Below are positions 1-64,000 of a DNA stretch of 64,000 bases, in pieces. The stretch is from Caldisphaera lagunensis DSM 15908 (GTDB lineage: Archaea > Thermoproteota > Thermoprotei_A > Sulfolobales > Acidilobaceae). The stretch's first letter is position 1. The number at the start of each line of letters is the position of its first letter. Below the pieces are notes generated by a model. That model saw only the letters and a program-made list of their open reading frames with translations, had not been told where the DNA came from and did no database searches. The stretch covers positions 1,426,001 through 1,490,000 of the forward strand of contig NC_019791.1 of NCBI RefSeq assembly GCF_000317795.1. Reading direction: 5' to 3'. The translations under genes were made by a program, and so were the position numbers.

Positions 1-1832
1 TGAGCAAGAATCAAAATGATCTTCCTTTTAGAGAAGTTGCAGAAACTTTTGATAGTATGGAGAAAATAACTTCCAGGATATCATTAACCCAACTACTAGT
101 AAAACTAATAAAAGATACCCCTCCTGAAGTCATAGGCAAGGTAGTGTATCTAATCCAAGGTAGACTAGGACCTGATTGGAAGGATATACCTGAGTTAGGA
201 GTCGGTGAAAAATTAATTATTCAAGCATTATCAATTGCATTTGGGAAAACAGAACAAGAAGTTAACAAGATTTATAATTCTGTTGGTGATTTGGGAAAAG
301 TAGCTGAAAGCTTTTCTCAAAGCAAACAGAAAAAATCTAGTTTAATGGCATTTATTGGAAGTGAAAGTAGTTACTTAACTGTTGGAAGAGTTTTTGATAG
401 CTTTTTGAAAATAGCATATTCTCAAGGAGAGGGAAGTAGGGATTTAAAACTAAGACTTATAGCAGGTTTGTTAAAAGATGCTCAGCCAATTGAAGCTAGA
501 TATATAGTTAGATTTTTGGAAGGAAGGCTTAGGCTTGGGATAGGAGACGCAACAATATTAGATGCGCTTTCAATATCTTATGGAGGCAGCACATCTTATA
601 GAGAAATAGTTGAAAGAGCTTATAATTTGAGAGCAGATTTAGGGGAAATTGCATATATAATAGCTACTCAAGGTATTGAATCAATAAAAGAATTAAAGCC
701 AGAGATTGGAACTCCAATAAGACCAATGCTTGCAGAAAGGCTTAGCGATCCTGAGGAAATACTACAAAAAGTTCAGGGTAAGGGTTTTGTTGAATATAAG
801 TATGATGGGGAAAGAGGGCAATTTCATAAAGATGGAGATAATGTAAGGATATTCTCAAGGAGGCTTGAAGATATTACAGATATGTATCCAGATGTTGTAG
901 AGGCAATTAAAAATAGTGTAAAATCTAATAAGGTTATATTTGAGGGAGAAATAGTTGCATACGATACAGATACTGGGGAGTTAAGGCCTTTCCAGGAATT
1001 AATGCATAGAAGAAGAAAGTATGATATACAAAAAATGGTTGAAGAAATACCAGTTAAGGCATTTTTATTTGATGTATTGCTTAATGAAGATGAGGATTTA
1101 ACAAGAAAAACACTGCCTTATAGGAGGAAAATTTTAGAAAATATAGTTAATGAGACTGATAAAATTAATATAGCAAAGTATATTGAAACAGATGATCCTA
1201 AGACATTATGGAATTTCTTCTTAACAGCTATATCTGAAGGAGCTGAAGGGGTTATGGTAAAAGCAATTCATGATGAAAGTATATATAGAGCAGGTGTAAG
1301 AGGCTGGTTATGGATTAAGCTTAAAAGAGATTATAAGAGCGAAATGACAGATACAGTTGATTTGGTTGCCGTAGGAGGCTTTTATGGTAGGGGAAGGAGA
1401 GGGGGTAAAATAGGTACACTATTGTTTGCTGCATATGATCCTGAAAATGATGTTTTTAGAACTGTATGTAAAGTAGGAAGTGGGTATACCGATGATGATT
1501 TAAATAAGATGTATGACCTGTTCAAACCTTACATAATAGATCATAAGCATCCAAGAGTTGAGTCAAGCATTGAACCAGACTTATGGTTTGAGCCGGTAAG
1601 GGTTGCAGAAATTATTGGAGCTGAACTTACATTATCTCCTTTACATACTTGTTGCTATAATAAATTAAAAGAAGGAGCAGGCCTTTCTATAAGATTCCCA
1701 AGGTTTATAAGGTGGAGAGAAGACAAAGGTCCTGAAGATGCAACTACGGAAGAAGAATTAATAGAAATGTATAATGGGCAGTTGAAGAAAATTGAAGAGA
1801 AACAAACTAAAGAAGAGGTCCAAGGAAGCTAA
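1..1832 (+). CDS. lig: ATP-dependent DNA ligase (5' end cut by one base)
   Basis: Joins DNA nicks through a ligase-adenylate intermediate in replication and repair. The N-terminal DNA-binding domain is followed by the nucleotidyltransferase core with motif I EYKYDGER; the AMP-accepting Lys is codon 798-800. An OB-fold domain containing [10 protein letters not shown] comes next. The first in-frame ATG is at 57, but the reading frame is open back to base 3 and encodes [19 protein letters not shown], which looks like the normal N-terminus of archaeal ligases. Bases 1-2 are TG, so the start codon (NTG) probably begins one base before the window. That gives about 610 residues, the usual family length. 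It overlaps the RNase P subunit gene by 41 bases, which suggests co-transcription. Confidence 0.95.
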
Positions 1833-2145
1833 ATTAGAGGATTTGGTTATTGAGAGAATAGAAATTTTATCTAATATATCGAGAATTGAGACTATTCATG
1901 GAAATTACGATTATTCAAGGAAATTAAATGAGTTAATATTTAGACTATCTTTAAAAAATAAAGTGAAGATCCCAGTTAATATAAAGAGAAGCATTTGTAA
2001 AAATTGTCATGTAACGCTAATACCCGGTGTTACCTCTACTATAAGGGTAAAATCTCAAGGTAAATTTCATTATTTAACAATTAAATGTAAAGAATGTGGT
2101 TACATAAAGAGGATTCCTTTTCATAAAGACAATAAAAGGTATTAA
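1792..2145 (+). CDS. rnp4: Ribonuclease P protein component 4 (Rpp21 homologue)
   Basis: A small zinc-ribbon subunit of archaeal RNase P, which removes 5' leaders from pre-tRNAs. The 117-residue product has a Lys/Arg-rich N-terminus, a helical region, and two Cys pairs (CKNC and CKEC) that would bind zinc. Length and Cys spacing fit Rpp21/Rnp4. The start is a TTG inside the 3' end of the ligase gene, a 41-base overlap, so the two are probably translationally coupled. A slightly later start cannot be excluded, because the first residues are only a basic tail. Confidence 0.88.
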
Positions 2146-2326
2146 TTTTTCTTAATAATTTAACCTTATTCCAAAATTAACATCATTTTTAAATTTATTA
2201 TATTATGAGTTGTTAGCTTGTATTACTTAACTCTTTGTAAACAACCCTTCTATGTATCATAAATGGTTTTGTTAATTGCTGTTCATGGAATATTGGATTA
2301 TTCATAGTTTAAGAAATAAACAATGA

Positions 2327-2420
2327 AGCCGCCGGCGGGACTTGAACCCGCGACCACTGGCTTACAAGGCCAGCGCTATCGGTTCCCACGCAGGGATCTA
2401 CCGGTCTGAGCTACGGCGGC
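2327..2420 (-). tRNA. tRNA-Thr (anticodon TGT) with a 20-base intron in the D arm
   Basis: The acceptor stem GCCGCCG/CGGCGGC, anticodon loop CTTGTAA (anticodon TGT) and T-arm around GGTTCAAGT are clear, and the discriminator is U. The D arm folds (GCTC/GAGC) only if about 20 bases are removed, leaving a standard 74-base tRNA. No CCA is encoded. Confidence 0.93.
2377..2396 (-). other. Non-canonical intron in tRNA-Thr D arm
   Basis: The 20-base insertion lies between A23 and G24 of the mature tRNA, with one base of ambiguity. It contains the hairpin CCC-TGCGT-GGG. Removing it restores the GAGC strand of the D stem. Non-canonical tRNA introns cut by the heteromeric splicing endonuclease are known in Crenarchaeota; splicing of this one is inferred. 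Confidence 0.8.
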
Positions 2421-2483
2421 ACCACGATTTCTTATATAATAGGGGTTTATAGTTTTTTTCTGGGGGATATCATTCAAAAGTAA

Positions 2484-3509
2484 ATGGTGTTTGCTTTGCA
2501 AAAATACTATGCATTGTTATCAGGTCTACATCCAACATTACCAAAAGCAGAGTTAGAGTCTTTAATAGAAGTAACAAATTCTAAGGCTAAGATAATTTAT
2601 AATTTCGATGGGGTTTCTATTATAGAGGGATTTTTAGATGCAAATAACATTGTAAAAAGATCAGGCTATATTAAGGAAATGGGTTATTTGCTTGGTATAT
2701 ATGAAGATATTGATTATAATGATATTGTTAAAAAATTGAAGGATTATGGTATAAAAGAAGCAAAAGTAAAAGGATTTAGATATAAAGGGTTCTCCCATCA
2801 CATTAATATACCTAATGTAGAGATTAGCTTATCGAGGGAACTTGATAAAAATGGTATTAATGCTAATCCTAGGTCAAATACGATAGTTAGAATTATAATA
2901 ACTGAAGGTATAATAATTGCAGGCTTGCTAATATCAATTCAAGAAAATTCTTATAAAGAAAGAATAAGGAATAGACCATTTAAGAGACCTGGGCAGATTG
3001 ATCAACAGCTATCAAGGGTAATGGTAAACCTTTCTAGGTTAAAAGATAATTATGTATTCTTAGATCCATTTTGTGGAACAGGTAGTTTAGCTTTAGAGGC
3101 TTGTTCTTTAAATGCTTCTCTTTCAATCTGCATGGATTTGGATATAAATATGGTTAAGGGTTCTATGCTAAATATGAAGAGCTATGATTGTTGCAAATCT
3201 TACCTAATTGTTAGGCATAATGTAGTAAAGATGCCATTAAAAGATGAAAGCATTGATTCTTTATCAACAGATCCTCCTTATGGGAGATCAACTTCTACAA
3301 ACAAGAAGGGATATAAAATCTTAACGAAAAATTTTTTGGAAGAAGGGTTAAGGGTCTTAAAAAAGGGTTCATATGTGGTATATGCTGGACCATCATATGA
3401 AAGACCTTATATAATAGCAAAAGATTTAGGATATGAAATGATAGGAACATATGACATGTTTGTGCATAATAGTCTAAATAGGCAAATAGTAGTAGTTAGA
3501 AAAACTTAA
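2484..3509 (+). CDS. tRNA (guanine-N2) methyltransferase, Trm11/Trm-G10 family
   Basis: Predicted to dimethylate G10 of tRNA using S-adenosylmethionine. The N-terminal half (about residues 1-160) is a THUMP-type RNA-binding region. The C-terminal half is a Rossmann methyltransferase with the SAM motif LDPFCGTGSLALEA near residue 195 and catalytic motif IV DPPYGRS near residue 264, diagnostic of N2-guanine enzymes. At 341 residues it matches archaeal Trm-G10. It starts about 60 bases after the divergent tRNA-Thr gene. The start could also be the TTG a few codons in, before QKYYALLSG. Confidence 0.88.
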   Translation: MVFALQKYYALLSGLHPTLPKAELESLIEVTNSKAKIIYNFDGVSIIEGFLDANNIVKRSGYIKEMGYLLGIYEDIDYNDIVKKLKDYGIKEAKVKGFRYKGFSHHINIPNVEISLSRELDKNGINANPRSNTIVRIIITEGIIIAGLLISIQENSYKERIRNRPFKRPGQIDQQLSRVMVNLSRLKDNYVFLDPFCGTGSLALEACSLNASLSICMDLDINMVKGSMLNMKSYDCCKSYLIVRHNVVKMPLKDESIDSLSTDPPYGRSTSTNKKGYKILTKNFLEEGLRVLKKGSYVVYAGPSYERPYIIAKDLGYEMIGTYDMFVHNSLNRQIVVVRKT

Positions 3510-3543
3510 ATCTATTAAATTTTTTTATAACTATGGTGAAAAA

Positions 3544-3948
3544 ATGATAATAACATATAAGTCTAAGTATGATTTCAATGAATTGAAAATAAAATTGGAA
3601 AGTTCAATAATAAAAAAGGGCATGAGAATATTTTCTATTATAGATCACAGCAAAAACGCTGTTTCAGTAGGCATGAAAATGAATAGATCATTATTATATA
3701 TTTTTGGAAACCCAAGAAATGGCACATTGTTGATGTATAAAGATATGAGAATAGGTATTATATTACCATTAAAAATCCTTATATGGGAAGATGAAAACAA
3801 AAACCTGCTTATTAGTTATTTCACTATTTATGAAACATTAAAGAGCTTTAAATTGAAAGATGAAGAATTAGAAATTGCTAAAAACATTGATATAAACATA
3901 ATTGATATTTTAAAAGACCTAGGAAATGAGGTAGATAAATTACTTTAA
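3544..3948 (+). CDS. DUF302 family protein
   Basis: A 134-residue soluble protein with the DUF302 signature: FGNPRNGTLLM followed by a hydrophobic stretch and LPLKILIWED. The family has a TATA-binding-protein-like fold and its biochemical role is unsettled. The N-terminal SKYDFNELKIKLESSIIKKG is the usual helix region in which the protein handles a small ligand or partner. It follows the methyltransferase by 34 bases and its 3' end overlaps the convergent phosphoglycerate mutase by 9 bases. Confidence 0.8.
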   Translation: MIITYKSKYDFNELKIKLESSIIKKGMRIFSIIDHSKNAVSVGMKMNRSLLYIFGNPRNGTLLMYKDMRIGIILPLKILIWEDENKNLLISYFTIYETLKSFKLKDEELEIAKNIDINIIDILKDLGNEVDKLL

Positions 3949-4560
3949 AATCGTTTTTGAATTTATTATTAATTTTGAATTTTTGTTATCCCAGGCAACA
4001 TCATAGATTATTGGCAAACCTGTAGGTATCTCTAAATGAGGTATATCTTCTTCTGAAATATTTTCTAAAAACATTACAATAGATCTTAAACTATTTCCAT
4101 GCGCAACTACGAGTACATTTTTACCATTTTTTAAGTCAAGCATTATTGTATTTTTAAAGAATGGCACAGTTCTTTTTTGTGTATCTTCTAGGCTTTCTCC
4201 ATTAGGAGGCCTTACTTTATAACTTCTTCTCCATAATTTAACTTGATCTTCTCCATATATTCTAGCAGTTTCTTCCTTATTTAATCCTTGCAAGTCTCCA
4301 TAATGCCTCTCATTAAGGTGTTCATCTTTAATAACAGGTATGCTATACCCTAAGGTTAACATAACAAGGTCTAGTGTTTCTATAGCTCTTTGCAATTTAC
4401 TGGTATATGCAACATCAAATTTATATTTCTTTAATAGAAGGCCAGCCCTTATCGCTTCTTCTCTACCTTTATTTGTTAAAGGAACATCTACCCAACCGGT
4501 AAATCTGTTTTCTTCATTCCATAGAGATTCTCCATGTCTTAATAGGGATAATATAGGCAT
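3940..4560 (-). CDS. gpmA: 2,3-bisphosphoglycerate-dependent phosphoglycerate mutase
   Basis: Interconverts 3- and 2-phosphoglycerate in glycolysis and gluconeogenesis. The N-terminus LLRHGESLWNEENRFTGW carries the phosphohistidine motif RHGES (His9 from the chosen start) and the RFTGW signature of cofactor-dependent mutases. The second catalytic region VVAHGNSLRSI lies near residue 160. The 206-residue length is slightly short for the family. An ATG preceded by GGGTG was chosen over the in-frame start five codons upstream. Most archaea rely on the cofactor-independent enzyme, so this may be an acquired gene. Confidence 0.93.
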   Translation of the reverse strand: MPILSLLRHGESLWNEENRFTGWVDVPLTNKGREEAIRAGLLLKKYKFDVAYTSKLQRAIETLDLVMLTLGYSIPVIKDEHLNERHYGDLQGLNKEETARIYGEDQVKLWRRSYKVRPPNGESLEDTQKRTVPFFKNTIMLDLKNGKNVLVVAHGNSLRSIVMFLENISEEDIPHLEIPTGLPIIYDVAWDNKNSKLIINSKTILK

Positions 4561-4721
4561 TGCGTTTACACCCACAATAGTTAAGAATATGATATAACTT
4601 ATTAATTTTTAATTGAATGATTTTCATTACAATATTTTTATATATAATTTTTAAATTTGAAAAATTAAAAATAAAAGGTTAATAGAATAGTATTTCAGCT
4701 AATTTATTTATAATAGCAAGA

Positions 4722-5162
4722 TTAATCTTTGGGAGGACCCCTTTCCCACAAAGGTTTTCCCCTAACAGTTTGTGGAGAAAGCCAATCTATAACACTATTG
4801 ATATCTTTTGATTCTATAATTATTTTTATAGGACCTAATGGAGATTCTTCGTCCCATGATATAAAACTTATTTTTCCTGAATATGCAGCCTGTTTATGCA
4901 AAAGTATTAACAATTTATTACCTTTTATTCTTTTGAAGAAATATGATCTAGCTGCATCTAATATTGCCTGCCTTCTTAATAGTTCGTGAAATTTATTAAG
5001 TGACTTGTATGAATTTGATGAACATCTTATAATTTTATAATCTCCTTGATCCGTGATTTCCATATTTTCGCATGTAAATACATTATTTATAGCCTTAATT
5101 ACTTTTTCTTCATCTTCAGTAGGTCTCAATTCCGCCTCTACAATAATTTTTCCATTCTCCAT
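4722..5162 (-). CDS. UPF0201 family RNA-binding-like protein
   Basis: A 146-residue archaeal protein of the UPF0201 (DUF54) family, related to the ribosomal L5-like/exosome-associated RNA-binding fold. Visible landmarks are the N-terminal VEAELRPTEDEEKV, the central LRRQAILDAARSYF helix and the C-terminal SPLGPIKI with WLSPQTVRGKPLWERG. Function is not established. Its start overlaps the 3' end of the UPF0200 gene by 47 bases, the usual archaeal UPF0200-UPF0201 pair, which points to one operon. Confidence 0.85.
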   Translation of the reverse strand: MENGKIIVEAELRPTEDEEKVIKAINNVFTCENMEITDQGDYKIIRCSSNSYKSLNKFHELLRRQAILDAARSYFFKRIKGNKLLILLHKQAAYSGKISFISWDEESPLGPIKIIIESKDINSVIDWLSPQTVRGKPLWERGPPKD

Positions 5163-5706
5163 TTTTTATAACCTCCACTATATCATTTATTTGGCTTTCC
5201 ACATCTTTTAAATTGCTTTCATTTATTACTATAAAATCAGATAAAGCTATTACATTTCCAATCCCATATTCTAAGTTTTTCTTATCTCTAAATGTAAATT
5301 CATCCCAAGAAATATCATTTCCTTCTCTCTTTCTTTCATTTAATCTTTTAAATCTGGTTAAAGGGGAGGCATGGACTGCTATAAGGCATATATCATAAAT
5401 TGTATTAAATATTTTTAGTTCCTCCAACCCTCTGACACCGTCAATTATTATCATATTATATTTATTTTTTTCTAACTTTTCCATTAAAATTTTTGCAACA
5501 GCATTATTTCCATACTGTTTTCTCAATTCGCTAGCAAGATTTTCAATATTTTCAACAGTTAAACTTAACCCTCTTGATTTAGCTTCTTCTCTAACCACAT
5601 CTCCCATACTAAATACTTTAATTTTTAATTTTTCAGATAAAATTTTTGATACGTAGCTTTTTCCACTTCCAGGCATACCTGTTATTGCTATTGCAAGATT
5701 TTTCAT
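5116..5706 (-). CDS. UPF0200 family P-loop nucleotide kinase-like protein
   Basis: A 196-residue P-loop NTPase resembling dephospho-CoA and adenylate kinases. Walker A is TGMPGSGKSYV at residues 9-19, followed by FSMGDVVREEA and the IIDGVRGLEEL motif. The lid region has RLNERKREGNDISW. The family is archaeal; its substrate is not known to me. The start ATG follows GGGAGATG closely and a TATA-like box lies about 38 bases upstream. It is the first gene of the operon that continues into UPF0201. Confidence 0.85.
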   Translation of the reverse strand: MKNLAIAITGMPGSGKSYVSKILSEKLKIKVFSMGDVVREEAKSRGLSLTVENIENLASELRKQYGNNAVAKILMEKLEKNKYNMIIIDGVRGLEELKIFNTIYDICLIAVHASPLTRFKRLNERKREGNDISWDEFTFRDKKNLEYGIGNVIALSDFIVINESNLKDVESQINDIVEVIKNGEWKNYCRGGIETY

Positions 5707-5984
5707 GACATCTCCCTAATTTAACTAAAGGGAATAAAATTTATAAATAAAAGGTTTCCAAAGTAAAAATTATCTATATAAATGGCTAAAAAAAATTGTT
5801 CCATTGTTTTTAATAATAAATAATATTAAAGGCGCTTGCAATCTTTTTTGCAATTCATTTGTAAATTTTTAGTTTAATTTTGGAAAAAGCAATCTTATAA
5901 TAATTGCTAGTCTTTGCTATTAAAAAAGAATATATTTATCATATTAAATATTTATTTTATAACAATAATTATATTTTATAACAT
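5707..5984. other. Intergenic region with a TATA box and no recognised gene
   Basis: 278 AT-rich bases between two minus-strand genes. Apart from the TATA-like box near the UPF0200 start, I see only two TTGCAA palindromes near 5836-5855 and T-runs that could terminate the upstream transcript. No coding potential or RNA structure is convincing. Confidence 0.4.
5736..5751 (-). promoter_or_regulatory. TATA-like box of the UPF0200-UPF0201 operon
   Basis: On the minus strand a TTTATAAATTTTA element is centred about 38 bases before the UPF0200 ATG. It would place the transcript start roughly 10-15 bases upstream of that ATG. Assigned by position and sequence only. Confidence 0.5.
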
Positions 5985-6470
5985 TTATTTTATTTTATAT
6001 CCGAATTTTCTTAATAGCTCTTTTCTCTCAATTTTATCTTCATCCTTTTCAACACCTAATGGCTTGAAACCATCAGAAAAACCTAGTATAATCCTGCTTT
6101 CTCCAGAATCTATGACTGCGACCTTAACTGGATTTGATGTTGCAACATAAACATGAGTTACTTCTTGTACGGATTTTATAGAATTAAGAACATTTATTGG
6201 CCAAGAATCTTTTAAATATATAACAAATATATGTCCAGATGATATAATATTGCATGCATTTATTGCATGATTGATTAAATCCTTATCATTTCCTTCGTAT
6301 CTTATTAATCTTTTTCCGGAGGCTTCACAAAATGCTATACCAAATTTTGATGAAGGACAACTTGTTACCATTGTTTCATATAAATCTTCGACTGTTTTAA
6401 TAAAATGACTTCTTCCTATTATAACATTTGTACCCTCAGGAACAGGTATATCTAAAATCTGATAATCCAT
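5985..6470 (-). CDS. Adenosine-specific kinase family protein
   Basis: A 161-residue protein of the adenosine-specific kinase family, defined by a structurally characterised Pyrobaculum homologue. Landmarks are the N-terminal IPVPEGTNVIIGRSHFIKTVEDL, the central GIAFCEASGKRLIRYEGND and the strongly conserved VATSNPVKVAV, with ILGFSDGFKPLGVE near the C-terminus. It probably acts in nucleoside or cofactor salvage in the cytoplasm. It is followed on the same strand, 53 bases upstream, by NMN adenylyltransferase, which also uses ATP and a nucleoside moiety. Confidence 0.88.
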   Translation of the reverse strand: MDYQILDIPVPEGTNVIIGRSHFIKTVEDLYETMVTSCPSSKFGIAFCEASGKRLIRYEGNDKDLINHAINACNIISSGHIFVIYLKDSWPINVLNSIKSVQEVTHVYVATSNPVKVAVIDSGESRIILGFSDGFKPLGVEKDEDKIERKELLRKFGYKIK

Positions 6471-6523
6471 GCATGTTCACCAAAATATCATTAAAGAGGC
6501 AAACTTAAATTTTTATTATAAAT

Positions 6524-7060
6524 TTAATCACTCTTTGATAGTGATCTTAACCTCTCTACAAAATGATACTTATCAAGAATCTCATACAAATAATTTGGCA
6601 CACATTTTTTCCAATCATCTCTACCTTCTATTATTTCATTTCTTATATTAGTTCCGCTACATAAATTTCTGTTAAACATAGGTTGCATTATGGCCTTTAA
6701 TCCCATATCTCTAAATAAATTTAAAACTAATGAGTTTCCTGATACGACTCCATCAAATTCAGGCAGAAGCATCTTCAAATATTGTACCCAAACCTTGTTC
6801 ATCTCTATATCCATTATTGGAACTATGTAAATTCTTTTGCAATAATCTTCTCCAAATTCTTTTAGTAAAACGTTTTTTATAATCTCAATTCTTTCTCCTG
6901 CTGTTAAAGGATTTTTTATTGTATAGCTTTCTTGAGCTGAGCCTACTACTATTATTATTTCTTTAGAAATACTTAAAGCATATTCTATTGCTTTAATATG
7001 CCCTATGTGTAATGGCTGGAATCTTCCTGGAAATATTAATCTGTCATAATTTTCTTGCAT
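6524..7060 (-). CDS. Nicotinamide-nucleotide adenylyltransferase
   Basis: Makes NAD from NMN and ATP. The N-terminal FPGRFQPLHIGHIKAIEYAL contains the HxGH nucleotidyltransferase motif. The C-terminal RNLCSGTNIRNEI carries the SGTxIR ATP-binding motif. At 178 residues from the chosen ATG it matches the archaeal NMNAT length. That ATG is preceded by a G-rich Shine-Dalgarno sequence, whereas an upstream in-frame start would add an unlikely hydrophobic leader. It is divergent from the methyltransferase gene, with only 47 bases between the two starts. Confidence 0.93.
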   Translation of the reverse strand: MQENYDRLIFPGRFQPLHIGHIKAIEYALSISKEIIIVVGSAQESYTIKNPLTAGERIEIIKNVLLKEFGEDYCKRIYIVPIMDIEMNKVWVQYLKMLLPEFDGVVSGNSLVLNLFRDMGLKAIMQPMFNRNLCSGTNIRNEIIEGRDDWKKCVPNYLYEILDKYHFVERLRSLSKSD

Positions 7061-7107
7061 GATTTTCCCCCACAATATTAAAAAAACTTTCAGAACTATA
7101 AACATTA

Positions 7108-8100
7108 ATGGGTAGAAATTTGGATATAGAAGAAAGGATATTTAATTATGAAATAAGCAGTGAAGCAAAAAAACTAGCTGAGAAATACGGATATTCAGAT
7201 TATATTGTAGAGAGATATCTTAAATTGCTAGATAATGAAGCAATTGACCTTTTAGAAGCAAATGAAATACCAATGCCTCAGACGATAAGGTGTAACGATT
7301 TTTTAATAAGATGTGATGAATTAGAAAAAAGATTGGTTAACAAAGGATTTAAAATAAAAAAGATTCCGTTTCTACCTCATGGATACGAAATTATTAGTTC
7401 ACCATATAAAGTTGGTGCAACACATGAATACCTCATGGGCTATTATTATTTGCAAGATCCAGGTTCAATGCTTGTAGTTTATTTGATGAATCCAAAAAAG
7501 AACAGCTTTATAATAGATATGGCATCGGCGCCCGGAGGTAAATCGAGTCAAATTTTGCAATTGACAAAAGATAATGTTAAGCTTGTTTCGGTTGAGTTAA
7601 AAAAGGATAGGATTAAATCCTTAAGGTCAAACTTGCAGAGAATGGGATTTTCAAGCTATATCATATTAGAAATAGACGCAAGAAAGCTTAGTTTAAAAGA
7701 TGCAGATATGATTTTGTTAGATTCACCCTCATCTGGAGAAGGAATAATTAGGAAGGATCCTAAAAGAAAAAAGAGTAGGCCGAGAAGTGATATGAAAAAA
7801 ATACATATGCTACAATTCCAGCTTCTCAATAAAGCTATTGATATGATTAAGCCCGAAGGGGAAATAACATATGCAGCATGTAGTACAGCTATAGAAGAAG
7901 GAGAATATGTAATAGATAAGATATTAAGAAGGAATGAGGTTGATATATTAAATACTTATTCCCCAATAGGGGAGCATGCATTTATAGAATTCAATGGGGT
8001 AAAATTTGATGATAGAATAAAGAATTGTATTAGATTATGGCCTCATAAACATGGAACGGAGGGATTTTTCATTTGCAGGCTAAAAAAGAACCAAAATTAG
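7108..8100 (+). CDS. Nop2/Sun-family RNA (cytosine-5) methyltransferase with motif IV Cys replaced by Ser
   Basis: A Rossmann-fold SAM-dependent methyltransferase of the Nop2/Sun family that would methylate C5 of cytosine in tRNA or rRNA. The SAM-binding motif is DMASAPGGKSSQIL (about residues 136-149). Motif VI AACSTAIEEGE keeps the nucleophilic Cys258. Motif IV, normally DAPCSGEG, reads DSPSSGEG here, so the second conserved Cys (position 208), used to release the product, is Ser. The N-terminal extension is short. The gene overlaps the downstream PUA gene by 28 bases, suggesting that the two proteins work together. Confidence 0.88.
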   Translation: MGRNLDIEERIFNYEISSEAKKLAEKYGYSDYIVERYLKLLDNEAIDLLEANEIPMPQTIRCNDFLIRCDELEKRLVNKGFKIKKIPFLPHGYEIISSPYKVGATHEYLMGYYYLQDPGSMLVVYLMNPKKNSFIIDMASAPGGKSSQILQLTKDNVKLVSVELKKDRIKSLRSNLQRMGFSSYIILEIDARKLSLKDADMILLDSPSSGEGIIRKDPKRKKSRPRSDMKKIHMLQFQLLNKAIDMIKPEGEITYAACSTAIEEGEYVIDKILRRNEVDILNTYSPIGEHAFIEFNGVKFDDRIKNCIRLWPHKHGTEGFFICRLKKNQN

Positions 8101-8594
8101 AAAAATTATCAAAACAAGAATTAAATGTAATAAAAAAATTTTTAGATGAGATAGGGGTTAAATTATATTCTATTGCATCAAATCCTATGAAATTAGTAGT
8201 GGAAAATGCTTTTTACAATGACATCTTTGACATACCAATACAATTAAAAGAATTAGTTTTGAACTTAGATTCCATTTATTCATCAGGTTTTTATTTAGGT
8301 TATATAAAAAAGGAAAAATTTTATCCAGGATTGCCATTGCTTAGAAGGATATCAAGGCTATGTTATGAAATAAATTGCATTAAGTTGAATGAATTTGGTG
8401 AAAAATTGTTTTTATATGGAAAACGAGTTGAGAATGATAACATAATTTTATTTAAAGAAGGATTTTGTTTAGTTTTAAATCAACAGAACGAACCTTTAGG
8501 ATGGGGTATAGGTAAAGTTATTAATGTGCATAAAGAAATTAAAATAGTCGAGCCAGTAAAAGATTTGGGCTGGTATTTAAGAAGAGGTGGATGA
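8073..8594 (+). CDS. PUA-domain protein, probable RNA-binding partner of the methyltransferase
   Basis: A 173-residue protein. The first 90 residues form an alpha/beta region, and the C-terminal part (GEKLFLYGKRV then GFCLVLNQQNEPLGWGIGKV) looks like a PUA domain of the NIP7/RsmF-C-terminal type that binds structured RNA. It starts at a TTG inside the methyltransferase gene and ends at the start of the FKBP gene, so it is embedded in a tightly coupled operon. I infer that it supplies RNA recognition for the Nop2/Sun enzyme. The domain assignment is by eye. Confidence 0.7.
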   Translation: MQAKKEPKLEKLSKQELNVIKKFLDEIGVKLYSIASNPMKLVVENAFYNDIFDIPIQLKELVLNLDSIYSSGFYLGYIKKEKFYPGLPLLRRISRLCYEINCIKLNEFGEKLFLYGKRVENDNIILFKEGFCLVLNQQNEPLGWGIGKVINVHKEIKIVEPVKDLGWYLRRGG

Positions 8595-8596
8595 CA

Positions 8597-9379
8597 ATGG
8601 TATTTAATGATGGAGATTTCGTATTGATAAATTACACAATTAAGGTGAAAAATGGAGACAATTATTTAGTTCAAGAAACAACTTATGAGGATGTTGCAAA
8701 GCAGTCAAACATTTATGATGCCAACAAAAAATATGGTCCATACTTAATAGTTATTGGAAAAAGCACATTAATAGCAGCGGTCAATGAGGCAATTAAAGAA
8801 ATGCAACCTGGAGAAAAGAAAGAAATAAAGGCTGATCCCTCAAAGGCTTATGGAGAAAGAAGAGAAGAATTAGTTATAAGAGTTCCCATAAAACAGCTAA
8901 AGAGGTATAATATACCTCTAAGAATAGGCCAACAAGTAGAGATAGGTGGTAGAATAGGAATAATAGAAAGGATTGCTGAAAGATTTGCATATATCGACTT
9001 TAACCATCCATTAGCAGGTAAAGAGTTACTTATAGATTTAGAAGTTGTTAAGAAGATTGAAGATTTTAATGAAAAAGTAAGGTATTTAGTAGAGAGATGG
9101 CTAGGAATTCCAGGTAATGATATAGAAGTCAGTGGAAATCAAAACATTATAAATATTGGTCTTCCTGTTAAAGCCATTTACATAAACGACTTAGATTCAA
9201 AATTACAACTCTTAGTAGGAGATCTTTATCAATATATAAAGCCAGAAGAAGTAAACTTAAACATAAAGGTTAATACCAAAGAAATTCAAAGCGAGGAAAA
9301 AGCAAAGGAAGGTCAAGAAGCGAAAGAACAAGAGGCCAAGCCACAAGAAGAAAAAGTAGCTGAAGAAAATGCTAAATAA
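8597..9379 (+). CDS. FKBP/SlyD-type peptidyl-prolyl cis-trans isomerase
   Basis: A protein-folding catalyst in the cytoplasm. The N-terminal FKBP core (FNDGDFVLINYTIKV, then GKSTLIAAVNEAIKEMQPGEKKE) is interrupted by the insert-in-flap domain typical of SlyD-like archaeal FKBPs. FNHPLAGKELLIDLEVV closes the core. A C-terminal domain of about 90 residues follows and ends in a Lys/Glu-rich low-complexity tail. The ATG at 8597 sits 7 bases after GAGGTGG; an ATG at 8591 overlaps the preceding stop and is less well placed. Length is 260 residues. Confidence 0.93.
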   Translation: MVFNDGDFVLINYTIKVKNGDNYLVQETTYEDVAKQSNIYDANKKYGPYLIVIGKSTLIAAVNEAIKEMQPGEKKEIKADPSKAYGERREELVIRVPIKQLKRYNIPLRIGQQVEIGGRIGIIERIAERFAYIDFNHPLAGKELLIDLEVVKKIEDFNEKVRYLVERWLGIPGNDIEVSGNQNIINIGLPVKAIYINDLDSKLQLLVGDLYQYIKPEEVNLNIKVNTKEIQSEEKAKEGQEAKEQEAKPQEEKVAEENAK

Positions 9380-9418
9380 ACGCTAAACTATAATAATTTT
9401 TGTGTTGAGAAATAATTT

Positions 9419-9478
9419 GGACCGATGAGGGTCGATGGGCAGTCTGATAGGTGGTGAGATATTGCAGAACTGAGGTCC
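9419..9478 (+). ncRNA. Box C/D guide sRNA
   Basis: A 60-base archaeal box C/D sRNA. Terminal stem GGACC/GGTCC (9419-9423 with 9474-9478) encloses box C (GATGA, 9424-9428), box D' (CTGA, 9444-9447), box C' (TGGTGA, 9452-9457) and box D (CTGA, 9470-9473). The D guide is 12 bases (9458-9469) and the D' guide about 15 bases (9429-9443), with 4 bases between D' and C'. By the N+5 rule the D guide would direct 2'-O-methylation at the G of TTCTGCAATATC in its target. The target RNA was not identified. Confidence 0.85.
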
Positions 9479-9493
9479 AAGGGTTTTCCTTTA

Positions 9494-10195
9494 ATTTATG
9501 CAGCCTCTGATATACATTACCCACATTATTTTAAAATATTTAAAGATTCTTTGGATAGATTAAATGAAGAACCTTGTCTATTTCTCTTTGCAGGCGACAT
9601 CATAGATAAAGGGAAGGTTGAAGGTGCAAAATTTGTATTTGAATCAATAGTTAAAAGATTTAATAAAACAAAAATTGTAGCAACGTTTGGTAATGATGAA
9701 TGGAACGAAACATGGGATACTTTAAGAAATCAATATGCATATGTGGATTGGATAGTTGATGATTACAAAGTATATTTATGTGATAATACAAGTATTGCTG
9801 TAATAGGTACTCCAGGAGCACTGGATAAACCAACTAGATGGCAACTTAAAAACATAAATAATATAGAGGAAATTTATAATGAACGCATTAAAAAAATCAG
9901 AGAATTAATAATAAATACAAAGAAATCTTATCAAAGAATTATTTTGTTATCTCATTATGCATTGTCAAAACTAACATTAAAAGGAGAAAATCCTTATTCT
10001 TATGGAGAGCTATACAGCTCAAAAATGGAAAAAGTTATATTAGAAACAAGACCTGATGTTGCAATACACGGTCATGCGCATAAAGGAACTGCATTTGCAA
10101 TGCTTCAAAATATACCAATATATAATGTTGCAATACCTTTGGTTAAAGGAGTGACAAAAATAAAATTCTCAAAAACCATAGAGACTTTTTTATAA
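9494..10195 (+). CDS. Calcineurin-like metallophosphoesterase, start codon unclear
   Basis: A binuclear-metal phosphoesterase. The conserved motifs are DIHYPHYF (D-x-H, encoded at 9509-9532), FLFAGDIIDKG (GD), FGNDEW (GN(D/H)), LLSHYA and HGHAHKG. The first canonical start (TTG 9551) lies downstream of the essential D-x-H motif, so it cannot be the true start. The frame is open upstream to a TGA at 9455, yet contains no ATG, GTG or TTG before the motif. ATT at 9494 gives the family-like N-terminus (I/M)YAASDIH; CTG 9470 and ATT 9461 are alternatives. The 5' end would abut or overlap the C/D sRNA. Confidence 0.8.
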   Translation: MYAASDIHYPHYFKIFKDSLDRLNEEPCLFLFAGDIIDKGKVEGAKFVFESIVKRFNKTKIVATFGNDEWNETWDTLRNQYAYVDWIVDDYKVYLCDNTSIAVIGTPGALDKPTRWQLKNINNIEEIYNERIKKIRELIINTKKSYQRIILLSHYALSKLTLKGENPYSYGELYSSKMEKVILETRPDVAIHGHAHKGTAFAMLQNIPIYNVAIPLVKGVTKIKFSKTIETFL

Positions 10196-10315
10196 AATTC
10201 ATTTAAATGATTATATGTATAATTATTATATAAGAAAACGTATTTAGTTAAGGTTTAAATTGAAACAATAGGAGAAAGATTTTATAAACCTTTTTTCATC
10301 ACTTTTTGGATGGAC

Positions 10316-10390
10316 GCCGCGGTAGTATAGCCCGGCCCAGTATGCGGGCCTTTCGAGCCCGTGACCCGGGTTCAAATCCCGGCCGCGGCA
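10316..10390 (+). tRNA. tRNA-Glu (anticodon TTC)
   Basis: Acceptor stem GCCGCGG/CCGCGGC, anticodon loop CTTTCGA, and T arm CCGGG-TTCAAAT-CCCGG. Taken at face value it ends with discriminator A at 10390. An alternative form with an intron in the 3' acceptor strand would end at G10412; see the separate entry. A TATA-like TTTATAAA lies about 40 bases upstream. Confidence 0.93.
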
Positions 10391-10407
10391 TACAGCCCCT
10401 GCGTGGG
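10386..10407 (+). other. Candidate intron at the 3' acceptor strand of tRNA-Glu
   Basis: GCGGC occurs at 10385-10389 and again at 10407-10411, 22 bases apart. Deleting one copy plus the intervening bases joins the acceptor strand to GTCC, which pairs flush with the leader GGAC and gives 11 contiguous base pairs with the acceptor stem. The insert contains CCCTGCGTGGG, the same 11 bases as the tRNA-Thr intron. It could instead be a structured 3' trailer. Confidence 0.5.
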
Positions 10408-10553
10408 CGGCGTCCCATAATTCATTTTTGTTTTAATTTCCTATCAAGACCCATATAAAAATCAAAGCCTCTTTTATATAAGTTAATAGAATATTAGATT
10501 TTGAATTAGCTAAAAATAAAATACTTCTCGTTAATTAAATTATAGGGGAGAAT

Positions 10554-10964
10554 TTGAAATTTGAAGTTTCAAACATAGAAATAAATACTAACCAAAGAAT
10601 AGAAATTTTAGATATCACAAATAAAGTAGAAAATATCATTAAGCAAAAAAATTATGAAAAAGGAATTTTAAATTTATATGTTTTGCATACTACGGCTGCA
10701 ATCACATTAAATGAATATGAACCTAATTTAGAAGAGGATTTAAAAAGAATCATAAGTGAAATATTTAGACCAGACGGAGATTGGAAACATAATCTAATAG
10801 ATGACAACGCTCATGCTCACTTAGCATCAAGCTTTATTGGTAATTCAAGATCCTTATTAATCGAATCCGGCAAAATAGTTTTAGGTACTTGGCAAAGAAT
10901 TTTATTTATTGAACTTGATGGACCTAGAAAAAGGATGGTAAAAATTGTCTTCATCGGAGAATAA
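10554..10964 (+). CDS. YjbQ/UPF0047 family protein
   Basis: A 136-residue protein of the YjbQ family; some members have weak thiamine-phosphate synthase activity, and the physiological role is unclear. Landmarks are LYVLHTTAAITLNEYEPNL, NAHAHLASSFIGNS (conserved metal-binding-like His residues) and LGTWQRILFIELDGPRKR. It begins at a TTG preceded by GGGGAG. Its 3' end overlaps the helicase gene by 20 bases, so the two are probably translated together. Confidence 0.88.
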   Translation: MKFEVSNIEINTNQRIEILDITNKVENIIKQKNYEKGILNLYVLHTTAAITLNEYEPNLEEDLKRIISEIFRPDGDWKHNLIDDNAHAHLASSFIGNSRSLLIESGKIVLGTWQRILFIELDGPRKRMVKIVFIGE

Positions 10965-12795
10965 AAGATTTCCATATAATGAATTAAGACCTGGACAAAT
11001 GGAAATAGCGGAGATAGTAAAAGACGCAATAGAAAAAGATAGCATTGCAATAATAAATGCTCCAACGGGATTTGGGAAAACTGCTGCTGTAATAAAAGGT
11101 ATAATTGATAGTAATGCTGAAAAAATTTTATGGCTCGTTAGAACAGTAAATGAAATAGATCCTGTTATAAGGGAACTTAAGAGGTTTAATTTGGATTACT
11201 CATTTCTATTTAGTGCAAAAAGGACTTGTCCTCTTTTTAAAAATCAAAATGATAATACAATTTCTTCAGAAGATTTTTGGGAAAATTGCAGAATGGCTAG
11301 AATAAAGGGGTCGTGTAACTATTATGTAAAAAGCATAGAATTAAATAACAAGGATATATGGGATGTTATTGAAAAGGTAGACTCATTTAGTAGTATTGAG
11401 CAGGCTAATGCTATAGTAAATAAAATAAATTCATGTCCTTTCTTTTCATTAGCAGAGTTATCTAAAGATACTAGGTTTATTATTGCTACATATCCTTATT
11501 ATTTTAAGGATGAAATATTTGAGAGAGTTTTAGACTTTGTAGATTTAGGAAAGCTTGTAGTTGTGGTTGATGAAGCACATAGTCTTATGAATGCGCATAG
11601 CATTTTGGAAACTAGTATAACTTTAAGGGATTTAGAGCAGTCATTGAACGAATTGAAAGAATATGGATATTCAAATTCAGAAATTGAAAAAGTAGTTTTA
11701 AATATATATGAAATAGCAAAAGAACTAAGACCTAAATCTGATATTATTAAAAAGGTTGATAAAAACAAATTTAAGGATTCATTAGGTTATTTAGATATAA
11801 TCGCTGATGTTAGCGAAGAAATAAGAGAAAAGAAGTTTCTAAAATATTTTAATGGGAGTAATGCTATAAGAGTTTATTTAACCCATTTATTATCTTGGTT
11901 ATTAAGCTTGAAGAACGATAATTCTTACTTATTTGCCTCTGCAGATGAAGGGGTTTATAGACTAGTATCTACCCCCTTAGATCCATCAGCAGTTGTTAGC
12001 AATCCATTACAGAAAGTAAAATCTGCAATCTTAATAAGCGGAACCATACCTCCTGGAGATTTTGTTAATGAGATGCTTAACATAAATAAAAACAGAATCT
12101 TTTATGATGCTGAAATAATGTTGGGCATTAAGGGAAGGATAGGTAGAAGTATGACTATTGTATTAGGTGATGTTTCTACCTTATATAAAACAAGAGGAGA
12201 AGTGATGTATAGAAGGATTTCATATTATTTAAACCAAATAAGTAAGCTTGGTGGTGTTAAGTTATTTGTTTATCCAAGTTATGAACTTATGGAACGGATA
12301 AGTAAAGGGTTTAATGAACAATTCCATAATATTAAAGAAAATAAGGATACGTCATTGGAAAGTGTTTTGAAGGAGGTCTCTAATGATAGTAATATAATAA
12401 TTAATGCAGTAGCAGGAGGTAAAATTACGGAAGGTATAGAAATTACTGAAGGGGGTAGAAGTAAGATAAAGGTTGTAGCAATTATAGGTATTCCCTACCC
12501 TCAAAGAGATGCATATTTAATTGCACAAGAAGAAGTTTTATCAAAAAGGCTCGGCTTAACTAAGACAAAATATTATTTATATAAGGTAGCAGCATATATA
12601 AGAATAAAGCAAGCTCTTGGTAGGGCTATAAGATCTCCTGATGATAATAGCGTTTATTTTTTAATGGATTATAGATATCTTTATGGAGAAATTAAGAAGC
12701 TTTTAAGATTAAAATACAACAAGGTAACTAAAAGTGTTGATGAATTTAATGAGATTATGCCAGAGATAATTAATTTCCTCAACTCAAGTTCTTAA
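10945..12795 (+). CDS. XPD/Rad3-like Fe-S helicase
   Basis: A superfamily 2 DNA helicase of the XPD/DinG group. Walker A is NAPTGFGKTAAV (about residue 39) and motif II is VVVDEAHSL. Between motifs Ia and II are four Cys (95, 115, 124 and 164) placed as in the 4Fe-4S cluster domain of XPD. Motif III is ILISGTIPPG, and motif VI in the second RecA domain is IKQALGRAIRSPDD. At 616 residues it has the length of archaeal XPD (about 550-650). It would unwind DNA 5'-to-3' in repair or transcription-linked processing. The start is a TTG inside the YjbQ gene; no upstream alternative fits better. Confidence 0.9.
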   Translation: MSSSENKRFPYNELRPGQMEIAEIVKDAIEKDSIAIINAPTGFGKTAAVIKGIIDSNAEKILWLVRTVNEIDPVIRELKRFNLDYSFLFSAKRTCPLFKNQNDNTISSEDFWENCRMARIKGSCNYYVKSIELNNKDIWDVIEKVDSFSSIEQANAIVNKINSCPFFSLAELSKDTRFIIATYPYYFKDEIFERVLDFVDLGKLVVVVDEAHSLMNAHSILETSITLRDLEQSLNELKEYGYSNSEIEKVVLNIYEIAKELRPKSDIIKKVDKNKFKDSLGYLDIIADVSEEIREKKFLKYFNGSNAIRVYLTHLLSWLLSLKNDNSYLFASADEGVYRLVSTPLDPSAVVSNPLQKVKSAILISGTIPPGDFVNEMLNINKNRIFYDAEIMLGIKGRIGRSMTIVLGDVSTLYKTRGEVMYRRISYYLNQISKLGGVKLFVYPSYELMERISKGFNEQFHNIKENKDTSLESVLKEVSNDSNIIINAVAGGKITEGIEITEGGRSKIKVVAIIGIPYPQRDAYLIAQEEVLSKRLGLTKTKYYLYKVAAYIRIKQALGRAIRSPDDNSVYFLMDYRYLYGEIKKLLRLKYNKVTKSVDEFNEIMPEIINFLNSSS

Positions 12796-13372
12796 TCTCA
12801 GCTTTTATGCTATCATCTAAAATAATTTCAGCATAGTTACCAATATCTAATGGACCTGGATTAATATAGATTGTGTTGTTCAATAATTGAATTCCCTGAC
12901 TTTCATGTATATGGCCAAAGAGGTGTATGCTTGGTTTGATGTAATTTAATATTGAATTTATTTCTTTTAATCCTGCCCTAATATTAAAAAAGGTTTTGTC
13001 CAATATACCATAAGGTGGATTATGTGATACTAAAATAACATATTTATATTTTTTATTAAAAGGATAATTTTTTATAACTGATATATTATTTATAGGATCA
13101 ATACCTCCTATGCCAATAAATGCTATTTCATTAACAGTTTTAATTTTTCCATCTAATAGGATCCCTTTCTTTGACAAAAGCTTCATTATAGATACATCGT
13201 CAACATTACCAGATACTGCAAAGGAATTTCTAAATTCTGAAAAAATTTCTGCAGTTTCTAAGCACTCAAAATCGCCGGAAGAAATCAATACATCATAATC
13301 TAATTCCTTAATTTTTTCTAGCATCTTATTATTACAATGAATATCGCTGATATGTATTATTTTAGTTGTCAT
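12779..13372 (-). CDS. Calcineurin-like metallophosphoesterase
   Basis: A 197-residue metallophosphoesterase. Motifs in order are IIHISDIHCN (D-x-H), LISSGDFEC (GD), VSGNVD (GN), LVSHNPPYG and HLFGHIHESQG. It resembles the archaeal YfcE/MJ0936-like phosphodiesterases; the substrate is unknown. The ATG at 13372 puts the first motif close to the N-terminus as in homologues, and upstream in-frame starts add unlikely residues. Its 3' end overlaps the end of the convergent helicase gene by 17 bases. Confidence 0.88.
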   Translation of the reverse strand: MTTKIIHISDIHCNNKMLEKIKELDYDVLISSGDFECLETAEIFSEFRNSFAVSGNVDDVSIMKLLSKKGILLDGKIKTVNEIAFIGIGGIDPINNISVIKNYPFNKKYKYVILVSHNPPYGILDKTFFNIRAGLKEINSILNYIKPSIHLFGHIHESQGIQLLNNTIYINPGPLDIGNYAEIILDDSIKAEIKNLS

Positions 13373-13425
13373 ATATTTTCCCATTAAATTATTATGGTTA
13401 TACAGCACTAAAAAACATTAAATCT

Positions 13426-14559
13426 TTAGCCAAATTTTAATCTTCTTATAAAAGTGTTTAGCCTTTGAATAGCTAATTTTTTTGCATTATCATTTATTCT
13501 AGCCTCTTCTAGTGCATTTCTTAAGAATTCTATGGCCTCTTTAGCTGTTTTTGCATCAAATGGATATGGTATTCCATCTTTGCCCCCTATTGTATATGAG
13601 TAACTAAATGGATCCAGTGATAAATTTACAGGATCTTTATGAGAAACAGGGACAGAATAAATAACATCAGATATTAATGCCAAAGCTCTAACAAGTCTTG
13701 GACCAACATTAGGAGTTAATGCTAGCTCAATTTCATTAGACGGCGGATTTTTTGCTATATCATCAACGGCTTTTAGCAATTTCTTTGATGGTATTATTGG
13801 ATAATAATATTTTCCTATATTAATTTTATTAACTTGATTAGATATGAAATAATCAAGAGATTTCCTTCCTAACATATTGTTTGCTTGAACTAAATTGTCT
13901 CTAAACTTATTCTTCCCTTCTGATAACAGATCAATGAATAGCTTTCTCGCATTTCTGCTTTCTTCAGATGTGGCATCTATAACATTATCTACTTTAATAC
14001 CTGTTATTCCACTATTTGGATTCTCTAATGCAGCTTTGTTAACATGGTATCTCCTTGCCATTAAATTATTTGGGTTCATTCCTTGTTGTATGACTAATAA
14101 GTCCTTACCCTCTACTGGAACTATTATTGTATGGATATAAAGGCTATAACCATCAAGCAAAAAAGAAGAATCAGCTTTTGCTGCAATTTTACTAAATTTC
14201 ATTATATTATTTATGTCCAAATCATATTTTTTTGAATAATTGTTTAATTCATCTTTAATATTCAGCATTTGCTTTCCTTTTCCACCAAACACTAAAAAAC
14301 CAAGATCATTTTTCATGGAGACATCTTTAATTAATGAAAGTAAAACCGTAGTGCTTCCACTACTATCCCAATCCATTCCTATGGCATTATTAAATGCTTG
14401 GAACCATAAAGGGTCTGATAAAGCATTTATAAAATTATTAACTCCTTTTTCTTCTATTATAAATTTTGTGATAACTTCAGTAAATTCTCTCATTATTTTT
14501 AACATCCATTGGGGAACATGACCATTGTGTAATGGTAAATCTGCATAATTTGCACTCAT
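13426..14559 (-). CDS. DUF763 domain protein
   Basis: A 377-residue protein of the DUF763 family, found in archaea and some thermophilic bacteria; function unknown. The N-terminal YADLPLHNGHVPQWMLKIM is its hallmark and recalls a nucleotide or DNA-acting domain (family members have been described as Nre-like, which I cannot confirm). Other conserved blocks are LVFGGKGKQML, VIQQGMNPNNLMARRYHV and the C-terminal GPRLVRALALISDVIYSVP with DPFSYSYTIGGKDGIPYPFD. It lies between a phosphoesterase and tRNA-Ile, all on the minus strand. Confidence 0.85.
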   Translation of the reverse strand: MSANYADLPLHNGHVPQWMLKIMREFTEVITKFIIEEKGVNNFINALSDPLWFQAFNNAIGMDWDSSGSTTVLLSLIKDVSMKNDLGFLVFGGKGKQMLNIKDELNNYSKKYDLDINNIMKFSKIAAKADSSFLLDGYSLYIHTIIVPVEGKDLLVIQQGMNPNNLMARRYHVNKAALENPNSGITGIKVDNVIDATSEESRNARKLFIDLLSEGKNKFRDNLVQANNMLGRKSLDYFISNQVNKINIGKYYYPIIPSKKLLKAVDDIAKNPPSNEIELALTPNVGPRLVRALALISDVIYSVPVSHKDPVNLSLDPFSYSYTIGGKDGIPYPFDAKTAKEAIEFLRNALEEARINDNAKKLAIQRLNTFIRRLKFG

Positions 14560-14612
14560 TTAAGTCATCATTATTTTTAATAAAAATCGGGGTTAATATC
14601 AGTTTTGCAAGA

Positions 14613-14686
14613 TGGGCCCGGGGGGATTCGAACCCCCGACTTCTCGGTTATCAGCCGAGCGCTCCACCAGGCTGAGCTACGGGCCC
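14613..14686 (-). tRNA. tRNA-Ile (anticodon GAT)
   Basis: Acceptor GGGCCCG/CGGGCCC, D arm GCTC/GAGC, anticodon loop CTGATAA, T arm GGGGG-TTCGAAT-CCCCC, discriminator A. No intron and no encoded CCA. Confidence 0.97.
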
Positions 14687-14808
14687 TCACTCTTTTTTCT
14701 ATACTTTGGATTTATTAAGGTATAGTTTTTTACTGTTTAAAAAATTAAAAAAATGCTTAAAAAGTTTTTAGCCTATCGAATATAGGAAGCATTAGAAAGG
14801 TTGAAATC

Positions 14809-16047
14809 ATGATAAACATAAATCTAACAAACCTATTAATGGCAATAGCTGTTGGAGGCATTGTGGGGTTTGTAAATGAATATAGGAAAATTTCTGGTGC
14901 TAGACTTTTTTTAGGATTAAGAACGGCAATATTTATATCATTATTAGGGTATATGTTTTCAATATTTACCTTATTATTTCCTGGATATATTGCATTATTA
15001 AGTGCAATCATAACAATTACTACAATTTCGACATCTATATATTTAGAAAAAGTTAAAGCAACAGGTTCCCCAGGAGGGACAACTTATGTAAGCATATTCT
15101 TGGTTTTCTTTTCTGGTTTGTTGGAGGGATTAGGTTATTATGAACTAGGTGTAATTATATCAGTGTTAGTTGCTGCGCTAGGAATTTATAAAACACAATT
15201 ATTAGATGCTATATCAAAGATTAGAAAAGAAGAGCTGCTTGCTATACTAAATTTAATGATATTATCTTTAGTTATTTTACCTCTTTTGCCTAATAAGAAC
15301 ATAGGTCCATATGGAATCTTTAATCCTTTTCAATTTTGGCTTATAGTTGTTGTTATCGGCATCATATTTGTTGCTCAATATATAGTGCTTAAAATATACA
15401 AGAAAGGATTAATTGCATTCTCCATCATTGGAGGCCTTGTTTCAAGCACAACCGTTACATTGAGTCTAATAGAATTAAGTAATAAAGAAAAAAATATTGG
15501 AAAGACCATAGCCTATAATATAATTTTGTCCAACATTCCATTAGTTTTAGTCCAAGCTTTAGCTTTTTCATATTTTTCAACTTATTCTTCAAAACTTATT
15601 TATTATATAACGCCATCAATTTTAGTATTAATATTGGCATTAATTATTATAGGTTCAATTGGTTATAAGCATATTACTGTATCTGGTATTCCTTCACCTG
15701 AAACTCCTTTACCAATAGGCAAAGTGATAGAGTTTGGAGTTGTGTTCTTTATAGTAATGATTATTTCTAAATTGGTGTCAATATTAGTATCATATTTGTT
15801 ACCATTGGCATTGTTTGTTTCATCATTTGCAAATGTAGCAGGAGTAGTTTTTTCAATTGCTTTACTTTATATTCATGGACAAATAAATGCCAAATATGCT
15901 GCGTATTTGATTCAATTAGCATTAATAGCCGGGATAATTGAAAAAGGATTCTTAGCATTTTTATCAAAAGACAAAGAAGTAAGAAACCTAACTTTAATAT
16001 TATCTTTAATACTTATTGGAATTTTAATATTAATGATGTTTATATGA
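14809..16047 (+). CDS. MgtC/SapB and DUF4010 family membrane protein
   Basis: A 412-residue integral membrane protein with about 12 predicted hydrophobic helices. The N-terminal third (LMAIAVGGIVGFVNEYRK, LGLRTAIFISLLGYM) matches the MgtC/SapB fold, with the conserved G-x-E and RT patterns. The rest (GLVSSTTVTLSLIELS) matches DUF4010. The family is linked to magnesium or acid-stress physiology in bacteria; the transported substrate here is not known. It starts after a short AT-rich gap from the divergent tRNA-Ile, and its stop lies 3 bases from the convergent ABC permease. Confidence 0.87.
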   Translation: MININLTNLLMAIAVGGIVGFVNEYRKISGARLFLGLRTAIFISLLGYMFSIFTLLFPGYIALLSAIITITTISTSIYLEKVKATGSPGGTTYVSIFLVFFSGLLEGLGYYELGVIISVLVAALGIYKTQLLDAISKIRKEELLAILNLMILSLVILPLLPNKNIGPYGIFNPFQFWLIVVVIGIIFVAQYIVLKIYKKGLIAFSIIGGLVSSTTVTLSLIELSNKEKNIGKTIAYNIILSNIPLVLVQALAFSYFSTYSSKLIYYITPSILVLILALIIIGSIGYKHITVSGIPSPETPLPIGKVIEFGVVFFIVMIISKLVSILVSYLLPLALFVSSFANVAGVVFSIALLYIHGQINAKYAAYLIQLALIAGIIEKGFLAFLSKDKEVRNLTLILSLILIGILILMMFI

Positions 16048-16050
16048 GTT

Positions 16051-16869
16051 TTAATATTCGCTTAATGTACCTTGTTTTCTTGCTATGTCAAAACCTAATT
16101 TATAAATATAAGCGCCTAGGGGAAGCAATACCACATCAAATATCAAAAGAATATAGAAATAATAAGCTAGTTGAGTTAAGGATGCGGCATTTAATAGGGC
16201 TGATCTTAGACCATTAAGCGCAAAGGTTAAAGGTATTGCATAGCTTAAATCTTTAATATATCCTGGCAATATGCTAACTGGAAAAACTGTTCCTGAAAGC
16301 AAGGTTGTGATTGTTGAGAAGAAAAACGATATAGGATTCCCTTGTTTTGTAATCATAACAATACCTCCTGCCATCATTGATAGGCCGAGAGTTGAAATAA
16401 TTAACTCAATAATGATAATTAATGCGCCTATGATATTAGCATTAACAAATGATACCCCTAATCCCAAACCAACTAAAATAATTACAACAGCATTTATAGT
16501 ATTTAAAACGAAGCCCCAAGCTGCTGAATAAAATAGCATACCGAATACCCCTGTTGGTGATAACATATAATATTCTAATGTACCAAATAGCTGCTCATTT
16601 CTCATTCTACCGCTAATTGTAGTTATTACAGACGATACATATCCTTGAAATGCAAGCCCTATTACAATAAATGCCGTATAGTTTTGAGTATTTATATAGG
16701 ATACAAATTTTTGGCCTAGTGATGTTCCAACGAAATAATAGGTAAAAACTGGTATTACCCAGCTAAGCACATTTAAAACGACTTGTGTCTTATAACTTAT
16801 CCATATTTTAAATCCTCTTAAATAGACAAACGAGTAAAGCTTTGAATAAATTGAGCTCAAGCTTGCCAT
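16051..16869 (-). CDS. ABC-2 type exporter permease
   Basis: A 272-residue integral membrane protein with six hydrophobic segments and the ABC-2 pattern ([21 protein letters not shown], then [33 protein letters not shown]). It overlaps the upstream ATPase gene by 13 bases, so it forms a two-gene exporter. Substrate is unknown; small molecules, lipids or polysaccharide are possible. The N-terminal cytoplasmic stretch before the first helix is short. Confidence 0.9.
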
Positions 16870-17801
16870 CTTCCAAACCTCACAGGTTTTACTCTTGTGC
16901 CTTTATCTATCGGGCCGCTTCCAATTAATGCTGCATAAACATCCTCTAATGTGGGATCAGTTTCTCCAATAATTTCCGATTTTCCATCTATCTGATCGAT
17001 TAACGATTTTGGTATTCTTAAATATGCTCTATTGGCTCTTATTCCTACAACATATTTTGATAAATTATCTGAAACTAATGTAGCAGGTACAATGACTTCA
17101 ATAATTTTTCCTATTTTATTTTTAAGCTCTTGAGAAGTCCCTTTGAGTATAATTTTACCATCTTTTATTAAGAATATTATATCTGAAAGCTCTTCAATTT
17201 CTCCCATATAATGGCTTGTTAGCAAAATAGTTTTCTTTGATGATATCATTTTAATAAGCCTCCTAAATTCTCTGGCTGAAATTGGATCAATACCTAATGT
17301 GGGCTCATCTAATAACAAAATTGGAGGATCATTTATGAGAGCTCTTGCTAAGGCTAGCCTTCTTTGCATACCTAAGCTATATTTCATATATGGGTAATCT
17401 GCAAAGTCAGAAAGACCTACAATATCTAGCAATTCTTTACTCTTCGATTTTGTGTCTTTTAAAGGTAAACCGTAAAGAGATGCAAAAAATAATAAGTTTT
17501 CATATCCAGTCAACCTAAAATAAAAAGTCCTCTCTCCTCCTGTAGCTAAACCTATTGAGGCTCTTACGTTCTTTGTTTCTTTAATTATATCAAAACCATG
17601 AACATATGCTGTTCCTGAAGTGGGCAACATTAAAGTAGAAAGGATTTTTATTAAAGTAGTTTTCCCTGCGCCATTTGGCCCAACTAATGCTGCAGTTACT
17701 CCCTTTGGTATTTCCATATTAATATTGTTTAAAGCCTTTATTATTTTTTTATTGCTTCTAAATTCTCTACATAAATTTATTGTTACAATTTCGTTGCCCA
17801 A
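16857..17801 (-). CDS. ABC transporter ATP-binding protein
   Basis: A 314-residue ATPase that powers the adjacent ABC-2 permease. Walker A is GPNGAGKTT near residue 40, the signature is [15 protein letters not shown], Walker B is [12 protein letters not shown], and the switch His is in LLTSHYMGE. About 90 residues follow the nucleotide-binding domain ([14 protein letters not shown] to [11 protein letters not shown]), as in the DrrA/NatA-like subfamily. It is the first gene of the pair. Confidence 0.92.
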
Positions 17802-17895
17802 TATTTAACTCATCTCAATGTATATATCTATTAGCTAAACTTTTAAATTTTGAGTAGAATATTAATATAACAAAACAATTTTTTAAAAATAATAT

Positions 17896-18516
17896 TTATG
17901 AAGGTGGTAATGATAGCTTTAATAAATCTGCATGTTCTTGCGTTATATCAGTTTCTGCATATTTATTCAATGTTACCTTGCCATCTTTTGATATTAACAC
18001 ATAGTTAAACATGAACTTTCTTAAGTTAGCGTCTGCAGTAAATAATCTAATGCCTTGAACAGATCTAAGATATTCTTTTAATTCGTTATTAGACAATATT
18101 GTTGAAAGTTGCTTTGTTGCAAGCCATACTCTAACATGTATTAAAATATTTCCCTTATATCCATGATTATAAAGTGAGTTAAGAACTTTAATTGTCATAT
18201 CATTCACATTAACAAGCCTTTGTTCCCCTCCAAATGCCAAATATATAGCATCAGGATTCCAATCAATGATGCTTTTTATAATATCGTCTATATTTTCGCT
18301 ATAATCAAATATCTTAACCTTATTCTCTGAATATCCATAGCTGTCTAAATAAGAAACTGCTGCCGCTGATGAGATTGATTCACAAATTCTATCAGGATAA
18401 GTTAATATTGCAACCTTATTAAAACCTTTAAAAAGATATATCCCAACAAGCCTACCTGTTAAACCCCTTAAATAAACCTCTTCACCTATACTTAATTTTC
18501 CTGAACTTGCTGACAT
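17896..18516 (-). CDS. Protein of unknown function with a periplasmic-binding-protein-like lobe
   Basis: I do not recognise the family. The 206-residue product has a region (VAILTYPDRICESISSAAAV, NVKIFDY-like strand, SIIDWNPDAIYLAFGGEQ) reminiscent of one lobe of type I periplasmic binding proteins: alternating beta-alpha units ending in 'PDAIYL'. It has no signal peptide or membrane segment, so it would be cytoplasmic. The ATG at 18516 is preceded by AGGTGA; a GTG three codons earlier is less likely. It is divergent from L40e. It may sense a small ligand, but this is inference. Confidence 0.6.
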   Translation of the reverse strand: MSASSGKLSIGEEVYLRGLTGRLVGIYLFKGFNKVAILTYPDRICESISSAAAVSYLDSYGYSENKVKIFDYSENIDDIIKSIIDWNPDAIYLAFGGEQRLVNVNDMTIKVLNSLYNHGYKGNILIHVRVWLATKQLSTILSNNELKEYLRSVQGIRLFTADANLRKFMFNYVLISKDGKVTLNKYAETDITQEHADLLKLSLPPS

Positions 18517-18643
18517 GCTTTTCACCTAGAAATTGTTTTTATTTAGTTTGATATATATTTTTGTATATATATTATAAAAATTAAATATTAAAAAAATAAT
18601 TATTTAAATCCCTTATTTTATAACTGCTAGGAGGGAGCAAAAG

Positions 18644-18817
18644 ATGCCAATAACCGATCCAGAGCTGATAAAGATAGTTGAGAAGAGAGTATTTGAGGTT
18701 AGTATATGTAGAAGATGTGGAGCAAAAAATCCACTTAATGCCAAGAAATGCAGGAGATGTAGAGGAACTGATTTAAGGCCTAAGAAGAAAGAGCTGGCCA
18801 AGTTTAAAGCACAATAA
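18644..18817 (+). CDS. rpl40e: Large-subunit ribosomal protein L40e
   Basis: A 57-residue basic zinc-ribbon protein of the archaeal/eukaryotic large ribosomal subunit. It starts [19 protein letters not shown] and has two Cys pairs (CRRCG and CRRCRG) followed by a basic tail [13 protein letters not shown]. The ATG follows TAGGAGGGA at good distance. It has its own short AT-rich promoter region, opposite the unknown gene upstream. Confidence 0.95.
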
Positions 18818-18827
18818 TCACGCAACA

Positions 18828-19952
18828 TTATTTAGAAAAATAGTTCTCAATTTCTTTTCTAAGATCAATAGGCAATATGAAATCAAATATATATCCTTTT
18901 GATTCTTTCAATTTTAATGCCTCAAATATATCTTTATAAGTTCCATTTGAAATACCATTGGCTAAAACAGCTGCCCCTGAAGCAGCCTCTTTAGCTTTTT
19001 TACCCAATCCCATAAGTTTTACAACTTTTGCTTTAATTGAAATTTTTTCTAAAAATTCTTCAATAGATTCTTTGATATATGCATATAAATTATCGTATCT
19101 AGTAAATCTTCCACTTAAATAGATTCTTTCTGGTTTTGTATTGGAAACTATCATTATGCTAAGATCTTTTAGTATTGATTCAATAAACATTTTTAATGCT
19201 TTATTACTTTTATCATTCTTAGAGATTTCATTTAGCTTATCTATATTATCAAATCCAAGATAATCAGCTATTCCACCTTGGAAAAGTCTAAGCTTGCTAA
19301 AATATGGTTCTGAACTTGCCATTGCATATGCTAATTCTCCATCAATGGCTCCCATTCCTTTATAACCTGGAAATCCACTTGTCCCACCAATCCCATCAAT
19401 AATTTCACCGTGTAAAATTGAAAGAGCTGCTGTATATGCATAGCCTATTTCTATTACAATTATATCTGATTCTTTGGGATCTTTTTTATAGTATACTTTT
19501 TCATTCCTTAGTGCTTCAGCAGCACTAAATAACTTATCTGATGTCCCTAGGTCTATTCTATTTATTTTCCTATATTCTGGTATTGTGTTTAGTTGAATTA
19601 TACCTGGAACAAAGTAGGCAGGTAAGTCAGATGATTTAAATAACTTCATTAGATTTCTCAAGCCTACTATCTTTAATTTTCTTTCCAAATCATCTTTATT
19701 TATGAATGTCGCTAATTCTATTTCCTTATCTGATGATTCTTGAGCTCTTTTAAAAGGAATTCCATAGCCGCTTGATACAACTATGGCATCTACTTTTCCC
19801 AAAGATTTAATTATTTCGATTGGTTTTTCTGGATTGCTAGTTATGATTTCTCTAGGAATTGCCTCATCTAAGAATACGTTATTATCTTTATCATCAAAAC
19901 CCAATAAATCCATACTCATTGTACCAGAATCTATGCCTATAGCTCTTACCAA
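18828..19952 (-). CDS. DUF1464 family protein (sugar-kinase-like fold)
   Basis: A 374-residue protein of the archaeal DUF1464 family, which resembles acetate/butyrate kinases and other ASKHA ATPases. N-terminal VRAIGIDSGTMSMDLLGFDD is the phosphate-1 loop. The central DIIVIEIGYAYTAALSI and GEIIDGIGGTSGFPGYKGMG match the family. PERIYLSGRFTRYDNL is the late motif. The substrate is unknown. A TTG preceded by GGTGAT gives the family-like start. Its start lies 22 bases after the end of the small helical protein gene, making it the third gene of the translin operon. Confidence 0.85.
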   Translation of the reverse strand: MVRAIGIDSGTMSMDLLGFDDKDNNVFLDEAIPREIITSNPEKPIEIIKSLGKVDAIVVSSGYGIPFKRAQESSDKEIELATFINKDDLERKLKIVGLRNLMKLFKSSDLPAYFVPGIIQLNTIPEYRKINRIDLGTSDKLFSAAEALRNEKVYYKKDPKESDIIVIEIGYAYTAALSILHGEIIDGIGGTSGFPGYKGMGAIDGELAYAMASSEPYFSKLRLFQGGIADYLGFDNIDKLNEISKNDKSNKALKMFIESILKDLSIMIVSNTKPERIYLSGRFTRYDNLYAYIKESIEEFLEKISIKAKVVKLMGLGKKAKEAASGAAVLANGISNGTYKDIFEALKLKESKGYIFDFILPIDLRKEIENYFSK

Positions 19953-19974
19953 ATAAATCACCTTTTTTATAAAA

Positions 19975-20523
19975 TTAATTGAATGTGCTAGAAACAAATC
20001 TTCCTAAAGAACTTTCTAAATATGATCTGAGCTCGCTTAACAATCCTAAATCATCCGCTTTTTCTAATGCCTGTTCTGCCATTTCAATAGATTTATTTAA
20101 ATGAGTTTCATCAATTTCATTTAATCCATTTTTTAATGCCAATTCATATGCATAAGAGGCTTTATATAGAGGAGCTAAAACCTTAGCCTTCACTTTTGGT
20201 TCCATATCATTCCAAACTTGAAGGCATTGAAGTAAGAGCCCCATATCTATTAATTCTTTAGCCATAGCTATCCTATATTCAACATCTTTTCTGTTTTCCT
20301 CATTTTGATCTAAATAATTTTGTAATCCTATTACCTCCATTATTGACATGGGGTTTCCACAATATTTTTTCCTTCTTTCAAGTAATAGATTTTTTAAATC
20401 TTCATCCATTTTATTTAGCCATTTTACAAGTTCCTTTTCTGCTTCATCTATATCTTCAATCCAATAGATTTTTTCCATTATATTTCTAAAGGCTTGATCT
20501 ATTGGATCAATATTATTACTCAT
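19975..20523 (-). CDS. Helical protein of unknown function linked to translin
   Basis: I do not recognise this 182-residue protein. It is predicted to be almost entirely alpha-helical and acidic, with heptad-like leucines (EKELVKWLNKMDEDLKNLLLERRKK) and a C-terminal region (KSIEMAEQALEKADDLGLLSELRSYL) resembling helical repeats. There is no signal peptide or membrane segment. It overlaps the translin gene by 8 bases and precedes DUF1464, so it is probably co-translated with translin. A partner role, comparable to TRAX for translin, is possible but unproven. Confidence 0.7.
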   Translation of the reverse strand: MSNNIDPIDQAFRNIMEKIYWIEDIDEAEKELVKWLNKMDEDLKNLLLERRKKYCGNPMSIMEVIGLQNYLDQNEENRKDVEYRIAMAKELIDMGLLLQCLQVWNDMEPKVKAKVLAPLYKASYAYELALKNGLNEIDETHLNKSIEMAEQALEKADDLGLLSELRSYLESSLGRFVSSTFN

Positions 20524-21163
20524 TGTACTTCCTCTCCATTAAATTATTTAACATTACTTTTAAATTTTCTCTAGATTGTAGATCAACTATTAGTGATTTA
20601 GTTTCATCAACCAAATTTCTTGCTACATCTATTTTATGTCTTACTCCAGGTAATATCGAGTCGGAATAATCAAGGCTCCTCATTTCCAAATAAATTGTTT
20701 CCATAATTTCTAATGATTTCCATGCATTATCAAAATTTCCTTTTCTAACAGATTCAAGAGCATATCTTTTAAGCTCTCCAACAACATCTCCTAAGCCTTG
20801 AAGATAAGGGACTGGTGGAACATTTAAATCATCGTTAGTCGGAATTTCTTTATTAGTTATTATATTTAAAAAGACCTTTGCCTCAACAAACTCACTTAAA
20901 GCGTTATAGACTAAACCAGAATAGGTTAATTCTGGGGCATTTAATGAGAGCTTTATTAATTCTTTTGCTTTGTTTTCACATTCATGTAAATAATTTAAAG
21001 CACTGTCTATATCTCCTTTATGAGCTTCAGTAATGCTCCATCCGCTATATCTTATAACATCTCTAGATATCTTAACAATTTCTTCTCTAATGGAATCTAA
21101 TTTTTTCAAATATGTATCTACTGATTTTATTATATCTCCAATTTTATTTTTCTTCTCCTGCAT
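20516..21163 (-). CDS. Translin family protein
   Basis: An RNA/ssDNA-binding helical protein that in eukaryotes forms the C3PO nuclease with TRAX; archaeal homologues form octamers. The 215-residue sequence has the conserved block YLQGLGDVVGELKRYALESV and SLDYSDSILPGVRHKIDVARN, the C-terminal translin signature. It is the first gene of a three-gene operon; the downstream helical gene overlaps it by 8 bases. Confidence 0.92.
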   Translation of the reverse strand: MQEKKNKIGDIIKSVDTYLKKLDSIREEIVKISRDVIRYSGWSITEAHKGDIDSALNYLHECENKAKELIKLSLNAPELTYSGLVYNALSEFVEAKVFLNIITNKEIPTNDDLNVPPVPYLQGLGDVVGELKRYALESVRKGNFDNAWKSLEIMETIYLEMRSLDYSDSILPGVRHKIDVARNLVDETKSLIVDLQSRENLKVMLNNLMERKYNE

Positions 21164-21250
21164 CTTTATCTACTCAATTCTTTATGATTTGAGAGAATTC
21201 ATAAATCTTTTTGAGTTATTTCTCAGTTAATATTGATTATTTAAGTTTGC

Positions 21251-22198
21251 TTAGGCTTTTAAAAATGCCCCTATATTATCTACCTTTGTTATCCAAACCT
21301 TTCCTCCACCCAAATCATTAATTAGTTTTTTAATTTCTTCAGCGGCTTTGATAGAATCATTATATTCAAAAATACCATAGCTTGTAGGCCCCCAACTCGA
21401 TTGACATGCACAATAAGCTCCCAGATCAAGAAATCTTTTTATGATTTCTTCAGTTTCTTTACAGCAATATATACTATCTTGATATTTTTTCCAATATTTT
21501 CCTAATGATGAATTAAACTCTGTTAATCCCTCTCCAAATGATTTAAAATCGTTTTCAATAAAACTAGGCATAATTTTCATTAATACAATCCTTGATAAAT
21601 ATGATGAAAAAGATTCTTCCATAATAGGTAGGTTAGAAAGAATCTCATCCTCTCTTTTTTTGATTTCCAGTATATTCTTAATTGGCTTTTCTGGCAATGA
21701 AACTACGATTCTTAGATTATCTGGAACGATTCCTTTGAAAATCAATGGTGCAACGTTATTTCCTTTAACCCCTCCATCGATTATAAAGCCGCCATGTTTG
21801 AATGAATTTACTCCTAATCCTGAGTTTTGATTACCTCTATTAGAAACTTTTGCTAGTTCATCAATGCTAGCCTTTTTATTACATAAATAATTGATTCCAA
21901 AACCTATTGATAATGCTAAAGCAGTAGTTCTACCCAAACCTACATGTATAGGTATATCTTCCAATATTTCCGCTTCGAAATATTTGTTACAATCAAGGTA
22001 TTGTTTAAATAATGAAATATAATTTAGTCCATCTTTATCATTTATTGAATCTTTTTCTGATATTTTTAATCTTAAAACAAGTCTCGGGCTCTCTAAAGAA
22101 AAACCAAGTGTACCATATTTTCTTCCTAAGTTTCCGTTTAAATCTATGTTTCCTACATGCACATGGCTTGGCGCAGAGATTAAAACTTCATTTTTCAT
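21251..22198 (-). CDS. Beta-ribofuranosylaminobenzene 5'-phosphate synthase-like GHMP protein
   Basis: A GHMP-superfamily enzyme predicted to join PRPP and a p-hydroxy/aminobenzoate to make the ribosylated precursor of methanopterin-type cofactors. The N-terminal ISAPSHVHVGNIDLNG and the GHMP loop HVGLGRTTALALSIG near residue 85 are visible, followed by NSGLGVNSFKHGGFIIDGG and the C-terminal QSSWGPTSYGIFE. At 315 residues it fits the family. Its presence suggests a tetrahydromethanopterin-like one-carbon cofactor. It ends 87 bases from the translin start. Confidence 0.85.
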   Translation of the reverse strand: MKNEVLISAPSHVHVGNIDLNGNLGRKYGTLGFSLESPRLVLRLKISEKDSINDKDGLNYISLFKQYLDCNKYFEAEILEDIPIHVGLGRTTALALSIGFGINYLCNKKASIDELAKVSNRGNQNSGLGVNSFKHGGFIIDGGVKGNNVAPLIFKGIVPDNLRIVVSLPEKPIKNILEIKKREDEILSNLPIMEESFSSYLSRIVLMKIMPSFIENDFKSFGEGLTEFNSSLGKYWKKYQDSIYCCKETEEIIKRFLDLGAYCACQSSWGPTSYGIFEYNDSIKAAEEIKKLINDLGGGKVWITKVDNIGAFLKA

Positions 22199-22473
22199 TC
22201 ACGATATCACCTAGAGACCCCTTCCATTTGGAAGGGAGTTGTGAATCATAAAATGTATAGTGGGTAACAGAATATAAATCTGAGAATGTTTCCTCATGAA
22301 GAGATAATTTCATGAAAGCATAGATAGGAAGATAAAAAGACTCATACCTTTCATTAAGGTGAGCCATGATATGTTAACACATCAAAGAAAGTAATAAAGG
22401 CATACCATTAATATTGAAAATCCCAATGCCCCATTGAGAGGGCGAGGTAGTTTACTAAAATTCCAAAGAACAA
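22199..22473. other. Intergenic stretch with a perfect hairpin, no recognised gene
   Basis: 275 bases between two minus-strand genes. It holds a perfect hairpin CCCTTCC-ATTT-GGAAGGG (22219-22236) just upstream of the RFAP synthase start, and GC-richer blocks such as GCCCCATTGAGAGGGCG near 22426. No ORF of note, no box C/D set and no tRNA fold. Confidence 0.4.
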
Positions 22474-22761
22474 TTAAAACAGGTTTGTTCTTGGTTTCCT
22501 TGAATCCTCTGCTCTTATTTTAACTAGTCCAAAATGAATTGCACAGCTTATGCAATAGCATTTGGTTACTGGATATCTTGGTATTATTGCTCCTTTTTTG
22601 GTTAATTCTTCAGCTAATTGAGGATCTACTGGTGTGTAATCCCTAGTAACACAGATTGCTTTATCTTCTGGAACTAACCTTCCACAATTATCACATTGTA
22701 TTAGTTTTGATTTACCTTTATCTCCTTTCCTTCTACCTCTGCTTTCTCTCTTCTTTGGCAA
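22474..22761 (-). CDS. rps26e: Small-subunit ribosomal protein S26e
   Basis: A 95-residue zinc-binding ribosomal protein near the mRNA exit channel. It has a basic start MPKKRESRGRRKGDKGK, Cys pair CDNCGRLVPEDKAIC, and CYCISCAIHFGLVKIR, ending in KPRTNLF. All features match S26e. It is transcribed divergently from the L18a-prefoldin-FtsY operon across about 270 bases. Confidence 0.95.
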   Translation of the reverse strand: MPKKRESRGRRKGDKGKSKLIQCDNCGRLVPEDKAICVTRDYTPVDPQLAEELTKKGAIIPRYPVTKCYCISCAIHFGLVKIRAEDSRKPRTNLF

Positions 22762-23029
22762 ATTTCTTCACCATACCTTTACGCTATCCTTAGAATTTAT
22801 AAGTTAAAATGAAGAATCGCGTTTTATGAAAATGGAAAAAGATTTAGGGAGTTTTTTTAAAAAAGTAGTTATTTCCAATTCATGAAAAAATATCAATCCT
22901 TTCAAGTTGAAGTTATTTAATTAATAATAAATTATTTCATTTTTTAAAAAGCATTGAAGATTTTAAAAACATTTAAAAAGTTGGTTGAATAATTATGCGA
23001 TAGGGATCAAAGAAAAGAGAGGATTAAAA
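22762..23029. other. Divergent promoter region between S26e and L18a
   Basis: 268 AT-rich bases. An AACATTTAAAAAG element near 22970 is a plausible TATA box for the L18a operon. No RNA gene or ORF is convincing. Confidence 0.4.
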
Positions 23030-23296
23030 ATGTCAAATGAAATTAAGGTATATCTTGTCAAAGGTAAAATGATGTTATCTCATGATAAATTCCCAATATG
23101 GAATAAATTTGAAATATATGTTAGAGCTATGAAAAAAGAACATGCTATTGAAAGGATATATTCTGAACTAGGTAGTAGACATAAATTAAAAAGAGAGCAC
23201 ATAAAAATAGAATCAATAGATGAAGTACCTTTAGATCAAGTTTCTGATTCATATATATTAAAATTGCTTGAAACAAATAAAATGGTGAAGTTCTAA
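23030..23296 (+). CDS. rpl18a: Large-subunit ribosomal protein L18a (LX)
   Basis: An 88-residue archaeal ribosomal protein LX/L20a. The sequence KVYLVKGKMMLSHDKFPIWNKFEIYVRA and HAIERIYSELGSRHKLKREHIKI is diagnostic. The ATG at 23030 follows GAGAGG; an in-frame TTG 15 codons earlier is weaker and would exceed the family length. Its stop overlaps the prefoldin start (TAATG), so translation is coupled. Confidence 0.93.
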   Translation: MSNEIKVYLVKGKMMLSHDKFPIWNKFEIYVRAMKKEHAIERIYSELGSRHKLKREHIKIESIDEVPLDQVSDSYILKLLETNKMVKF

Positions 23297-23733
23297 TGTC
23301 GAAAACTCAAACAATAGATGTAAATACATTAATAGTTCAGCTAGAAGCGATAAGGTCAGAAATTTCTCAGTTAAGATCTTTTATTTCCCAATTATTATTG
23401 CAAAGAGATGGTATAGTAAAGGCAAAATCGAGTATAGATGCGATTGGCAATAGTAGTGAAGAAAATATTATATTTCCATTAGATCCTGGATATATGGCCA
23501 TGACAATAGCAAAGCCTTTAGATAAGAATCACTTCATTATATATCTTGGAGCAGATATCTATGCAAAATTGGAGACAAATGAGGCTATGAAAATTTTAAC
23601 AGAAAAGGAGAGCGAATTAAATAATGCTATAAATGATGTAAGCCAAAGATTGTCTCAACTTGAAAAACTTCAGGATCAATACGAATCAGTATTACAACAA
23701 ATAAGTGAGCAGGCGCAACAACAAAAGGTGTAA
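23296..23733 (+). CDS. pfdA: Prefoldin alpha subunit
   Basis: A 145-residue alpha subunit of the hexameric chaperone that hands unfolded proteins to the thermosome. An N-terminal coiled coil (LIVQLEAIRSEISQLRSFISQ) and a C-terminal one (SELNNAINDVSQRLSQLEKLQDQ) flank a central hairpin (IIFPLDPGYMAMTIAKPLDKN and FIIYLGADIYAKL). It is between L18a and FtsY in the usual crenarchaeal order. Confidence 0.93.
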   Translation: MSKTQTIDVNTLIVQLEAIRSEISQLRSFISQLLLQRDGIVKAKSSIDAIGNSSEENIIFPLDPGYMAMTIAKPLDKNHFIIYLGADIYAKLETNEAMKILTEKESELNNAINDVSQRLSQLEKLQDQYESVLQQISEQAQQQKV

Positions 23734-23737
23734 TATT

Positions 23738-24652
23738 TTGTTTGAAGGCCTCAAAAAGGCCTTTCAGAAATTATCAAATACAATTAAGGATAAGGTAGAA
23801 TACAAAGAATTAAAAGAAGATGATGTAGAAGAAGTTTTGGAAGATCTTAAATTAGATATGATAGAAAATGATGTAGCATTTGATGTTGCTGAAAATATAA
23901 TAGAAAATGTAAAGAAAGAACTGATAGGATATAAGGTAAAAAGAGGAGAAAGTGTTGAAGATGTTATTAAGGATTCATTAAAAAATTCCATAATGAAACT
24001 TATGGAATATGAAAATAATGATATAATAACTAAGATAAAAAACAAGTGTTCAAAGAATGAGCCCTTTGTCATCGTATTTTTAGGGATAAATGGTGTTGGT
24101 AAAACAACAACTATAGCAAAGTTTTCAAATGTTTTAAAGAAAAATAATATATCTGTTGTAATAGCTGGTGCAGATACTTTTAGGGCGGGAGCACAAGAAC
24201 AAATAGATGTGCATGCTAAAAGGTTAGACATTCCAATAATAAAGGGTCAATATGGAGGGGATCCAGCGAGTGTAGCTTATAATGCCATTCTATATGCAAA
24301 GTCTAGAGGTATTTGCACTGTATTAATAGATACTGCAGGAAGAATGCATAGTGATGTTGACCTAATGGAGGAATTGAAGAAAATAATTAGGGTAACCAAG
24401 CCTGATATGAAGGTATTAGTTGTAGATGCATTAACTGGAAATGATGCTGTGGAGCAAGCTAGGTTATTTAATGATAACATAGGTATTGATGCTATTATTA
24501 TAACTAAAATAGATGCTGATGTAAAAGGAGGTGTAGCAATATCAGTTTCTAGCATTACAAAGAAGCCAATAATTTATCTAGGATATGGACAAAGTTATGA
24601 AGACTTAAAGAAATTTGATCCAAAGGAATATGTAAATAACTTGTTTGATTAA
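23738..24652 (+). CDS. ftsY: Signal recognition particle receptor FtsY
   Basis: An SRP-GTPase that docks SRP-ribosome complexes at the membrane. An N-terminal four-helix N domain (LFEGLKKAFQKL to about residue 90) precedes the GTPase G domain: FLGINGVGKTTTIAKF, GADTFRAGAQEQ, IDTAGRMHSD and ITKIDADVKGG. The TTG at 23738, just after the prefoldin stop, gives the common FtsY start; an in-frame GTG upstream lies within the prefoldin gene. Length is 304 residues. No membrane anchor or acidic A domain is present, typical for archaea. Confidence 0.94.
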   Translation: MFEGLKKAFQKLSNTIKDKVEYKELKEDDVEEVLEDLKLDMIENDVAFDVAENIIENVKKELIGYKVKRGESVEDVIKDSLKNSIMKLMEYENNDIITKIKNKCSKNEPFVIVFLGINGVGKTTTIAKFSNVLKKNNISVVIAGADTFRAGAQEQIDVHAKRLDIPIIKGQYGGDPASVAYNAILYAKSRGICTVLIDTAGRMHSDVDLMEELKKIIRVTKPDMKVLVVDALTGNDAVEQARLFNDNIGIDAIIITKIDADVKGGVAISVSSITKKPIIYLGYGQSYEDLKKFDPKEYVNNLFD

Positions 24653-24654
24653 AA

Positions 24655-25512
24655 TTAGTCCTTTGCTATTATATTCATAAATTCTAACTTGCTTAAGGTT
24701 CCAATTAGTGTGTTATTATCTACAACTGGTAGGACACCTATGTTTTCTTCAATCATGATTCTGGCTGCGTCTGCTGCATCATCTTCAGGCCTTATTATAA
24801 ACGGATTTGATGACATTATATCCTCTGCTATTGGTACTAAATACATCCTTAGGCTAATGATTTTTTCTTTATAAACATCTGGAACCTTATTCCTTATGAA
24901 TCTATCTTTACCCCTAGACATCAACATTGATAACGGTAATTGGGCATAAGCAATATCTTTTTTGGCAATTACTCCAATAGGTTTATTTGATTCATCTATA
25001 ATTATAACTTTTCCTGTTGGATCACTTTCAATCAACCTTGCTATATAAAATATGCTATGTCCAGGTAATGCTGTTGAATAGTCTTTCCTCATTATATCTC
25101 CAACTTTATATTTCCCTTTATATTTATCATAAAATGCCTTTACTATATCAGTTTTAGTTAAAATACCTACAAGCTTTTTTTCTGAATTTACAACTGGTAA
25201 TCCTCCTATTCTATGCTTCAGCATAATTTGGGAAGCCGATTTCAAACTTTTTGATTCTTCGATTATTATTGGATCTTTTGTCATAACTTCTCCTACTAAT
25301 ATTGATTCTAACGGTTTTTGATAGTTTTTACCGAATAATGCATCAATAATATCAGTTGTTGTTAATATGCCAACAGGTACCTCTGCATCATTAACGATTA
25401 CTAATCTGCTTATTTCCTTTTTTAGCATTAGATTTCTTGCATGAGCTAAAGAATCATTAGGGGAAACCGCATAAACTGGTGTCCTCATATATGAAGAAAC
25501 CCTTGGGGCCAT
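24655..25512 (-). CDS. Four-CBS-domain protein (first in operon order: third gene)
   Basis: 285 residues made of four CBS units arranged as two Bateman modules. Recognisable units: RVSSYMRTPVYAVSPND with RLVIVNDAEVPVGILTTTDII; VGEVMTKDPIIIEE with GGLPVVNSEKKLVGILTKTDI; VGDIMRKDYSTALP with GVIAKKDIAYA; and DIMSSNPFIIRPEDDAADA with GVLPVVDNNTLIGTLSK. CBS pairs bind adenosyl ligands such as AMP, ATP or AdoMet. There is no other domain, so it would act as a stand-alone sensor or regulator. It starts 4 bases downstream of the second CBS gene. Confidence 0.9.
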   Translation of the reverse strand: MAPRVSSYMRTPVYAVSPNDSLAHARNLMLKKEISRLVIVNDAEVPVGILTTTDIIDALFGKNYQKPLESILVGEVMTKDPIIIEESKSLKSASQIMLKHRIGGLPVVNSEKKLVGILTKTDIVKAFYDKYKGKYKVGDIMRKDYSTALPGHSIFYIARLIESDPTGKVIIIDESNKPIGVIAKKDIAYAQLPLSMLMSRGKDRFIRNKVPDVYKEKIISLRMYLVPIAEDIMSSNPFIIRPEDDAADAARIMIEENIGVLPVVDNNTLIGTLSKLEFMNIIAKD

Positions 25513-25516
25513 GATC

Positions 25517-26506
25517 TCACCTCATAGCTAGTGACATTAATAAATCCCTTTCAGTTATGATACCAACTGCCTCATTGTTATCATTAATAACTATTAAACT
25601 ATTTGTATTGCGATTTATCATTTCTGTTGCAGCTTCTCCTATATCTGCATTTTCATTAATTGTGTTTATTTCCTTTTTCATTATAAGAGTTAATTGTAAT
25701 GATAATACATCTTCTATGTTATATGAACTAACATTTTTGAAAACTTCATGAGATCCAAAGAAATTAACAAAATCCTTAGCAGAAACAATTCCAATAATTT
25801 CATTTTCTTTTGTAGAAATTACCGGTATTCTCCTAAAACCATATAATGACATTAGCTGTGCTGCTCTTTTTAAAGTATCATTTTCATATGCGGAAACGAT
25901 GTTGGAAGTCATTATAGATGAAACCTTTTTACCAGTATCTTTGTAAATTATGTGTTTCACTATATCATGTTCTGTTATAACGCCAACAACCCTATTTAGA
26001 TCATCTATAACAGGTAACATACCAAGGTTATTTATAGCCATTAATTTTATTATTTCTGTTAATTTTTGAGTTGTTTTAACAAAAACAGGCATTGTATTCA
26101 TTATGTTTGAAACCTTTTCATTTTGTAATGCATTAAACAGGTTTTTATTATATCTTTGCTGGATTATGTTATAAAATTCCCCTCCTCCAAGATAATTAAC
26201 TAGATCTGTTGCCATAATTATTCCTTTTAATGATGTCCTTGAATCGGATATAATTAATCCTCTAACATTGTAAGAAGACATTTTTTCCAATGCCTCAAGA
26301 ATTGTTGAATTTGGGCTTATGGTAATAGCCGGTTTAGAAGCTAATAGACCCGCATCTCCACTTTTTTCCTTAACCCTTTGGGACCAATTCGGTTCGCTAT
26401 CAGCTCTAATATACCTATAACCTATTGAATATTTTGATGATACATTTGTTATAGGTTTAACATATTTAGATAGCTTGATATTTGTCATCCTTTTGGAGTT
26501 ACTCAT
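25517..26506 (-). CDS. Four-CBS-domain protein (second of three)
   Basis: 329 residues: a basic N-terminal extension of about 55 residues (KRMTNIKLSKYVKPITNVSS) and then four CBS units, including VSNIMNTMPVFVKTTQ with LGMLPVIDDLNRVVGVITEHDIV and VSSIMTSNIVSAYEND with GFRRIPVISTKENEIIGIVSAKDFV. The C-terminal unit ends SLIVINDNNEAVGIITERDLL. The start ATG overlaps the stop of the upstream CBS gene (4-base ATGA). Ligand unknown. Confidence 0.9.
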   Translation of the reverse strand: MSNSKRMTNIKLSKYVKPITNVSSKYSIGYRYIRADSEPNWSQRVKEKSGDAGLLASKPAITISPNSTILEALEKMSSYNVRGLIISDSRTSLKGIIMATDLVNYLGGGEFYNIIQQRYNKNLFNALQNEKVSNIMNTMPVFVKTTQKLTEIIKLMAINNLGMLPVIDDLNRVVGVITEHDIVKHIIYKDTGKKVSSIMTSNIVSAYENDTLKRAAQLMSLYGFRRIPVISTKENEIIGIVSAKDFVNFFGSHEVFKNVSSYNIEDVLSLQLTLIMKKEINTINENADIGEAATEMINRNTNSLIVINDNNEAVGIITERDLLMSLAMR

Positions 26507-27345
26507 ATTTGATCACCCTTTATTATTACTTTAGCTATGTCTTCTCTATCAATTATTCCAACCACTTTTTTATCGTTTTCGCTAGATACTATAGGTATTC
26601 TACCATAATCCTTTTTCACTATTGGTATAGAAATTTCATAAAGTGTTGACCATGGATATCCATATATTACAGTATATGTCATTGCATCTTTAACTTTAGT
26701 TTGATTTTTTACTCCAGATTCGCTTTCCAGATGAATTCTTGTATAGCCTTTTTTGATAAGATCTAGTTGAGTAATTATACCAGTAAGTTTCTCTTTATCA
26801 TTTACAACTGGAAAACCAGCATATTTGTATTCCATCATTTTCTTCCAAATTTTTGATATTGGATCTTCAAGGTTCACTGTTATAGGCTCTTTTGTCATAT
26901 AATTTTCTGCATTAATATTTTTTAAATAATCTTTTGCTTTATTAAATAATAATTTTACTATATCTGATATACTTACTAAACCTATGTATTTTTTCCCTTC
27001 TAATATAGGAATTTCCCACAAATCATATTTAAACATGAGATTTAACGTTTCAAATATTGTGTAGTTAGAGTTTATTTCTAATAAATGTTCTTTTAGTATT
27101 GATGAAGAGGTAGCATTAGTTTTTGTTGATGATACTATTAATACATCGCTTCTATTAATAACTCCCAAAAAGTTACCCGAATTCCTATCAAGTATTGGTA
27201 ATGCTCTAGCCCCAGTGTTTCTTATAATTTTTCTTAAGGTTGCTATGGAATCATCATTATAAGCTATCGGCCTTGTTCTATCAATAATAGAAATAACTTT
27301 TGTATTTCCGATTTCATACAAGAAAGATTTTTGCAGGTTTCTCAC
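26503..27345 (-). CDS. Four-CBS-domain protein (first of three)
   Basis: 280 residues with four CBS units: ALPILDRNSGNFLGVINRSDVL, then WEIPILEGKKYIGLVSISDIV, NYMTKEPITVNLED with AGFPVVNDKEKLTGIITQLDLI, and VKDAMTYTVIYGYP with GRIPIVSSENDKKVVGIIDREDIA. It is first in an operon of three CBS proteins and lies divergently opposite SAM synthetase, sharing the 196-base promoter region. No catalytic domain is seen. Confidence 0.9.
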   Translation of the reverse strand: MRNLQKSFLYEIGNTKVISIIDRTRPIAYNDDSIATLRKIIRNTGARALPILDRNSGNFLGVINRSDVLIVSSTKTNATSSSILKEHLLEINSNYTIFETLNLMFKYDLWEIPILEGKKYIGLVSISDIVKLLFNKAKDYLKNINAENYMTKEPITVNLEDPISKIWKKMMEYKYAGFPVVNDKEKLTGIITQLDLIKKGYTRIHLESESGVKNQTKVKDAMTYTVIYGYPWSTLYEISIPIVKKDYGRIPIVSSENDKKVVGIIDREDIAKVIIKGDQI

Positions 27346-27541
27346 CCTTTTATATTATAGACTTATAGGTATTTATGTCTATCTATTAATTTTTTTCAAT
27401 TAACTTATTAAATACATGCATAGAATTAGCTGGTTATTAAATTTTTGTATATAAATAAAATTAATAAAATATAGAGCAAAATAATTTAAAACTTTACATA
27501 TTATTTGAAAATTCAGAGGTATGGAGTTAAGGGTGTGAAAA

Positions 27542-28762
27542 TTGGTAAAAAATATAGTGGTAAGAGAGGTTTCAGCATCTTCTGTGCAAGATAACCAAAT
27601 AGAGCTTGTTGAAAGGAAAGGCCTTGGCCATCCTGATTATATAAGTGATGCAGCTTCTGAGGAAGCTAGTAGACAACTAAGCCTATATTATTTACAAAAA
27701 TATGGGGTAATAATGCATCATAACTTAGATAAAGTATTGCTCGTTGGAGGCCAAGCAACGCCAAAGTGGGGGGGAGGCGATGTTATCCAACCTATATATA
27801 TAATAGTTTCAGGTAGGGCCACAACAGAAGTGAGGACATCTGAAGGAGTTGAAGAAATACCAGTTGGTCGTATAGTAGTTAAGGCTGTTAAGGAATGGAT
27901 ATCAAATAACTTAAGGTTCCTAGATCCTGAACAACATGTTATCGTTGATTATAAAATAGGTAAGGGAAGTTCGGATCTTAGGGGTATATATGATTCTAAA
28001 TCTCAATCCCATAGATCTAATGATACAAGTTTTGGAGCAGGATTTGCTCCTATGTCTACATTGGAAAGATTGGTTTATGAAACAGAAAGAACATTAAATA
28101 GCAAAGAGTTTAAAAATAAAGTTCCAGCATCTGGTGAAGATGTTAAGGTTATGGGATTAAGAAATGGGAATAATATAGATATAACTATAGCCAATGCAAT
28201 TGTTTCCAGATTTGTAAATAATCCAAGTGAATACCTTCAAATAAAAGAAGAAATAAAAGAAAAAGTCCTAGATCTTTCATCTAAAATTGCACCTAATTAT
28301 AATGTGAGAGTATATGTTAACAATGGTGATTTGCCAGACGAAGGCGTATTTTACTTAACAGTAACTGGGACAAGTGCAGAGCATGGAGATGATGGTGCAA
28401 CAGGTAGGGGTAATAGAGCTAATGGTCTTATAACACCAATGAGACCTATGAGTTTAGAAGCAACTGCTGGTAAGAATCCAGTTACTCACATTGGTAAAAT
28501 ATATAATATTGCATCAAAAGAGATTGCTGAAGTAATATATTCTAAAGTAAATGGATTAAAGGAGGTAACAGTAAGATTATTGGGTCAAATAGGGAGACCA
28601 ATTAATGATCCTCTAATTGCGGATGTAGCAGTAATACCAGATAGCAATGTTAAACTTACTTCTAACATGAAACAAGAAATAAATAGTATTGTAGATGAGT
28701 ACCTTGAGAATTTACCAGCTTTAACTATGAGGATCTTGAAGGGAGAAACTACGCTTTATTAG
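27542..28762 (+). CDS. S-adenosylmethionine synthetase, archaeal type
   Basis: Makes AdoMet from methionine and ATP. The 406-residue archaeal-type enzyme has [19 protein letters not shown] near the N-terminus, [28 protein letters not shown], and [20 protein letters not shown], all family hallmarks. It begins at TTG 27542 (family N-terminus xKNIVVREV). It is divergent from three CBS-domain genes whose products may bind AdoMet. Confidence 0.95.
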
Positions 28763-28763
28763 A

Positions 28764-30743
28764 TCAAATTTTATTTTTTCTATATTGATCTATTATATTT
28801 CTTAAATCTATCTCCTCTACATTACTCTTTTTCAACTCTTTATTTTTCATTGATGCATCTTTTAAAATTGTTGAAGGGGCAAAGGTAAAGATATCAATAT
28901 CAACTATATTATAATCATTTTTGTTTAAGACTGGTATACCTTTTTTCTTTAACAATTCAGATAGAGTTGTATCTTCCCTATTGACTATAATTGCTAGTAT
29001 ATTCTTTTTTATTATATAGTTTATTGCATCATTTTCAAAAGAACCTTGATCTTCTATTAAAATCACATCCCCTTCTTTTAATTTACCATAGATATCTTCT
29101 ACCTTTTTAATATTGTTCATCTTTAGAGATTGAAGTCTCTTTATAATTATCATCTCATTATTCAAAATTTTCATTAATATATTTTTAAATAAATTATTCT
29201 TTTCATTAGCAATATTTATATTTTCCTCGAGTTCATTGACTAATGAATTTAACCTAGATACATCATTTTTTAGTTTTTTTATTTCTTCATCTTTTAACAA
29301 CTCCGTTTTTAATTTTTGTTTTACTGATCTAACCTCGTTTTCTGAGATAGCCAATGATTTAATTAATTCATTTACTTTATTTTCCAATGTAATTTTTTCT
29401 GCCTCAAGTTTTTGTATTTTAGATATTAACTCATTTTCAGGTTGTTTATCTGGATTGCAATTATTGTTATTCTCCTCTTTATATTCTTCATTATTTAAGT
29501 TTAGCATTTCATTTATTTGTTTATCTATGGCATCAGCAATAGTTATTCCTCTTATAACATCAGCTTTTATTTTTTCTACATCTAAATCTATATCAATTTT
29601 TTCTACATATGATTCTACTTGAGAAAGCTTAGATTTGTAATTAAGAAAAGCCTTGTATGCTGATGCTAATGCATCTCTTTCATGTGTTGTATCAGGATTT
29701 TCTCCACCGGTAGCTTTTAATGCCAAGCTGCTTTTATCAACAACAAGCATATCCTCCCTAGGTACATATATTTCTGCATTTATTTGACTTGCTAGCTTCT
29801 TTACCATATCAGGTATTATATCTACATCTACAGCTAGCAATATAGGCTTTCCATAAGAATATATTAATGATATGATATCTCCTCTATCCATTTCTTTTTT
29901 GCTATCCAAATATAAAACATTGCCTTCTAAATCAATAATAGCAATACCAGTAGTAATTCCTGGATCTATGCCAACTATAATTGGTCTATCAGGTTTATCT
30001 AAATTATTACCGAATAAAATTTTTCCATCATATATAGATTTGATTGCTATAGAATAATCAATTCCCTTATGAGGTCTAACAATCCCATATAATTTTTCTC
30101 TAGATGTATATACAGTAAAGATAGCTGAATCTATTCCCCCTTCTCCTTTTTTAACGAACATATCATAATCTATACCAGATCTTTCTAATAAGTCTTTAAT
30201 TTTATTAGCAGCTATATTTACTGAAGCCCTTATTCTTCTTTGGTATCTATTTTGGCTCATACCTCCGCTTTTTGACCATCTTCCCTTAGAAACTATTATT
30301 TGGGTCTTTTCATTAGAAAAGGATATCTTTGTGCCTTTACCTTTTAATGCTATAACAGCTGCTAGATATGCTGTTTTGCTTGGAGTTAATTTGCCTTGAT
30401 CTATCTCTAAGTTTATCTGTTTTGCTATTTCCTTTATATCAGCAAATTTTCCATCATTTATAGTAACTTGTACAAGTTGGGTTTGAGGAGGTAAAAGGGA
30501 AAGTATTTTTGATAATGATTTTTCATCCTTGGCTATTTCAAAAACATTATCTATTGCTATTGCTTTTGGCTTCCATTCCCATGCAAGTCTTATTAAAGAT
30601 GACAATGTAATATCTCTAATTTTGTTGACAATCTTTAAATCATTATCAATTATAATAACAAAGAATTTATGATTTTCTTTAGAGAGGGGGCTCCCACTTT
30701 CTATGTCTATGCCCATGTAGAATTCTCTTTTATTTTCCATCAA
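28764..30743 (-). CDS. DUF460 family protein with RNase H-like nuclease domains and a coiled coil
   Basis: A 659-residue archaeal DUF460 protein. An N-terminal domain of about 230 residues and a central RNase H-fold domain (IVGIDPGITTGIAIIDLEGNVLYLDS near residue 258; DTTHERDALASAYKAF near 350) carry acidic residues placed as in RuvC-like nucleases. A long coiled coil (about residues 430-530) follows, and a C-terminal domain (LKEGDVILIEDQGSFENDAI) ends the protein. Function is unknown; DNA or RNA processing is suggested by the fold. Its ATG overlaps the end of the Rio2 gene by 14 bases, so the two are co-transcribed. Confidence 0.85.
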   Translation of the reverse strand: MMENKREFYMGIDIESGSPLSKENHKFFVIIIDNDLKIVNKIRDITLSSLIRLAWEWKPKAIAIDNVFEIAKDEKSLSKILSLLPPQTQLVQVTINDGKFADIKEIAKQINLEIDQGKLTPSKTAYLAAVIALKGKGTKISFSNEKTQIIVSKGRWSKSGGMSQNRYQRRIRASVNIAANKIKDLLERSGIDYDMFVKKGEGGIDSAIFTVYTSREKLYGIVRPHKGIDYSIAIKSIYDGKILFGNNLDKPDRPIIVGIDPGITTGIAIIDLEGNVLYLDSKKEMDRGDIISLIYSYGKPILLAVDVDIIPDMVKKLASQINAEIYVPREDMLVVDKSSLALKATGGENPDTTHERDALASAYKAFLNYKSKLSQVESYVEKIDIDLDVEKIKADVIRGITIADAIDKQINEMLNLNNEEYKEENNNNCNPDKQPENELISKIQKLEAEKITLENKVNELIKSLAISENEVRSVKQKLKTELLKDEEIKKLKNDVSRLNSLVNELEENINIANEKNNLFKNILMKILNNEMIIIKRLQSLKMNNIKKVEDIYGKLKEGDVILIEDQGSFENDAINYIIKKNILAIIVNREDTTLSELLKKKGIPVLNKNDYNIVDIDIFTFAPSTILKDASMKNKELKKSNVEEIDLRNIIDQYRKNKI

Positions 30744-31632
30744 TTCCCCCCTTAATGGAATCCATTAGATTATCAACGCTTACCTCTATCCCAAATCTTT
30801 TATAGAAATAAGAGGCTAAATATTCTAGTTCTTTTCTTAAAATCGATTCAGCATATTTATTTTTAACATCTATAAATTGAGGCCAATCAATTATGTATCC
30901 TCTTGGATTCTCGCTATTGCTTATTAAAATATTATAAGGGCTAAGATCTCCATGGATGATACCTACCTCTTTATATGCAATTCTTAATGTAGCTATTACA
31001 TCATCTAATATATTTTTTACCATTTCTTCACTTAATTCTTTTACCTTATATAATTCTAATCCATCAATTTTTTCCATTATAATTGAGTGTCTATTTACAT
31101 ATATTGGTTCTGGAACTAATGCACCTTTTTTCCATAGATTACTTAATGTTAAAAATTCTCTATTAGATACTTTCTTAGATAATTCAATCCATGAATTCCA
31201 TTTTTTAAATTCAAACGATCTTTTTCTTCTTATTGCCTTAAATGATGTTCTTCCCTCTTTATGAAATTTTATAATAGCATTTTTCTCAGAAATTAACTTA
31301 GCGTTATATATATCGCTTTCTTTCCCAGAATTTATTTTATCTCCTATATCAGTTATGATCTTCTTATTAAAGTAAAATCTTAAAGATAAGATATCTAGGC
31401 CATTAAATGTCAATTGATAACCATAAAAAGGCGAAGCTTCTGATATAATGAGTCCTAAATCAAGAAGTTTTTCAATAGATTTTTTGATTTGATTCGAAGG
31501 TATATTTGATTTGTTTTCTAAAACTTCTAATGGTACAAATCCATAATAACGCATGAATTTTTCTATTAGAAACAATGTTTTAAAATCATTGTTATCCATT
31601 TGATAATATTTTTCCTTTAACGATAGGCCCAA
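30730..31632 (-). CDS. rio2: RIO-type kinase Rio2
   Basis: An atypical serine kinase/ATPase needed for maturation of the small ribosomal subunit. An N-terminal winged-helix domain (residues about 15-90, LIEKFMRYYGFVPLEVL) precedes the kinase domain: GKESDIYNAK (nucleotide loop), NAIIKFHKEGRTSFKAIRRKR, the catalytic loop GIIHGDLSPYNILIS, and YIIDWPQFID as metal-binding motif. At 300 residues it is of archaeal Rio2 length. It precedes DUF460 in the same operon. Confidence 0.93.
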   Translation of the reverse strand: MGLSLKEKYYQMDNNDFKTLFLIEKFMRYYGFVPLEVLENKSNIPSNQIKKSIEKLLDLGLIISEASPFYGYQLTFNGLDILSLRFYFNKKIITDIGDKINSGKESDIYNAKLISEKNAIIKFHKEGRTSFKAIRRKRSFEFKKWNSWIELSKKVSNREFLTLSNLWKKGALVPEPIYVNRHSIIMEKIDGLELYKVKELSEEMVKNILDDVIATLRIAYKEVGIIHGDLSPYNILISNSENPRGYIIDWPQFIDVKNKYAESILRKELEYLASYFYKRFGIEVSVDNLMDSIKGGIDGK

Positions 31633-31886
31633 TTTCTATCACTTTTTAGTACTCCTTTGTATAGTGTTTTTGTCTAAATTTAAATTTGTTATAATTTAAT
31701 AATTTAGAAATATGTATTATCTTTTAGTGGGAAACATTTATAAATATAACCTAAACATATAGATAAGAAGCTTTTAAAAAAATAAAATTAATAATCTAAC
31801 AAATATATTGGATACAAAAAAATATTAACCCGGTATTGCATAGATATAAAATGTAGAGATAAGTTAGAAAAAAGGAGTGAAATGTT
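31633..31886. promoter_or_regulatory. Divergent promoter region between rio2 and the ArsR-like gene
   Basis: 254 AT-rich bases. GATATAAAATG at 31843-31853 is the best TATA box for the downstream ArsR-like gene (about 40 bases before its ATG). A second TTTATAAATATA at 31737-31748 could serve either strand. No gene seen. Confidence 0.45.
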
Positions 31887-32246
31887 ATGTCAGAAAATAT
31901 ACCTACAAAGGAAGGGATTTATGAAAGAGATAAAGTGTTGTATGTAATTGGTCCAAAAGCCATAGCTAAGGTTTCTTCAGCATTGGCTAGCGATACGAGA
32001 GCAAAGATATTGTCAATATTACAAAAAGGTCCTGCAGATTTAGAAGATCTAGCAAATTTGGTAAATCAGAGCAAAGCAAATGTGAGTAGCCAAATAAGGA
32101 GACTAGAAGAAGTAGATATTGTTAGATCAAAATATTCTCCAGGGCAAAGAGGTATAAAAAAGATAGTAGAATTAATGGTAAATAAAATGGTTATGGTTAT
32201 AAGCCCAGATAAAATGCAGGAAGCCCAAGAGAAAGATCTGATTTAA
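31887..32246 (+). CDS. ArsR-like winged-helix transcription regulator
   Basis: A 119-residue DNA-binding protein. The winged-helix region VSSALASDTRAKILSILQKGPADLEDLANLVNQSKANVSSQIRRLEEVDIV matches ArsR/helix-turn-helix 20 regulators and is followed by a wing (KYSPGQRGIKKIVEL). No Cys is present, so it is not a classical metal sensor. It lies 650 bases upstream of the sulfur operon on the same strand and could regulate it; this is inference from position. Confidence 0.85.
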   Translation: MSENIPTKEGIYERDKVLYVIGPKAIAKVSSALASDTRAKILSILQKGPADLEDLANLVNQSKANVSSQIRRLEEVDIVRSKYSPGQRGIKKIVELMVNKMVMVISPDKMQEAQEKDLI

Positions 32247-32289
32247 ATAATTTAATATTATATCATTTTCTTAAATATTATTCTACATA

Positions 32290-32721
32290 TTATTCTACAA
32301 TAACATTAATTCCAATTAGAGCAAGCCATTGGGATATAACATTTATTGCTTCATCAATATTATTGTAGCCATTTTTTTCCAAAATTTCTCTTAATTTTTC
32401 TATATTAATTTGATTCTTTTTTGCACTAGATATTATGTCTTTAAATGGTTCTGCATTTTTGATCAATTTTTTCATAATAATTCTCATATCTTTATTTTCA
32501 GCCTCTTCAATTTTTTTACCAATTTCTGTAACAATTAAATCTCCATTTGATTGCTTCACTAATCCAATTATTTCAGCAGCCTTTATTACATGTGGTAATA
32601 AATCTATATCAACATCTAGCATTTCATCTAGCCTTGATGAATCTACTTTTCCACCAATGGAATTCAAATACTTTACTAGCCCAATTACTTGATCAACATA
32701 AACTAAGGGGAATTGATCCAT
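32290..32721 (-). CDS. AAA-associated C-terminal domain protein
   Basis: A 143-residue protein with the stand-alone domain usually found at the C-terminus of archaeal ABC-type ATPases (AAA_assoc_C). Characteristic residues: QFPLVYVDQVIGLVKYLNSIGGKVDSSRLDEML, DLIVTEIGKKI and the C-terminal INVISQWLALIGIN. The family is predicted to be regulatory and its partner is unclear. The ATG at 32721 was chosen because homologues begin with xDQFPLVYVDQ; a GTG five codons upstream is possible. It faces the ArsR-like gene and is divergent from dsrE. Confidence 0.8.
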   Translation of the reverse strand: MDQFPLVYVDQVIGLVKYLNSIGGKVDSSRLDEMLDVDIDLLPHVIKAAEIIGLVKQSNGDLIVTEIGKKIEEAENKDMRIIMKKLIKNAEPFKDIISSAKKNQINIEKLREILEKNGYNNIDEAINVISQWLALIGINVIVE

Positions 32722-32841
32722 AAATCCGTTTAACACCTATATAGTATTTTATACTTTGGAATATTTAAATTTATATTAATAGCCAGCAGTTTTTTATGTA
32801 GAGACTACTATATAAGTACTAATTTTCTATTCGTATAGATG

Positions 32842-32869
32842 GATTATATATAAAGAGATAAAATTCTCT
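32842..32869 (+). promoter_or_regulatory. TATA box and inverted repeat upstream of the DsrE operon
   Basis: A TATA-like ATTATATATAAAG (TATA near 32844-32852) is followed directly by the inverted repeat AGAGA-TAAAAT-TCTCT at 32854-32869, which lies at or just before the expected transcript start. The placement would block RNA polymerase if bound, so I read it as an operator. The regulator is not known. Confidence 0.55.
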
Positions 32870-32900
32870 AAAAAGAAAAATTAAGTGGGTGAGGTGTACA

Positions 32901-33302
32901 ATGTCTAAGCTCTCTATTATTGTATTTTCGGGAACGGATGATAAACTCATACCTGTAGGGGTAATTGCCCAAGGCGCTGCAGCCTTAGGAATGGATGTTC
33001 AAATATTTGTTACTGGGTGGGCCTTAACTAAATTTATTAAAAAACCAGCGAACCCTGTATGGCCAAAAGAATTCGAAAGCATGGTTCCATTATTAATGGA
33101 AGGCATGAAGAAAAATAATGCTCCTTCATGGGCAGATATGTTAAAAGAAGCGAAATCAATGGGAGCAAAGGTCTATGCATGCAGTTTAATGGCATCTGTA
33201 ATGGGATTAAAGAGGGAAGATTTTAACGAATTAGTTGATGATATTGTTGGGGTTGCAACATTTTTACAAAATGCTGAAGGAGGTCAAACATTATTTATTT
33301 GA
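32901..33302 (+). CDS. DsrE family sulfur-carrier protein
   Basis: A 133-residue DsrE/DsrF-like protein that transfers sulfane sulfur between carriers. The N-terminal LSIIVFSGTDDKLIPVGVIAQGAAALGMDVQIFVTGW is the family fold, and VYACSLMASVMGLK holds the single Cys (Cys94), the likely sulfur-binding residue. The ATG at 32901 follows GGTGAGGTG. It is the first gene of the sulfur operon and lies 10 bases before tusA, consistent with handing sulfur to TusA. Confidence 0.9.
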   Translation: MSKLSIIVFSGTDDKLIPVGVIAQGAAALGMDVQIFVTGWALTKFIKKPANPVWPKEFESMVPLLMEGMKKNNAPSWADMLKEAKSMGAKVYACSLMASVMGLKREDFNELVDDIVGVATFLQNAEGGQTLFI

Positions 33303-33312
33303 GGTGAATAAT

Positions 33313-33555
33313 ATGAGTGAAAGCGGAAAAAAAGTAGTTGATGCAAGAGGTTTATCTTGTCCAGGACCTATAACAAATTTAACTAAAGTTTATAGGAATG
33401 CAAAAAATGGTGATGTATTAGAAATTTGGGCCACTGATCCAGGATTTAAGAGTGATATTAAAGCCTGGATTGAAAGAACAAAGAATGAGCTTATAGAATT
33501 AAAAGAGGATAAGGATAAGATAGTTGCTGTAATTAAGATTACAGCTAAGAAATAA
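33313..33555 (+). CDS. tusA: TusA-like sulfur carrier protein
   Basis: An 80-residue sulfur-relay protein. The N-terminal VVDARGLSCPGPITNLTKV contains the conserved CPxP motif with active Cys16. It would carry persulfide sulfur between DsrE and a downstream acceptor. It starts 10 bases after dsrE with a GAGGTG site and precedes the first flavoprotein by 25 bases. Confidence 0.93.
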   Translation: MSESGKKVVDARGLSCPGPITNLTKVYRNAKNGDVLEIWATDPGFKSDIKAWIERTKNELIELKEDKDKIVAVIKITAKK

Positions 33556-33580
33556 TTTTTTTTCTTTGGGATGATTTGAA

Positions 33581-34768
33581 ATGGCAGAAAAAAAGAAATT
33601 TTTAATAGTAGGTGGGGGTTCTGGAGGAGCGATATTAGCTAATTCCTTGACTAAAGAGTTTGATGTAACTGTAATAAATGATACTCCTAATCATTATTAT
33701 TGGCCTCAACTTTTGCAAATTGCATTTAGAAATGATTATTCAAATTTATATAGACCATTGAGTTCTCTTTTACTTAAAGGAGTAAATTTGATTATTGATA
33801 AGGTTAAAAAAATTGATTTACAAGAAAGAACAGTAACTTTAAGTACTAATAAAAATTTGAACTATGATTATATAGCTATAGCCCCAGGTGTTACAATAGA
33901 CCATAAATCAATTGAAGGTAATGAAAAGTTAGTTAACCAATTTGGTGATTTTCATTCAACGCCTGAAAACGCATCCAAGGTTTTTAATGTCGTAAGTAAT
34001 ATGAAGAAGGGTACATTTGTTGTCTCAGTAGGTGATCCATATCATAGATGTCCCCCCTCGCCTTACGAGGGTATTTTGATGGCTGATGAAGTTTTTAGGT
34101 TAAGGGGGGTTAGGGATAATATTAACTTGGTGTTAGCAGTCCCCTATCCAAGAGCTTATCCTGCTGAAACGTTTAATGAGGTTCTTGAGCCCATATTAAA
34201 AGAAAGAGGAATAAACGTGATGACTTTCTTTACGGCCGATAAGGTAGATGTAGATAATAAAAAGATAACATCTCTTGAGGGAGAAGAATTAAGTTATGAT
34301 GCAGCAATTGTTATACCAGTCCATAAAGGGCCTAAAATAGAAATTAAGCCAGAAGAATCTATTAATCAAGATGGTTTTATAAATGCAGATAAATTAACAA
34401 ATCAAATATTAAAATATGATGATGCTTTTGCAATAGGGGATGCATCAACATCAGCAAATGCTAAAACTGGTGTAACAGCTCACTTACAAGCTAAGGTAGT
34501 CGCTAAAAGAGTTTTAGGCTTGGATGCTAAAAATACTGGTAGAACAAATTGTCCAACAGAATTAGGATTTGAGAAAGGCACATTTGTTATAAGCGATTAT
34601 AACCACCCTGCAGCAAAAGTACCAGCAAATACCATAAACTTTATTATGAAAAGACTGTTTGCTGATGCATATTGGGATGTAATAAGACATCCAGAATTTT
34701 GGGATCCAATATTTGATGTTTATTTTGAAAATACGCAACCGGAGATATTATGGAAGATATTTAAGTAA
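33581..34768 (+). CDS. Sulfide:quinone reductase-like FAD flavoprotein (first copy)
   Basis: A 395-residue two-dinucleotide-binding-domain oxidoreductase of the SQR/flavocytochrome c sulfide dehydrogenase family. The N-terminal FAD motif is FLIVGGGSGGAILANSL; the second FAD-contacting motif DAFAIGDAST lies near residue 285. It has only two Cys: Cys157 in HRCPPSPYEG, matching a redox Cys of SQRs, and Cys324 in TNCPTELGFEKG. A C-terminal hydrophobic/amphipathic segment (FIMKRLFADAYWDVIRHPEFW) could dock at the membrane. Quinone reduction with sulfide or a persulfide donor is inferred. Confidence 0.85.
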   Translation: MAEKKKFLIVGGGSGGAILANSLTKEFDVTVINDTPNHYYWPQLLQIAFRNDYSNLYRPLSSLLLKGVNLIIDKVKKIDLQERTVTLSTNKNLNYDYIAIAPGVTIDHKSIEGNEKLVNQFGDFHSTPENASKVFNVVSNMKKGTFVVSVGDPYHRCPPSPYEGILMADEVFRLRGVRDNINLVLAVPYPRAYPAETFNEVLEPILKERGINVMTFFTADKVDVDNKKITSLEGEELSYDAAIVIPVHKGPKIEIKPEESINQDGFINADKLTNQILKYDDAFAIGDASTSANAKTGVTAHLQAKVVAKRVLGLDAKNTGRTNCPTELGFEKGTFVISDYNHPAAKVPANTINFIMKRLFADAYWDVIRHPEFWDPIFDVYFENTQPEILWKIFK

Positions 34769-34778
34769 GGTGATTGTT

Positions 34779-35186
34779 ATGGAAGAAATAAATGAGGCTG
34801 AACTCCAAACTGAAAGCATTGAAAGACTCCTTCATCTTGTTGAGTTATTAAATAACATATTAAAGGATGAGGAGTTGTTAAAGGCAATATCTAAACTTTT
34901 AGTAAGTGAAGAAACATTTTTGGTAGTAGATAGACTGCCTCAATTAATTAAATTAATTGAGAAATTAACAAGACAAGAAAATTTAGAAAAAATTGAATCT
35001 TTATTAGGTTTAATAGAATCGTTAGATAAAGAAACATTAAATAAACTAGGAAATGCTTTATCTGCTATAAAGAATAAAGAAGTAAAGCCAATGTCTTTGT
35101 CTGGATTAATAACTTCACTATCACAACCAGAGGTATCTAAGGGATTAAATTTAATGCTAAATTTGCTAAAAGCCTTAGGATCGTAG
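34779..35186 (+). CDS. DUF1641 family protein (first copy)
   Basis: A 135-residue, mostly helical acidic protein of the DUF1641 family. The segments LLHLVELLNNILKDEELLKAISKLLVSEETFLVVDRLPQL and the C-terminal SLSGLITSLSQPEVSKGLNLMLNLLKAL define it. Family members are co-encoded with oxidoreductases such as SQR or formate dehydrogenase; role unknown. It begins 10 bases after the first flavoprotein and is followed by a second flavoprotein/DUF1641 pair. No cofactor-binding Cys and no membrane helix. A subunit or tethering role is inferred. Confidence 0.85.
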   Translation: MEEINEAELQTESIERLLHLVELLNNILKDEELLKAISKLLVSEETFLVVDRLPQLIKLIEKLTRQENLEKIESLLGLIESLDKETLNKLGNALSAIKNKEVKPMSLSGLITSLSQPEVSKGLNLMLNLLKALGS

Positions 35187-35249
35187 CATAAATATTAATA
35201 ATATTAAAATAATTTTTATATTCCTTTGTCTCTAAATATAGTGTATTTT

Positions 35250-35289
35250 ATTTAGTAAGATTTTTAAAATCGTATAAATATTTAGTAAG
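35250..35289 (+). promoter_or_regulatory. Internal promoter with a 10-base direct repeat before the second flavoprotein
   Basis: ATTTAGTAAG occurs at 35250-35259 and 35280-35289, flanking the TATA-like GTATAAATATTT (35272-35283). The spacing of 30 bases is about three helical turns. This suggests a separate promoter for the second flavoprotein pair and a possible regulator site. Confidence 0.5.
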
Positions 35290-35307
35290 TAGGATTGGTG
35301 ATTAGTC

Positions 35308-36489
35308 TTGACTAAAAAAATAGTTATTGCTGGCGGTGGTATAGGAGGTTATATCTCTGCAAAAAGATTAACAGAACAAATTAAAAAGAAAAATATAGAT
35401 GCAGAGGTGTTAGTTGTTAATAAAGATGGATTCCATTATATGCCTCCTTTATTTTTTGATGTTGCATTTAATTATGGAGAACCTGAAGATACGAGAGCAC
35501 CAATAGTTAATATGGAAAAATATGGAATTAAAACAGCAATTGATGAGATTCAGAAAATAGATGCAGCAAATAGGACAGTTATAGGTACAAAGGGCAAATA
35601 TCAATATGATTATTTAGTTGTATCTTTAGGTACAGATATGGGATGGAATGCTTATCCCGGTTTAGATAAAGATGGTGTTCATAACTTTACATTGGAAGGA
35701 GCTTTAGAAATGAGAAAGGCTTTAAGCCAAGTAAAAGATAATTCTAATATAGTATTGTTAGTCCCAGAATTTCCTTATAGATGCGGAATATATCCCTATG
35801 AAGCAGCTCCTATGCTTTCCCTATATATAAAACAAAGAGGTAAGAAAGTAAAAGTTACATTATTAGATCCAATACCTGCACCTATAATGCCAGTTCCAAA
35901 TGGAGGATTAGGTCCTGAAATATCAAGGTTTATAAAAGAAACGTTAGATGAATATGGAGTAGAATATGTACCAAATGCAAAGCTAAGAGAAGTTGATGTA
36001 CAAAAGAAAGCAGTTGTTACAAGTGCAGGCGAATTTAAATATGATTTATTAGTTAAGGTTCCACCACCAAGACTACCAAAAGCATTAGAAAATAGTGAAG
36101 GTTTTGTATTTAAGCCAGATCCTAGATGGTCTCCAGCTATGCCAAGGACCATGAGACATCCACAATATGATGATGTATATATGGCCGGAGAACATAGCTT
36201 ACCAACAATAGGAATTGGATTAGCTGGAGTATTTGTTGAATCTATGGCTATAACTGCTACCGGAAATATAATAGCTGACTTAACAGGGTTTGCGCCAGCT
36301 CAACCCTATAGTCCAGTAACATGTGTTGGTTATGCTGGAGAAAAGGGATGGATGGGTACATGCGAAGTACCATTTGATGAACAAAAAGGTATGTATGTTC
36401 CAAAATGTTATTTTGTAGGCAAATACACAGTAGGAAGATTATTAAAACAAAGCTTTTATGGAGGTTGGATTGATTCTTTAAAATTCTGA
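35308..36489 (+). CDS. Sulfide:quinone reductase-like FAD flavoprotein (second copy)
   Basis: A 393-residue homologue of sulfide:quinone reductases, only distantly related to the first copy. The FAD motif is IVIAGGGIGGYISAKRL. Cys159 in FPYRCGIYPYE is at the conserved redox position. Cys339, Cys352 and Cys367 lie in the C-terminal region that holds the third SQR Cys in the family. The C-terminal VGRLLKQSFYGGWIDSL is amphipathic and may bind the membrane. It starts at a TTG preceded by GGTGAT. Confidence 0.88.
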   Translation: MTKKIVIAGGGIGGYISAKRLTEQIKKKNIDAEVLVVNKDGFHYMPPLFFDVAFNYGEPEDTRAPIVNMEKYGIKTAIDEIQKIDAANRTVIGTKGKYQYDYLVVSLGTDMGWNAYPGLDKDGVHNFTLEGALEMRKALSQVKDNSNIVLLVPEFPYRCGIYPYEAAPMLSLYIKQRGKKVKVTLLDPIPAPIMPVPNGGLGPEISRFIKETLDEYGVEYVPNAKLREVDVQKKAVVTSAGEFKYDLLVKVPPPRLPKALENSEGFVFKPDPRWSPAMPRTMRHPQYDDVYMAGEHSLPTIGIGLAGVFVESMAITATGNIIADLTGFAPAQPYSPVTCVGYAGEKGWMGTCEVPFDEQKGMYVPKCYFVGKYTVGRLLKQSFYGGWIDSLKF

Positions 36490-36499
36490 GGTGAGAAAA

Positions 36500-36940
36500 A
36501 TGGCAGAAAATAATGTAGAGGAAGTTTCACCTGAAGTTCAGGCTCAAACTATTGCTCAATTATTAAATTCAATAGCAGCTCTTAAGAAAAGCGGTTTACT
36601 TGGTTTGTTGAACTATTTAGCAGAAAAATCTGATGATACATTCTTAACGGTTGCTGATGATCCAGTTTTAATGAGATTAGCAGGCTTACTAGCTTCTCTA
36701 GGTAGAGGAATAGAAAAGGTCGATGGGACACAATATGCTAAGGCTAAAATGACAATGGAAGATTTAACAAATTGCGCATTTAATGCCCTAGGAAATATAG
36801 ATGTGACAAAGGAAAGAAAATTAGGTCTGTTTGGTTTAATGAGAGCTTTAGGAGATCCAGATGTTTCTCAAGGATTAGGAATTCTTATTGATTTAGCTAA
36901 AGGATTGGGTGCTTGCGCCAAATCTAAGAAATCTCAATAA
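36500..36940 (+). CDS. DUF1641 family protein (second copy)
   Basis: A 146-residue helical DUF1641 protein, paired with the second flavoprotein 10 bases upstream. The C-terminal LGLFGLMRALGDPDVSQGLGILIDLAKGLG is the family signature and aligns with the end of the first copy. A single N-terminal region EVQAQTIAQLLNSIAALKKSGLLGLLNYL precedes it. Two Cys (one in LTNCAFNAL, one near the C-terminus) are not shared with the first copy. The role is inferred to be a flavoprotein partner. Confidence 0.85.
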   Translation: MAENNVEEVSPEVQAQTIAQLLNSIAALKKSGLLGLLNYLAEKSDDTFLTVADDPVLMRLAGLLASLGRGIEKVDGTQYAKAKMTMEDLTNCAFNALGNIDVTKERKLGLFGLMRALGDPDVSQGLGILIDLAKGLGACAKSKKSQ

Positions 36941-37029
36941 ATATTAAAATAAAGAGTATTAATTATTTTCTTTTTAATTTTGTTTCAGTAGTATTTTTAA
37001 TCCTAAGATAAGAAACAAGTATATGCGGA

Positions 37030-37138
<109 letters not shown>

Positions 37139-37235
37139 CCACACCCATAATGGGCTCCACACATCATTTTTAAGATAATACTAATAACCCCGGGCTCTAA
37201 CTTTACTTTTTGCAGTGGAGAGGTGGCATAGGAAT

Positions 37236-37490
37236 TTGCCTTCAAAATTAAGAGAAGAAGATAAAATATTAGGGCATTACTTGGTTCCAAAACATAGAAT
37301 ATTACCATTAGAAGAATCTGTAGAAGTTTTGAAGTCATTAGGGATTAAGCCGTGGCAATTGCCGCGTATTAGCATTAATGACCCTGTAGTTAAGATTTTG
37401 GGAGGAAAACCTGGAGATATTATTGAAATAGAAAGAGATTCGCCAACGGCAGGTAAATATAAGGCATATAGAGTTGTTGTTTCTTATTAA
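37236..37490 (+). CDS. rpoH: DNA-directed RNA polymerase subunit H (Rpb5)
   Basis: An 84-residue archaeal RNAP subunit corresponding to the C-terminal domain of eukaryotic Rpb5. The sequence HYLVPKHRILPLEESVEVLKSLGIKPWQLPRI and the ending GDIIEIERDSPTAGKYKAYRVV are diagnostic. The TTG at 37236 sits after GGAGAGGTGG at the right distance, whereas an in-frame GTG upstream overlaps that site. It opens the rpoH-rpoB-rpoA1-rpoA2 cluster; rpoB starts 13 bases after its stop. Confidence 0.95.
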   Translation: MPSKLREEDKILGHYLVPKHRILPLEESVEVLKSLGIKPWQLPRISINDPVVKILGGKPGDIIEIERDSPTAGKYKAYRVVVSY

Positions 37491-37503
37491 AGAGGTGCAA
37501 GTT

Positions 37504-40500
37504 TTGTCTATTGATGCATCTAAGTTAGATACGGATGATTTATGGTCTTTATTCAGGCAATATATTCACGAAAATGGTTTATCTAGGCAACATTTAGATT
37601 CATTTAATTCGTTTGTTAAAGAAAGATTACAAAAAATTATAGATTCATATGGTGAAATAAGGCCTGCTTTTAAACAGGTTAAGAAAAATGAAATAAGTGA
37701 AGAGGGACCTGATATAAGGGTTGTATTGGGTAGAATAAAGATTTTAGATCCTCAAATAAAGGAAGCTGACGGAAACACACGTTTAATAACTCCAGCAGAA
37801 GCAAGGATAAGAAACTTAACGTATTCTGGGCCATTATATTTAGAAATGGCCCTTATTGAAAATGGAAATGAAATAGAAAGAGAAGAATTAAAGATTGCTG
37901 ATTTCCCAATTATGGTAAAGTCTGTGGTAGATCCAATATCTAAATATAAGGAAGATGAACTTATTAATAAAGGAGAAGATCCTTATGATCCTGGAGGATA
38001 TTTTATTATAAATGGCAGTGAAAGAGTTATTGTTGCACAAGAAGATCTTGCAGTTAATAGAATTATTGTTGGTCTTTCTACTGCAAATACAGCAAAGATA
38101 ACACACACAGCAAAGGTTGTTTCTACTGTATTAGGTTTAAGAAGGCAAGTTATAGTTGATAGAATGAATGATGGAACACTTGAATTAAGCATGAGCAGGC
38201 TAGGCTATAGAATACCATTTGTTGTAATGATGAAGGCCTTAGGTTTAGAAAAAGATGCAGAAATTGCTGCATCTGTCTCCTTTGATTCAGATATACAAAG
38301 GGAGCTTTTACCAAGCTTTGAAAAAGTTGCTTTTACAATAAAGACAACAGAAGATGCATTGGAATATATAGGAAATAGATTAGCTCCTGGACAGCCTAGG
38401 GAAATAAGAATAGCAAGGGCTGAAGATTTTATAGATAATCAATTCCTCCCACATTTGGGAAATAAGCCGGAGGATAGGAAGAAGAAGGCATATTTCTTAG
38501 GAGAGATGGCCAATAGGGTTTTACAACTATATTTAAATAAGAGAGGAGAAGATGATAAAGATCATTATTCAAATAAAAGGTTAAGGCTTGCAGGAGATTT
38601 AATAGCAGAAATATTTAGAGATGCATTTCAACAATTTGTTAACACAGTATCAAGCCAATTAGAGGAATATATAAGTCAACGTAAGAAACTAAGATTAAGA
38701 TTTTTGGTAAGATCCGATATTATAACTGAAAGGATAAGAGCAGCCTTAGCAACAGGTAATTGGACCCAAAATAGGACAGGAGTAAGCCAGGCTTTAGATA
38801 GGACTAATTGGATCAGTTTATTAAGCCATCTAAGAAGGGTTATATCGCCATTAAGTAGAGGCCAAACTCATTTTGAGGCGAGAGATTTACACGGTACTCA
38901 TTGGGGAAGATTATGCCCATTTGAAACGCCTGAAGGTATAAACTGTGGTTTGGTAAAGAATCTAGCCTTAATGACATACATATCTGTGGGAGTCGATGAA
39001 AAAGAAGTAGAAAGGATATTAAGAAATCAAGGAGTTATTTTGATGGATGAAATAATAAAGATGTCATCGGAAAACAATGATATAACAAATTTGGTAAACA
39101 ATGGGGCAAAGGTATTTCTAAACGGTAGCCCAATAGGTTATGTTGAAAATGGTGATGAATTAGCAAGAAAGCTAAGAGATATGAGAAGGAAGGGAGAGTT
39201 AAGTTTTGAGGTAGGTATTTCATTAATAAAAGAAGGTAATACTAATGAAGTTTATATAAATACTGATGAAGGCAGGTTATTGAGGCCATTAATAGTAGTT
39301 GACAAAGGAAAGCCAAGGCTCACAAAAGAAATGGTTTCTAAGGTAAAAAATGGGGAATTGAGCTTTTGGGATTTGGTTAGGATGGGAGTAATTGAATTTA
39401 TAGATCCTGATGAAGAAGAAAATGCTATTGTTGCTGAGCGTATTGAAGATATAAATAATGATACAACGCATTTAGAATTGTGGGTAACAGGTATATTTGG
39501 AGTTGCAGCCTCTACGATACCATTCTTAGAACATAACCAGAGCCCGAGAAATACGTATCAATCTGCAATGGCAAAGCAAGCATTGGGATTATATGCTTTA
39601 AACTATAATTTAAGAGTGGATAGCCACGGTTATTTATTGCATTACCCGCAAAGACCAATAGTACAAACAAGGCATTTAGAGGAGATGGGTTATAATCAAA
39701 GACCTTCGGGACAAAACTTTATATTGGCATTTATGTCATTTACTGGATATAATATAGAAGACGCTATAATATTTAATAAGACAAGTATAGATATGGGTTT
39801 AGGTAGAGCTCATTTCTTCAGAGTTTATGCCTCAACGGAGAACGACTATCCAGGAGGTTTAAGTGATAGGATAACAGTTCCATCGCCTAAATTATATGAT
39901 CATAAAGGAGATCAATATTACATAAAACTTGGGCCTGATGGAATTGTAGAACCAGAAGCTGAAGTTGTTGGAGGAGATGTTTTAGTTGGAAGGGAAAGCC
40001 CGCCAAGATTCATTGGAGAAGAAAGAGTTATTGGTCCAGGTGTTTTATCTAAGAGAGATACAAGTGTACAGTTAAGATATGGAGAGAGCGGTGTTGTTGA
40101 TACAGTTTTCATAACTCAAACATCTGAAAGAAATAAATTGGTTAAAGTTAAGGTAAGAGACTTAAGGATACCTGAACTTGGAGACAAGTTTGCAAGCAGG
40201 CATGGGCAAAAAGGAGTTGTTGGGATGCTATTCCCAAGATATGATATGCCTTATACAGAAGACGGTATAACTCCTGATATTATAGTGAATCCACATGGTA
40301 TTCCATCAAGAATGACTGTTGGACAATTATTAGAGCTGGTTACAGCAAAGGCAGGGGCTTTATTGGGTAAGTATATTGATGGTACACCATTTTATAAGGA
40401 AGATATTAACAACTTGCAGTTGGTATTGGTTAAGAAAGGATTTGATCCCAATGGAAAAGAAGTTATGTATGATGGAAGAACAGGCAGACTTATTGAGAAT

Positions 40501-41022
40501 ACTATAACAATTGGTATTGCATTTTATCAAAGATTATACCATATGGTTTCGGATAAGATGCATGCAAGGGCAACTGGTAAAGTCCAATTATTAACAAGAC
40601 AACCAACTGAAGGTAAGGCAAGACAAGGAGGATTAAGATTTGGAGAAATGGAAAGAGACTGCTTAGTAGGTTATGGAGCAACAATGATGCTAAGAGATAG
40701 GATGCTTGAGAATAGCGATTTATATGTTATGCATGTTTGTAATTTATGTGGTCATATTGCATGGTATAACAGTAAGAGAGGTATTTACGAATGTCCAATC
40801 CATGGGGATTCTGGTGATATAAGGCCTATAAAGGTTCCATATGCATTTAAACTATTTTTGCAGGAAATAATTAGTATGGGAGTAAAACCTGAAATAAAGG
40901 TTTCTGATAAAATAAGAGTTATGAAGAAATTAACTGGTGAAGCTAGTATAGGTGGTAATAATTCATCTAATGATGATTCTAATAATAAATTAAAGGAAAA
41001 TTTTGAGAATGGAGGTGCTTAA
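37504..41022 (+). CDS. rpoB: DNA-directed RNA polymerase subunit B
   Basis: The 1172-residue second-largest subunit, in one piece (not split into B'/B''). Active-site region LGDKFASRHGQKGVVG lies near residues 892-907, and NPHGIPSRMTVGQLLE follows. The C-terminal zinc site has CNLCGHIAWY and CPIHGD. The TTG start at 37504 follows GAGGTG. An Asn/Ser/Asp-rich low-complexity tail closes the protein. The rpoA1 ATG is 2 bases after its stop. Confidence 0.97.
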   Translation: MSIDASKLDTDDLWSLFRQYIHENGLSRQHLDSFNSFVKERLQKIIDSYGEIRPAFKQVKKNEISEEGPDIRVVLGRIKILDPQIKEADGNTRLITPAEARIRNLTYSGPLYLEMALIENGNEIEREELKIADFPIMVKSVVDPISKYKEDELINKGEDPYDPGGYFIINGSERVIVAQEDLAVNRIIVGLSTANTAKITHTAKVVSTVLGLRRQVIVDRMNDGTLELSMSRLGYRIPFVVMMKALGLEKDAEIAASVSFDSDIQRELLPSFEKVAFTIKTTEDALEYIGNRLAPGQPREIRIARAEDFIDNQFLPHLGNKPEDRKKKAYFLGEMANRVLQLYLNKRGEDDKDHYSNKRLRLAGDLIAEIFRDAFQQFVNTVSSQLEEYISQRKKLRLRFLVRSDIITERIRAALATGNWTQNRTGVSQALDRTNWISLLSHLRRVISPLSRGQTHFEARDLHGTHWGRLCPFETPEGINCGLVKNLALMTYISVGVDEKEVERILRNQGVILMDEIIKMSSENNDITNLVNNGAKVFLNGSPIGYVENGDELARKLRDMRRKGELSFEVGISLIKEGNTNEVYINTDEGRLLRPLIVVDKGKPRLTKEMVSKVKNGELSFWDLVRMGVIEFIDPDEEENAIVAERIEDINNDTTHLELWVTGIFGVAASTIPFLEHNQSPRNTYQSAMAKQALGLYALNYNLRVDSHGYLLHYPQRPIVQTRHLEEMGYNQRPSGQNFILAFMSFTGYNIEDAIIFNKTSIDMGLGRAHFFRVYASTENDYPGGLSDRITVPSPKLYDHKGDQYYIKLGPDGIVEPEAEVVGGDVLVGRESPPRFIGEERVIGPGVLSKRDTSVQLRYGESGVVDTVFITQTSERNKLVKVKVRDLRIPELGDKFASRHGQKGVVGMLFPRYDMPYTEDGITPDIIVNPHGIPSRMTVGQLLELVTAKAGALLGKYIDGTPFYKEDINNLQLVLVKKGFDPNGKEVMYDGRTGRLIENTITIGIAFYQRLYHMVSDKMHARATGKVQLLTRQPTEGKARQGGLRFGEMERDCLVGYGATMMLRDRMLENSDLYVMHVCNLCGHIAWYNSKRGIYECPIHGDSGDIRPIKVPYAFKLFLQEIISMGVKPEIKVSDKIRVMKKLTGEASIGGNNSSNDDSNNKLKENFENGGA

Positions 41023-41024
41023 AA

Positions 41025-44967
<3,943 letters not shown>

Positions 44968-45001
44968 GTAGGAACTACCAGTTTAGAACGAGGGAAAAAA
45001 T

Positions 45002-45310
45002 ATGTCTGTCTCGCTGGATAAAGAATTAAAGAACTTAACTAAAAGCGGTAAATACTATTTGGGAGTAAAGAAGACAATAAAATCAATATTAAGAGGAGAG
45101 GCAAAGATGGTTATAATTGCTGATAATATGCCTCTGGTTTATCGGTCAAAAATAGAAAAAAATGCGAAACTATCAAACATACCATTATATGTTTTTAAGG
45201 GTACATCAATGGAATTGGGATCATTATTAGGTAAGCCTTTTAAGGTTTCATCAATAAGTATTATTGATACTGGAGAATCAAGAATACTTGATCTTGCCGG
45301 AACTTCTTAG
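45002..45310 (+). CDS. rpl30e: Large-subunit ribosomal protein L30e
   Basis: A 102-residue L7Ae/L30e-fold RNA-binding ribosomal protein. The sequence SGKYYLGVKKTIKSILRGEAKMVIIADN and IPLYVFKGTSMELGSLLGKPF is characteristic. It is located between rpoA2 and nusA, as in other archaea. Start at ATG preceded by GAGGG-like purines. Confidence 0.95.
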   Translation: MSVSLDKELKNLTKSGKYYLGVKKTIKSILRGEAKMVIIADNMPLVYRSKIEKNAKLSNIPLYVFKGTSMELGSLLGKPFKVSSISIIDTGESRILDLAGTS

Positions 45311-45320
45311 GGTGCAAGTA

Positions 45321-45761
45321 ATGGAGAATAGTAGCAGCGATAGAATAGATCTAGAAGAGCTTAGATATTTGTCTTTATTTCAAGACTTAACTGGTGCAAT
45401 GGCTTATAGATGTATTTCTGATAATGAATCAAACAGAGTATTTTATTTGGTAAGTAAGAATGATTTAGGTAAAGCTATAGGAAAAGATGGAAAAAACGTA
45501 AAATCCTTGTCTAAGATATTAAATAAAAACATTGAAATTGTAGAGTATTCGGATAAAATAGAACAGATGGCGAAGAATCTATTTCCTGGTATAACAATAT
45601 TGAAGGTTGATTTAATAGATAAAGATAATACAAAGGCATTGTATATAAAAGTTAAAGATGATGAAAAAGGTAAAGCTATAGGAAAAGAAGGAAAGAACGT
45701 AAAAAGAGCTAAAATAATATTGAGCAAGCTTTATAATATAGAGAAGGTTGTAATAAAATGA
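45321..45761 (+). CDS. nusA: NusA-like transcription factor (KH domains)
   Basis: A 146-residue archaeal NusA homologue that contains two KH RNA-binding domains and lacks the bacterial N-terminal and S1 domains. The GXXG loops are in LGKAIGKDGKNVKSL (about residue 52) and KGKAIGKEGKNVKRA (about residue 118). The ATG at 45321 follows GGGTGCAAG. Its stop codon overlaps (ATGA) the start of a 32-codon ORF that leads into rps12. Confidence 0.93.
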   Translation: MENSSSDRIDLEELRYLSLFQDLTGAMAYRCISDNESNRVFYLVSKNDLGKAIGKDGKNVKSLSKILNKNIEIVEYSDKIEQMAKNLFPGITILKVDLIDKDNTKALYIKVKDDEKGKAIGKEGKNVKRAKIILSKLYNIEKVVIK

Positions 45762-45856
45762 ACATATTTAAGGATGGTCTGATTAAAATGAAACAAAGTT
45801 TATATTCTAGGATTATACACATTACATTTGCTAGAGCGGTGACAAATAATGGGTGA
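45758..45856 (+). CDS. Possible 32-residue ORF bridging nusA and rps12
   Basis: An ATG-started ORF whose start overlaps the nusA stop (ATGA) and whose stop overlaps the rps12 start. The peptide begins [18 protein letters not shown]. It is not a known family. It may only couple translation from nusA to rps12, or be chance. Confidence 0.25.
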
Positions 45857-46292
45857 AGGAAAATCACCTAATGGACTATTTGCAGCAAGGCAATTAAGGA
45901 AGAAAAGAATGAAATTTAAATGGTCTCAAAAAGAATTTAAAAGAAGAATGCTAAAATTAACTGAAAAATATGACCCTTTAGAAGGATCCCCTATGGCAAG
46001 GGCTATAGTATTAGAAAAGGTAGGAGTTGAATCAAGACAGCCAAACTCTGCATTAAGAAAATGTGTTAGATGTCAATTAATTAAGAACAAAAAAGTAGTT
46101 ACTGCATTCGTTCCAAAGGATGGGGGAGTATTATATATCGATGAGCACGATGAAGTTATAATAGAAGGTATAGGAGGACCAAAAGGAGGATCATTAGGAG
46201 ATATACCTGGTGTAAGGTATAAAGTTGTTATGGTAAACGGAGTTTCCTTAGATGCCTTATGGAAAGGGAAGAAACAAAAAGTTAAGAGATAA
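45849..46292 (+). CDS. rps12: Small-subunit ribosomal protein S12
   Basis: A 147-residue archaeal S12 at the decoding centre. The conserved loop is [19 protein letters not shown], and [11 protein letters not shown] and the C-terminal [11 protein letters not shown] are present. It is placed after nusA as in the archaeal str cluster, but the next ribosomal gene (rps7) is separated from it by an opposite-strand gene. Confidence 0.97.
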
Positions 46293-46311
46293 AATTTTTG
46301 CATTATTTTAA

Positions 46312-46815
46312 TTATTGTTCTTCTCCTTCATCATCATCTTCATCATCATTACTACCTCCATGTTCTTGATTTTGTTCTTCCATATCAGCAAGCTTCTTCG
46401 ATACATAAATAGGTTTGCCTGAAATAATGCCCAAATAAATTGCATGGCTAGGTATCATTTTTATGCTGATATTCAATCCTTCAGATTCAAATTCTACTGA
46501 TGCAGTATATAATCCGTTTGTTTGGTCAAGTTCATCAATTATAATTCTTTTTAACGTTTTTCCTATGATATCTTTGAATTCTTCATGATTCATTAAAAAC
46601 GAAAATAATGATTGCCTTCTTGGAGGGACTTCTCCATCATTGTATATTCTAATTGCTTCTGCAACATCTGCTGGTATGTTAACTAATGAAAACATTCTTC
46701 CATCTTCTAAAGATAATGACATACCAATTATGTATGTACCAAACCCGCTACCCATATCTTGTATAACTTTGTAATATGTTTGAACGTTTGTAACTCTAAG
46801 TAAATTTTCGCTCAA
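46312..46815 (-). CDS. Bifunctional nuclease domain (DUF151) protein inserted in the str cluster
   Basis: A 167-residue protein of the bifunctional nuclease family (BFN/DUF151). Evidence: MGSGFGTYIIGMSLSLEDGRMFSLVNIPADVAEAI, then TASVEFESEGLNISIKMIPSHAIYLGIISGKPIYVSKKLAD, the family's SHA-type motif. The C-terminal 20 residues are an acidic Asp/Glu tail. Nuclease activity was reported for plant homologues; the archaeal role is unknown. It is antisense to its neighbours between rps12 and rps7, unlike the usual contiguous arrangement. Confidence 0.85.
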   Translation of the reverse strand: MSENLLRVTNVQTYYKVIQDMGSGFGTYIIGMSLSLEDGRMFSLVNIPADVAEAIRIYNDGEVPPRRQSLFSFLMNHEEFKDIIGKTLKRIIIDELDQTNGLYTASVEFESEGLNISIKMIPSHAIYLGIISGKPIYVSKKLADMEEQNQEHGGSNDDEDDDEGEEQ

Positions 46816-46953
46816 ATTTAGTTCCCTCGCTTATATCATATTATCTGCCAAAATTATTAAGTTTAAAGCTTGTCTAAGATTTTTTGTTTAACAAATGGTA
46901 GAAACAATATTTTTAAAAACTAACCCTTTTATAAATTATAAGGAGTGAGAGAA

Positions 46954-47568
46954 TTGAGCAGTCAAACGCAACTACCAGATATAGATAAAGTTGGTAGCGG
47001 TTTAAATGAGATAAAATTATTTGATAAATGGTCATGGGAAGGAATTGAAATCAGAGATCCAAGTTTAAAGAAATACATAAGCCTTAAGCCAACATATTTG
47101 CCTCATAGTGGAGGAAGGCATGAACATAAAAGATTTGGAAAGGCAGAGGTTAACGTTGTAGAGAGATTAATTAACAGATTAATGTATCCTGGAAAAAATG
47201 GAGGCAAAAAAATGATGGCATATAATATAGTAAGAAATGCATTTGATATAATATATCTAGAGACTAAAGAAAATCCAATACAAGTATTTGTTAGAGCAAT
47301 AGAAAATTCTGCTCCCAGAGAAGAAACAACAAGGATTATGTATGGAGGTATAGTCTATAGAGTTTCAGTTGATGTTTCTTCGCAACGTAGAGTTGATTTA
47401 GCAATTAGATTTATAACAGAAGGAGCAAGGGAGTGTTCTTTTGGTAACATAAAGCCAATAGAGCAGTGTTTAGCTGATGAAATATTGTTAGCATCAAGAA
47501 ACGATCCACAAAGCTATTCGATTAAGCAAAAAGAAGAAATAGAGAGAATAGCCCTAAGCTCGAGATAA
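46954..47568 (+). CDS. rps7: Small-subunit ribosomal protein S7
   Basis: A 204-residue archaeal S7 that starts head assembly of the small subunit. The sequence includes [36 protein letters not shown] and [24 protein letters not shown]. The TTG at 46954 is at the right distance from GGAGTGAG; an in-frame GTG at 46945 lies inside that site. It has its own promoter region of about 130 bases after the divergent BFN gene. Confidence 0.95.
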
Positions 47569-47630
47569 TCTTTTTGTTTTTTGCGTATTATTCTATTTTA
47601 TTAGAAATTTATGAGTTTATTAAGCATAGT

Positions 47631-47640
47631 ATTTTTAAAT
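47631..47640 (+). promoter_or_regulatory. TATA-like box of the EF-1 alpha gene
   Basis: ATTTTTAAAT lies 54-63 bases before the ATG of the elongation factor gene. A GAGGTG site follows just upstream of the start. Confidence 0.45.
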
Positions 47641-47693
47641 CCCTGTTTAAGCTTAAAATGAGGGAAAAAGATAAATAAGAGAGGTGTAAATGC

Positions 47694-49004
47694 ATGCCTG
47701 AGAAGCCGCACTTAAATTTAGTTGTAATAGGGCACATAGATCATGGTAAGAGCACATTAACTGGACACTTGTTATATAGATTAGGTATTGTAGACGAAAA
47801 GAAAATGAGAGAATTAGAAGAACAAGCAAAGAACGCTGGTAAAGAATCATTTAAGTATGCATGGATATTAGACAAAATGAAGGAAGAAAGGGAAAGAGGT
47901 ATAACAATAGATTTATCATTTATGAAGTTCGAGACAAGGAAATATGTTTTCACTATTATTGATGCCCCAGGTCATAGAGATTTCGTCAAAAACATGATAA
48001 CAGGTGCTAGCCAAGCAGATGCTGCAATGCTAGTTGTTTCATCAAGAAAAGGTGAATTTGAAGCAGGTATGAGCCCTGAAGGTCAAACGAGAGAACACTT
48101 ATTGTTGGCAAAGACATTAGGTATTGAGCAAATGATAGTTGCAATAAATAAAATGGATGCACCAGATGTTAATTATGATCAAAAGAGATATGATGAAATT
48201 GCAAATACTCTAAGAAAGTTTATGAAAGGTTTAGGTTACAATATAGATTCTATACCATTTGTCCCAGTAAGTGCATGGACTGGAGACAACATAATTGAGA
48301 GAAGTCCAAACATGCCTTGGTACAAAGGGCCAATATTAGTAGAATCCTTTGATAATTTACAAGTGCCTCCAAAACCAGTAGATAAACCCTTAAGATTACC
48401 TGTTCAAAACGTCTATACAATACCAGGAGCTGGTACAGTCCCAGTAGGAAGGGTTGAAACTGGTGTAATGAAGGTAGGAGACAAAGTAATATTTATGCCA
48501 GCAGGTGTAGGGGGAGAAGTCAGAAGTATACAAATGCACTATCAAGATTTACAAAAGGCAGAGCCTGGAGATAACATAGGATTTTCAGTAAGAGGTGTTG
48601 AGAAGAACCAAATAAAGAGAGGTGATGTAGTAGGTCCATTTGATGCTCCTCCAACTGTTGCAGATGAATTTGTTGCAAGAGTATTCGTTGTATGGCATCC
48701 GAGCGCTATAGCTGTTGGCTATACACCAGTTATTCATATACACACAGCAACAGTTAGTGCTAAGGTAACAGAGATAATATCAAAACTAGATCCAAGAACT
48801 GGTAAAGAAGTGGAGAAGAACCCACAGTTCTTAAAAGCTGGAGATGTAGCTATGATAAGGTTCAAACCAATAAAACCAGTTGTAGTTGAAAAATACAGCG
48901 ACTTCCCACAGCTAGGAAGATTTGCAATGAGAGATATGAATAGAACTGTAGGTATAGGTATAGTTACAGAGATTAAGCCAGCAAAAGTAGAAATTAAGAA
49001 GTAA
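47694..49004 (+). CDS. tuf: Translation elongation factor EF-1 alpha
   Basis: A 436-residue GTPase that delivers aminoacyl-tRNA. G1 motif GHIDHGKST (residues 12-20), switch [24 protein letters not shown] and SAWTGDN motifs are present. The three-domain length is normal. It sits between rps7 and rps10 as expected for the archaeal str operon. The sequence pattern is crenarchaeal. Confidence 0.98.
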
Positions 49005-49024
49005 AACATTTATCGGTGGCAAAT

Positions 49025-49336
49025 TTGGCATTTAAGGTTAGGATATGGCTATGGAGCACAAATGTAAAAAGCTTAGAATCAGTAGTAAATCAAATAAGGG
49101 AAATAGCCCAAAAAACAGGTGTACCTGTAAGAGGTCCAATACCATTACCAACAAAAAGGTTGGAGATGCCCTTGTTAAGGTTGCCTCATGGAGAAGGTAG
49201 CAAACATTGGGAACATTGGGAGATGAGAATACATAAAAGATTAATTGATATAGAAGCAGATGAAAGAGTATTAAGAAGATTAATGAGAATTCAAGTACCA
49301 CCTGATGTTTACATTGAAATAAAATCTGGAAAATAA
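49025..49336 (+). CDS. rps10: Small-subunit ribosomal protein S10
   Basis: A 103-residue S10: [19 protein letters not shown], then [27 protein letters not shown] and [23 protein letters not shown]. The TTG at 49025 is preceded by GGTGG at a normal distance, whereas the GTG at 49016, which would add three residues, lies in that site. Both are possible. It starts 12-20 bases after the elongation factor gene. Confidence 0.95.
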
Positions 49337-49398
49337 ATTTATATAGCTAATTTTAAAATATTATGTTTTTAAATCTTGACTATAAATTTAATTATTGA

Positions 49399-49484
49399 GC
49401 CGGGGTGCCCGAGCGGTCTAAGGGGACAGGCTGGAGACCTGTTGTCCCGAAAGGGACACGCGGGTTCAAATCCCGCCCCCGGCG
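49399..49484 (+). tRNA. tRNA-Ser (anticodon GGA)
   Basis: A class II tRNA with a long variable arm (TGTCCC-GAAA-GGGACA). Acceptor GCCGGGG/CCCCGGC, anticodon loop CTGGAGA, T arm GCGGG-TTCAAAT-CCCGC, discriminator G. No intron; no CCA encoded. Confidence 0.97.
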
Positions 49485-49888
49485 CATGTTTTATTAATTG
49501 ATAAAAACTTTATACAGCCTATAAAAAATTGAGATAAGTACTTATTTCCATGATAGTCTTTATAAGAGAAAGCCTTACCTATGTTTCTTAATATAGGTTA
49601 AATCATTTTGTTAAATACTCAAAATAGAAAACGTTTCTAAATTATTCATTTTTCATTATCTTAATATTTTTATATTAGTAATTGGTAATATCTTATACGA
49701 AAATTAATTATACAATGAAAATAAACAAAATTAAAGTAAAGTTTATATATCCTATATTACAAAAGAATTTGTGGGCATTATAAATAACTACAGTATATGC
49801 GCGAGAAATAAAGAAATGCAATATGGTTCTTCGTTAAGTCTTTTTTATTTAATAAGTCAAATATTATTTTTAAATTTAGGTGATTATT
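49485..49888 (+). other. 404-base intergenic region upstream of carA with two TATA-like boxes
   Basis: The first TATA-like AAAGTTTATATAT (49738-49750) is followed 90 bases later by a T-rich run (49840-49850), which could delimit a short transcript. The second, TTTATTTAATA (49844-49853), lies about 40 bases before carA and is its likely promoter. No ORF or box C/D RNA is seen. Confidence 0.45.
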
Positions 49889-50989
49889 ATGATATGCAAA
49901 AGAAATAGAAAGGGTTATCTTTATTTATATGATGGCACAATAATTGAAGGCTGCGGTTTTGGTTCTCAAGGTTATAATTTTGGTGAAGTAGTTTTTACTA
50001 CATCAATGAATGGATATCCCGAGGCCCTTACAGATCCATCTTATAAAGGGCAAATTTTAATTATAACTCATCCATTGGTAGGCAACTATGGAGTTCCTAA
50101 AATGAAAGTTATGGATAATAACATTATAGATAATTTTGAATCAGAAAAAATTCAAGTAGAAGGATTAATTGTAAGTGAAGAGACCGAGCCTAGAAAATGG
50201 AATTCTTATATGTCTTTGCATGAATGGTTATCAGATCAAGGCATACCTGGTTTAAGTGATGTAGATACAAGATTTCTTGTTAAGAAAATTAGGGATCAAG
50301 GTGTTGTTCCAGGTATAATTTCTTCAGGTGTTGAATTAAGTGAACTGAAAAAATATAATTATGATAGCATAGATTTTACAGATTTAACTTCACCAAAAGA
50401 AATAATATTACATAAAGGAAAAATAGATAAAAACATAGTTGTTATAGATTGTGGGGTAAAACATGGGATATTAAAAGGAATTTATGAATCGTTCTATTAC
50501 AATATAATTAGGGTTCCTTGTAAATCAAATGCAAATGAAATAATGAAATTTAATCCAGGAGGTATCGTTTTTAGTAATGGTCCGGGAAATCCAAATTTAT
50601 TAAATAAATTAATCGATACTTATAATGCTATATCCGAATATAAAATACCAATATTAGGTATATGTTTAGGTCATCAAATTGGAACATTAGCTTTAGGAGG
50701 AAAAGTTAAGAAGATGAAATATGGTCATAGGGCTATAAATAAACCTGTTATTGATTTAACAACAGAAAAAAGTTATATAACAACTCATAATCATGGTTAT
50801 GCAATACTATCAATTAAAGACTTACCTAACAATGTGAAACCATGGTTCATCGATCCTGATGATAAAATTATTGAAGGTTGGATTAGTGAAGAAAAGAAAA
50901 TACTTTCAGTACAGTTTCATCCTGAAGCAAGACCAGGTCCTTTAGATACGACTTGGATATTTGAAAAATTTAAAAAAATGGTGGAGTAA
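49889..50989 (+). CDS. carA: Carbamoyl-phosphate synthase small subunit
   Basis: The glutaminase subunit that gives ammonia for carbamoyl phosphate in pyrimidine and arginine synthesis. The N-terminal domain starts [35 protein letters not shown]. The class I amidotransferase domain has GICLGHQIG with nucleophile Cys259, and the catalytic [11 protein letters not shown] His/Glu pair near the C-terminus. Length is 366 residues. The ATG at 49889 follows GGTGATT. carB starts one base after its stop. Confidence 0.96.
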
Positions 50990-50990
50990 G

Positions 50991-53900
50991 ATGAGAGAAG
51001 CTATTAAGAAAGTTTTGGTTATAGGATCTGGACCAATAAAAATAGCTGAAGCAGCTGAGTTTGATTATTCAGGATCTCAGGCTTTGAAAGCTATTAAAGA
51101 AGAAGGAATTGAAACTATTTTGGTTAGTCCAAATGTTGCAACAATACAAACATCTTATAGGATGGCAGATAAGATATACATGCTCCCAATAAATTTTGAA
51201 TCATTAAGTAATGTAATTGAAATGGAAAGACCTGATGGAATAATGATAGGTTTTGGGGGGCAAACAGCATTAAATGTAGGGATAGAATTATATGATAAAG
51301 GAGTGTTGAAAAAATATGGAGTAAATGTGTTAGGAACTCCAATCGATGGAATAAAGAGGGCTTTGAGCAGAGAGAAGTTTAGAGAAACAATGATTAAGCA
51401 TAACATACCAGTTCCTCTTAGCTTTTCTTCAAGAAATGAAGATGATGCTTTGAATAAAGCAAGAAAGTTAGGATATCCAATAATGATAAGGGTAAGCTAT
51501 AATTTAGGTGGGAGAGGGTCATTTGTTGCTTGGAATGAAGATGAACTTAAAAACAACTTAAAGAAGGCATTTTCTCAAAGCTATATAAATGAAGTATTGC
51601 TGGAAAAGTATCTGCATCATTATAAGGAATTAGAATATGAAGTGATGAGAGATTCTTATGGGAATAAAGCAGTTATAGCATGCATAGAAAATTTAGATCC
51701 TATGGGAGTCCATACTGGGGAAAGCATAGTAATTTCTCCTTGTCAAACCATTGATAATAATGAATATCAAACAATGAGAACTTTAACTATGAGGGTAGCT
51801 GATTCTATAGATTTAATAGGAGAAAGCAATGTGCAATTCGCACTAAGTCCTATAAGCGATGAAACTTACGTTATTGAAACAAACCCTAGAATGTCTAGGT
51901 CTTCTGCCTTGGCTAGCAAAATAACAGGTTATCCATTAGCCTATGTCTCTGCAAAGCTCGCATTTGGGTATAAAATTTATGAAATAATAAATAAAATAAC
52001 TGGTATAACAACATCTTGTTTTGAGCCTAGCCTTGATTATGTTGCAATAAAAATTCCAAGGTGGGATTTGAATAAATTCGAAAAATCGGAAAAATCAATA
52101 GATAGTGAAATGAAAAGTATTGGAGAAGTCATGGGTATAGGAAGGAGTTTTGAAGAAGCATTTCAGAAGGCTATTAGGATGCTAGATATTAATGAAGAAA
52201 TTGTAGAAAATGAGATTTATAATTCAGACATGAGTAAGGAGGAAGCATTATGTAAGTTAAAGGAAAGAAATGCTTATTGGTTTTTGTACCTTTCTAAGGC
52301 AATAAAGGAAGGAGCAAGCGATGATGAAATTTATGAAAAAACAGGTATAGATAAATTTTATATTAGTAAAATAAGAAACATTATTTTATTTTATGAAGAA
52401 TTAAAGAAATTAAAGAACATAGATTATGATCATTTACTTAAGGCTAAAAAATTGGGATTTAGCGATAGGATATTAGCTAAAGCTATAGGGATTAAAGAAG
52501 AAGATGTTAGGGATATTAGGCTTAAAAATAACTTATCTCCAAAGATTAAACAAATAGATACCCTTGCTGGAGAATGGCCGGCTATATCTAATTATATGTA
52601 TACAACTTACAATGGATTTGAAGATGATATTAAATTCAATGAGGATTATAATATATTAATAATAGGATCAGGAGTATTTAGAATTGGCGTTTCAGTAGAA
52701 TTTGATTGGGGAACTGTTTCATTAATAGATTCTCTTAAAAAATATCATAATGTTTATGTATTAAATTATAACCCTGAAACAGTTTCTACAGATTGGGATA
52801 TAGCTAAACAACTTTTCTTTGATGAAATAAACATTGAAAGAATTCTTGATATAACAGGAAAGACAAAAACAAAAAATGTTGTTTTATTTACTTCTGGCCA
52901 AATAGGGAATAACTTAGCAAAAGAATTAGAAGAAATGGGATTAAATATTTATGGAACATCAGGAAAAAGTATAGATATAGCTGAAGATAGGGAGAAATTT
53001 TCAATAATTTTAGATAAATTAGGCATTAAACAACCTCCTTGGTTTTCAGCAAAGAATATAAAAGAAGTAATGAGATTTGTTGATGAAATAGGATTTCCAG
53101 TATTAGTAAGGCCAAGTTATGTGTTGAGTGGTGCAAGCATGAGAATCGCTTATAATATTGACGAACTCATAAAGTATATAAATTCTGCAACAAAGGTTTC
53201 TCCAAGACATCCTATCATAATAACAAAATATTTTGAAGATTCTATTGAGGCTGAAATAGATGGTGTTTCTGATTCAAAAGGAGTTATAGGAGTTTTAAAT
53301 GAACATGTAGAGGAAGCTGGTGTACATAGCGGTGATTCTACAATGGTTATACCTCATAGAAAAATAAGAGAAGAAGTTGCTAATGAAATGGGAAAGATTT
53401 CATTAATGCTTTCAAATGAATTAAAAATTAAAGGACCATTCAATTTACAATTTGTAATAAAAGACTCAATTCCATATATAATTGAATTAAATTTAAGGCA
53501 AAGTAGATCATTTCCATTTTCAAGCAAAGCTGTTGGAATGAATTTAATAGATTTAAGCGTTAAAGCAATAGAAGATGGTTTAGATTTAGATGGTTTTGAA
53601 CTGATTAAACCAAAATCGTTTGGAGTTAAATCTCCTCAATTTTCATGGTCTCAATTAAAGGGAGCTTATCCTAGTTTGGGTGTTGAAATGAAAAGCACTG
53701 GTGAGGCTGCAAGTTTTGATTTTACATTTCATGGTGCATTATTGAAGAGTTGGTTATCAATTTCGCCAAATAGGTTACCTAATATTAATAAATCAATATT
53801 AATATATGGAATTAAGAATTTATTCGATTTAAAGGAGGCAAGCAAGACATTAGAAGAAATGGGTTATAATATATATACAATAGATGAGCTGGGAATTAGT

Positions 53901-54131
53901 GGAAAGGAGCTAAATTATGAAAAGGCTTATGAAATGACCTTAAACAAAAAGATAGATCTAATTATTACAGATGGATTTTTGATAGAAAAAGACTATAAAA
54001 TTAGGAGGACTGCAGCAGATTTAAACATACCAATAATATTAAATGGCAAGCTTGGGAAAGAGATTAGCATGGCTATGAAAGAAAATAAATATACTTTTTA
54101 TGAAAATAAAGCATATGGAGTAGGTATATAA
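50991..54131 (+). CDS. carB: Carbamoyl-phosphate synthase large subunit
   Basis: The 1046-residue synthetase with two ATP-grasp halves. The first half begins [24 protein letters not shown] and has [15 protein letters not shown]-like and [15 protein letters not shown]; the second has [20 protein letters not shown] and [28 protein letters not shown]-terminal methylglyoxal-synthase-like allosteric domain starts near residue 930 ([25 protein letters not shown]). Length and domain order are complete. The pair carAB forms an operon. Confidence 0.97.
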
Positions 54132-54464
54132 TAGTGAAAACAATTAATTTTAAATAAACTTTTGATTTTCCTTCATATTGTATAAAACCGTTTGAATTAT
54201 TATTTTTGAAAATAATATGATCACATAAACAGAATAATGTATAATGGTAACAAATTTGAATAAAATGTTTTTAGTGTTTTATCTTTATTATGCAAATTTT
54301 AAAGAGTTGGGAGATTTTCTTAGTTTCATTTTAATAAAAATGATAAGAATAAATTATTATAAGCAATATAAAATTTTAGAGGATATTAGAATATACTTAA
54401 TTTTTATTATTATTAAAGAAAGGTTATTTATTTTAGTATAACCCTTTTTATTGGGTGAATTAAA
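54132..54464. other. 333-base AT-rich intergenic region, nothing recognised
   Basis: Very AT-rich DNA between carB and the dehydrogenase gene. A 65-codon ORF on the plus strand is made of low-complexity hydrophobic and Ile/Tyr codons and is unlikely to be real. No RNA fold seen. Confidence 0.5.
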
Positions 54465-55328
54465 ATGAAAATTGGTTTAATAGGTTTAGGTGTTATGGGT
54501 TATAGAGTAGCCGCGAATTTAAAAAATTCTAACATGCTTGATTACGTTTATAATAAAACAGAATCTAAGGCAATAGATTTTTCCAAAAAATATAACGTTA
54601 CATATCTCAAGAATTTAACAGATCTTGCAAAAAACTCTGATTTTATAATAACAGTTTTATCTGATGATTATGCAGTCTCAAGTGTTATAAAAGAAATTTT
54701 GCCTTATTTAAAAAATAAAATATTGGTAGATTTATCTACAATTTCTCCAACTACTAGCATAAATTTATCTGAGCAGGTTGCTTCAAATGGTGGAATAATG
54801 TTTGATGCTCCAATGATTGGGACATCAGTAGATGTAGAACAGAAAAGAATTACTATAATAGTAGGTGGCCCTAAGGAGAAGTTTGATATTGTAAAAGATG
54901 TATTAAGCAATACATCTAACAAAGTAATTTATGCGGGAAAAAATGGAACAGGGTTATATATTAAATTAGCTGCTAACATGATGTTTGCTTCCTTTATGAG
55001 CGGGTTAGCTGAAGCAGTAAGCTTTGCAGAAAAGGCGGGAATTTCTAAAGAACAAATAACAGAACTTTTTCTGAATATTAGTAGTACCAGAAGTCCAGCA
55101 AGTAATTTAAAGCTTCCTAAGATGTTAAATTCAGACTTTGAAACTCAATTTGCATTAAAACATATGAGAAAGGATACAGAGATAATGGTAAGGGAGTCTC
55201 AAAATCTAAAGATGCCATTACCTTTAACTTCTTTAATATCGAATTTATTGAGAATTTCAGAAGGTCTTGGATTAGGTGAACTAGATGTTTCATCAATAAT
55301 AGAATTTTATAGAAAAACGAGACAATGA
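54465..55328 (+). CDS. NAD(P)-dependent beta-hydroxyacid dehydrogenase (3-hydroxyisobutyrate dehydrogenase family)
   Basis: A 287-residue two-domain oxidoreductase. The Rossmann motif GLIGLGVMGYRVA is at the N-terminus, followed by YNKTESKAIDF, which is like the NADP-preferring NRT motif. The substrate loop is DAPMIGTSVDVEQ instead of the usual DAPVSGG, so the substrate may differ. The catalytic Lys is in GLYIKLAANMM. Possible substrates are 3-hydroxyisobutyrate, tartronate semialdehyde or succinic semialdehyde. It appears monocistronic. Confidence 0.87.
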   Translation: MKIGLIGLGVMGYRVAANLKNSNMLDYVYNKTESKAIDFSKKYNVTYLKNLTDLAKNSDFIITVLSDDYAVSSVIKEILPYLKNKILVDLSTISPTTSINLSEQVASNGGIMFDAPMIGTSVDVEQKRITIIVGGPKEKFDIVKDVLSNTSNKVIYAGKNGTGLYIKLAANMMFASFMSGLAEAVSFAEKAGISKEQITELFLNISSTRSPASNLKLPKMLNSDFETQFALKHMRKDTEIMVRESQNLKMPLPLTSLISNLLRISEGLGLGELDVSSIIEFYRKTRQ

Positions 55329-55693
55329 ATTATTAAATTATTAAAGCTTATTGATTTTATATTATTAAATTTGAGGTAATAGATTTTTGCAAAAATTTGA
55401 AGGTTTGCCTTCAGATGTTGATATAAAAATTTTTTAACATTGTTAATAATGCTAATAAATCTCATTACTTCGAAAGAGTTAAGATGATACAATGAATTAT
55501 CATTACAAGATTATTGATTTCTACTTGGTGAGAGATAAGTTTATAAAAGATGTTCTATTGGCTTAATATTTAATAAGAGAAATGCAATTGGTATCCTAAG
55601 GATCCTAAGGAGAATAAAGGATACCATAAATGATACTCTTATCGTAAAGTATCTATATATACCTTATTTTTTATATATTAAAAATGTGAGACT
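55329..55693. other. 365-base intergenic region with an imperfect hairpin and short tandem repeat
   Basis: Contains the inverted repeat GGTATCCT...AGGATACC (55590-55597 and 55618-55625) enclosing two direct copies of ATCCTAAGG. It precedes the penicillin acylase gene by about 70 bases. No coding sequence seen. Confidence 0.5.
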
Positions 55694-58237
55694 ATGTCTA
55701 AAAAATCTTATATATTAATAGCTATATTTTTAGTTATATTAATATTTGCTTCTTATATAGGACAAATGTTTTATTTGTTTGGTCCATCTAAATTAAGTAT
55801 TTGGCCCTATTCATATACTTCAAAATTGAAGAATCAAACAATATATTTACAAGGCTTAAAAAGCCCAGTTAAAATAATTATTGATAATACAGGAGTTGCT
55901 CATATAATTGCTAATAATACTTATGATGCATTTTTTGCTGAAGGTTACTACACAGCTTATATGAGATTATTTCAACTAGAACTATTTGGTTTAACTGGAG
56001 CAGGTAATTTAAGTTCTTGGTTTGGTAATGTAACACTAAACACAGACCTATATGCCCATTATGTAGGATTTCCTCAAAATGCAAATTTTTCTTTAGAATA
56101 CATAAAACAAAATTATCCAGTTATTTATTCTTATTTACAAGCATATTCTAATGGCATAAATGCCTATATAGCAAGAGCAGAAAGCTTGCATGAATTGCCT
56201 CCAATTTTTTATTTGTTAGGCATAAAACCATACAATTTTACTCCATTTTATTCAATTGCTTGGGGAGAAGTTATGTCATGGGGGCTAGCAAAAGGTTTTT
56301 GCGATGAGCTAAGACTTTCCCTAATTTATACTCATTTAGGTTATAATATAACACAAGAGTTCTTCCCATACTACCCATATTATACTAATGGTTCTATTAC
56401 TGCAATGCCTGGTAATGGGACAGTTAATGGATTAAATCTTCAAAGCTTTAACATAAGTCCATCCTATTTTTGGTCTTTAAACTTTTATGATAGCTTTGCA
56501 AATGGTCTAAGCAATGAAACATTACATAAAGCAATACCATTAATTGTTTCATCTCTTAATGAAGTTTGCTCAGATCCATTAAGTTTCATTGATCTAGGAA
56601 GCAATGAATGGGAGGTAACAGGTAATTATAGTAATACAGGCTTTCCAATAATGGCTAATGATCCACACTTAACATTATATGATCCTTCACTATGGCTACC
56701 AATACAAATTGTTTCCCCAGGCTTAAACGTTACTGGTTATGAACTTGTAGGAGAACCAGGGGTTTTAATAGGACATACAGAATATACAGCATGGGGACTA
56801 ACTACTCCATTGGGAGCTTCTAGTAATGCTTATCTTGAGATAGTTAACATGGATAATAAATCCTATTTATATGATGGAAATTGGTTACCTTTAAGACAAT
56901 ACAATTTTACTATTTTAAATAAGAAATACACAATATACTATACGAATAATGGTCCATTAATATCTTATAATAAATCTCTAAACATGGGAATTAGCCTTTA
57001 TTGGGTAAATCAATATTATCCTTTTTTAACTATTGTGTCTGAATTTCTTTTAGATAACTCAACAAACTTTGCTCAGCTATTAAATGCGGCTAAATATTGG
57101 GTAGAGCCAACACAAAATTTGGCCATGGTATCTAAAAATGAAACAGGATTTATTACTGCAGGCCTTTATCCTTTGATAAGGATTACATTACCAAATAATA
57201 AAAGCATTGAAGTTGTAGGCTCTAGGACAATTTTAAATGGATCGATACAAAATTATGAACCAGTTGGTTATATACCATTTAATTATCTGCCACAATCTAT
57301 TAACCCTAGTAGAGGTTTTGCATTTGCTCCAAACCAACCAACAGCATATTTAGATTATCCATATCCATTTATTGGAGGTTATTGGGTTTCAAATGGTAGG
57401 GCATTAACAATATATAGATATTTAAATTCTCATAAAAACATAACAATCCAAGAAATGGAATCATTACAAAGTAATGTTACAGACTCATGGGCATCTATTA
57501 TAACTCCTATTATGGTTTCATGTTTGGAAAACCAAAGCCTTTCAAATATTTCAGAAAAAGGTGTTTCAATATTATCAACATGGAACTATACATTCTATCA
57601 AAATGAAGTTGCTCCAACAATTTATACATACACATTATTCAACATAATAAATAACGTTATTAATCCAATACTTAATCAATATGGTCTAAATCAATATAAG
57701 AATTTGCTAACTGGAACAGTGGGATTTTATGGAACAGATACATTGATTACAAGCGATATCGCTTATTTTGCAACTCATAATCCATCTTCACCTCTATTTA
57801 ATGGAAGTGTTTGCAAAATAGTAAACACATCTTATAATCAAGCCATAAATTATCTTTATGAAAAGCTTGGCAATATATCAAATTGGGAATGGGGTAAGAC
57901 GCATGTATTAGAATTAGTAAACCCTGCAGGTATATCATCTCTTAATTATGGTCCTGTACCTATTTGGGGTGATGGTTTTACTCCCTCAGCTGCATATTTT
58001 GTCTTTAATGGTACATTATATATACCTTTAATAGTTAGCGAGGGACCAAGCTTAAGGATTGTAAGTTCACCTGGAACAAATCAGTTTTATTCTGTATTTC
58101 CAGGAGGGCCTGGTGAAAATCCAGCTAGTCCATGGTTTGAGACTCAATTGAATTCATGGCTTAACTTTAAATATTATCCATTTTCACCTATTGTAAATAT
58201 TAATGCAACATGGTATTTGCTTCCAAAGGGTGGATGA
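55694..58237 (+). CDS. Membrane-anchored penicillin acylase family hydrolase
   Basis: An Ntn-hydrolase that cleaves amide bonds (acylated amines or acyl-homoserine-type substrates). The N-terminal segment YILIAIFLVILIFASYIG is a signal anchor, so the 847-residue enzyme acts outside the cell. The predicted alpha chain ends before GSNEW, where Ser303 is the autocatalytic nucleophile (SNEWEVTGNYSNTGFPIMANDPHL region). The beta chain holds PGVLIGHTEYTAWGLTTP. Many NxS/T sites suggest glycosylation. The start is ATG-like after AATGTGAGACT. A membrane protein gene follows immediately. Confidence 0.9.
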   Translation: MSKKSYILIAIFLVILIFASYIGQMFYLFGPSKLSIWPYSYTSKLKNQTIYLQGLKSPVKIIIDNTGVAHIIANNTYDAFFAEGYYTAYMRLFQLELFGLTGAGNLSSWFGNVTLNTDLYAHYVGFPQNANFSLEYIKQNYPVIYSYLQAYSNGINAYIARAESLHELPPIFYLLGIKPYNFTPFYSIAWGEVMSWGLAKGFCDELRLSLIYTHLGYNITQEFFPYYPYYTNGSITAMPGNGTVNGLNLQSFNISPSYFWSLNFYDSFANGLSNETLHKAIPLIVSSLNEVCSDPLSFIDLGSNEWEVTGNYSNTGFPIMANDPHLTLYDPSLWLPIQIVSPGLNVTGYELVGEPGVLIGHTEYTAWGLTTPLGASSNAYLEIVNMDNKSYLYDGNWLPLRQYNFTILNKKYTIYYTNNGPLISYNKSLNMGISLYWVNQYYPFLTIVSEFLLDNSTNFAQLLNAAKYWVEPTQNLAMVSKNETGFITAGLYPLIRITLPNNKSIEVVGSRTILNGSIQNYEPVGYIPFNYLPQSINPSRGFAFAPNQPTAYLDYPYPFIGGYWVSNGRALTIYRYLNSHKNITIQEMESLQSNVTDSWASIITPIMVSCLENQSLSNISEKGVSILSTWNYTFYQNEVAPTIYTYTLFNIINNVINPILNQYGLNQYKNLLTGTVGFYGTDTLITSDIAYFATHNPSSPLFNGSVCKIVNTSYNQAINYLYEKLGNISNWEWGKTHVLELVNPAGISSLNYGPVPIWGDGFTPSAAYFVFNGTLYIPLIVSEGPSLRIVSSPGTNQFYSVFPGGPGENPASPWFETQLNSWLNFKYYPFSPIVNINATWYLLPKGG

Positions 58238-58238
58238 G

Positions 58239-58589
58239 ATGAGAAAAATTAATATTGCCATAATATTAATTGGCATAATTTTAACTTTAATCTTTTCATA
58301 TTTTATTCCATATGTATGGGGTGGTATAATACCTGGAGCCATAATTGGAGTGATAAAAAGAAGATCGACAAAACTAATTTCTAGTTTCTTAATTGGTTTT
58401 ATAGGTTCATTAGTTGTGTATTTTGTTTACCCAATTAATTATTTGATTTCGTTGGCAAAGACTGTTGAATTATTAGCAGGAATACAATGGTTTATATTAA
58501 TATTATTGTTCCCCTTGTTATATGGATTAATTGAACTATCTGCTGCAGGAATTGTTGGAGAAATATTGAGCTTGATTAGTAAAAAATAA
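58239..58589 (+). CDS. Small membrane protein downstream of the acylase
   Basis: A 116-residue integral membrane protein with about three to four hydrophobic segments (INIAIILIGIILTLIFSYFIPYVW, SFLIGFIGSLVVYFVYPIN, WFILILLFPLLYGLIELSAAG). I do not recognise a family. Its ATG is 1 base after the acylase stop and follows GGGTGG, so it is translated with it and could help anchor or export the hydrolase; this is inference. Confidence 0.75.
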   Translation: MRKINIAIILIGIILTLIFSYFIPYVWGGIIPGAIIGVIKRRSTKLISSFLIGFIGSLVVYFVYPINYLISLAKTVELLAGIQWFILILLFPLLYGLIELSAAGIVGEILSLISKK

Positions 58590-58674
58590 TTTTATTTATT
58601 TATATTTTATTTTTATAACATTTTTTATAATAAGCATTTAACTTAGAACTGTCCCTCTTCTAAGGGTGTAGAAT

Positions 58675-59067
58675 ATGGTAGCAGAAAAAGTAATTAGTTG
58701 TTCTGGTAAGAATGTAGATATAGCTTCTTTAAAACAAGGTATTGTAGATTATTTAACATCTCAAGGATTTAAAACACAAACATCTAAGGAATCGCCTCAT
58801 GGTGTATTAATTCAGGCTCAGAAAGGAGGATTTCTAAGGGATATAATTGCTGCAGAGAGATCATTAAATATATTGATATCAGGAGATCCTAATAACACAA
58901 TTATTAGGATAGGTGTAGGAAAATGGATTCAAAACCTAGCAGTTACTGCAGTTGAAACCTTATTATTATCAGAAATATTTATGTTCATTGATATACCTGA
59001 AATGCTATGGAATCTTGAAGTAGAAAACAAACTAGCAAAAGAAATTTCTGAAAATTTTTGTAAATAA
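58675..59067 (+). CDS. Conserved hypothetical protein
   Basis: A 130-residue protein I cannot assign to a named family. It begins VAEKVISCSGKNVDIASLKQGIVDYLTSQGFKTQTS and continues with GVLIQAQKGGFLRDIIAAERSLNILISGD and RIGVGKWIQNLAVTAVETLLLSEIF. The pattern suggests a mixed alpha/beta domain similar to small membrane-associated proteins that bind lipids. It has no signal peptide and a possible hydrophobic C-terminal helix. Confidence 0.7.
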   Translation: MVAEKVISCSGKNVDIASLKQGIVDYLTSQGFKTQTSKESPHGVLIQAQKGGFLRDIIAAERSLNILISGDPNNTIIRIGVGKWIQNLAVTAVETLLLSEIFMFIDIPEMLWNLEVENKLAKEISENFCK

Positions 59068-59187
59068 TTTTGCATTATGATATATTATTATGAGAAGATT
59101 TTTGATACCATTAAAATTTAATTTTTGTTCATCTTCCTAACAATATAATAAAAACCTATAATATATATTTAATAAAGGAGATGAGAA

Positions 59188-60000
59188 ATGGATAATAACG
59201 AATTAAAAATAGGTTTAACCCAGCTTGTCTCTAGTAGGAAAAAAGAAGAAAACATATCAAAAATAGAAAAATTTGTAAAAATTGCAAAAAATCTTGGAGC
59301 TGATATGGTAGTTTTTCCAGAAATATTTATGATACATTTTACCTCTGATGATAGTTTAGAAAAAAGAGCAAGTGAAGCTGAAAGTTTAGATGGAAATTTT
59401 GTAAAAAATATATTAAAATTATCAAAACAATATAACATAAGTATAACAGTTGGTATGTATGAATCTATTAAAAATAACTTAAAGGTATATAATACAACTA
59501 TAACAACAAATGATAATGGAGAATTGTTAAATGTTTATAGGAAAACTCATTTATATGATGCATTTAATTTCAAAGAATCGGACTTCTATGAACCATCAAA
59601 CAACAAATATGAGGTGTTTGATTTCAAAGGCTTTAAAATAGGTATTATGGTATGCTATGAGGTTAGATTTCCTGAAATAGCTAGATCTTTAACCTTAAAA
59701 GGAGCAGAAGTAATTATAATTCCAAGTGCATGGGTTAAAGGATATAATAAAGAAGAGCATTGGATCACTTTAATTAAAGCAAGAGCATTGGAAAACACAG
59801 TTTATGTTGCTACATCTAATCAAATAGGCAATATCTATACTGGTATAACAAGCTTTGTAGATCCTCTTGGAGTAATTTTGCATAGGATGAATGAAGATGA
59901 AGGAATTATAATAGGAGAAGTCAAAAAAGAGAGATTAAAAGAGGTAAGAAATATCTTACCAGTAATAAATCAAAGGAGACCAAATTTATATGAATTATAA
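59188..60000 (+). CDS. Nitrilase-superfamily carbon-nitrogen hydrolase
   Basis: A 270-residue amidase that hydrolyses non-peptide C-N bonds. The catalytic triad is Glu45 (VVFPEIFM), Lys119 (YRKTHLYDAF) and Cys156 (GIMVCYEVRFPE). C-terminal LENTVYVATSNQIG is also conserved. The order and length match the omega-amidase/Nit branch, for which substrates such as alpha-ketoglutaramate are typical. The start ATG follows AAAGGAGATGAG. It is probably a single-gene transcript. Confidence 0.92.
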   Translation: MDNNELKIGLTQLVSSRKKEENISKIEKFVKIAKNLGADMVVFPEIFMIHFTSDDSLEKRASEAESLDGNFVKNILKLSKQYNISITVGMYESIKNNLKVYNTTITTNDNGELLNVYRKTHLYDAFNFKESDFYEPSNNKYEVFDFKGFKIGIMVCYEVRFPEIARSLTLKGAEVIIIPSAWVKGYNKEEHWITLIKARALENTVYVATSNQIGNIYTGITSFVDPLGVILHRMNEDEGIIIGEVKKERLKEVRNILPVINQRRPNLYEL

Positions 60001-60032
60001 TTTTGTTAATAAATTTTTAATAATAAGTAAAG

Positions 60033-60044
60033 TTTATATATATG
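60033..60044 (+). promoter_or_regulatory. TATA-like box of the small Gly/Tyr-rich membrane protein gene
   Basis: TTTATATATATG lies about 35 bases upstream of the ATG at 60074. Confidence 0.5.
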
Positions 60045-60073
60045 TATAAATTATTTAAGTATAGTGTAAAAAT

Positions 60074-60292
60074 ATGTGCTGGTTTGGTTGCGGATTTGGA
60101 CCAATGTTTGGTTATGGATTTGGTTATGGACCATATTATAGCCCATTTTGGTTTATATTTCCTTTAATTGGATTTTTAGTTATGTTAGCTTTTATAGGAA
60201 TAATTATATGGGTTATAGTCAGAGTTGTTAATAGAGAATCCCATTATATGCGTAATCATAATGATAACCATGGATGTTCTCAAGGTTCATAG
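60074..60292 (+). CDS. Small Gly/Phe/Tyr-rich membrane protein
   Basis: A 72-residue protein: aromatic and glycine-rich N-terminus (CWFGCGFGPMFGYGFGYGPYYS), one strong transmembrane segment (FPLIGFLVMLAFIGIIIWVIVRVV) and a hydrophilic C-terminus with His/Asn residues (SHYMRNHNDNHGCS). No family recognised. It has its own TATA-like box and so may be independently expressed. The His cluster could bind metal, which is speculative. Confidence 0.7.
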   Translation: MCWFGCGFGPMFGYGFGYGPYYSPFWFIFPLIGFLVMLAFIGIIIWVIVRVVNRESHYMRNHNDNHGCSQGS

Positions 60293-60645
60293 TTATTTAA
60301 TATAAATTATTTTTCAATGTAAATAATCTTAAATAATTTAGTTAGTTTGAAGATTAATGATGATCTTTATAGGATAGGTAAATCATGTTAGATAATTGGT
60401 TACTACCTTTAAAAATTTTAAAGGTGTACAAATTTAATATATGGCTAAAATCAAGAAAGGCTTATAGAAAATATATTATGCTTATATAAATAAATTGAAA
60501 GGCTAAAACAAAGATTATAAATTTTTTAATTATATAAATTAATAATTATTAAAGTTATAACTTAAAAATTATGCCTTTAAATTATATAAAAATTTTTATA
60601 TAAAATTTATATATCTATGAAAATAATAAGAAAAGAGGTGAAAAG
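60293..60645. other. 353-base intergenic region with the thermopsin promoter
   Basis: AT-rich DNA with a TATA-like TTTATATATCTA (60606-60617) about 30-40 bases before the thermopsin ATG and a GAGGTG site after it. An ATGATGA box-C-like sequence near 60357 has no matching D box. No gene recognised. Confidence 0.45.
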
Positions 60646-63525
60646 ATGGTTAAAACTTCTAATTTTAAGCTTGGAATGCTGTTAATTCTTTTTACTCTTT
60701 TATCATTAATCCTTATGATTCCATTCACGCATAGCATGAAAATAACAAAGTATGAAGGAACCAAAAACAATTTAAGCATGAAACCTATAAAAATTGGATT
60801 TCAATCGGGATTAAATGAAAGCGTAGGAATTAATGATAACGGTTCTATGCTAGTTAACAATAATGTAATTGATTATTCATATTCAACAAATTCTTTACTT
60901 GGCTATTTTTCTTTTAATGGTGGAGACTTTTATTCTGGTTCTCCAATTAACTATTCTGGTTTTTCTGTGCAGCTAAATTCAAATTTTAATGTAACTAATA
61001 GCATGACTTTATGGGCACAAGATGTTTTTGGTATTCAATATCAAAATGGTATTTATTATGTTTATATATTAGATAATCTATGGAATAGCACATATCCAAG
61101 CTTTAGCATCAATCAAAGCCTAGTAACTGGTAATGGTAACTTTTCAACCTATAATCAGCAAACTTTTTATTATAGCTTTGCCATTTCAAACAATAATATA
61201 ATTACATATGAAACCTTTGCACCATTTAATCTTTATGCAAAAATGGATATCAATCAAAGCAGTAATGGCTATCCACAAATTTACATGTATTATGATTTTC
61301 AAAATTCAACTTATAATTCAGGCTGGATTTTATATGATGTAATTACAATTCTCGTTAAATCTAACAACCCTCAATTTCTAACGGGAATTCAATCAATAAA
61401 TTCATACGCTCCTTACTCTCCTTTTGTAACCCAATGGGTTGTTGGGGGAGAAAGTAGTGGAGCACAATTAAGTGTTTACAATTGGAACGCTTCTATGTCA
61501 CTTTACTATGAGTATGAAGGAAAATATTATAGCGTACCAGACGCAATTAGTTTACAGCCATCATTTTTCACAGCTTATGCAACAGCAGAAAATGTTAATC
61601 AATATTATGGAATCCAAGAATATTATAATAGCAATCTTGGATTAGTTTATCAAATACAAGGAGAAAATAAACAGGAATTTCTATGGCAACCAAAAGCATA
61701 TTATGAATTAAATGGTAATAATTTAACTGTTTACCTAACTCCTCCTAACGGAGAATGGTTAATAAGTATAACTGGTAATAATTATTATAATGAAACCTTT
61801 GGAGATCATTCTCCAATCTCCTTTATTTTACCATATGGTGAATATAATATAAATGCAACTTTATTTGCAGGATCCCAAGGCATTGAAATATTACATAGCT
61901 CATTTAACGTAAGCGGTGGTACAGTTTATGTATCATCACCTGTTAATTTTTATGTTGATGGATTTTCACATCTAAGTGGTAACTATGAATTTACTACACC
62001 TGTTAATCTAACATTTCCGAATTTATATTATCAACGTAATAATAGTAGAATGGTATTCAAATATCTTATTGTTAATAATAAAATTGTCAACAGCAATACA
62101 ATAGTTTTATATACAAACGCAAATGTTACAGCTGTATATCAACAACAATATTTTGTTAGTTTCCCATTTGAATTGAAAGGTTATGTTAACAATATATATC
62201 AAACATTAAACAACAACTGGTATAATGAAGGAGACCAAATAATAATACCTAGTCAAATAATTTATAATGGAAGTTATACTAGGTATGTTATTTATAAACA
62301 ACAAACATATATAATAAATTCTTCTTTAAACATTATACCTCCTTATTACACTCAGTATTATGTTAAAGTTAATCAAACAATACCTGCAGAAATAAATGGG
62401 GTTAATTTAACATTATCGAGCAACTGGTTCAACAAATCATCTGTAATTACAATTTTCCATATATATTACTTTAATAGCACAGTTAGAGAAATAATAAATT
62501 CTAATATTAGTAAAATAGTTCTTGAGGGACCGATTTCTATAGGAATATATGCTTTATATCAATATTTAGATGTAATTATTTTGCCTAATGGAACGATTAG
62601 TAATTGGTTTAATTCAAACTATGTTATAACATTGCCTAGTATGATATATAATGGTAGTGAAGAAAGATATGTATTAAACCAAACACAACAGATAGTTGTT
62701 AATAAAGCATTTAACATTACTCCATCATACATAAAGCAGTTCTATATCATAATAAAATTACCAAATGAGACCGAAAGCAATTGGTTTAATTCAAACTATG
62801 TTATAACATTGCCTAGTATGATATATAATGGTAGTGAAGAAAGATATGTATTAAACCAAACACAACAGATAGTTGTTAATAAAGCATTTAACATTACTCC
62901 ATCATACATAAAGCAGTTCTATGATGTAATTATTTTGCCTAATGGAACGATTAGTAATTGGTTTAATTCAAACTATGTTATAACATTGCCTAGTATGATA
63001 TATAATGGTAGTGAAGAAAGATATGTATTAAACCAAACACAACAGATAGTTGTTAATAAAGCATTTAACATTACTCCATCATACATAAAGCAGTTCTATA
63101 TCATAATAAAATTACCAAATGAGACCGAAAGCAATTGGTTTAATCAGGGCTTTATAATAACATTGCCTAGTATGATATATAATGGTAGTGAAGAAAGATA
63201 TGTATTAAACCAAAGCAATGAAATTATTGTCCTACAACCTGTTGAAGAAGTTCCAATTTATACAAAACAATTCTTAGTTACAATTAATGGAGTTAGTAAA
63301 TGGTATAATAAAGGCTCAACAATAACATTAAGTGAATCCGTTCCAATATATGAGACTATAACTTGGGTTGGAAATTATACTTTGCCGAACAATTCAAATC
63401 TAACAATAAATGGTCCCATAATTGAAAATGCAAAGATATCAACAAATGACACATTTGTAGGTGGTGTAGTAATAGGTGTTATAATAATAGGTGCTATAGC
63501 AATTATCTTGACTAGAAGGCATTAA
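60646..63525 (+). CDS. Thermopsin-like secreted protein with C-terminal repeats and membrane anchor
   Basis: A 959-residue extracellular protein. The N-terminal signal segment (LGMLLILFTLLSLILMIPF) is followed by a thermopsin-family (peptidase family A5) domain (about residues 50-350), e.g. DVFGIQYQNGIYYVYILDNLWN and YYDFQNSTYNSGWILYDVITI. Thermopsins are acid proteases; the active residues cannot be named from sequence alone. Four nearly identical 59-residue units occupy residues 642-876, and a final helix (FVGGVVIGVIIIGAIAIIL) with RRH anchors it. It is rich in Asn/Tyr and NxS/T sites, as expected for a glycosylated surface protein. Confidence 0.87.
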   Translation: MVKTSNFKLGMLLILFTLLSLILMIPFTHSMKITKYEGTKNNLSMKPIKIGFQSGLNESVGINDNGSMLVNNNVIDYSYSTNSLLGYFSFNGGDFYSGSPINYSGFSVQLNSNFNVTNSMTLWAQDVFGIQYQNGIYYVYILDNLWNSTYPSFSINQSLVTGNGNFSTYNQQTFYYSFAISNNNIITYETFAPFNLYAKMDINQSSNGYPQIYMYYDFQNSTYNSGWILYDVITILVKSNNPQFLTGIQSINSYAPYSPFVTQWVVGGESSGAQLSVYNWNASMSLYYEYEGKYYSVPDAISLQPSFFTAYATAENVNQYYGIQEYYNSNLGLVYQIQGENKQEFLWQPKAYYELNGNNLTVYLTPPNGEWLISITGNNYYNETFGDHSPISFILPYGEYNINATLFAGSQGIEILHSSFNVSGGTVYVSSPVNFYVDGFSHLSGNYEFTTPVNLTFPNLYYQRNNSRMVFKYLIVNNKIVNSNTIVLYTNANVTAVYQQQYFVSFPFELKGYVNNIYQTLNNNWYNEGDQIIIPSQIIYNGSYTRYVIYKQQTYIINSSLNIIPPYYTQYYVKVNQTIPAEINGVNLTLSSNWFNKSSVITIFHIYYFNSTVREIINSNISKIVLEGPISIGIYALYQYLDVIILPNGTISNWFNSNYVITLPSMIYNGSEERYVLNQTQQIVVNKAFNITPSYIKQFYIIIKLPNETESNWFNSNYVITLPSMIYNGSEERYVLNQTQQIVVNKAFNITPSYIKQFYDVIILPNGTISNWFNSNYVITLPSMIYNGSEERYVLNQTQQIVVNKAFNITPSYIKQFYIIIKLPNETESNWFNQGFIITLPSMIYNGSEERYVLNQSNEIIVLQPVEEVPIYTKQFLVTINGVSKWYNKGSTITLSESVPIYETITWVGNYTLPNNSNLTINGPIIENAKISTNDTFVGGVVIGVIIIGAIAIILTRRH
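62569..63273 (+). repeat. Tandem 177-base repeats, four units in a 354-base higher-order array
   Basis: Units begin at 62569, 62746, 62923 and 63100. Units 1 and 3 are identical over 177 bases by direct reading. Units 2 and 4 share their first 45 bases, and unit 4 then diverges. The array encodes NWFNSNYVITLPSMIYNGSE-type modules within the thermopsin-like protein. Confidence 0.92.
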
Positions 63526-63610
63526 AATACAATTTTCTTTTTTAATATAAAATAAATTCATTTTTAAATTTTTATAGTTGATGTGAATTTATTATAAGTT
63601 CTCTTTTATT

Positions 63611-64000
63611 TTATTTATCTATACCCGTAAAAAATGATAAATACATAAATAAAAATCCCATTAAAATTCCTAATAAGCCTGCCAGCCATAGGCCTTTAAT
63701 AAAATCTAGGATAATCCAAGAAACAAGGTATTCTATATAAAATGATACAGAATAAACACTCTTTTTAGGAGATTTTCCCTTGTTGATTTTATAAATGGCA
63801 TAAAATATAAAAGAAACAATAGCCCATCCTATGAAATTTGTTATAGGTACCCCATAATAATCTCCTTTAGTTATCCAAACCCACAACTTTGCTTTATAAG
63901 ATAATAAAGGATCAAACGCTATATCAAGAGTAACCATACCTAAAACAGCTAATAGCCAATTTGATACTGCTAATGAGAAGAAACCTAACGAAGCCCAAAG
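63611..64000 (-). CDS. CruF-like carotenoid hydratase (5' part beyond the window)
   Basis: The C-terminal 129 residues of a membrane protein that runs off the right edge. The sequence GMVTLDIAFDPLLSYKAKLWVW, then GDYYGVPITNFIGWAIVSFIFYA, matches the DUF422/bisanhydrobacterioruberin hydratase (CruF) family used to make C50 carotenoids. Several hydrophobic helices follow. The frame is open to base 64000, so the internal ATG at 63937 is not the start. It is convergent with the thermopsin gene, about 85 bases apart. Confidence 0.8.
   Translation of the reverse strand, partial: LWASLGFFSLAVSNWLLAVLGMVTLDIAFDPLLSYKAKLWVWITKGDYYGVPITNFIGWAIVSFIFYAIYKINKGKSPKKSVYSVSFYIEYLVSWIILDFIKGLWLAGLLGILMGFLFMYLSFFTGIDK

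Follow-up and report, generated by a model that had tools for sequence, protein, structure and literature searches.

Organization of the dsrE-tusA-flavoprotein locus

The thermoacidophilic archaeon Caldisphaera lagunensis carries side by side a dsrE gene, a tusA gene and two flavoprotein genes, each followed by a gene of the DUF1641 family. Does a DsrE-TusA sulfur relay feed both flavoproteins, as originally predicted, and what is the role of the DUF1641 proteins? These questions were addressed in a window of 64,000 nucleotides (contig NC_019791.1, positions 1,426,001 to 1,490,000). The sequence confirmed six genes, all on the + strand, at the predicted coordinates:

32901..33302, + strand: dsrE, DsrE2B-like, with a single conserved Cys94 (PF13686, 82.7 bits; Cys invariant in 91/91 homologues; 123-130 bits against Sulfolobaceae DsrE2B preceding tusA)
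33313..33555, + strand: tusA, with carrier Cys16 in CPxP (PF01206, 73.8 bits; Cys invariant in 89/89)
33581..34768, + strand: FP1, putative type III sulfide:quinone oxidoreductase (SQR); redox Cys157/Cys324, quinone-site Phe335/Phe360
34779..35186, + strand: D1 (DUF1641-1), the FP1 partner, without cysteine (PF07849, 36.8 bits; class profile matches ForE1, HucM and YjlC)
35187..35307, no strand: 121-bp inter-module spacer; TATA-like TATAAAT at 35273-35279 and GGTGA ahead of the FP2 start, both read from the sequence
35308..36489, + strand: FP2, putative SQR/flavocytochrome-c-like flavoprotein, TTG start; Cys159, Cys339, Cys352, Cys367
36500..36940, + strand: D2 (DUF1641-2), the FP2 partner (PF07849, 48.6 bits); Cys92 codon 36773-36775, Cys139 codon 36914-36916

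Coordinates and Pfam domains (DrsE_2, TusA, twice Pyr_redox_2/FCSD_central and twice DUF1641) agree with the predicted order dsrE-tusA-FP1-DUF1641-FP2-DUF1641, and the flavoprotein-DUF1641 pair indeed occurs twice, with gaps of exactly 10 bases. Since the identical order recurs in independently collected genomes, chance is excluded as its source. D1 and FP2 are 121 bp apart, and this gap, with its TATA-like TATAAAT, suggests that FP2-D2 may have its own promoter. A sigma-70 and terminator scan of the locus was uninformative; the host is an archaeon.

The two flavoproteins belong to different branches of the SQR tree

Judged from its sequence, FP1 is a type III SQR. It matches the SQR profile, Cys157 and Cys324 align with the redox pair of human SQOR, and both are invariant (11/11), as are the quinone-site equivalents Phe335 and Phe360 (11/11). 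The published quinone-site residues of the characterised Caldivirga type III SQR are Phe337 and Phe362 (PMC9666304), and a Caldivirga orthologue (L112) has phenylalanines at exactly these numbers; it is by residue numbering only that L112 is equated with the studied enzyme. In the tree FP1 falls in a supported clade with L112, L107 and L103, on the Caldivirga/Thermoproteales side. FP1 is of the same length class as the Caldivirga maquilingensis enzyme and has the C159/C326- and F337/F362-equivalent residues, but is ~49% identical to the Caldivirga homologues; the Caldivirga orthologues sit in the same DsrE-TusA-SQR-DUF1641 operon. The C-terminal tail of FP1 has a hydrophobic moment of 0.45 at 358-375.

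FP2 appears to be a distant SQR/flavocytochrome-like protein. Its AlphaFold model (pLDDT 91.6) gave SQR 3hyv and flavocytochrome c sulfide dehydrogenase (FCSD) 5n1t as best fold matches, and Cys159/Cys339 align with the redox pair of the Aquifex and Acidianus SQRs, Cys339 being missing in 6/24 FP2 homologues. In a tree built without types IV and VI, FP2 forms a separate clade on the side of types I and V and FCSD; deep joins in this tree are uncertain and branches long. While FP2 shares its fold and the first redox Cys with FCSD and type I SQR, it differs from them by one modelled C-terminal helix (376-392), the extra Cys352 and Cys367, the DUF1641 partner and its separate clade. The original view that the flavoproteins share one redox Cys position (Cys157 and Cys159) was incomplete: it missed Cys324 of FP1 (11/11) and Cys339, Cys352 and Cys367 of FP2, and overlooked that this C-terminal trio is lost in an Ignicoccus-containing clade. 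Separate clades and different cysteine sets make the proposed difference in specificity plausible. Tandem duplication of one flavoprotein-DUF1641 pair was rejected, since FP1 falls on one side of the SQR tree and FP2 on the other.

DsrE and TusA accompany FP1-type genes

Conservation of the DsrE-TusA-SQR linkage extends across archaea and into some bacteria. DsrE-TusA adjoins FP1-type genes in 42/50 Thermoproteia-type and 10/14 Thermoplasmata loci, and in all sampled Micrarchaeota, bacterial and Caldarchaeia loci. DUF1641 is absent from this operon in the loci sampled from Micrarchaeota, Caldarchaeia, bacteria and most Thermoplasmata; small ORFs behind the Caldarchaeia FP1, considered as divergent DUF1641, were ArsR-type HTH by eye and gave no DUF1641 profile match. 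The Caldivirga type III SQR is reportedly active as a purified single protein, which together with these operons lacking DUF1641 argues that an SQR of this type can reduce quinone without DUF1641.

The window dsrE product can be assigned by sequence to the DsrE2B type: Cys94 is its sole Cys, unlike DsrE3A (Cys-X7-Cys), and its nearest Sulfolobaceae relatives are those preceding tusA. SQRs release sulfane sulfur as they oxidise sulfide, and by this chemistry TusA is a likelier acceptor than donor; since, moreover, a studied DsrE2B relative reacted with none of the sulfur compounds tested (PMC4175335), TusA-persulfide is unlikely to be an electron donor to the flavoproteins.

In Sulfolobaceae, the Metallosphaera cuprina genes Mcup_1722-1724 (TusA-SQR-DsrE4) likewise combine an SQR gene with neighbouring tusA and dsrE genes, although with another gene order, another SQR branch and DsrE4 in place of DsrE2B; their description in PMC4175335 makes no mention of DUF1641. 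In the Sulfolobaceae TusA/DsrE-SQR loci L066, L071, L074, L086 and L090, DUF1641 comes next. As originally stated, the cluster contains no heterodisulfide reductase genes, and the sHdr-linked arrangement hdrC1B1A-hyp-hdrC2B2 beside dsrE-tusA was not found in it. CCG-domain proteins are encoded elsewhere in the genome; as candidates for sHdr they were rejected, since they belong to oxidases of the glycolate/lactate type and to a membrane protein resembling LdhH/TfrB.

DUF1641 proteins are related to quinone-coupling subunits

The gene-order comparison called for originally upheld the flavoprotein-DUF1641 pairing. In flavoprotein-seeded searches, DUF1641 lies directly downstream of 28/28 core FP2 genes in the order and follows the FP1-type gene in 46/50 Thermoproteia-type loci; among the four exceptions, contig ends truncate two. 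It also adjoins Thermoproteales FP2-like genes, stands behind the gene of the established Acidianus-type (type V) SQR in 5/6 loci inspected, and follows several separate SQR branches across Thermoproteota. No flavoprotein-DUF1641 fusions were noticed among the labelled ORFs of the loci inspected. Distances among flavoproteins and among DUF1641 proteins are correlated (Mantel r 0.82-0.88, shared ancestry not removed).

Both proteins score above the PF07849 cut-off of 21 bits. When class profiles were compared with the PDB, D1 matched ForE1 (E=8.9e-6), HucM (7.8e-5) and YjlC (0.0014), and D2 matched ForE1 (E=4.9e-5), HucM (0.008) and YjlC (0.0065). The same four chains, these three and an 'NDH-2 membrane coupling protein', topped both lists as the sole convincing sequence matches, each individually weak (E 9e-6 to 0.01). 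Modelling of D2 gave an all-helical structure of low confidence (pLDDT 70), for which Foldseek returned no significant match. Reduction of menadione by ForC1 depends on ForE1, and so, most likely, does the binding of quinone (PMC8808070); HucM brings menaquinone out of the membrane (PMC10017518). In the ForCE formate dehydrogenase, the Huc hydrogenase and the YjlD-YjlC NDH-2, a DUF1641-related small subunit likewise adjoins a quinone-reducing enzyme, and YjlD and SQR are flavoproteins of one superfamily; here, however, the partner enzyme is an SQR. Because the profiles match these solved quinone-coupling subunits, the predicted role of DUF1641 as a dedicated docking subunit appears well supported.

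Two modules rather than one machine

Together, these results show that the cluster is two different modules side by side, dsrE2B-tusA-FP1-DUF1641 and FP2-DUF1641, rather than a single six-part machine. That one DsrE-TusA relay hands persulfide as substrate to both flavoproteins could be argued from the clustering of all the genes, both in the window and in several Caldisphaera/Acidilobus relatives, and from the tusA that sits with the FP2 module in locus L101. This reading is nevertheless improbable. DsrE is present in 10/11 and TusA in 7/11 FP1 loci. Of the FP2 loci, by contrast, 18/24 lack both, and the others have dsrE/tusA only because an FP1 module adjoins. In relatives FP2-D2 is separate or inverted, as it is relative to FP1 in L044 and L101. 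Finally, FP1 of the window and of Acidilobus clusters with Thermoproteales and not with other Acidilobaceae, which fits secondary juxtaposition of the two modules. The original claim of a relay feeding both flavoproteins is thus not sustained.

The modules might instead run in reverse, quinol driving the reduction of polysulfide or sulfur delivered by DsrE-TusA. Caldisphaera lagunensis, thought to respire sulfur, and Ignicoccus are sulfur-reducing lineages, and the genome yielded no NrfD-type polysulfide reductase subunit; in addition, an FP2-DUF1641 pair is raised 5-10 fold when Ignicoccus grows in co-culture (PMC3149612). Against this, the type III SQR studied so far oxidises sulfide, quinol is a weak sulfur reductant and can be drained by the cytochrome bd that the genome encodes, and the same module is present in aerobic acidophile lineages, so that reverse operation seems unlikely, if slightly less so than the shared relay. 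A little more credible, but still doubtful, is that DUF1641 is here an assembly or regulatory factor instead of a quinone-coupling subunit: stand-alone genes lie near ABC transporters (L043, L039) and near the sHdr/lipoate region (L068), and type III SQR is said to work alone in vitro, yet the tight one-to-one pairing, the correlated divergence and the kinship to solved coupling subunits speak for coupling.

Proposed mechanism

From gene content, conservation, cysteines, quinone-site residues and family relationships we infer that the locus probably encodes two independent sulfide-oxidising flavoprotein modules, each with a DUF1641 membrane/quinone-coupling subunit, DsrE2B/TusA collecting the sulfur of FP1. 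In FP1, sulfide would be oxidised at the Cys157-Cys324 centre and electrons would pass via FAD to the membrane quinone; the sulfane sulfur left would flow to DsrE2B/TusA, probably as protein-bound persulfide. FP2 may carry out a related oxidation of sulfide or a thiol without dedicated carrier. Each DUF1641 protein would form a physical complex with its flavoprotein and couple it to membrane and quinone, as ForE, HucM and YjlC do for formate dehydrogenase, Huc hydrogenase and NDH-2, respectively. Quinol could be re-oxidised via cytochrome bd, for which the genome has two subunit I genes; the sole COX1 match is NorB-like, and the reading that no terminal oxidase is present was discarded in view of cytochrome bd.

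DUF1641 was previously linked with formate dehydrogenase, with hydrogenase and with NDH-2, and studies of SQRs have so far dealt with them singly, as monotopic proteins. If SQRs have a native coupling subunit, studies of archaeal SQR activity and membrane binding examined incomplete enzymes. An uncharacterised family, whose bacterial relatives dock other enzymes to membrane quinones, gains a testable role in sulfide oxidation, and the DsrE-TusA-SQR linkage suggests a route on which sulfane sulfur would exit SQR on a protein carrier, not as free polysulfide.

A cysteine pair in the FP2-type DUF1641 proteins

Two conserved cysteines, overlooked originally, are present in the FP2-type DUF1641 proteins (30/30 here) and in 0/11 of the Sulfolobales FP1-type; the aligned ForE1 stretch also lacks them. 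In alignment A3, 22 of 22 sequences have Cys92 of D2, and 90% or more have Cys139. The pair is lost in one Thermoproteales family (f20; L193, L197), where FP2 is retained. A strict rule that DUF1641 has cysteines exactly where TusA is absent was rejected: L161, L163, L167, L168 and L170 combine the cysteines with TusA, the partners of type V SQR show neither, and the f20 loci are Cys-less with FP2. We would give little weight to a part of Cys92/Cys139 in sulfur chemistry, either as persulfide acceptor replacing TusA/DsrE or as second thiol for the Cys339-less FP2b; if it held, the coupling subunit would carry both quinone and sulfur.

Gene content of the two modules

The complete Caldisphaera lagunensis genome (1,546,846 bp) carries dsrE, tusA, FP1, D1, FP2 and D2 in this order, all on the + strand; FP1 and FP2 are the first and second flavoproteins resembling sulfide:quinone oxidoreductase (SQR), and D1 and D2 the DUF1641 genes paired with them. 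Each flavoprotein is separated from its DUF1641 gene by 10 bases, D1 from FP2 by 121 bases, and a TATA-like element lies 29-35 bases upstream of the FP2 start. The original prediction described the six genes correctly but incompletely, as it left out a second invariant cysteine of FP1 (C324) and three further cysteines of FP2 (C339, C352 and C367). The cluster is flanked by two features:

Window 32290-32736, - strand: PF09821 (AAA_assoc_C) gene, 148 aa, preceding dsrE and divergent from it
Window about 37028-37142, directly 3' of D2: tRNA-like sequence (GGGCCCGTAGCTCAGCC ... GGCGGGCCCGCCA), recognized by eye only

The PF09821 gene is perhaps a regulator; ORFs of similar size occupy the same divergent site in several Acidilobaceae loci (L033, L036, L041, L044 and L050). 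Judged by eye only, the anticodon loop of the tRNA-like sequence, CTTTTAA, is apparently followed by an intron.

A DUF1641 search covered 117 genomes from the order, and the surroundings of 60 stretches were inspected. Among these DUF1641-selected loci, FP1 was accompanied by DsrE in 10/11 and by TusA in 7/11, and DsrE/TusA were absent from 18 of 24 FP2 loci; in the remaining FP2 loci they were present only where the FP1 module adjoins. FP1 and the FP2 module point in opposite directions in L044 and L101, and in Acidilobus a tusA gene lies at another place in the genome. Because these loci had been picked by DUF1641, a reverse search was seeded with the flavoproteins. The predicted flavoprotein-DUF1641 pairing proved conserved: DUF1641 lies directly downstream of all 28 FP2 core genes found in the order by profile search, and of the 50 Thermoproteia-type loci with FP1-type genes, 46 have DUF1641 beside them, contig ends truncating two of the other four. 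These 50 belong to a set of 80 FP1 loci, obtained by scanning about 85,000 species genomes, whose lineage groups are our own assignment based on record titles. DsrE and TusA together adjoin FP1-type genes in 42/50 Thermoproteia-type, 10/14 Thermoplasmata, 3/3 Micrarchaeota, 5/5 bacterial and 8/8 Caldarchaeia loci. DUF1641 was found beside none of the Micrarchaeota (n=3), bacterial (n=5) or Caldarchaeia (n=8) genes, and near two Thermoplasmata genes (L123, L124), on the opposite strand. Five Caldarchaeia-type loci (L149, L152, L154, L158 and L160) show a DsrE-TusA-SQR operon followed by an ArsR-like HTH gene instead of DUF1641.

FP1 and FP2 are distinct SQR-like proteins

In profile comparison, C157 and C324 of FP1 align with both redox cysteines of human SQOR. 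Phe337 and Phe362 are quinone-site residues of the characterized C. maquilingensis type III SQR (PMC9666304). In the Caldivirga orthologue L112 these exact positions are both Phe, and the corresponding residues of the window, F335 and F360, do not vary across the sequences compared (11/11). L112 also has Leu at 379, a position reportedly named in Lencina 2013. Redox cysteines, tree placement and matching quinone-site Phe allow FP1 to be assigned from sequence, with good confidence, to the type III SQRs. FP1 of the window, 89% identical to that of its close relative Caldisphaera sp. KMA_Bin23, groups with Acidilobus FP1 among Thermoproteus, Vulcanisaeta and Caldivirga, separately from other Acidilobaceae FP1, which suggests transfer. 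The homologue is split into two ORFs in L135 (Vulcanisaeta distributa JCM 11216) and L152 (an uncultured archaeon), possibly through frameshift or assembly error.

The AlphaFold model of FP2 (pLDDT 91.6) has SQR and flavocytochrome c sulfide dehydrogenase as its top fold matches; C159 and C339 align with the two redox cysteines of Aquifex and Acidianus SQR, and FP2 forms a clade of its own. C339, C352 and C367 are all missing from an Ignicoccus-containing sub-clade (L053, L061, L079, L081 and L084) and, separately, from L054; in several genomes both kinds of FP2 occur, one copy of each. L061 is taken, partly on its 385-aa length, to be the Ignicoccus hospitalis pair Iho_0673/0672, which goes up 5- and 10-fold when Nanoarchaeum is present in co-culture (PMC3149612). 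In the paralogues L054 5114-6292 and L055 6696-7943 of one genome (G007), one without the C-terminal Cys trio, the N-terminal halves contain blocks that are identical between the two, a pattern as after gene conversion.

DUF1641 as a putative quinone-coupling subunit

Both DUF1641 class profiles first matched the same four solved proteins: ForE1 (8rqz), HucM (7uus), YjlC (9snk) and 'NDH-2 membrane coupling protein' (9pxk). DUF1641 was described as a formate dehydrogenase partner subunit in 2021; menadione reduction by ForC1 requires ForE1, which is most likely needed for menaquinone binding (PMC8808070). YjlC pairs with YjlD, an NDH-2 flavoprotein from the superfamily that includes SQR. DUF1641 also follows type V (Acidianus-type) SQR in 5/6 loci inspected. 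Partner distances are correlated (r 0.82-0.88), and in 3/4 genomes the fit becomes worse when paralogues are exchanged between FP2 subclasses; part of this comes from shared ancestry. FP2-linked DUF1641 proteins carry two cysteines, constantly spaced relative to the core (-26 to -28 and +20/+21), in 30/30 cases of the first two sets; this pair occurs in 0/11 Sulfolobales FP1-linked proteins. In Thermoproteales FP2-like loci most DUF1641 proteins have it, two of one family (f20) lacking it.

The Sulfolobaceae TusA-SQR-DsrE4 linkage was described in 2014 (PMC4175335). Among the open-access journal papers searched, DUF1641 was not found together with 'sulfide quinone oxidoreductase', and none of the DUF1641 papers listed there concerned SQR by title; given this scope, we make no priority claim.

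Gene order, conservation, residues and families are established here; complexes, docking, sulfur direction and FP2 substrate are inferred. FP1 would oxidize sulfide and pass electrons through FAD to quinone, with D1 as membrane or quinone dock, and DsrE2B/TusA would collect the sulfane sulfur. The latter step calls for caution, since M. cuprina DsrE2B reacted with no sulfur compound tried; TusA and DsrE3A reacted with tetrathionate only (PMC4175335). FP2-D2 would provide a second, independent entry into the quinone pool, and quinol could be re-oxidized by cytochrome bd, which is present in the genome.

DUF1641 outside the two modules

In Acidilobus (L039 6297-6854, L043 6584-7207 and L046 6449-7075), DUF1641 adjoins a transporter-like cluster without flavoprotein, which in L043 includes a family 5 solute-binding protein; these proteins have the FP2-type Cys pair and a Pro/Ala-rich N-terminus. 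A long DUF1641 protein lies in the sHdr region of Sulfolobaceae (L068 6336-7589, similar in L060, L077, L087, L089 and L092), flanked by lipoate-ligase/radical-SAM and LpdA-DsrE3A-DsrE2B-TusA genes; it is possibly a quinone-coupling subunit of that system. In Sulfolobaceae L069 (5036-9013), a formate-dehydrogenase-like gene, DUF1641 and fdhD are consecutive, the same arrangement as in the ForCE type, and gene sizes are similar in L058, L072 and L076.
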